Source: a virus. From it: 25,389 nucleotides of DNA. The notes beneath the pieces were generated by a model. The model was given only the letters and a program-made list of their open reading frames with translations. It was not told the origin of the DNA and searched no databases. This document shows positions 1-25,389 of this stretch, one piece after another (the first letter of the stretch is position 1; the number at the start of each line of letters is the position of its first letter). The position numbers and the translations under genes are program-made. Location: positions 1 through 25,389 of IMG/VR virus record IMGVR_UViG_3300031660_000055; one strand, given 5' to 3'.

Positions 1-2158
1 GCACAAAATTAGGTGCTACTGCGTTTTTCATTCTTAGAGCGTCAGTTAAATCAGTCTCAGTATTAATACGAGGTTTAATAACTTCTCCCATTAACATTGC
101 TTTAACTCTTTTAGATTTCATTTCAGGGTAACTTTGAAATATTGGAAATCCAACAGGCGTAGACCAAGTAATTGGTAACTGCTCTTTAGAGATAATTTTA
201 GCAATGTCTTGTAGGAATTTCATACCACTCCTAGCAGACATTAAATTATCACCTATACTGTCCCAGATAATACCAGATAAATAACTGGCAGGTTTAAACA
301 TATCATTTTCAAATGGGTGCTGTTCACCTTTGTCTTTTCTTTTAGTTAAATCTTCTACAACAAAATCTGTGCAAGAAAATCTAGTAGAACCATAACAGAT
401 AGTCATAATACTTCTTTTAGTAGTAGTACGTTTAACTCCATAGTTTAACCATGCTTGTGCATAAGGTTTACCTTCAGCTACATCTAATTTAAGTTTTGCG
501 TTAACTGTATTTGCTACTAATTGGTAGATGTCTTGCGGTGTTTCTGTCGGTAATAAATTTACCATCTCTCCTGCTTTTTTATCTTTAAGCATTAAAGAAT
601 AAATTTGAAGACCATTACATGAACCATCAACATTGACAGGTATGTATGAAATAAAACCTTCTCCTTCTTTAAGGTATCTAGCCCACTCATCACAAAATGC
701 TAAAAATTGAAAAGCATTCCCTGCGTTTTCCCATTGTCTATTAGTCAAAGGGTCTTCCGCACAAGCTACAATCATAGCTTCATTGTCTTTAGTCCACTGC
801 TCTCTTTGTTCAAATGTTATTTTATCTTCTCCATACATGTTTGCACCATGTACTGCTAACCAAAAGACACCTCTGTTTTCCACAGTGATAGGCTTACCTT
901 TGGCAAAATTCAGTAGTGCTTTAGAAGCACCAATAGATTGATAGTTAAGAAACGCAGGAACACAATAGGCTCTTCCTCTAAAGTCTAATTGTATTGGAAA
1001 ATATAAAGTAGCAAAATCTTTAAACTTATCTGCTAACCAAATAATTTTAGCAAACAATAACCTTTTAGAAAACATACGGTTATTCTCTGTGTGAATTATT
1101 ACAGCTTCTTTTTTCCACGCCTTCCTGCTTACTTCGTTTGTATCAATATCGTGTGGTTTGTTAGGTATCTCTTTGTTGCTAGTTGAGGGCATTTCTCCTA
1201 GTGCCATGCCTTTGTCCCAAGCCTGTTTAATCACATTTAAAATAAAATGATTAATCTTGTAAGATGTAGATTGCATAGCATTAACAGCACTATAAACCTT
1301 CGGCATTTCAAAGTTTTCTAACTCTTTTTGAAACAATTTCTTGCCTAAACCATGTTGTTTAACAAGGTCTAGTTCAGGGAGGTTATCTGTCCAATAACCG
1401 CCTCCTCGTGTGCTTTCCCATGATTTAGGAGGCATTACAGTAGGCATATACTCAGGGTTGAGTAGTTCATTAAAGGTATTTCTCTCTTTAATCCAATCTC
1501 TAGTTTTCTGGGTCTGTTTAATGACTTTAGTTTTCTTATGCTTAACAGTCTCAGTTTTAATCTCTATCATTCCTGTGGCATATATCATTAGTTCAATCAA
1601 ACGTAGTCCAACGTGTAATTTCTCTGTTGTACTCCATTCTTCCCATCTCATTACTTCGTCATTTTTGGCAGTCTCTTTTAGCTTCCTTCGTTTGTAAGTA
1701 TAATTCCAACTTCTTCTATCTAAGTCCTGACGCACTGTGTGGTATAACTCTGGGTTCAATATCTTAAAGTTTTTTAGTGCTATTTCAGTTTCTACTTTAC
1801 CACCTAAAGTGATGCAGGTAGCAGTGAGAGGTCTGTTTTGGGTAATTGTATTTATGATGGATTTTGCGGTAATGAGAGCCAGAATTTCAGGTTCAACTTC
1901 GCATATTTTGATGAAGGCAAGAGGTGGTTTTTTAACAATGTTTTTTGATGTAGTCTCAATCCACTCAGCTATCTCCATAGCGAGAGGTCTAATAGTATTT
2001 GCAACCATTACCTTTCCGTAAGAGGTAACGCTTTCTTCTTCTCTAGTGATGTGTGATTGTAGCCTCGTGTTCGTCCTGTGAACGCCTGAGAGAGCCATGT
2101 CTTTCTCATTGGCTAGTTGGTCTTTGAATGTAGGTAATACTTCTATTAGCTTCTGCAT
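1..2158 (-). CDS. T7-like single-subunit DNA-directed RNA polymerase (3' end missing)
   Basis: This gene transcribes the phage middle and late genes from phage-specific promoters. I translated it by hand: 719 complete codons, starting MQKLIEVLPTFKDQL, with AGGAG 7 nt before the ATG. It follows T7 RNA polymerase throughout. A PPKSWESTRGGGYW stretch matches the T7 PPKPWTGITGGGYW region. The DxxGR motif is LDFRGRAY near residue 392. Motif A is NVDGSCNGLQ with the catalytic Asp near residue 511 (T7 D537). Motif B is TKRSIMTICYGS with Lys near 581 and Tyr near 589 (T7 K631 and Y639). The window ends in APNFV, just before the T7 HSQDG motif with the second catalytic Asp, so roughly 70 residues are missing through window truncation, not damage. 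It follows the integrase gene and has its own phage-type promoter 41 nt upstream, which suggests positive autoregulation. Confidence 0.97.
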   Translation of the reverse strand, partial: MQKLIEVLPTFKDQLANEKDMALSGVHRTNTRLQSHITREEESVTSYGKVMVANTIRPLAMEIAEWIETTSKNIVKKPPLAFIKICEVEPEILALITAKSIINTITQNRPLTATCITLGGKVETEIALKNFKILNPELYHTVRQDLDRRSWNYTYKRRKLKETAKNDEVMRWEEWSTTEKLHVGLRLIELMIYATGMIEIKTETVKHKKTKVIKQTQKTRDWIKERNTFNELLNPEYMPTVMPPKSWESTRGGGYWTDNLPELDLVKQHGLGKKLFQKELENFEMPKVYSAVNAMQSTSYKINHFILNVIKQAWDKGMALGEMPSTSNKEIPNKPHDIDTNEVSRKAWKKEAVIIHTENNRMFSKRLLFAKIIWLADKFKDFATLYFPIQLDFRGRAYCVPAFLNYQSIGASKALLNFAKGKPITVENRGVFWLAVHGANMYGEDKITFEQREQWTKDNEAMIVACAEDPLTNRQWENAGNAFQFLAFCDEWARYLKEGEGFISYIPVNVDGSCNGLQIYSLMLKDKKAGEMVNLLPTETPQDIYQLVANTVNAKLKLDVAEGKPYAQAWLNYGVKRTTTKRSIMTICYGSTRFSCTDFVVEDLTKRKDKGEQHPFENDMFKPASYLSGIIWDSIGDNLMSARSGMKFLQDIAKIISKEQLPITWSTPVGFPIFQSYPEMKSKRVKAMLMGEVIKPRINTETDLTDALRMKNAVAPNFV

Positions 2159-2193
2159 GTTATAACTCCTATGTATGTGTGTGTTATGTTTTG

Positions 2194-2216
2194 GGTATCT
2201 ATAAGGGGAACTTTTA
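2194..2216 (-). promoter_or_regulatory. Putative phage RNA polymerase promoter P1, before the RNAP gene
   Basis: On the minus strand the bases from -17 to -1 read TAAAAGTTCCCCTTATA, with +1 G at 2199. The motif recurs at 6362-6384 and 17617-17639, with 13 of the 17 positions identical in all three. Its layout resembles T7/SP6 promoters: a specificity block, then a TATA-like melting block ending in A before an initiating G. The leader to the RNAP start codon would be about 41 nt and is CA-rich. That this phage's polymerase uses it is inferred. Confidence 0.7.
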
Positions 2217-2222
2217 TGTATT

Positions 2223-2281
2223 CACCAAAGGATTGGTGTACAATTTAGGTTTAGTCCTTTGCACTATATTTTTAATAGTGC
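2223..2281 (-). other. Two hairpins in the RNAP upstream region
   Basis: Two perfect inverted repeats lie between integrase and RNAP. Bases 2261-2281 form a 7-bp stem (GCACTAT/ATAGTGC, 7-nt loop). Bases 2223-2238 form a 6-bp stem (CACCAA/TTGGTG) with loop TCCT on the transcribed strand. Neither is followed by a T-tract, so they do not look like intrinsic terminators. They could be processing or stability elements of the integrase-RNAP transcript. Confidence 0.45.
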
Positions 2282-2322
2282 TAAAGAATAGTCGCTTGTT
2301 TACTGGCTTAATTAATGATTAA

Positions 2323-2375
2323 CGGATTGAACATGCTTTGTGCATGAGGATTGCAAATCCTATTGCATCAATCCG
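2323..2375 (-). other. Compact three-way-junction element, tRNA-like, candidate attP region
   Basis: An 8-bp outer stem (CGGATTGA/TCAATCCG) encloses two hairpins: AGGAT/ATCCT with loop TTGCA, and CATGC/GCATG with loop ACAAA (transcribed strand). The junction strand TGCAA can pair perfectly with the loop TTGCA, allowing a pseudoknot. On the plus strand, 2347-2361 reads AGGATTGCAAATCCT, which resembles the anticodon arm of a tRNA-Cys (loop TTGCAAA, anticodon GCA). There is no T arm, so this is not a functional tRNA gene. It lies 72 bp beyond the integrase stop codon, where an attP matching a host tRNA could sit. An RNA element and an att site are both possible. Confidence 0.5.
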
Positions 2376-2377
2376 CA

Positions 2378-2397
2378 GTAGAATACGTCTATTCTAC
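2378..2397. other. Perfect 8-bp hairpin downstream of integrase
   Basis: GTAGAATA/TATTCTAC form an 8-bp stem with a 4-nt loop, 50 bp past the integrase stop codon and directly beside the three-way-junction element. There is no T-tract on either side. It may be part of the recombination site (an inverted integrase-binding repeat) or a transcript-end structure. Confidence 0.4.
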
Positions 2398-2446
2398 TAT
2401 CATTACTAGGTAACATTTAACAACTATCCTTTAACATCTATTAACC

Positions 2447-3325
2447 CTAACTAGCTTTGTTAAAACTGTTAAGTACATTTACTGCGTCTCGCAAATTACT
2501 AGGTATTAAATGCGAATACCTACTAATCATTTTCCATGACTTATGACCTAGCATTTGACCAATAAAGTGAAGTTCTACTTTACCTGATTGAGCCATACGA
2601 GTTGCACAAGTATGTCGTAAGCAGTGAATGACAAACTCTTTGTCTTCTTCGAGGTTCATTGCTTTTCTTAGTCTTCTCCAAGTATTCTCACAAGTCCAAT
2701 ATTTTAGATGTGAAAATATAAGGTCGTTTCTTCCTACCGCTTTTTTAAGTAACTTCTCAACGATTAACTTGGCACGTTCTGTTAACGGTACACCTCTGGG
2801 CATATTGTTTTTAGTTACCGTAGTAGGTAAATTAACAACATAATGACCATCTACATTGTGTATCATTAGCTTCTTAATAGATAACGCTTCGCCTAACCTC
2901 ATTCCGCTATCGGTGAGAAAAAGATAGAACTCTAAATAATCAACCATATTCCACTCGGTCAATGTTCTAATCATTTCTTTTTCTTCGATTGGTTCAAGGT
3001 ATCGTTCTCGTCCATTGTTACTTTCGTCCTGCCACTCAATATGAGGCATTCTATCTAAATGATAAATAGAATGTCTTTGATTGGCATAACGTAACATCTT
3101 ACTGATTGAGGACATATAACGATTGATAGTAGCAGGAGCAAAACCCCTGTTTTCTAACGTGTCCACAAGATGTTCTATGTGGCTATCGTTAACTTCAGTT
3201 ACAAGCATACCTTTGCCAAGCATTTCTATTATTTTTTCGCCTCGCTTTGATTGCAACTTTTCCCAACCTCTAAGTGTTAATTTGCGGTGTATCTCCGTTA
3301 GCAACTTGATATTTGTCTGTTGCAT
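2447..3325 (-). CDS. int: Tyrosine recombinase / phage integrase
   Basis: A site-specific recombinase of the phage integrase (tyrosine recombinase) family, 292 aa, expected to join attP with a host attB. The N-terminal part (about residues 5-90) looks like a SAM-like core-binding domain. All catalytic residues are visible: R143 (SGMRLGEAL), K172 (TVTKNN), H234 and R237 (HCLRHTCATRM), H261 (LGHKS) and Y270 (SRYSHLIP). The length is normal for the family and the frame is intact, so an active enzyme is expected. It begins 18 bp after the MarR-like gene, with AAGG about 9 nt before the ATG, so the two probably share a transcript. RNA polymerase follows after 288 bp of structured sequence. An integrase just before RNAP is the arrangement described for temperate T7-like pelagiphages. 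Confidence 0.95.
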   Translation of the reverse strand: MQQTNIKLLTEIHRKLTLRGWEKLQSKRGEKIIEMLGKGMLVTEVNDSHIEHLVDTLENRGFAPATINRYMSSISKMLRYANQRHSIYHLDRMPHIEWQDESNNGRERYLEPIEEKEMIRTLTEWNMVDYLEFYLFLTDSGMRLGEALSIKKLMIHNVDGHYVVNLPTTVTKNNMPRGVPLTERAKLIVEKLLKKAVGRNDLIFSHLKYWTCENTWRRLRKAMNLEEDKEFVIHCLRHTCATRMAQSGKVELHFIGQMLGHKSWKMISRYSHLIPSNLRDAVNVLNSFNKAS

Positions 3326-3343
3326 ACATACCGCCTTCCATTG

Positions 3344-3670
3344 TTATTTGACCATATCAGTAAGAGAATTATATACTCTTCTGCCTTTTGCTGAAATACG
3401 CACAAGTTTTCTTCTACGTTCTTCAGGGTCTTCAAAAGATTGTAAAAGACCTATACCAATACCGTCTCGTGTTCTGTCACCTAATTTGTAACAGTTACGA
3501 GATACGGTTGATTGGGCTAAGTCCAATTTGTCAGCTATTGTCTGCATGGCGATACCGTCTGCTCCGCCATACTCACCAACATAAAAGAAAACCGCTATTG
3601 TTTGGCTTTCCATATGTGGGTCGAATTTACGCATTTCCTCTATTATTTTTAATAGGTTCAATCCGCTCAT
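3344..3670 (-). CDS. MarR-like winged-helix transcriptional regulator
   Basis: A 108-aa protein whose centre and C-terminus fit the MarR winged helix-turn-helix fold. A helix-turn-helix lies at about residues 40-65 (TIADKLDLAQSTVSRNCYKL). The wing contains EDPEERRRKLVRISAKGRRV (about 80-99), which follows the family pattern of an acidic DPxxRR turn followed by basic residues and a K-G-R end. It is shorter than typical 140-aa MarR proteins and lacks part of the N-terminal dimerisation helices. AGGAG lies 8 nt before the ATG. It sits directly upstream of integrase in the same direction, so it may control integration or lysogeny in place of a CI-type repressor, of which none is visible. A palindrome in its upstream region could be its operator. 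The target is inferred. Confidence 0.82.
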   Translation of the reverse strand: MSGLNLLKIIEEMRKFDPHMESQTIAVFFYVGEYGGADGIAMQTIADKLDLAQSTVSRNCYKLGDRTRDGIGIGLLQSFEDPEERRRKLVRISAKGRRVYNSLTDMVK

Positions 3671-3780
3671 GTTGTACGCTCCTTAGTTTCCTTATTAGTG
3701 TCTCTTTTTAAAGTGAAGCCACTCACACTTATACATTAACCACTTAATACTGAATACTTAATTTTTTTGTTATCCGCCTA

Positions 3781-3810
3781 AGTATAGTTAATCTATAACA
3801 CATACAACCT
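3781..3810 (-). promoter_or_regulatory. Candidate promoter and operator of the MarR-int operon
   Basis: TATAGTTAATCTATA (3783-3797) is a perfect 5-5-5 inverted repeat. On the transcribed strand it overlaps a -10-like TATACT (3786-3781), with a weak TTGTAT 15 bp upstream. An 8-bp palindrome ACTATAGT lies nearby at 3827-3834. MarR proteins bind such short palindromes, often over their own promoter. The location, about 110 bp before the start codon, fits autoregulation, but the promoter match is weak. Confidence 0.35.
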
Positions 3811-3934
3811 ATATTTTCCAAAATCTACTATAGTTTCGTGTGTGTCTTTCGTTACTCTAAAATCACTCCGTCTATTATATTTTTCAATATAAAGTTTAAA
3901 GAGAATAAAGTTTATAAGCATATTCGTCCTTTTG

Positions 3935-4051
3935 TTAAGTTATATTGGGAGCGTTTTGTTTATTATGAATGTAACAACCGTTACCATTCAAAACACTTTT
4001 TCGTATCAATCGTAGCTTTTTAGTAGCTAATTGAGTGTTATCTATTTGCAT
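3935..4051 (-). CDS. Possible 38-aa early protein
   Basis: Unrecognised small ORF, MQIDNTQLATKKLRLIRKSV and onward to a C-terminus NKQNAPNIT. It is basic, with no membrane segment. AAAGGG lies 5 nt before the ATG, which is the main support. It lies in the otherwise empty stretch between the second ribozyme and the MarR-like gene. Length and composition alone cannot separate it from chance. Confidence 0.35.
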   Translation of the reverse strand: MQIDNTQLATKKLRLIRKSVLNGNGCYIHNKQNAPNIT

Positions 4052-4101
4052 TTTTACCCTTTCTTTTTGCAGTAATTATTATCGTATAAAATAATAGGCT
4101 A

Positions 4102-4130
4102 TCCTGTCGCACATCTTATGTGCAAGAGGA
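4102..4130 (-). other. Two-part intergenic hairpin (6-bp stem, internal loop, 4-bp outer stem)
   Basis: A perfect GCACAT/ATGTGC stem with a 3-nt loop (4109-4123) is extended, beyond a symmetric 3x3 internal loop, by a TCCT/AGGA stem. The shape resembles the irregular hairpins RNase III cuts in T7 early RNA. No T-tract follows. It lies 19 nt downstream of the type I hammerhead. Confidence 0.45.
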
Positions 4131-4148
4131 ATAATCAAGTTATACAGT

Positions 4149-4209
4149 GCAAAATACACCGTCTAGTCATTAGACAGTGTTTCGGCTATTAAAGCCTCGT
4201 CAGTTTTGC
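4149..4209 (-). ncRNA. Type I hammerhead self-cleaving ribozyme overlapping a gene's 3' end
   Basis: On the transcribed strand, in order: stem I 3' strand GCAAAA (4209-4204); core CTGACGA (4203-4197); stem II GGCT/AGCC with loop TTAAT (4196-4184); GAA (4183-4181); stem III of 10 bp, ACACTGTCTA/TAGACGGTGT, with one G-U wobble and loop ATGAC (4180-4156); cleavage nucleotide A (4155) in a GUA site; and stem I 5' strand TTTTGC (4154-4149), pairing 6/6 with GCAAAA. All conserved hammerhead positions are present. Predicted cleavage is between 4155 and 4154. The ribozyme body encodes the last 15 codons of the 60-aa gene, and its TAG stop (4165-4163) lies in stem III, so a translating ribosome would unfold it. 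Confidence 0.9.
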
Positions 4210-4345
4210 TTTTTATAATTCCATTTAGTTTTCCTTTCTTTGGTTTTTTAGATTTCTTACCGAAGATACCTTCCCAATTCTCTTTGAATTTCTCTGTGGG
4301 AAGGTGGACACCGTCTCTTATTTTGTATGAGTTAAACCCTGACAA
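4163..4345 (-). CDS. Small basic early protein (60 aa), TTG start, ends inside a ribozyme
   Basis: Not recognised. The protein is hydrophilic, with a Lys-rich centre (GKKSKKPKKGKLNG, about residues 29-42) that could bind nucleic acid. No ATG or GTG is available in frame. A TTG at 4345 is preceded by GAGG with 6 nt spacing inside the upstream gene, and the two genes overlap by 14 bp, so translational coupling is likely. The last 15 codons form most of the type I hammerhead described at 4149-4209. The coding frame and the RNA fold must therefore be maintained together. Confidence 0.65.
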   Translation of the reverse strand: MSGFNSYKIRDGVHLPTEKFKENWEGIFGKKSKKPKKGKLNGIIKSKTDEALIAETLSND

Positions 4346-4529
4346 AATTATCCTCTTTATCTGTAATCTTTTTCCAACGTGCTTTAGCTTTTGTTATTTG
4401 TTTTATAGCGTCAGCTTTTAAACCTGCCTCTAATAAATCAAAAAGGTCTAAATCTTTGTGCCACAAGTTTTTTTTCTTTAGGTCTCGTAATCCTACAACT
4501 ACCAAGCCTAACTGTTTTTTATTTACCAT
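4332..4529 (-). CDS. Small early protein, unknown function (65 aa)
   Basis: Not recognised. It starts MVNKKQLGLVVVGLRDLKKK and has a predicted helical, Lys-rich body (DAIKQITKAKARWKKITDKE). I chose the ATG at 4529 because GGAG stands 4 nt before it. An upstream in-frame TTG at 4583 lies inside a strong hairpin and has no ribosome site. The gene overlaps the next one by 14 bp. It is preceded by a hairpin and an A/C-rich leader, the arrangement seen before several early genes here. Confidence 0.65.
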   Translation of the reverse strand: MVNKKQLGLVVVGLRDLKKKNLWHKDLDLFDLLEAGLKADAIKQITKAKARWKKITDKEDNFVRV

Positions 4530-4561
4530 TTTACTCCGTTGTTGATTGTTTAAAATAAACT

Positions 4562-4589
4562 CACCGTCTAGTCCTAAGACCAAACGGTG
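4562..4589 (-). terminator. Strong 12-bp hairpin upstream of the 65-aa gene
   Basis: CACCGTTTGGTC and GACTAGACGGTG pair over all 12 positions (two G-U wobbles) with loop TTAG. A moderately T-rich stretch (AGTTTATTTTAAAC) follows. It could be a weak intrinsic terminator or a processing site. Plus-strand CACCGTCTAGTC (4562-4573) is repeated exactly at 4157-4168, in stem III of the type I hammerhead, which suggests common origin. Confidence 0.5.
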
Positions 4590-4653
4590 AATTGTGGATT
4601 AACATGCTTTAGCCTTGCGAACTCATGCAAGATATTTACGCATATAAATCTCA

Positions 4654-4676
4654 AAGCGGACTGATTAAATCCGCTT
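4654..4676 (-). other. Intergenic hairpin after the 101-aa gene
   Basis: AAGCGGA/TCCGCTT form a 7-bp stem with a 9-nt loop, 12 bp past the stop of the preceding gene. The downstream flank TTTGAGA is shared with the terminator-like hairpin at 5193-5229. A small CTTGC/GCAAG hairpin follows around 4613-4630. No long T-run is present, so termination is uncertain. Confidence 0.4.
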
Positions 4677-4688
4677 CAAGTTTTATAT

Positions 4689-4994
4689 TTAGCCTACTTT
4701 TTGAATAGGAAACTGTATCACCTGCCCCAGTGTTTTTTCTGGGTAGGCTCTCCCTCTAAAAGTGGTTGAATGTGGTTTATAAAATTGAATTTTCTTAATA
4801 CCTTTAAAATCTTTATAAGGCTCAACTTTAAATTGACCGTAGCATGATTTAAAAACGTCTTTTAGATATAAAGACCAATCAGTTGCAGGAGTTTTTTTAT
4901 TAATTTTAACAACTCCGTTAATTACTGAATAGCTTTTACATTTAAAAGATTTAAAGCCATGCGTTAGCGGTATATTACCCACTATGAAACCCAC
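4689..4994 (-). CDS. Small early protein, unknown function (101 aa)
   Basis: Not recognised. The protein starts (GTG) MGFIVGNIPLTHGFKSFKCK and ends in TLGQVIQFPIQKVG. It is rich in Lys, Phe and Tyr, and has no membrane segment or signal peptide. The GTG start at 4994 overlaps the end of the upstream gene by 13 bp, as expected for coupled translation, and no better in-frame ATG exists near the N-terminus. A small phage early protein acting on the host is the default guess for this position; nothing in the sequence tests it. Confidence 0.65.
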   Translation of the reverse strand: MGFIVGNIPLTHGFKSFKCKSYSVINGVVKINKKTPATDWSLYLKDVFKSCYGQFKVEPYKDFKGIKKIQFYKPHSTTFRGRAYPEKTLGQVIQFPIQKVG

Positions 4995-5146
4995 CCTTCA
5001 GCAATAGCAGAATGAAACAATTTTAATTTCTCTGCTTTGGTTGCGTTCTGGTAGTCTTCAAAGTGTTGTTTTTTCTCGGTCTCGTCTTTATACTTTGAGA
5101 GTGTTTCCGCTCTCTGTATAGTTTGCACAGCTTTTGCAATTTGCAT
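4982..5146 (-). CDS. Small early protein, unknown function (54 aa)
   Basis: Not recognised. It runs MQIAKAVQTIQRAETLSKYK to the C-terminus SAIAEGWVS. It is hydrophilic and probably all-helical (FEDYQNATKAEKLKLFHSAI). The ATG at 5146 has a perfect GGAGG 8 nt upstream, so I prefer it to an in-frame ATG at 5161 and to a TTG at 5206. The leader is a CA repeat followed by ATGGAG, almost the same as the leader of the 124-aa gene at 5752. It overlaps the next gene by 13 bp. Confidence 0.7.
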   Translation of the reverse strand: MQIAKAVQTIQRAETLSKYKDETEKKQHFEDYQNATKAEKLKLFHSAIAEGWVS

Positions 5147-5192
5147 AAGTGTAGCCTCCATCTGTTTGTGTGTGTGTTTGTGTGTGACTTTT

Positions 5193-5229
5193 AAAAAAAG
5201 TCTCAAAGCCTACCGCTTGGATAGGCTTT
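5193..5229 (-). terminator. Probable intrinsic terminator between early genes
   Basis: On the transcribed strand AAAGCCTA pairs with TAGGCTTT (5229-5205; 8 bp, extendable by two G-C pairs past a bulge). GAGAC and then seven T's (5199-5193) follow. This is the best terminator-like signal in the early region. It would limit read-through from the first early genes, or act as a partial stop or processing point. Confidence 0.6.
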
Positions 5230-5239
5230 AAGTCTGTTT

Positions 5240-5368
5240 TTAATTTAAGATGTTTAAAGGGTCATACTTAACTATAAGACGCACTTGCTTCTCGTAGTCT
5301 CTCTTAGCTGTAAACATTAAATGAAAGTTATATAAAAACCTTCTCAGTGATAATTTAAATTTATACAT
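5240..5368 (-). CDS. Small early protein, unknown function (42 aa)
   Basis: A short ORF, MYKFKLSLRRFLYNFHLMFT and onward, with a charged second half (AKRDYEKQVRLIVKYDPLNI). It starts 9 nt after the preceding gene's stop, with no clear ribosome site of its own, so translational coupling is assumed. Its stop is directly followed by the terminator-like hairpin. Amino-acid composition looks coding, but no family is recognised. Confidence 0.45.
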   Translation of the reverse strand: MYKFKLSLRRFLYNFHLMFTAKRDYEKQVRLIVKYDPLNILN

Positions 5369-5377
5369 ATTTTTTAA

Positions 5378-5752
5378 TTAATGTTGTTGAGGTTTAAAGT
5401 CTGGAGCAATAATTCCAAATCCGCCCCAATCTTTTTGAATTGTTTTGTCTTTGCTAAAGTCTTCAAAAAACTTCAAAGCGTAGCCTCTAGCGTCTCCATT
5501 AAAAAACATATTGAATGTATTAGTGTTCAATATCTTAGCAACTTTTGAAAGTATCTTTTCACTTTCTTTGTCTATGTCGCCTTCAAAGTCTCCGTTGCAA
5601 TAGTCAGTTGCTAACTTGTGGGCTTTGTTTTCTAATCTAAAAAGTTTTTTGCAAAGTTCGATACTATCTATATCAAGATTGAAAATACTTTTTAAAGTGT
5701 CGCCATGCTTCTTAATGTTTTGATACATTGTTTGTTTTTCGTGTCCCTTCAT
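5378..5752 (-). CDS. First early protein, unknown function (124 aa)
   Basis: Not recognised. It starts MKGHEKQTMYQNIKKHGDTL and ends in GIIAPDFKPQQH. It is a soluble, helix-rich, acidic/basic mixed protein with no signal or membrane segment. The ATG at 5752 has GGAG 10 nt upstream, within a CA-rich leader. It is the first gene after the genome-end region, comparable to the position of T7 0.3-type host-takeover genes, and the RNA just upstream folds as a type III hammerhead. After cleavage its mRNA would start with a 5'-hydroxyl and an 81-nt leader. Function unknown; role inferred from position only. Confidence 0.75.
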   Translation of the reverse strand: MKGHEKQTMYQNIKKHGDTLKSIFNLDIDSIELCKKLFRLENKAHKLATDYCNGDFEGDIDKESEKILSKVAKILNTNTFNMFFNGDARGYALKFFEDFSKDKTIQKDWGGFGIIAPDFKPQQH

Positions 5753-5781
5753 AGTGTGTATACTCCATTGATTGTTTGTGT

Positions 5782-5840
5782 GTTTGTTTCGGACTGAAAT
5801 TCTGTGTCCTCGTCAGTGACGTATTAAACGCCAGACAAAC
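5782..5840 (-). ncRNA. Type III hammerhead self-cleaving ribozyme in the leader of the first early gene
   Basis: On the transcribed strand, in order: stem III 5' strand GTTTGT (5840-5835); cleavage C (5834), giving a canonical GUC site; stem I TGGCGT/ACGTCA with loop TTAAT (5833-5817; 6 bp, one G-U); core CTGACGA (5816-5810); stem II GGAC/GTCC with an 11-nt loop (5809-5791); GAA (5790-5788); and stem III 3' strand ACAAAC (5787-5782), pairing 6/6. Every conserved core base is present. Predicted cleavage is between 5834 and 5833, about 81 nt before the start codon of the 124-aa gene. The 3' strand of stem III merges into the CA-rich leader with the ribosome site. Activity is unmeasured, but a chance match this complete is very unlikely. 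Confidence 0.92.
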
Positions 5841-5886
5841 TGCAAGGCTGAGAGTGTTAAGACTAACTCTAATCGCTATCTTGCAG
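5840..5886 (-). other. Hairpin stacked directly on the type III hammerhead
   Basis: CTGCAAG/CTTGCAG form a 7-bp stem enclosing a second AGAGT/ACTCT stem (5851-5870). Its last base pair shares base 5840 with stem III of the ribozyme, so the two helices could compete or stack. A further GAACT/AGTTC hairpin lies at 5946-5961. The whole 5782-5965 leader seems structured. Confidence 0.5.
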
Positions 5887-6028
5887 ACTGGACTAATTAA
5901 GGCTTTTAACCCCCACACACCTTAGAGACTTACTCGCCCAGATTAGAACTATCCGCAGTTCCGTGCCTGTGTGTGGCAGATTGTTTTTGTATGTAGATAA
6001 AAACAAGTAAAAATAAATAACTAATATC

Positions 6029-6056
6029 TATATATACATGCGTTTGCGGATTGCAA
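6029..6056 (-). promoter_or_regulatory. Candidate host sigma-70-type early promoter
   Basis: On the transcribed strand TTGCAA (6056-6051) and TATATA (6034-6029) are separated by 16 bp, each matching 4 of 6 consensus bases. It lies about 190 bp upstream of the type III hammerhead, a sensible position for the first early transcript. In such AT-rich DNA a match like this is weak evidence. Confidence 0.3.
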
Positions 6057-6192
6057 TAGCTAAAATGAAAAAAAAGTAAAATAATTTAAAATAAGCTATA
6101 AAAGCCTTATTATATGCCATTTATAGGATAATATAGGAATATATAGTATTTAATAGGATTATCCCATTAAGGTTTAATATCCTGTAGCGTAT

Positions 6193-6220
6193 CTATTATG
6201 GATATAGCTATTATGGATAT
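6193..6220. repeat. 13-bp direct repeat in AT-rich DNA
   Basis: CTATTATGGATAT occurs at 6193-6205 and 6208-6220, 15 bp apart start to start. It lies at the border between the AT-rich stretch and the GT-rich repeats, a plausible protein-binding or origin element. Confidence 0.6.
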
Positions 6221-6249
6221 GCTTTATTATCATTACTATTATAATATTA

Positions 6250-6540
6250 TTGATGGTGTCTCTGGTGGTGTGCTTGTGGTGTACTTGTGGAGATACTTAG
6301 GAGATACCCTGCGTAGGCTGTGTGTGATACCTGTGTAGATACCTGTGTGTGTTTCTTTTGTTTTCACTAGAATGGGAACTTTTATAATTAAATTGATATG
6401 ACCACTGCCCTGCGTCCTGCCATTGGTGTGGCTGTGCGTGGCTGTGTGTGGCTGTGATACTTAAAGAACTAGGCGTGTGCCTGTGAGTGTGTGCGTATAT
6501 ATAAAGAACTAGGCGTGTGCCTGTGCGTGTGGCTATGTGT
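6250..6540. repeat. GT-rich (CA-rich on the transcribed strand) short-repeat region
   Basis: The region is built of degenerate GT-rich units. A 24-bp direct repeat beginning TAAAGAACTAGGCGTG occurs at 6462-6485 and 6502-6525, exactly 40 bp apart. A 10-bp tandem unit GCTGTGNGTG covers 6431-6456. A GATAC motif recurs around 6288-6340. It lies between the last late gene and the first early gene, where T7-like phages carry their terminal repeat and concatemer junction. A packaging, end-formation or origin role is inferred. Confidence 0.65.
6362..6384 (-). promoter_or_regulatory. Putative phage RNA polymerase promoter P2, genome-end region
   Basis: Bases from -17 to -1 on the transcribed strand read TAAAAGTTCCCATTCTA, with +1 G at 6367. 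It differs from P1 at only two of 17 positions. It drives toward the early genes from within the repeat region, in the place of the end promoters T7 uses for replication or concatemer processing. Function inferred from the match. Confidence 0.68.
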
Positions 6541-6741
6541 GAAATAAAAAAACAGACTAGCTGAAGCACATACAATAATAAAAAGAATACGCCCACGCCA
6601 CGCATAAGCAAAGGATATGCTGTCCTTATAGTTAAAAAAAGCCCTTTAAAGCCTTGCTTTCTGTACTTTTCCCACGCTTCCACAGGTTATCGAAGGGGGG
6701 AATTGACGTTCTCTATATATCAAATACCCTTTCATATTTTT

Positions 6742-7164
6742 TTATGAAATATTTCCCATACGCTCAGCCATACGCTTAGCCCTGTTTGGTGTCTGAACTG
6801 CCCACCTACTGTCTAACATCTCCTTACTTGCAGTGACATAGTCACTATCTTGGAGTGCTGAAAGCATACCATGAAACTTAGAAACACCATAGCTACCCAT
6901 CTGGTAACACATTTCAACCACTATATGTCTAGCAGTGTCATGCACATTAGGAGATATCATTAGTAATTCTTCTGAACCTGAAACTGCTCTTGCAAAGTCT
7001 CTTTCAAATAACTTATTCCACCCTGCCATGTCAGTAGGTACTTCTTCGCCCTCTAACATTTTGTGACCAAAGCCACCTGTAAGATGCCCTTCAGTGCAGT
7101 GGTAAGTCTCCATACGGAAGCCTTCTTCTTTCTTAATCTCTGCTTTAGTTTGTTCTATATCCAT
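6742..7164 (-). CDS. GH24-type lysozyme (endolysin) with Cys at the catalytic Asp position
   Basis: A 140-aa muramidase-like protein that should cut the peptidoglycan glycan strand at lysis. The N-terminal EEGFRMETYHCTEGHLTGGF (residues 13-32), then GH, aligns with the T4 lysozyme active site: E14 = T4 E11, T29 = T4 T26, while T4 D20 is replaced by C23. A Cys at this place occurs in other phage GH24 enzymes, and the T4 D20C mutant is known to be active, so the enzyme is probably functional. There is no signal peptide or membrane anchor, so it needs a holin. It overlaps the end of the large terminase by 10 bp, with GGAG 10 nt before the ATG, and is the last late gene. Confidence 0.9.
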   Translation of the reverse strand: MDIEQTKAEIKKEEGFRMETYHCTEGHLTGGFGHKMLEGEEVPTDMAGWNKLFERDFARAVSGSEELLMISPNVHDTARHIVVEMCYQMGSYGVSKFHGMLSALQDSDYVTASKEMLDSRWAVQTPNRAKRMAERMGNIS

Positions 7165-8807
7165 CTTTGTTTTTCTCCTCTAATTCCAGTTGTGTGTTCC
7201 ATAAATCTTTCCAAGTCTTTATCTAACAAGTCTTCTTTGTGTTGATTGTAAGATAATTGTTGGTCTCTATCTAAACGTGTCACCCAATAGTTTGCACAGA
7301 TAGCTAATGCGTCTATAGCATCATCATGTCTAAGTGAACCTTTGTCTCTAGTAAGTCTTGTCATCTGTCTAAACAACTGATGGTCAGGCTCATTCTTAAA
7401 GTCTTCTTTAATTAGTAAATCATCTATGACTAACCTATGGCTATTCATTAAAGGCTCTAAGGTATCTATAATACGTTTCTCCTTTTGAATATTGTGTCTA
7501 ACTTCCTCAATCTCACATGGGTGTATCTTAGCCATGATAGGTTTAAGTAATTGTGTTGCCATACCGTCACCAAAGTTACTCTCGATAACCACATAGTTGA
7601 CATCATGTTTTCTCGCAATGTGAGATAACTGAGACATGGTATTGTCTGAATATCCACCATCTAACGAGCCAACAGCAGTCAGATATAGCACTCCATGTAA
7701 CATTTTAAGCACAGCGTAAGCTGTTTTGTCCTCACCTCGCCCACTAGGGTCAATCGACATACATGTGCCTTCAAACGGAGTAAATTCTTCACTCATGTGC
7801 ATAGGGGCTACAAAGTAGTCACCTTTAAGTCCTACATTAGGAATATCTGGGTCTATACCTTTCATTTGCTCTGGTGATGAAGCCCACTGTATTTTTGCAG
7901 GTGCATCTTTCCAAGTTGAACAACCTGAAGCTACTATTAAATCATTTAGTTTAAGAGGGTATCTATTTGCGTCAGACAAACTTGTATCTAACATAAATTG
8001 TAAATTAAACCCTGAACGACCATAAGAAGCTAAACGCTCCATCAAATCTACGCCATCAAACCTTTTAGGGTCTGTAGGGTCTCCTTCTTTACCTACGATA
8101 ATGTCAGCAAGTTTATTTCCGTAACCAACTGCTTGTGCTTTAGTTGGTACTAATGCTGTCCATATCTTTGTCTTAAAACCTCTTTCTTCTAATGTATTGT
8201 ACAATGACATTTCATTTTGAGGTGTACCTAGAAATATAATACGTCCTACTTCTGGTTTAATAATTGCATCAAATTCTTTTACAGTTTCACTTAATCTATC
8301 TCTCATAAGTTGCGTTTGGGAGTTATTCGCACTCTCAACGTCATCTGCAATAATCAAATCTGCTCTACTACCTGTTAACTGCCCTGTGATACCCATAGAT
8401 TTAACTGAGGGTGCATGACTGGCTGTAGCAGGTGCAACATCAAAACTAATCTTTGAATGTCTTTGGTTGTCTCTAGGAATTAGATGAGCCAGTAAAGGCA
8501 TCTCTCCAATTAATCTTTGTGTAAATGTACTGAAATCATCAGCCCTACTTTTAGATGCAGATACAACTAATATGTTTCTCTGCGGATTTAATAATAATTG
8601 GTGAACGACAAACGCTGAAGTAATCCAAGATTTACCTACACCTCTAAACGCTTCGATAACTAATCTTTTTTCTTTAGCCTGTAGATAGTCTGCGATATCG
8701 TATTGTATTGGTGTTGGTTCAGGTAAGTTTAAATGCTTCCAACATAAATATAGAAAATTTTTAAAGTTCTTTAATCTATTGTCCATCTGTATCAAACGGT
8801 ATGTCAT
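7155..8807 (-). CDS. terL: Terminase large subunit (TerL)
   Basis: The packaging motor and nuclease, T7 gp19-like, 550 aa from the ATG at 8807. The ATPase domain shows Walker A AFRGVGKS (about residues 53-60) and Walker B DLIIADDVES (about 150-159). The C-terminal RNase H-like nuclease shows SIDPSGRGEDKTAY (Asp near 352), NYVVIESNFGDG (Glu near 408) and RHDDAIDAL (Asp residues near 494-498). FLYLCWKHLNLPEPT near the N-terminus resembles the T7 gp19 start. An in-frame ATG at 8786, overlapping the terS stop by 11 bp, is an equally possible start (543 aa). It cuts concatemers and packs DNA through the portal with TerS. Next comes lysozyme. Confidence 0.95.
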   Translation of the reverse strand: MTYRLIQMDNRLKNFKNFLYLCWKHLNLPEPTPIQYDIADYLQAKEKRLVIEAFRGVGKSWITSAFVVHQLLLNPQRNILVVSASKSRADDFSTFTQRLIGEMPLLAHLIPRDNQRHSKISFDVAPATASHAPSVKSMGITGQLTGSRADLIIADDVESANNSQTQLMRDRLSETVKEFDAIIKPEVGRIIFLGTPQNEMSLYNTLEERGFKTKIWTALVPTKAQAVGYGNKLADIIVGKEGDPTDPKRFDGVDLMERLASYGRSGFNLQFMLDTSLSDANRYPLKLNDLIVASGCSTWKDAPAKIQWASSPEQMKGIDPDIPNVGLKGDYFVAPMHMSEEFTPFEGTCMSIDPSGRGEDKTAYAVLKMLHGVLYLTAVGSLDGGYSDNTMSQLSHIARKHDVNYVVIESNFGDGMATQLLKPIMAKIHPCEIEEVRHNIQKEKRIIDTLEPLMNSHRLVIDDLLIKEDFKNEPDHQLFRQMTRLTRDKGSLRHDDAIDALAICANYWVTRLDRDQQLSYNQHKEDLLDKDLERFMEHTTGIRGEKQRWI

Positions 8808-9036
8808 CAAGAATGTTATCTTCCTTTTTAGTCAAAGGTTCTGTGCTGTAAGTTTTACAAACTTCTAAACACACTTTCATTTCTGATGCCGTTAGTTCGT
8901 CTCCTGATTTTAATTTATTGTATGCGTGAGTTACTAATAACTGTGGCAACTCTTTTATAATATTGGTTAAACTATTGCGGTCTTCCTTGTCGGTTGTACT
9001 TTTTAAAGGTACTTCCTTTGTTTCTTGACTTGGCAT
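8776..9036 (-). CDS. terS: Terminase small subunit (TerS), T7 gp18-like
   Basis: The DNA-recognition subunit of the packaging enzyme, identified by position directly before TerL and by size (86 aa; T7 gp18 has 89). It runs MPSQETKEVPLKSTTDKEDR to DDIPFDTDGQ. A helical centre (LTNIIKELPQLLVTHAYNKL, then ELTASEMKVCLEVCKTY) fits T7-type small terminases. I chose the ATG at 9036 because AAGGA precedes it. An upstream ATG at 9075 would add 13 Lys-rich residues but has no ribosome site. The gene's start overlaps a basic 40-aa ORF in another frame. Confidence 0.8.
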   Translation of the reverse strand: MPSQETKEVPLKSTTDKEDRNSLTNIIKELPQLLVTHAYNKLKSGDELTASEMKVCLEVCKTYSTEPLTKKEDNILDDIPFDTDGQ

Positions 9037-9094
9037 GTTGTCCTTTTCTTTTTTTCGGTTTTTCTCTAGGAACATAAGACTTGGCTGTTTTCAT
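8972..9094 (-). CDS. Small very basic protein (40 aa) overlapping terS
   Basis: The ORF begins MKTAKSYVPREKPKKRKGQH and continues AKSRNKGSTFKKYNRQGRPQ. About 40% of residues are Lys or Arg. Short proteins with a K-R-K-G-x-H-x-K-S-x-N-K pattern and a KKY end are, from memory, common beside terminase genes of marine phages, but I cannot search to confirm it. It begins 3 nt after the stop of the preceding gene, so it is coupled to it, and overlaps terS by 65 bp in another frame. A nucleic-acid-binding role is inferred from charge only. Confidence 0.6.
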   Translation of the reverse strand: MKTAKSYVPREKPKKRKGQHAKSRNKGSTFKKYNRQGRPQ

Positions 9095-9097
9095 GTT

Positions 9098-9394
9098 CTA
9101 CTGAAGAGGATTTTTTGACTGTTCTTTCATCTCTTCAATAAGTAGATTTAATAAGTCTATACTTTTTTTATTAATTGCTATGTCAGTGTGATTGTGTCTT
9201 GTATCAACACTTTCTAGTGCTTTAACTTTTTCTTTAAGTACAGCAACGATAGATAAATCAACTGTTTTAGATGAATTTTCTAACACATCTATCTTAGTCA
9301 TAACTTCACCGTATTTTATAAATCCTGCTCCTATACTTCCTATAAGTCCAATCAGAACTACAATGTTAGTTAAGTTATTCTTTAGTTTATCCAT
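9098..9394 (-). CDS. Membrane-anchored coiled-coil protein, lysis candidate (98 aa)
   Basis: One membrane segment near the N-terminus (NIVVLIGLIGSIGAGF, about residues 11-26) is followed by a charged, predicted coiled-coil C-terminus (residues 35-98, SIVAVLKEKVKALESVDTR). Its place just before the terminase genes corresponds to T7 gene 17.5 (holin), but T7 holin is shorter, so this could equally be a spanin-like or holin-regulating protein. It overlaps the 34-aa gene upstream by 13 bp. Confidence 0.7.
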   Translation of the reverse strand: MDKLKNNLTNIVVLIGLIGSIGAGFIKYGEVMTKIDVLENSSKTVDLSIVAVLKEKVKALESVDTRHNHTDIAINKKSIDLLNLLIEEMKEQSKNPLQ

Positions 9395-9486
9395 GCAATC
9401 ACTATGAGAATTGCTACTGCAATCATAAACGGTTTATGGTCATTCCATAGGTGTATTAATTGTGTCTTAATTATTTTTTTATCCAT
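9382..9486 (-). CDS. Tiny single-span membrane protein (34 aa), holin-like
   Basis: MDKKIIKTQLIHLWNDHKPF is followed by the hydrophobic segment MIAVAILIVIAW (residues 21-32) and IN. It has AAGGG about 9 nt upstream and overlaps both neighbours (8 bp with the gene before, 13 bp with the gene after), the packing seen through the whole cassette, which makes a chance ORF unlikely. Very short single-span proteins can act as pinholins or holin partners; that is a guess from size and location. Confidence 0.62.
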   Translation of the reverse strand: MDKKIIKTQLIHLWNDHKPFMIAVAILIVIAWIN

Positions 9487-10960
9487 TTTGTAATTCCCTT
9501 ATTTCTATTAATAGTTTTTGTTTTTTATAATTAATTTGTTCTAATTTTCTTTCTTTGATAACCAATGGGTCATTTGCTGTGTAAACATCTAGGTTTATAT
9601 CCGCATAGATAAGTCTGTTATCAAGCATGAAATCTTGATTTAGATAAATATTCTTTGGTTTATAAAATTCTATATTTGTGTACGCAACTAACGACACCTC
9701 ATCTTTAAGCATGGCATCTAGTTTAAGTAAGCTCTTAACCTCAAGATTTTTTGAGACATCTTTTACTACAACATCAACTTTATCTAATTTGTCTGATAAA
9801 GAAGCTACTTTAGTTTTCTTTTCTGTTTTTACTTTTTTGGTTTGTATGGCTTTGGTTTGTAAGGTTTTGGTTTCTTTTTCATCTGTTTCCTTTTCCGTTA
9901 TTGTTTTTTTAACTTCTTCTTTTTCTTCAGTTTCTTTTTTAACCATCTGCACTACTTCTTTAGCAATGCTTTCAATAGTTTCTTCTTTTTTAACTTCTTC
10001 AATTACTTTATTAACGACATTAGTATTTACTGGATTTGAAGTTTTAACATAAACCTTCATTTCTTCTGTAAACTCTACTTCGATTTTTGTATTTTCTGGT
10101 ACACCACTCTCATATATTTTCATGGCAATCTTTTCTTCTATGCCAGAAATAACGTCCCAGATTTGGTTCTCATTTAAGTCTTTAGTTCCAAGAGCCTCAT
10201 TTATATCTAGTTGTTCTTGCACTGTTAAAGGAGAATAATCTTCTGTTGGAAATTCATAAAGTAACTCAGCACCTAATAAATTTACACCACTCAATGCGGT
10301 AGAACTTAAAGCACTATCATTACCTTGCCATTCCCATTCATAACTATAAGCACCAGTGCCATTATAAATTAGATTGTCATTAAAATGCTTAGAATTATTA
10401 TTGTACCCTGCATCATCTATTCTTGTTGTAGTCATGGTTGCTAGAGTATTCCCATCTTTATCTTTAATAGATTGTTTTAAAATAAAACTATCCATTTCAC
10501 CTTCTTTCGTCCCACAACTGAAAGCACTTGTAGAACTCTCACAATTTTGAATCGAAATACCTGAAGTTAACTGCACTCCTCCGTTGTTTTTCTCAACTGT
10601 ACTTGTGTAGCTAGTCCCTGCATCATCTGTACCAGTAAGGTTTAAAAGTGAACCTGAAGCTGAGACTTTCATGTCTCTCGAACTTTCTAATTCACCATTG
10701 AATGCTTGTCCGCAATTTCCTGAAATTTGTGTTTCACAAGTAATTGTAAACCCATTGTGCGTAGAATTGTTTCCTAAATTACTTGAAGTTGTACTGACAC
10801 CATCAATGTTAAAATTATCTTGTGAAGATGATGTTGTCCCTGCGTTTGGCAGAATGTTTGTAGTATAAGCTGTATCATTTTCGTCTGTTAATCCTACGGA
10901 ACTAGCGAACCAACTTAACATTAACCAAAGGAATACTCCTAAGACTATGATTATTCTCAT
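9479..10960 (-). CDS. Secreted protein with signal peptide and Lys/Glu-rich coiled region, unknown function (493 aa)
   Basis: The N-terminus MRIIIVLGVFLWLMLSWFAS is a Sec-type signal, probably cleaved near residue 21. Residues 25-240 are Ser/Thr/Asn-rich, probably beta-rich, with paired cysteines (TCETQISGNCG, QNCESSTSAFSCG). Around 310-390 there is a Lys/Glu-rich repeat-like coil (VKKETEEKEEVKKTITEKET). The C-terminal 100 residues are mixed, ending in a helix. A large exported protein is unusual for a podovirus: it should reach the periplasm or outer membrane of the host, not the virion. It overlaps the preceding 60-aa membrane protein by ATGA. I recall similar 'TTNILPNAG' proteins from marine phages without an assigned function. 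Confidence 0.82.
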   Translation of the reverse strand: MRIIIVLGVFLWLMLSWFASSVGLTDENDTAYTTNILPNAGTTSSSQDNFNIDGVSTTSSNLGNNSTHNGFTITCETQISGNCGQAFNGELESSRDMKVSASGSLLNLTGTDDAGTSYTSTVEKNNGGVQLTSGISIQNCESSTSAFSCGTKEGEMDSFILKQSIKDKDGNTLATMTTTRIDDAGYNNNSKHFNDNLIYNGTGAYSYEWEWQGNDSALSSTALSGVNLLGAELLYEFPTEDYSPLTVQEQLDINEALGTKDLNENQIWDVISGIEEKIAMKIYESGVPENTKIEVEFTEEMKVYVKTSNPVNTNVVNKVIEEVKKEETIESIAKEVVQMVKKETEEKEEVKKTITEKETDEKETKTLQTKAIQTKKVKTEKKTKVASLSDKLDKVDVVVKDVSKNLEVKSLLKLDAMLKDEVSLVAYTNIEFYKPKNIYLNQDFMLDNRLIYADINLDVYTANDPLVIKERKLEQINYKKQKLLIEIRELQNG

Positions 10961-11139
10961 TTTATTTTATCCATATGATAATAAATACGACCTATAACTT
11001 TTTCAAACCCCATTAACTCTTGCTGTATCATGTGTACTAAAACTTGGATTTCCACGAGTGTGATTACAACCCATGTGCTAAGTCCCATAAGAATTGTTCC
11101 AAGCAAAGCAATTAATGCTGTGTTTGTTTTTCTGTTCAT
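10957..11139 (-). CDS. Small membrane protein (60 aa)
   Basis: MNRKTNTALIALLGTILMGL continues into one or two hydrophobic stretches (residues 8-36), then an amphipathic C-terminus (GFEKVIGRIYYHMDKIK). It shares one base with the stop of the secreted gene before it (TAATG) and 4 bp (ATGA) with the one after it. It sits between two signal-peptide proteins, so it may assist their export or act in lysis. No family recognised. Confidence 0.72.
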   Translation of the reverse strand: MNRKTNTALIALLGTILMGLSTWVVITLVEIQVLVHMIQQELMGFEKVIGRIYYHMDKIK

Positions 11140-11741
11140 TATCTAACTATGATTGGTTTTAATTTTTTTATTTTAATTGTTTTCTTTTTCTTTTTTTCTA
11201 ACTCCACCCATTTTTTATAGGTAGGCATTTGATAATTATATTTCTCTGCAATTAATTTTAAACTTTCTTTTCCAATTTTCCCATCTGTAGGACATGGAGT
11301 TCCTGCTGATAAAAATGCTTCCCATACTCTTTTATCTTGGCAAAGGATTGCGATTGAAGCAACTTTCATTCCTACATTTCTAAGTGCTGTAGATAAAGCT
11401 ATAAGTTCACATGTTCGGTCAACGTAACTTTTTCCGCCACTCACTCCAATAGAAAATGTTTGAATACCGCCAGACAAAGCCATTGCACAATTATTTGATG
11501 TGTTCATGCTTGGTGCAGAAGATGTATAAGGTGCTGACTTCATGTTTGAAGTAGATGTTGAATTTGTTGTAGATGTTGATGTGCTTCCGCTTTCGTAAGT
11601 TGTTGCACCACCTGTGTAACTTCCTTCTATTGCAGTATTTGAACCACTAGAATTTGTTTGATTTCCAACTGCATTTGCAACTGTAGATGTAATTAAACCT
11701 ATCCACATAATAACTAACGCACTGTAAATTATTCGGTTCAT
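11139..11741 (-). CDS. Secreted Ser/Thr-rich protein with signal peptide, unknown function (200 aa)
   Basis: The N-terminus MNRIIYSALVIMWIGLITST ends in a clear signal-peptidase site VANA-VG (near residue 24). Residues 25-80 are low-complexity Ser/Thr/Gly/Asn. Residues 82-155 form a Cys-containing module (NNCAMALSGGIQTFSIGVSG, then GMKVASIAILCQDKRVWEAF and PCPTDGKIG). The C-terminus is strongly Lys-rich (KKKKKTIKIKKLKPI). I recall the GMKVAxxxxLCQDxRV/PCPxDGKIG pattern from other marine phages, as a conserved protein of unknown function. It starts with an ATGA overlap on a 38-aa gene and shares the cassette with the 493-aa secreted protein. Confidence 0.82.
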   Translation of the reverse strand: MNRIIYSALVIMWIGLITSTVANAVGNQTNSSGSNTAIEGSYTGGATTYESGSTSTSTTNSTSTSNMKSAPYTSSAPSMNTSNNCAMALSGGIQTFSIGVSGGKSYVDRTCELIALSTALRNVGMKVASIAILCQDKRVWEAFLSAGTPCPTDGKIGKESLKLIAEKYNYQMPTYKKWVELEKKKKKTIKIKKLKPIIVR

Positions 11742-11854
11742 TTTTTCTTTTTTTTCTGTTGGTTGATGTCAAAATTCATAACTGCTTCTACTTTTTCATT
11801 TAATCTGTCAAAAAATTCAAATACGGTGATAAAAATTTTATCTATTATTCTCAT
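11738..11854 (-). CDS. Small linked protein (38 aa)
   Basis: MRIIDKIFITVFEFFDRLNE is followed by KVEAVMNFDINQQ and a five-Lys tail. Its ATG overlaps the stop of the gene before it by one base (TAATG) and its TGA overlaps the ATG of the next gene (ATGA). This exact tiling of the stop and start signals supports real, coupled translation. It is an amphipathic helix with a basic tail, possibly membrane-peripheral. Function unknown. Confidence 0.6.
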   Translation of the reverse strand: MRIIDKIFITVFEFFDRLNEKVEAVMNFDINQQKKKKK

Positions 11855-12189
11855 TAATTGCTTTTCTGTATTAAAAAATTTTTAAAATCTATTTCTAATT
11901 GTTTTACTTTATCTTCAAGCCTATCCATCTTGTCATTAGCAACAATGGTATTACCTTTGTTTTTCTCTATGTTTAATAATAAATGATTTTGATTTTCTTG
12001 TATTCTAGCAATGTATGTTTTGAAATTAAAAAGATGAGTATCGTTAATTATTAAAATTGCAGTTTTATTTTTATCAATAGTTTCCGTTAAAGATACTATA
12101 TATCTAACACCTGTAAACGTTCCAACCAAAATAGAAATAACTACAGGTATCATTACAAAATTCTTTTTTAATAATTCTGAAACATTCAT
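11854..12189 (-). CDS. Single-span membrane protein with coiled coil (111 aa)
   Basis: Residues 10-30 (NFVMIPVVISILVGTFTGVR) form one membrane segment. The remainder is a soluble predicted coiled coil (DKMDRLEDKVKQLEIDFKNF). The topology repeats that of the 98-aa protein at 9098-9394. It overlaps the putative holin by ATGA. It may be a holin partner or inhibitor, or a spanin-like protein; not assignable from sequence alone. Confidence 0.75.
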   Translation of the reverse strand: MNVSELLKKNFVMIPVVISILVGTFTGVRYIVSLTETIDKNKTAILIINDTHLFNFKTYIARIQENQNHLLLNIEKNKGNTIVANDKMDRLEDKVKQLEIDFKNFLIQKSN

Positions 12190-12539
12190 TTCTTTTTCAT
12201 TTTATTCATTGTAGTCACACCAAATGACGCTCCTACGATTGTCAAAATTATGTAAAAAAACATTGGGTCAGCATATTCTAAAATTTCCCACCCTCTTTGC
12301 ATTGTGTCCTGAGTGTACGGAATGAAATGGAGTGCCATTAAAACTGTAAAAAATAAACATAACCATTCATCTTTTAGTGAATGCTCTTGCTGTTTGATTT
12401 GTTCTATTGAAATTTGAGATGCCGCATCTAATTCTTTTTCTCTTACAATTTTATCTTTAGCTAATTTGTGAGAAATTGCTCCAAATGTTTTTTCTGCTAT
12501 GATTTTTGTAAGAGGGTTTTTAAGTAATGCAAACCACAT
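12186..12539 (-). CDS. Probable holin, 3TM-type phage holin family
   Basis: A 117-aa protein with a charged amphipathic N-terminal half (KLAKDKIVREKELDAASQIS), then membrane segments at about 59-76 (EWLCLFFTVLMALHFIP) and 91-108 (PMFFYIILTIVGASFGVTTM). The order amphipathic helix, 'KDEW', FIP and a C-terminal 'ASFG' resembles the 3TM/GTA-type holin family, which forms inner-membrane holes to release endolysin. It overlaps neighbours on both sides (TAATG and ATGA). The family call is from pattern memory; a generic phage membrane protein is the alternative. Confidence 0.7.
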   Translation of the reverse strand: MWFALLKNPLTKIIAEKTFGAISHKLAKDKIVREKELDAASQISIEQIKQQEHSLKDEWLCLFFTVLMALHFIPYTQDTMQRGWEILEYADPMFFYIILTIVGASFGVTTMNKMKKK

Positions 12540-12775
12540 TAGCTGAAGTAATTAAACGCTCCAGTGACTATACCACTAATAACTAGCAGTACCCACAACG
12601 CTCCCTTTCCTTTATTTATATCCGCTCTTAAAGTTTTAATTTCTTTTTGTGTTTCTTCTAATGCTTTAAGAATGTTGTTCATTCGTTCAGCACAAAGTTT
12701 TTCATGGCTTGAAAGTCTAACCCCAGTTGTTTGCTCTGCATACATATGCACAGGGTTAACTTTTTTTCTAGCCAT
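12539..12775 (-). CDS. XhlA-like membrane protein, lysis accessory (78 aa)
   Basis: A soluble coiled-coil N-terminal part (SHEKLCAERMNNILKALEET, then QKEIKTLRADINKGKG) is followed by one C-terminal membrane segment (ALWVLLVISGIVTGAFNYF). This layout is that of XhlA/haemolysin-type proteins that partner phage holins. It shares one base with the probable holin gene that follows, which supports the pairing. It is the first gene of the overlapping membrane cassette, 7 bp after the fibre accessory gene. Confidence 0.7.
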   Translation of the reverse strand: MARKKVNPVHMYAEQTTGVRLSSHEKLCAERMNNILKALEETQKEIKTLRADINKGKGALWVLLVISGIVTGAFNYFS

Positions 12776-12782
12776 TTAAATA

Positions 12783-13019
12783 TTATTCGCTTGGTGCGAA
12801 ACCAGTCATTGCTGTCGCTTCTGCTTGTGTTAAACCTAAGTCTAATAATTTAGTGTTACCACTTGCTTGTGCTGTAGCTTTAGCTGTTTTAGCATCTTTT
12901 TCTGCTTGTTTTTTAGTTTCATAATCTGCATTATCAATTTTTCTTTGTGATATTTCTTCAGCAGTTAAATCAACTTCTATTCCATTTGGATTTTCAGCAT
13001 TTATTATTATTTTTTTCAT
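12783..13019 (-). CDS. Fibre-associated small protein, copy 2 (78 aa)
   Basis: Residues 48-78 (ATAQASGNTKLLDLGLTQAE, then ATAMTGFAPSE) are almost identical to the C-terminus of the 94-aa protein at 14029-14313. The N-termini differ (MKKIIINAENPNGIEVDLTA here). Each copy directly follows a fibre/tip gene, with AGGAG before the ATG here. A tail-fibre assembly chaperone or tip-associated protein is the likely role, by analogy with small genes behind phage fibre genes; this is inference. Confidence 0.75.
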   Translation of the reverse strand: MKKIIINAENPNGIEVDLTAEEISQRKIDNADYETKKQAEKDAKTAKATAQASGNTKLLDLGLTQAEATAMTGFAPSE

Positions 13020-13028
13020 ATTTTTCTC

Positions 13029-13958
13029 CTATTTAAGTCCATAAAGTTGACAACTGATATTAGTTATAGTTCCAGAAGAAGGCATATAAAGAGTGATACC
13101 AGTATATGCAGATGAACTTGATTGACAAGAATGTCCACCAGTCATCACATTTTTATAATTACCAGCACTTTTCATTGTACACCATTTACTACTCAATGTT
13201 GCTGTTCTATTAGCACCTGCATTAAACCAAACATCTAACTGTGAACCTATTAGAACATTTGTAGAGTTTGCTGACCAATAGGGAGCAAATTTTATATAGT
13301 TAGCACTATGCATTAAAACTTGGTCGAAGCCGCCAGAACCATTTGTGTCCATATATTTACCGAAACTTAATGTATTATAATCATTACTACTTACTTCTGT
13401 GTTAGTACCAGTTAGAAATCTCAGACTTATATCTTCAGCAGTACCAGTTACAAAATCTCCTAGTTTTAAATAATATGACTTATATGTAGAACTAATAACA
13501 TTTTGAAAGTTAAAACTATTAACACCACTTCCACTATAACTATAGTCTGCTAATTTTACATAATCAGAACTTGCTACAGCAGGTGTTGTCCATGCAGGGT
13601 GTGAGCCAGTTTGCACTAAGTGTTGTCCATGAGTACCTTTAGCTAGTCTTGTTAATCCGCTTCCATCTCTGAAAAGTAAATCACCTTGTGTCGTTAGTGT
13701 TGTTGCTAAATCAACATTACTATTTAAAGCTGTTGAAGGTAATCTAGCATCTGGTATTGTTCCTGAAGTCAATTTATCTGTAGAGATATTTGGTATCTCA
13801 TTAGCATCTAAAGTAATTCTAGCATTTGGTATTGTACCTGAAGTTAAGTTAGTTGCTGAAAGATTAGTTAAATCAACAGCAGGTACATTATCTAAACTAG
13901 CTGATTTTACATCTCCATTTGCGTCTAGTAAATCTGCAATATTTCTTGCTTTTGTCAT
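13029..13958 (-). CDS. Tail fibre / receptor-binding tip protein (309 aa)
   Basis: The N-terminus MTKARNIADLLDANGDVKSA is followed by short beta-repeat units (LTSGTIPNARI, LTSGTIPDARL). A TLTTQGDLLFRDGSGLTRLA module is shared with the fibre at 14315-15319. The C-terminal half (about 140-309) looks like a jelly-roll-type beta domain ending GTITNISCQLYGLK, typical of phage fibre or decoration tips. AGGA lies about 10 nt before the ATG. A 71-bp gap with a terminator-like hairpin separates it from the previous gene, and a small accessory gene follows. The exact receptor is unknown. Confidence 0.82.
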   Translation of the reverse strand: MTKARNIADLLDANGDVKSASLDNVPAVDLTNLSATNLTSGTIPNARITLDANEIPNISTDKLTSGTIPDARLPSTALNSNVDLATTLTTQGDLLFRDGSGLTRLAKGTHGQHLVQTGSHPAWTTPAVASSDYVKLADYSYSGSGVNSFNFQNVISSTYKSYYLKLGDFVTGTAEDISLRFLTGTNTEVSSNDYNTLSFGKYMDTNGSGGFDQVLMHSANYIKFAPYWSANSTNVLIGSQLDVWFNAGANRTATLSSKWCTMKSAGNYKNVMTGGHSCQSSSSAYTGITLYMPSSGTITNISCQLYGLK

Positions 13959-13996
13959 TGATTTTATTTCCTATAATTTGTTGTTGTGAATTTTGT

Positions 13997-14022
13997 AAGG
14001 CTAGATATTTTTACCTAGCCTT
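13997..14022. terminator. Hairpin between fibre cassettes
   Basis: AAGGCTAG/CTAGCCTT form a perfect 8-bp stem with a 10-nt loop in a 70-bp intergenic gap. The flanks are AT-rich but carry no long T-run on the transcribed strand, so it may be a weak terminator or an mRNA-stability element controlling the last fibre gene. Confidence 0.45.
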
Positions 14023-14028
14023 TAAGTA

Positions 14029-14313
14029 TTATTCTGGTGTGAAACCAGTAAGTGCTGTTGCTTCTGCTTGTGTTAAACCTAAACCTAATAGTTTAGTGTT
14101 ACCACTTGCTTTAGCAGTTATACTAGCTTGTGCTGTATCTACCATTGCTTGTATTTCTTCAGCAGTTGGTTCATTAGATGTAAATGTACTTCCATCATAA
14201 CTAAAACCTGCTTTAATTGTGTTATCACAATCAACCCAAGTCATTGTAGGTGCTACTTCAAATTCATTTTCTTGAACATCTACTACTTTATTTTCGAATA
14301 TTAATGCCTTCAT
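14029..14313 (-). CDS. Fibre-associated small protein, copy 1 (94 aa)
   Basis: The N-terminus MKALIFENKVVDVQENEFEV continues with a beta-like module (APTMTWVDCDNTIKAGFSYD). The C-terminal AKASGNTKLLGLGLTQAEAT, then ALTGFTPE, matches the 78-aa protein at 12783-13019, and the DNA is also similar there (about 14040-14120 versus 12797-12880). It begins 1 bp after the glycine-rich fibre gene. The N-terminal beta module followed by a helical tail recalls small tail-fibre assembly proteins. Role inferred. Confidence 0.76.
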   Translation of the reverse strand: MKALIFENKVVDVQENEFEVAPTMTWVDCDNTIKAGFSYDGSTFTSNEPTAEEIQAMVDTAQASITAKASGNTKLLGLGLTQAEATALTGFTPE

Positions 14314-14314
14314 A

Positions 14315-15319
14315 TTATGCGTACTCCTCTACGTAAACTACTCCGTTTTTTGGTTGTTGCCCTGCGTTGTTACCAGAACTTCGACCACCACCACCTCCAC
14401 CGAAAGCTCCTCCAGTTGCCGAACCTGCACTATAACCACCACCAGTTGAACCAGAACCCCAAAAAGTTCCACCACCAGACATTCCACCTGCTTGATAACT
14501 GGAACTTTCTCTACTAGCTGTTTGAGACATTCCACCTCCACCAGTAATATTAATAAAGCCACTTGAAGCAGTTCCACCATTTCCACCTTGAGAATATGAA
14601 TATGACTGTGATTTTACACCACCATTTCCAGTACAATAAGAACCAAATGAACTTGTTCCTCCAGTTGTACCTTCATAATTAGTCCCACCAGTTTCATAAC
14701 CATTAACACCTGCTGTACCAACAGTAACATTAACAGTAGCAACTCCACTTAAATCTATAAAGTCGATAGCAGTTCCACCACCACCTCCTCCTGCACCACA
14801 ACCACCTGCATGGTAGTAAACCTCATTTATAGCATCAGAACCACCTCCTGCACCAGTAACTATAACTTTTACTTTAGTTACACCTGAAGGTTTTGTGTAA
14901 GTGCTTGAACCTGTACTAGTAAAGACTTGTATGGATTGCATACCACCTCCACCACCACTCGGTGTGTACCATTCAGGTGCAGTTGCACCAGAGTTTATTC
15001 TTAACTCTTGGTTTGCTGAACCTTTAGCTAATCTTTGTAATCCACTTCCATCTCTGTAAAGTATATCGCCTTGTGTTGTTAAAGTTGTTGATAAGTCAGT
15101 TCCATTAGAACCATTAGAACCATTAGTTCCATTAGTTCCTGCTGTAGACATTATATTCCAGTAAGCTGTTGCGTTGCCTACTGCTTGATTTGAATGTGCT
15201 TGAATACAAACATAACTATTACCACCAGATGAAACTACATCATCAATGGAATATGTAGTGCCACTATTGTAAGCACCCTTCCAGTTAAATTTGATAGCAC
15301 CCAGATTGATTGTTGCCAT
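14315..15319 (-). CDS. Glycine-rich tail fibre / adhesin (334 aa)
   Basis: Three parts are visible. Residues 1-60 resemble a carbohydrate-binding-like module (FNWKGAYNSGTTYSIDDVVS, then GGNSYVCIQAHSN and YWNIMS). Residues 63-75 form a short collagen-like GxN run, followed by the TLTTQGDILYRDGSGLQRLA module shared with the neighbouring fibre. After FTSTGSSTYTKPSGVTKVKV the remaining 180 residues are full of poly-Gly motifs (GCGAGGGGGG, GGAFGGGGGGR). Gly-rich tips like this are used as receptor-binding adhesins, for example the polyglycine helices of T-even gp38-type proteins, so this may be the exchangeable host-range part. GGAA precedes the ATG. Confidence 0.82.
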   Translation of the reverse strand: MATINLGAIKFNWKGAYNSGTTYSIDDVVSSGGNSYVCIQAHSNQAVGNATAYWNIMSTAGTNGTNGSNGSNGTDLSTTLTTQGDILYRDGSGLQRLAKGSANQELRINSGATAPEWYTPSGGGGGMQSIQVFTSTGSSTYTKPSGVTKVKVIVTGAGGGSDAINEVYYHAGGCGAGGGGGGTAIDFIDLSGVATVNVTVGTAGVNGYETGGTNYEGTTGGTSSFGSYCTGNGGVKSQSYSYSQGGNGGTASSGFINITGGGGMSQTASRESSSYQAGGMSGGGTFWGSGSTGGGYSAGSATGGAFGGGGGGRSSGNNAGQQPKNGVVYVEEYA

Positions 15320-15330
15320 GTTTTATTTCC

Positions 15331-17589
15331 TTATATTGTTGATATTAAATTGCCATTTGAATTAATGCTAAAGACAAAGCCTGAAGCACTAAATAAAACA
15401 TCATCAAAGTTGGCATATTGACTTTCAGTGATGTTATCTTGACCTTGATTGGTCGTAATTACTCTCATGTTATTTAAAGCAGGTGTTGGTGTATTTGCTG
15501 TTCCACCCATATTTGTATGAGAAGAACAATAATAATAAAGTGTAGGTGCATTAGTAGCCACTACGATTGTTACTTGTGTTGAACTGTTATGAGTTACACC
15601 TGTTGTATATTCAGAACCACTTGCGTGAGTTCCATTTGAAGTTGTTGAAAATTTAAATGGGTGTGCTGAAGGATAATTAAATACATAAGTATTACCTTCA
15701 TATAAATCTAAAGCGTCTTGTTGAACACCATCTATAAAGTATTTATTTGCACCATCAACTGAAACTACTGTTACAGTTTTAACTAAAGTAGAAGCTGAGA
15801 AAAACTTTTCAAAACCATAAACTTCTGCACTTGATGTAGAACCATATTCTAAACCATTAGCTGACGCATTTACTTTTAATGCTTGTCCTGCTGTACCGAT
15901 TGCAGTTAAACCTGTACCACCTTTAGAAGTTGGTACTGTTGGTAATCTTGCTGAATTTATTGTTCCTGAATTAATTGCTGAACCTGCCACACTAGCTACA
16001 TTAAATGTACCAAATCCAACTATATAAAGAATGTCTCCTGTAGAAGCACCTGTTGCTAATACTATTGAAGAACCAGTTGTAGCTGTAAAATCTGTAGGGT
16101 CTAAGTGAACACCATTCAAATAAACATCTAAATATAAAGGGTCATAAGCTAAAGTATTACTACTTGCATCTGAACCTGTAAAAGTTGTTTGGTTGTTTGT
16201 TGCTACATATTTAAATCTAGCTGAAGTTCCATTAATAGAACTACCTGCACTTTGAAAACCAGAAGCACCATAAACTTTTAAAATATTGTTTGTACTGTCC
16301 CACCATAAATCTCCACTATCTAGTGAACTTGTGGGTGCGTTAGCTGAAATTCTATATTGATTACCAAAAGCATTTACTGAATCTAAATTTGTATTAACAT
16401 TATTAATTGCAGTTATAGCACCACCTACATTATTAATATTAGTGGTTGCACCTGCTACTGCATTTATATTTGTTGAATTACCATTTACAGTATTAATAGC
16501 TGACGACATTCCTGCAACTGTAGTTACATTAGCTTTTATATTTTCTATTGCAGATATATCAGATGCAATACCTGCAACTGCTGTTATGTTCGAATTTGCT
16601 CCTGCTACAGTATTAATATTTGAATTATTTCCTGCAACTATATTTATATTAGAAGCATTACCATTTACAGTTCCTATCGCTGAATTTAATCCTGCTACTG
16701 TATTTATATTTGAATTATTTCCTGCAACAGTATTAATGTTTGTAGAATTTGAATTTACAGCATTTATATTTGTTGAATTATTATTTACTGCTGTAATTGT
16801 AGAAGATATTCCTGCTACTGTATTCACGTTTGCGATAGCCCCACCGACTGTATTTACGTTTGCGATTGCTCCTGCAACTACATCAATCTCTGAACTAGCT
16901 TCGTTTAAATCGTCTGCAACTGTTTCAATTTCTGAAACTGCTTCTGCTAAATCATTTGCTACTGCAATTACTTTTGCAATATCACTTGCTACTGTGTTTA
17001 CTGAACCTATAGAACCTGCAACTAAATTTACATTTGTAGAATTTGAGTTTACAGTATTTATAGCTGTTGCACTGCTGTTCACAGCATTTATAGCTGAAAT
17101 ATTTGCATTAACATTTGTTAAAGCTGTTTTGTTAGCTGTAGTTAAGAAAGTGTTTTCTAAATAATCTTTTGTAGCCGCATCTTGTGCTGACGTAGGGTTT
17201 GCTACATTTTTTAATCTTTTGTTTCCTACATTATATTGGAAATCTGAGTTGTCTAATGAGATTACATCTGAGGCATCATCAATAGCTTCTTGTGACATAA
17301 AGAATGCTTGTTCACTATCTGTGTCTAAATCATTTTCTGTTAAAACTGAGCCATCAGCATAATCTGTAAGCCTTGCAGTCTGAGAGGTTTTTCTCCTAAT
17401 CTCAATAGCTGAAGCATTCGCAGGTGCAGTATTAAATGTTAAAGTTGTTCCTGCGGCGTTCAGTGTAAATGCTGTAGTAGCTGTTCCTGAAACCGTTACT
17501 GTTAAATCTGTTGCCGCTCTGTAGCTAAAAGATATAGCAAAAGCTGTTGTACTAGCGTTACCTGTGTAACGTACAAAACTATTTGCCAT
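15331..17589 (-). CDS. T7-type tail fibre with decapeptide repeats and a cupredoxin-like domain (752 aa)
   Basis: Residues 1-145 match the T7 gp17-type N-terminus that docks the fibre to the tail (MANSFVRYTGNASTTAFAIS; SVLTENDLDTDSEQAFF). Residues about 150-395 are a chain of 10-residue units of the form NSNINTVAGN, a rod. GTINSARLPTV and GLTAIGTAGQ modules follow. Residues about 605-700 form a cupredoxin-like module (DLYEGNTYVFNYPSAHPFKF; YYYCSSHTNMGG) in which H643, C688, H691 and M694 could be a type-1 copper ligand set. The end (700-752) is a small module ending in NSNGNLISTI. AAGGA lies before the ATG, and promoter P3 stands 33 nt upstream. Confidence 0.92.
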   Translation of the reverse strand: MANSFVRYTGNASTTAFAISFSYRAATDLTVTVSGTATTAFTLNAAGTTLTFNTAPANASAIEIRRKTSQTARLTDYADGSVLTENDLDTDSEQAFFMSQEAIDDASDVISLDNSDFQYNVGNKRLKNVANPTSAQDAATKDYLENTFLTTANKTALTNVNANISAINAVNSSATAINTVNSNSTNVNLVAGSIGSVNTVASDIAKVIAVANDLAEAVSEIETVADDLNEASSEIDVVAGAIANVNTVGGAIANVNTVAGISSTITAVNNNSTNINAVNSNSTNINTVAGNNSNINTVAGLNSAIGTVNGNASNINIVAGNNSNINTVAGANSNITAVAGIASDISAIENIKANVTTVAGMSSAINTVNGNSTNINAVAGATTNINNVGGAITAINNVNTNLDSVNAFGNQYRISANAPTSSLDSGDLWWDSTNNILKVYGASGFQSAGSSINGTSARFKYVATNNQTTFTGSDASSNTLAYDPLYLDVYLNGVHLDPTDFTATTGSSIVLATGASTGDILYIVGFGTFNVASVAGSAINSGTINSARLPTVPTSKGGTGLTAIGTAGQALKVNASANGLEYGSTSSAEVYGFEKFFSASTLVKTVTVVSVDGANKYFIDGVQQDALDLYEGNTYVFNYPSAHPFKFSTTSNGTHASGSEYTTGVTHNSSTQVTIVVATNAPTLYYYCSSHTNMGGTANTPTPALNNMRVITTNQGQDNITESQYANFDDVLFSASGFVFSINSNGNLISTI

Positions 17590-17616
17590 GTGTTATTTTC
17601 CTTATTTTGGGTTGAA

Positions 17617-17639
17617 TTCTTCTAAAAGGGGTACTTTTT
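17617..17639 (-). promoter_or_regulatory. Putative phage RNA polymerase promoter P3, before the tail fibre
   Basis: Bases from -17 to -1 on the transcribed strand read AAAAAGTACCCCTTTTA, with +1 G at 17622. This is the third copy of the P1/P2 motif, sitting in the 62-bp gap between internal virion protein D and the fibre gene, the only larger gap in the right half of the window. It would give the fibre, lysis and terminase genes a separate late start. Confidence 0.68.
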
Positions 17640-17651
17640 AATATGAACTAA

Positions 17652-20600
17652 TTATTGAGATAATAACTCTAAAGTTTCATAATGTTTGTTGTATTTCTTG
17701 TCTAAGTTCTCATACAATGCTTTCTGTCTTTCAGCAAATTCTGGGAACTCACTCATCATTTCTTCTTTTGCAAATCTGTCTACTGATTTTACAAAGTCAA
17801 TAATAACTTGGGCTTGTTCATCTTTACCATTAACTGTGCCTTGTGGGTGCATGTAGATTTCGCTGTTTTTATCTAATATCATTTTTTCTACATACTCAGC
17901 TAATGTATATTGTTTACCATCATAAGACTTATCGTAAATAATATTTCCACCTTCATCTACAGTAGTCTCATTCTTGATTTCTAATAGTCTATCGTAAGCT
18001 GTTTGGTTCTTATCATTTCTCATATCTTTAAGATTTAAAGATGAAGCATCACCTTTAAGTCTGATACTTTGTATTGGGTGTGAATACTTAAATTCTCTTT
18101 CTCTTATAAATTTAGCTGTCTCTGTATTTTTAAAATTAGTCATAGCAAACGGAGATGACCATAGACCTGTCTCGCCTCCTAATCCAAATAACCAACCATT
18201 TTTTCTATCAATCTTTTCACCAAACATATTACGTCTAGGCATGATTGATGTTTTGCTTTGGAATGGAAGTCTTAATCTATCGCTTAATGTATATAATTCT
18301 CTTTCCCATTCATCATTAACTCTATCTACATATCTTAAACCACCTGATAAAGGGAATGCTTTATAAACAAATTGAGATGCTATTTGTGTCCCCATTCTTT
18401 CAGGTTTTTTAGTAAACATAATGTCATCTGATGTCATCATATTCACTAACTCTACAATATTCTTAGTATAGAATTTAGATGTTATATTTCTTGTAAGTGT
18501 AGCAACAACACCCATAATTAATTCAGTTGTATCTTTTTCTACTACTGGGTCTAAATCATCTGTATGTTTTAGCTTGTCATTAAATAAAGAAATTAAATCT
18601 GCCGCAATAAAGAATGGCATCATAAGAGGGTCTAATCTGTTTAAAGAAATATATCTACCATCATCTGTTTTATATGAGTAAGCCTGTTCACCTGTGTTCT
18701 GTTCTACGTCTCTTTGTTTTTTATAGTTAATGTCACCACCTCCTACAATCTTGCCAGACATAGCTAAACTAATTGCACTTCCCCATAACGCCCAACCCAT
18801 TTGTATTCTTGCAGTAGCTTCTGCCGCCGCTTCAGGATTAAGGTATTCTTTTTTTCTAAATGGATTTAAACCTCTAGCAATTTCACTTCTAATTTTACCA
18901 TTTCGCATTCCTTTTTCTGCCAACATATGTCCCATTTGAAATTGAAATCTACCAAGAAAAGGTAAATGCTGTGCTGACCATCTTAATAAGTTTGATGGTG
19001 TATTTACAAAGTGAAGACCAAGTAGCCTTAAAGATTTATGTTTTGTAGCAACTCTTAAAAGAGAACCTGTAAATTTATCTTCTAGTTCTTTTGTATTAGG
19101 ATTTATTTGACCTACATTTCCAGTATATGACCCTTCCTGTGCGTGATACAAAGGTGAATTTAATCTAGCATTTACTGTTTTATCAATTTCTATTGCTGAA
19201 CCATTTTCTCTAATATACTCACCTTCTATTTCTTTTGCTCTTTTTTTATAAGCATCAGCATAACTAATGTCAGTTAACTTTAATTTAGTATCTTTTATTA
19301 CACTAAACTCTGGGTTTTCTTTTAATATTCTTGAGTTAATCAAAGATGTCATTCTAGCTTTAAACATCATAGATTTAAGAAATTCATCACCTGCTGATAA
19401 AACTCTCATAGGTGCAGAGACCGTTCTACCTGCTCCTTTAAATGCACCTGTTACTATTTTACCTAATCTAGTTCCATCTAAACCTACAAGGTTAGTTACA
19501 GTTTCACCCCAAGCATCAAATAAATCTTGAAGCTGTCCTTGCCTCATAGTGCTATCATGTTTCATCTGTCTACTATCAAGTATGGCTCGACCTTCATAAA
19601 ATGATTTACCTGCTCTTTTTAAAGCATGTCCAATAAATGCAAATTGATATAGATAAGTTTGTAAGGCTTCTCTCATAATTACTTTTGCTCTGTCTGCATC
19701 TCTTAAATACATGTTAGCACCTCTCAACATCATAGTTGCAGGTTTCCACTGTGTCTGTACCAGACCAGATACAATGTTTAGTATGTGTGTATCTGGTGAA
19801 GATAGAAGGTTATTGTTTACAAATTCAGTTGCAATATCCCATTTATCAACTTCTCTAGCATTTTGTAATGCTCTAATAATTTGGTCTCTGTCAGATAATT
19901 TACCAACAGCATTCATAAATTCCCATTTTTGTTCAGGAGTTCCATTTGCTAATTTAGACATTTTAGGGTCTTCAGGGTCAGCCATAAGTTTTGCGGCTCT
20001 TGCACCATCAGCATCTATGTTATTTGCGTTTAATCCTCTAGCTACGTTTGTACCCATCTCAGATTTAACTTCTAACATTTCTTTGACATCTGCCATCTGT
20101 CTATCAAAGTCAGCTATCATTTGTAATTTTTCAGCAGGTAACAAATCAAGCCTGTTACTCTCTGTGCCTAACCCACCCATAATGTCGTATCTACTTTTAA
20201 TAGCGTCTCCTTGTGCAACCATAGTTGCATAAAGTTTAGTAAATTCCTCACCATAAGCTACTCTTTCTGCCGCTTCTTTTAATTTCTTAGGGTCAGCACC
20301 AAATCTAGTGACTGCATCAGCAATCATTTCAGCGTGAGTAATCTTTTTCTTTTTTAATTTTTCTGTAACTTCTTCAATCGTAAATTTAATTAATGCTTCA
20401 GTGCTAGTCGTTTGGTCTGAACTGACATTATTAAGTCTGACAGCGTTGTTTGAAAGTTTAGGGGGTTTATCATCAGCATCTATTTTACTGGAATTAAGGT
20501 CATTGATATATTCTTTTGTAGTTTTAGGAGAAGGTTTATTTTTTAAAGTTGGAGTATTATCGTCTGGTATCAGTTCATCAAACAGTCTTGCACCTGTTAT

Positions 20601-21449
20601 ATTGCTCTGCCCTTTTTGTTCTATCTCTAGTAATTTTTTAACACTTTTTCTTCTTAAAGAGTTGTTAGTCATTTTAAAAGCACCTGCGGCAAAGACAGAA
20701 CCAAAAGCTGTTCCAAAACCAAAACCTGCGGCTGAAGCTATTGCACCTCTACCTGCACTATATTTTTCTTGTATTCCTGCTTCTATGTTTGTGTGTTGTA
20801 ATAAAGCATCTTGACCACCTGCTATAACTGTATTGATAACACCTTCAGTCAATCCACCTTTTACCATTGCTTTACCTAATGCTTGTTTCTGTGCATATTT
20901 AGATGTTTCTTTCAGTGCTTTTTCATTTATTTCACCTGCGATTTTATCTTTTAAAGTAACTCTTAATGCTTGTTTGTATGCTTGTTTAGCCGCTTGACCT
21001 CCAACACCTGCACCAACTATGTTAACAGGGTCAAGTATCATTGCACTTCCATTATCAACTAACCATGCACCAAAACTTCTATTTGGGTCATTCCAAAATG
21101 AAGGAAGGTTTTCATAAGTTTGTGATATGTATGCAAATTCTTTTAACCTATCTTCATTGTCTTCACCCATAACATTAGATAAATCCATACCCATAGATAC
21201 AGTGTTGTTAGTTCTCCAAGACCTATCTTCATAGAAATAATCTAATAATTCTACATGGGTCATTCTATTAAATTTCTTGTCGTCTTCTCTGTAAGAATAA
21301 TAACTACTTAATGTTTTGTAGAAGTCTTCTGTTTGTATCTGCTCTAAAGCATCATTTTCATTAGTTGCTACTGTAGGTACTTTATAAGGAGTAGTTAAGG
21401 TAGTGTCGTTCTCTTCTGTTGTTGTGCTGAATAAGTCTAAACTTGCCAT
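17652..21449 (-). CDS. Internal virion protein D, T7 gp16-like (1265 aa)
   Basis: The largest gene, in the position of T7 gene 16. In T7 the product is ejected with the DNA and forms part of the channel across the cell envelope. The length (T7 gp16 1318 aa) and order agree. Gly/Ala-rich hydrophobic stretches at about 125-150 and 235-265 (SAAGFGFGTAFGSVFAAGAF) could insert in a membrane, and another hydrophobic helix is at about 885-905 (MGWALWGSAISLAMSG). The T7 N-terminal transglycosylase signature is not visible here; the first 110 residues (ALEQIQTEDFYKTLSSYYSY) look unlike it. It starts 3 bp after the upstream gene. Confidence 0.87.
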   Translation of the reverse strand: MASLDLFSTTTEENDTTLTTPYKVPTVATNENDALEQIQTEDFYKTLSSYYSYREDDKKFNRMTHVELLDYFYEDRSWRTNNTVSMGMDLSNVMGEDNEDRLKEFAYISQTYENLPSFWNDPNRSFGAWLVDNGSAMILDPVNIVGAGVGGQAAKQAYKQALRVTLKDKIAGEINEKALKETSKYAQKQALGKAMVKGGLTEGVINTVIAGGQDALLQHTNIEAGIQEKYSAGRGAIASAAGFGFGTAFGSVFAAGAFKMTNNSLRRKSVKKLLEIEQKGQSNITGARLFDELIPDDNTPTLKNKPSPKTTKEYINDLNSSKIDADDKPPKLSNNAVRLNNVSSDQTTSTEALIKFTIEEVTEKLKKKKITHAEMIADAVTRFGADPKKLKEAAERVAYGEEFTKLYATMVAQGDAIKSRYDIMGGLGTESNRLDLLPAEKLQMIADFDRQMADVKEMLEVKSEMGTNVARGLNANNIDADGARAAKLMADPEDPKMSKLANGTPEQKWEFMNAVGKLSDRDQIIRALQNAREVDKWDIATEFVNNNLLSSPDTHILNIVSGLVQTQWKPATMMLRGANMYLRDADRAKVIMREALQTYLYQFAFIGHALKRAGKSFYEGRAILDSRQMKHDSTMRQGQLQDLFDAWGETVTNLVGLDGTRLGKIVTGAFKGAGRTVSAPMRVLSAGDEFLKSMMFKARMTSLINSRILKENPEFSVIKDTKLKLTDISYADAYKKRAKEIEGEYIRENGSAIEIDKTVNARLNSPLYHAQEGSYTGNVGQINPNTKELEDKFTGSLLRVATKHKSLRLLGLHFVNTPSNLLRWSAQHLPFLGRFQFQMGHMLAEKGMRNGKIRSEIARGLNPFRKKEYLNPEAAAEATARIQMGWALWGSAISLAMSGKIVGGGDINYKKQRDVEQNTGEQAYSYKTDDGRYISLNRLDPLMMPFFIAADLISLFNDKLKHTDDLDPVVEKDTTELIMGVVATLTRNITSKFYTKNIVELVNMMTSDDIMFTKKPERMGTQIASQFVYKAFPLSGGLRYVDRVNDEWERELYTLSDRLRLPFQSKTSIMPRRNMFGEKIDRKNGWLFGLGGETGLWSSPFAMTNFKNTETAKFIREREFKYSHPIQSIRLKGDASSLNLKDMRNDKNQTAYDRLLEIKNETTVDEGGNIIYDKSYDGKQYTLAEYVEKMILDKNSEIYMHPQGTVNGKDEQAQVIIDFVKSVDRFAKEEMMSEFPEFAERQKALYENLDKKYNKHYETLELLSQ

Positions 21450-21452
21450 TTA

Positions 21453-23486
21453 TTATTTCCCTATTATGGATTGAATTATTTGTGCAATTTGATTGTTTGC
21501 TTTTTTATTATCCGCATCATTAGAACTATTCATTTTTAAATTAGTTGTAATTTGTTGAATGATTGTTGTTAAATCTTCATTAGACATCATATCTATTACT
21601 TCTTGGTTAAGTGTTGTTCCAACTATTGAAGTAATATATCTTTTTATTTTAGGAAGTTGTATTTTTTCAAAAGCAACTTCTTCTGCTGTTTTATCTTTTG
21701 TAGCTTTTATAACTCCAGTTAAAACTGCTTCCCTAATTTTAGGGGGGTCAATCATGTCAAAATTTGACAATACGGTATCTACATATCCTCCTAATGTAAT
21801 TGCTTCCCCATCTATACCTGTTGATATGACTGTGTTATCTCTAACTTCTTGTGCTTCTTTTTCTATCTGTCTATCTACTTCTTCAAAACCTGCTGTTTCT
21901 TCTAATTCTCTTTGGTCATCAAAAGTGGTTAATTCTTTTTGTTTTATGCCTACAGCATTTTTATATTGTTTAGCTATGTAGCCTTCAAGTTTAACCATGA
22001 AAGCATCTCTTTCATCATTCGTAGGTTTTTTTCCATTTTGTTTAAAGAAATCATTTTCAAAATCATAAATCTCTCTGAGAACGTGACGTTGGACAGAACT
22101 TTCTGCAAGTGCTTGTGCTTTTTCTTTATTACGCATAGTGCTGTCTTTAAATGCACCATCAACAATACTCATTATAGATTTAGAGCCTGAAGAATATGCT
22201 AAGTTGTTTAGATGTAGATTTGCATTGTCATCTTTTTGTGAGTTCTCATAGTGAGATAACATTGCACCCATTTTTCTAGGGTCAGTGTCCAATTTATTGA
22301 ACTCTGCTTTCATCTCTTCAACATCAAAGAAACCATCTGTATAAATCTTTTCAACAAAAGTGTCTAAAATTTCAGGGTCTTCATTAATATATAAATCAGC
22401 CATCATAGATTTATCAAAGTTAGCTACAGCTTGAACATCACCCATAGCTTCTAATCTATCTCTTAAAACCATCTTTTCTGTGTGGCTTTTAGGTCTTGTA
22501 ACAGTTTCACCTGCCGCATTAGTTTCAGTTACATCTGAGTATAACTCTGCGTAGATTTCTTTTACCTCTTCTTTTCTTTGGTATTCTTTTTCTTGTCTGT
22601 CATTAACTTCTAAGTCTCTTCTTTTTCTTGTTAATTCATCTTGAATACCTATAACTGCTTTTGATTTTCTTGATGCTAAAGTTCCAATAGCTGAACCACT
22701 TTTAGAATATCCTAAATTTGTATTCATTAAAATATCTGCTCTATCTAAATCAGCTTCCGTTGTTGCGTTAGCAATGATGTCAAGAATACTTCTTCTAACA
22801 ATAGATAGTGTTTCTGCATTAGTATGTAATAAATTTGATTTACCTGAACCATCACCATTAGGTACTGGAATTTGTAAACCTTTTATAAAATCTGGTAATT
22901 CTTTTTTTAAATTTTCTGTAGGAATATCATCTAATAATCCTGTTCCTTCTCTAACTTTTTTGTCAGAGTTATATGCACCTCTAAGTTCTGCATCTTGGAC
23001 AGCATCTCTATGTCTAAATTTATTAAATTGTGAAGTAAAACCTAAGAGAGTTGAACTATCCATTGCTTTAGTATCAGGCATGTATTGTTTATAAAACATA
23101 TCAAGGTTCATGCTTTCATTTGAAATGTCATATCCGTTATCAAGTTTACCTTGTTTTATAGAATTAATTACTTCATGGGCTTTAACTCTACCTGCATGAT
23201 AATTTGTAGTAGCTTCTATGTATTTGCCAGTTAACTCTGGGTGTTTTCCACTTATAATTTCTGATTGGATAATTTCAAAAGATTTACCACTAGCATACAT
23301 CTCATCAATTTTAGCTATAGCCCCATCTTTTTTTCTATCTATTCTTAAACTCTCTGCTTTACCTATTGCATACCCTGCGTTCTTTAAAGATTTAGCTAAA
23401 CCATTAACACTACTACCGCTTGACACATATCCTGCATTACCTGCACCATAGTATTTATTTGTACCTTGTCTTTTATATTCAGCCAT
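21453..23486 (-). CDS. Internal virion protein C, T7 gp15-like (677 aa)
   Basis: It lies where T7 gene 15 lies and has a similar size (T7 gp15 747 aa). It starts MAEYKRQGTNKYYGAGNAGY, then is mostly helical and charged (EKEYQRKEEVKEIYAELYSD; FEEVDRQIEKEAQEVRDNT in the second half) and ends DADNKKANNQIAQIIQSIIG. Such proteins form the middle of the internal core and are ejected into the periplasm to build the DNA translocation tube. No catalytic motif is visible. It sits 2 bp from protein B and 3 bp from protein D, so all are one late operon. Confidence 0.83.
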   Translation of the reverse strand: MAEYKRQGTNKYYGAGNAGYVSSGSSVNGLAKSLKNAGYAIGKAESLRIDRKKDGAIAKIDEMYASGKSFEIIQSEIISGKHPELTGKYIEATTNYHAGRVKAHEVINSIKQGKLDNGYDISNESMNLDMFYKQYMPDTKAMDSSTLLGFTSQFNKFRHRDAVQDAELRGAYNSDKKVREGTGLLDDIPTENLKKELPDFIKGLQIPVPNGDGSGKSNLLHTNAETLSIVRRSILDIIANATTEADLDRADILMNTNLGYSKSGSAIGTLASRKSKAVIGIQDELTRKRRDLEVNDRQEKEYQRKEEVKEIYAELYSDVTETNAAGETVTRPKSHTEKMVLRDRLEAMGDVQAVANFDKSMMADLYINEDPEILDTFVEKIYTDGFFDVEEMKAEFNKLDTDPRKMGAMLSHYENSQKDDNANLHLNNLAYSSGSKSIMSIVDGAFKDSTMRNKEKAQALAESSVQRHVLREIYDFENDFFKQNGKKPTNDERDAFMVKLEGYIAKQYKNAVGIKQKELTTFDDQRELEETAGFEEVDRQIEKEAQEVRDNTVISTGIDGEAITLGGYVDTVLSNFDMIDPPKIREAVLTGVIKATKDKTAEEVAFEKIQLPKIKRYITSIVGTTLNQEVIDMMSNEDLTTIIQQITTNLKMNSSNDADNKKANNQIAQIIQSIIGK

Positions 23487-23488
23487 TA

Positions 23489-23992
23489 CTATTTCTTCGC
23501 TCCTTTATTAGTTTGACTTCTTTGATATCCACCGTTAGCCGCAGTAGATACTTCTAGCATTAGACCTGTTCTTGAAGGGTCGGTAGGTGGTTTTAAACTG
23601 TTGTAAGTTTTAGATAGGTTTGCATATGCTTCTGTTTTCTGATTAGAAAATAATTGTAAATCTTTGTCGTAACCATTTGTAATATCAATCCAATCTTCAT
23701 CATATAACGCACCAAGAGATTGAACAATTTTGGTACTGTTGGCATTTCCTAAATTTACTTTCTGTGCAATTTCACCGTCTCTTTCGGCTTTGGTTCTAAA
23801 CTCAGCTTTTGCTTTTTCCATATCAGCATTAACTTTTTCTTGGTCAATTTTATTAATATCGTGTAAATATCCTTTATCGGCATTTCGTCTTGTTGTTTCT
23901 TGGTCTCTTCTGATAGCTGTATTGTCAGCTTTCTTTTGCCTATGAGAAACAACTGCTCCTACTACTGCTAGTGCAGATTGAACATCACACAT
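23489..23992 (-). CDS. Internal virion protein B, T7 gp14-like (167 aa)
   Basis: The N-terminus MCDVQSALAVVGAVVSHRQK has a short hydrophobic Ala/Val segment, as in T7-type gp14. A long charged coiled region follows (QEKVNADMEKAKAEFRTKAE). T7 gp14 is ejected first into the outer membrane. Size (T7 gp14 196 aa) and position between proteins A and C support the call. It shares one base with the stop of the preceding gene (TAATG). Confidence 0.8.
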   Translation of the reverse strand: MCDVQSALAVVGAVVSHRQKKADNTAIRRDQETTRRNADKGYLHDINKIDQEKVNADMEKAKAEFRTKAERDGEIAQKVNLGNANSTKIVQSLGALYDEDWIDITNGYDKDLQLFSNQKTEAYANLSKTYNSLKPPTDPSRTGLMLEVSTAANGGYQRSQTNKGAKK

Positions 23993-24468
23993 TAATTATT
24001 TACCTCTTTCATCATTAATATAAATGGCATTTTTCCAACGCCAAAATCTCCTATTTTTTTCTTCGGTTCAAATCCTAAGAATTGTAACCATTTTAAACTT
24101 TTCCAATTTCTCTCATCTACAAAATTGTAGACATATTTATAATCTTTACTCATGTCGTTTACCCATTTAGGACATTCTTTAATAAACTGCTTAATATGTT
24201 TAAATAAATCCTCACTAGATAATAACCAAACTACTCCATACTCTTTTTCATTTGTTGAACTAGACCCAAACATTCCAATAACACCCTCAGACTGTGAACC
24301 TACAATCGTATATATTTTTGCATTGTCATGTGTAAAAGGTATTACTAATGCCTCCAATGGAGTTGAAGCATTTGAAGCCATAATTTCTTTTCTATCCCCT
24401 ATTCTTATTTTAGGGGCTAACTCTAAAGCATCTTTTAATATTGCTTTGCGTACATAATTTTCTTTCAT
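23992..24468 (-). CDS. Internal virion protein A, T7 gp13-like (158 aa)
   Basis: It matches the gp13 group of T7-like phages (DUF2833, with an acetyltransferase-like fold): KAILKDALELAPKIRIGDRK at residues 8-27, GSQSEGVIGMFGS near 75, VNDMSKDYKYVYNFVDERNW at about 102-121, and LKWLQFLGFEPKK near 125-137. T7 gp13 is needed for assembly of the internal core. Length (T7 gp13 138 aa) and position directly behind the nozzle gene agree. It overlaps that gene by one base. Confidence 0.83.
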   Translation of the reverse strand: MKENYVRKAILKDALELAPKIRIGDRKEIMASNASTPLEALVIPFTHDNAKIYTIVGSQSEGVIGMFGSSSTNEKEYGVVWLLSSEDLFKHIKQFIKECPKWVNDMSKDYKYVYNFVDERNWKSLKWLQFLGFEPKKKIGDFGVGKMPFILMMKEVNN

Positions 24469-25389
24469 TAAATCCTTCTTGCTCTTGAGTGATAGTAACC
24501 TTCAACTTCTGCGTCTGCTATATACATAGGCAGGTGTGATGAAGATTTTATATTTAACGTAAACTCTGTGTTCCTGCATTGCACTGGAACTCTTAGTGTT
24601 CCTGAAGTGATTGCAGGTCTGCCAACAACACTTGTTGCTGTACCAATAACATAACCATTCATTATACTTGTAGATGTGTCTCTATTGTTTGGAACAACTT
24701 CTACTTTAAAGAAACCACTGTCTTCAAAATTAAAAGATATGTTTCTTATTTGGTATCTACCTGAAGTAACTGCAACTAATCCTCTACCAGTATTCTCTCT
24801 GATGTATGGCGTAGTTAATGTGTATTTACTCTCATAAGGAACACCTACAAATAATGATGTGTGATTTCCTACAAGTGTATATGTAGACCCTGAAGTATTT
24901 GTAACTTTATAGTTATTTCCATTAACTCTATCTACTGCTATTAAACCAGTCTTTGCACCATACGGTGAAGTGAATGTTGTTAAGTTTGTAGCACTTGCAT
25001 AAGTACCAGTAACAGAAGCCTTTAAATCAATAAAAATTCCATGACCTATATTAGCATCTTTTAAATTTCTTAAATCTAATTTTAATAATTTTGTAGTCGT
25101 CCCTTCTGAAGCTAATACATATAAATAACTTTCAAAAGACCTTACACCTATAATTTTAAGACCTGTGAATGTCCACTTAGACCAAGCATTTTGTACCTTC
25201 TCACCGCCATCAAAGAAATATTTATAAATATACATTGTGTTTGAGTTAGTAGCAGAGGCAGTACCACTAAAAGGTGCTGTCTGACTATCTGCTGTATCTG
25301 AAACTAAGAATGCTAGTACATCTTCTGTAGTGTTTGATACAATTTGATAACAATTCTCTGGTATTAAATTAGATACAGACACAGAAATG
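24468..25389 (-). CDS. Tail tubular protein B / nozzle, T7 gp12-like (N-terminus outside window)
   Basis: About 306 C-terminal residues of the nozzle that closes the tail tube. The frame is open to the window edge, so the GTG at 25382 should not be taken as the start; T7 gp12 has 794 residues. The C-terminal part matches T7 gp12: DSGFFKVEVVPNNRDTSTSI, GRPAITSGTLRVPVQCRNTE, and the closing SSSHLPMYIADAEVEGYYHS-RARR, like SHLPVTI...EWEG-Y-RAKR in T7. Located before the internal virion genes, as in T7. Confidence 0.92.
   Translation of the reverse strand, partial: ISVSVSNLIPENCYQIVSNTTEDVLAFLVSDTADSQTAPFSGTASATNSNTMYIYKYFFDGGEKVQNAWSKWTFTGLKIIGVRSFESYLYVLASEGTTTKLLKLDLRNLKDANIGHGIFIDLKASVTGTYASATNLTTFTSPYGAKTGLIAVDRVNGNNYKVTNTSGSTYTLVGNHTSLFVGVPYESKYTLTTPYIRENTGRGLVAVTSGRYQIRNISFNFEDSGFFKVEVVPNNRDTSTSIMNGYVIGTATSVVGRPAITSGTLRVPVQCRNTEFTLNIKSSSHLPMYIADAEVEGYYHSRARRI

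Follow-up and report, generated by a model that had tools for sequence, protein, structure and literature searches.

The stretch of DNA analysed here (the window, 25,389 nucleotides) is a 25-kb record of a T7-like Pelagibacter phage (Pelagivirus). Phages of this group infect SAR11, the ocean's most abundant bacteria; the closest annotated relatives of the window are HTVC019P, Jormungand, HTVC201P and HTVC022P. On the minus strand, a series of small early genes is followed by a 42-aa ORF, a MarR-type regulator, an integrase and the start of an RNA polymerase gene (Table 1). The match of the regulator to PF13463 falls below the cut-off, no relative of the integrase was found in GTDB genomes, and in homologues the gene after the integrase carries an RNA polymerase annotation. 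At the place of the 42-aa ORF, HTVC131P, HTVC304P, HTVC048P and S35-C6 have an annotated 129-nt CDS. Searches of PHROG and Pfam with the product of the 60-aa gene gave no match.

Table 1. Genes and RNA elements of the window, in order of coordinate.
Feature	Coordinates	Strand	Remarks
Phage RNA polymerase gene, truncated by the window's left end	2..2158	minus	open 719-aa frame
Tyrosine integrase	2447..3325	minus	PF00589, E 9e-22
MarR-type winged-helix regulator	3344..3670	minus	homologues annotated MarR (HTVC019P, others)
42-aa ORF between type I ribozyme and MarR gene	3793..3921	minus	
Type I hammerhead, whole motif	4149..4209	minus	core, fold, chance level, CM R1
Stem I, 3' strand UUUUGC	4149..4154	minus	
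Predicted cleavage site GUA^U, between 4155 and 4154	4154..4155	minus	position 17 = A, canonical hammerhead
Stem III hairpin, 10 bp, 5-nt loop	4156..4180	minus	96.5% of cells paired, 32 relatives
Core GAA	4181..4183	minus	invariant among relatives
Stem II GGCU-UUAAU-AGCC	4184..4196	minus	compensatory variants in relatives
Catalytic core CUGACGA	4197..4203	minus	N7 the sole variable position in 32 distinct relatives
Stem I, 5' strand GCAAAA	4204..4209	minus	pairs with 4149-4154
60-aa early gene	4163..4345	minus	homologues in 16 phage records
124-aa gene, first of early block, after type III hammerhead	5378..5752	minus	
Type III hammerhead	5782..5840	minus	predicted cut between 5834 and 5833; kept in other pelagiphages with altered stems

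The minus strand from 4209 to 4149 is a canonical type I hammerhead with a strict core. It reads GCAAAA CUGACGA GGCU UUAAU AGCC GAA ACACUGUCUA AUGAC UAGACGGUGU A UUUUGC, and forms three helices around the core, stems II (4 bp) and III (10 bp, one of them G.U) being closed and stem I (6 bp) open; CUGANGA and GAA, the A15.1-U16.1 pair and A17, which obeys the H17 rule, are all in place. The original prediction of a full type I hammerhead with 6/4/10-bp stems and a GUA site was thus accurate in every element, and the minimum-energy fold is exactly the hammerhead (-20.4 kcal/mol, z = -4.9, 0 of 200 shuffles). Within a transcript context of 141-251 nt, the mean pair probabilities of the helices are 0.71-0.99. 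A hammerhead descriptor with this core matched 28 times in 100 Mb of simulated sequence (first-order Markov, with the window's composition), with a maximum of 16 stem pairs; the window's copy has 20. Its CM R1 score is 89.4 bits, the window itself being in the training set. In a search for a known hammerhead family, as proposed with the prediction, RAGATH-1-hammerhead (RF03152) was the sole Rfam hammerhead family to match, but it scored 28.6 bits where the gathering threshold is 56.3, so that by this score the window's copy is not a member. It shares the type I layout and the core with RF03152, whereas the extra 5' hairpin of that family is poorly matched and stem II has 4 bp. A sixth, terminal G-C pair of stem I in 48 of 48 copies and a loop II that is mostly UNNNU are suggestive of a contact between stems I and II.

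Conservation was assessed in 62 IMG/VR loci gathered via the MarR protein, together with cultured phages; 61 loci with more than 700 nt ahead of MarR were counted. The position originally given to the element, at the junction of the early genes with the MarR-integrase-RNAP message, holds well beyond the window: of the 61 loci, 48 carry a hammerhead at a distance of 365-510 nt ahead of MarR (44 type I and 4 type II), the place being conserved even when the ribozyme type switches. Five further loci have a version in which U.U replaces the first stem II pair. In eight MarR-bearing relatives, the cultured HTVC048P, HTVC105P and HTVC121P among them, no hammerhead could be detected at that place; the ribozyme is therefore not essential in all.

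In an alignment of 32 distinct relatives, 98.3% of pair cells are kept, as compared with 32-46% paired in slid controls, and double changes occur at six pairs as compared with 3.2 in shuffles, none of 500 shuffles reaching six. Stem I is GTTGTA/TACAAC in five distinct relatives, amounting to four compensated pairs, and stem II has the compensatory variants GGUU/AACC and GACU/AGUC; position 17 is A or C across the wider pelagiphage set. All three types occur among the hammerheads of relatives, which number at most five per relative and always precede MarR; two loci (L206 and L207) have five each, of all three types, inside 2.3 kb. In the complete genomes of HTVC019P, S35-C6, HTVC201P, HTVC304P and Jormungand, convincing hammerheads are confined to the coding strand of the early region. 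The predicted cut sites of HTVC019P fall inside positions 972-1028 and 2948-3008 of its record. Rfam gathering scores overlook them: no hammerhead was reported in the four relatives searched (HTVC019P, S35-C6, L158 and L206), which hold two to five.

The U.U change puts TTGG/CCAT in stem II in place of the core-adjacent G-C (L152 4198-4258, L154 3942-4002, L192 901-961), and a type III copy near 1953 in L154 has TTGC/GCAT. From its sequence, the U.U hammerhead is possibly a natural core-adjacent variant.

The hammerhead shares its letters with the end of the 60-aa gene. It includes 14 full codons (KTDEALIAETLSND) and two bases of the fifteenth, followed by UAG at 4165-4163, in stem III and eight nt ahead of the predicted cut; the overlap, the stop and the 8-nt spacing had all been foreseen, although the full codons number 14 rather than 15. 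The ORF starts with TTG in the window and ATG in the near-identical L149. Its N-terminal part is under purifying selection (pN/pS 0.19), which indicates that the gene is real. Within the overlap, pS falls to 0.21 from 0.57 in the N-terminal part, so synonymous change is suppressed there, the point that the originally proposed codon-level comparison was to check; untranslated copies are nevertheless just as conserved, with diversities per codon position of 0.062/0.148/0.156 in 11 translated ribozymes and 0.049/0.135/0.135 in 11 untranslated ones, so the constraint is not linked to coding. Where stem II has changed with compensation from GGCU/AGCC to GGUU/AACC, two residues of the protein differ (A to V and A to T). 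These comparisons indicate that selection keeps the RNA, not the peptide tail.

The overlap had been interpreted as a switch, in which ribosomes at UAG hold the ribozyme unfolded and cleavage follows once translation of the 60-aa gene stops. The overlap is real, and with UAG in the A site, the ribosome would sit over both stem III and the cut site. Nevertheless, the arrangement is labile and missing from most pelagiphage relatives: the stop is the stem III UAG in 15 rows and lies 14-436 nt upstream, outside the ribozyme, in 33. Frame and stop position also vary. In L161, a 60-aa-type gene stops at the core UGA rather than at the stem III UAG, and other upstream genes stop at the core UGA in L167, L199, L202 and L177; on the MarR-integrase tree, the overlap state changes about 10 times, a count that recombination could inflate. 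Neither the equal diversity of translated and untranslated copies nor the two residues altered by stem II compensation points to constraint at the protein level. Furthermore, four relatives with U.U at the first stem II pair keep the frame and the ending 'KSKTDDW...PSKD' with its stop, a protein end retained without the full pairing, which comes close to the refuting case named with the original prediction. As a conserved mechanism the switch is not supported by these sequences, and we regard it as improbable, while transient masking by a terminating ribosome may occur in single cases.

Contact between ribosomes and hammerheads appears common in other phages. A 24-base pattern retrieved more than 119 IMG/VR contigs, most of which hold type I hammerheads, between two and five in some of them, and 137 distinct hammerheads were considered, with mechanical calls of an upstream ORF (at least 60 aa and a Shine-Dalgarno-like motif). 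The stop of the upstream ORF lies inside the type I hammerhead in 45 of the 137; for the 103 whose neighbours could be measured on either side, it is inside or no more than 20 nt away in 72. The contigs may share ancestry, and these counts are descriptive. All three frames are used about equally, and the stops end at ribozyme positions 1, 6, 10, 20 and 21. Because the stop falls inside about a third of the phage type I hammerheads examined, in any frame, it is conceivable, albeit doubtful, that phage hammerheads generally respond to whether the preceding gene is being translated. If so, terminating ribosomes would delay folding and tie mRNA cutting to the end of translation, and the copy in the window, with UAG in stem III, would be one form of this. 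Frame 2 gives TDEA or TEEA tails, coded by the hammerhead core, on unrelated proteins (among the IMG/VR contigs L027-L145, e.g. L097, L114 and L080); three of nine tested upstream proteins with such tails match PHROG families. The tails call for caution in inferring function from them, and offer an easy handle for finding more hammerheads.

The conserved element could also be a terminator or an RNase III-type hairpin, with its likeness to a hammerhead secondary. Stem III forms a strong hairpin with UAUUUU after it, and its ACTAGACGG arm is shared with terminator-like hairpins of the early region. A terminator, however, needs neither the core letters nor stems I and II, which are conserved or co-vary, and the same place is occupied by another hammerhead type in some relatives. 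The U-run is replaced by UAUACAAC in five distinct relatives and is lost while the core and stem I are kept; on this ground the terminator was rejected, and the hairpin reading as a whole is very unlikely.

A scan for all three types revealed a second, type III hammerhead in the window, 29 nt ahead of the 124-aa gene. It has the core, an open stem III and closed stems I and II, and it is conserved with altered stems that are compensated in relatives (GTTTGT/ACAAAC and GGTTGT/ACAATC; TGGCGT/ACGTCA and TGCAAT/ATTGCA; GGAC/GTCC and GGCG/CGCC). Five matches in 100 Mb of simulated sequence equal its 16 pairs, so that about 0.003 would be expected on both strands of the window. Its minimum-energy fold in isolation is a different one, and the assignment therefore rests on conservation. 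In a sample of pelagiphage loci, 16 of 17 type III motifs lie 16-29 nt before a start codon, and most type I and II motifs lie at or just past a stop, a placement that fits a mirror-image division of the ribozyme bodies between the cut products.

The motif, its conservation and covariation, its fixed position and its neutrality towards coding were observed directly, and hammerheads in these phages lie at gene junctions on the coding strand, often several per block. We think it likely that the type I hammerhead cuts the early polycistronic transcript in cis, parting the early block from the MarR-integrase-RNAP message. Cleavage would fall eight nt past the stop of the final early gene, so that no gene would be lost from the early mRNA and both sides would be translatable. 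The early mRNA would end in the folded ribozyme, with its stem III hairpin and a 2',3'-cyclic phosphate, and the downstream message would begin with a 5'-OH; the cut, its timing and its effect on mRNA stability are inferred. The type III copy would trim the 5' end of the early block, its body remaining as the leader of the downstream gene. Overlap with the coding end would then represent compaction: each of the three frames of the ribozyme contains a stop, and a gene that enters it therefore terminates inside, harmlessly.

In T7, RNase III cuts the early mRNA, a transcript of the host polymerase, between cistrons, leaving 5'-phosphate and 3'-OH ends. The type III/type I pair would be the counterpart of these sites, sharing with them the intercistronic cuts in the early transcript of a T7-like phage; the T7 cuts, in contrast, are protein-catalysed, and hammerhead ends would be 5'-OH and cyclic phosphate. 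Of 20 partial SAR11 genomes, 11 were found to have RNase III, so a host alternative for processing exists. LUZ100, another T7-like phage, transcribes MarR and integrase together from a host promoter of their own (PMC10134795); by analogy, the MarR and integrase genes of the window may have a promoter of their own, making the cut less important, in which case read-through RNA may be the main substrate of the ribozyme.

A further possibility, that the type III/type I pair frees the early block and its 5'-OH and cyclic-phosphate ends are joined into a circular mRNA, appears extremely unlikely. The order of types around the block would leave both ribozyme bodies on the excised piece, but the two ends have little complementarity, and Perreault et al. 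(2011, PMC3088659) report that spliced or circular products were sought for other phage-type hammerheads and not found. Circularization by RtcB was rejected, no RtcB ligase being found in the 20 SAR11 assemblies, which are incomplete (RNase III was seen in 11). It is equally hard to credit that the element is a remnant that recombination has spread, inactive or just tolerated, as mosaic early regions, relatives without a hammerhead and the five with core-adjacent U.U might suggest, given the strict core conservation, the compensatory changes and the suppressed synonymous change.

Processing of the early transcript by hammerheads has precedents. Hammerheads flanking phage or prophage genes were proposed to process polycistronic phage RNA, and for those tested, self-cleavage was shown both in vitro and in E. 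coli (Perreault et al., 2011, PMC3088659). The hammerheads of that study resemble those described here in their core, in comprising three types, in occurring several per gene block and in lying near integrase genes, with ardA a neighbour. Here, however, they occur in T7-like SAR11 phages at a fixed place before MarR, with cleavage predicted, and one type I copy encodes the end of a protein; stop codons within ribozymes are not described in the accessible text of that paper. HHphage of haloviruses HF1 and HF2, as presented there, resembles the type III copies in being an early-region element placed 13 nt ahead of a start codon, but is a variant hammerhead of archaeal viruses. HDV-like theta ribozymes of gut phages are also self-cleaving phage RNAs, of another ribozyme class and tied to suppressor tRNAs (PMC10879173). 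The biological role of prokaryotic hammerheads has been called an open question (PMC6155905), and none of the papers that we searched was found to describe hammerheads in pelagiphages. What sets the element apart is the hosts in which it occurs, its fixed position and the stop codons that it overlaps. Since phages with hammerheads spaced along their early region are in culture (HTVC019P on HTCC1062), the proposed mRNA processing is testable.

Other features of the early regions were noted. An unannotated 64-aa GTG ORF (L013 2119-2313) overlaps the 3' end of the 60-aa family, has the core UGA as its stop and is conserved in L158, L166, L173, L176 and L189. The window contains six terminator-like hairpins on both strands, as compared with 1.7 expected, three of them on the minus strand of the early region (5232-5202, 4680-4650 and 4593-4558). 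A role for the dispersed ACTAGACGG as a phage promoter was unsupported, since in HTVC019P its exact copies occur only in the early region. The AGGACTAGACGGYG motif is dispersed in pelagiphage early regions, at 4562-4575 and 4157-4170 (minus strand) in the window; its sites include terminator-like hairpins, the 60-aa gene family (KGLDGE) and hammerhead stem III, and it is repeated in L154 3527-3692. It may mark recombination boundaries.
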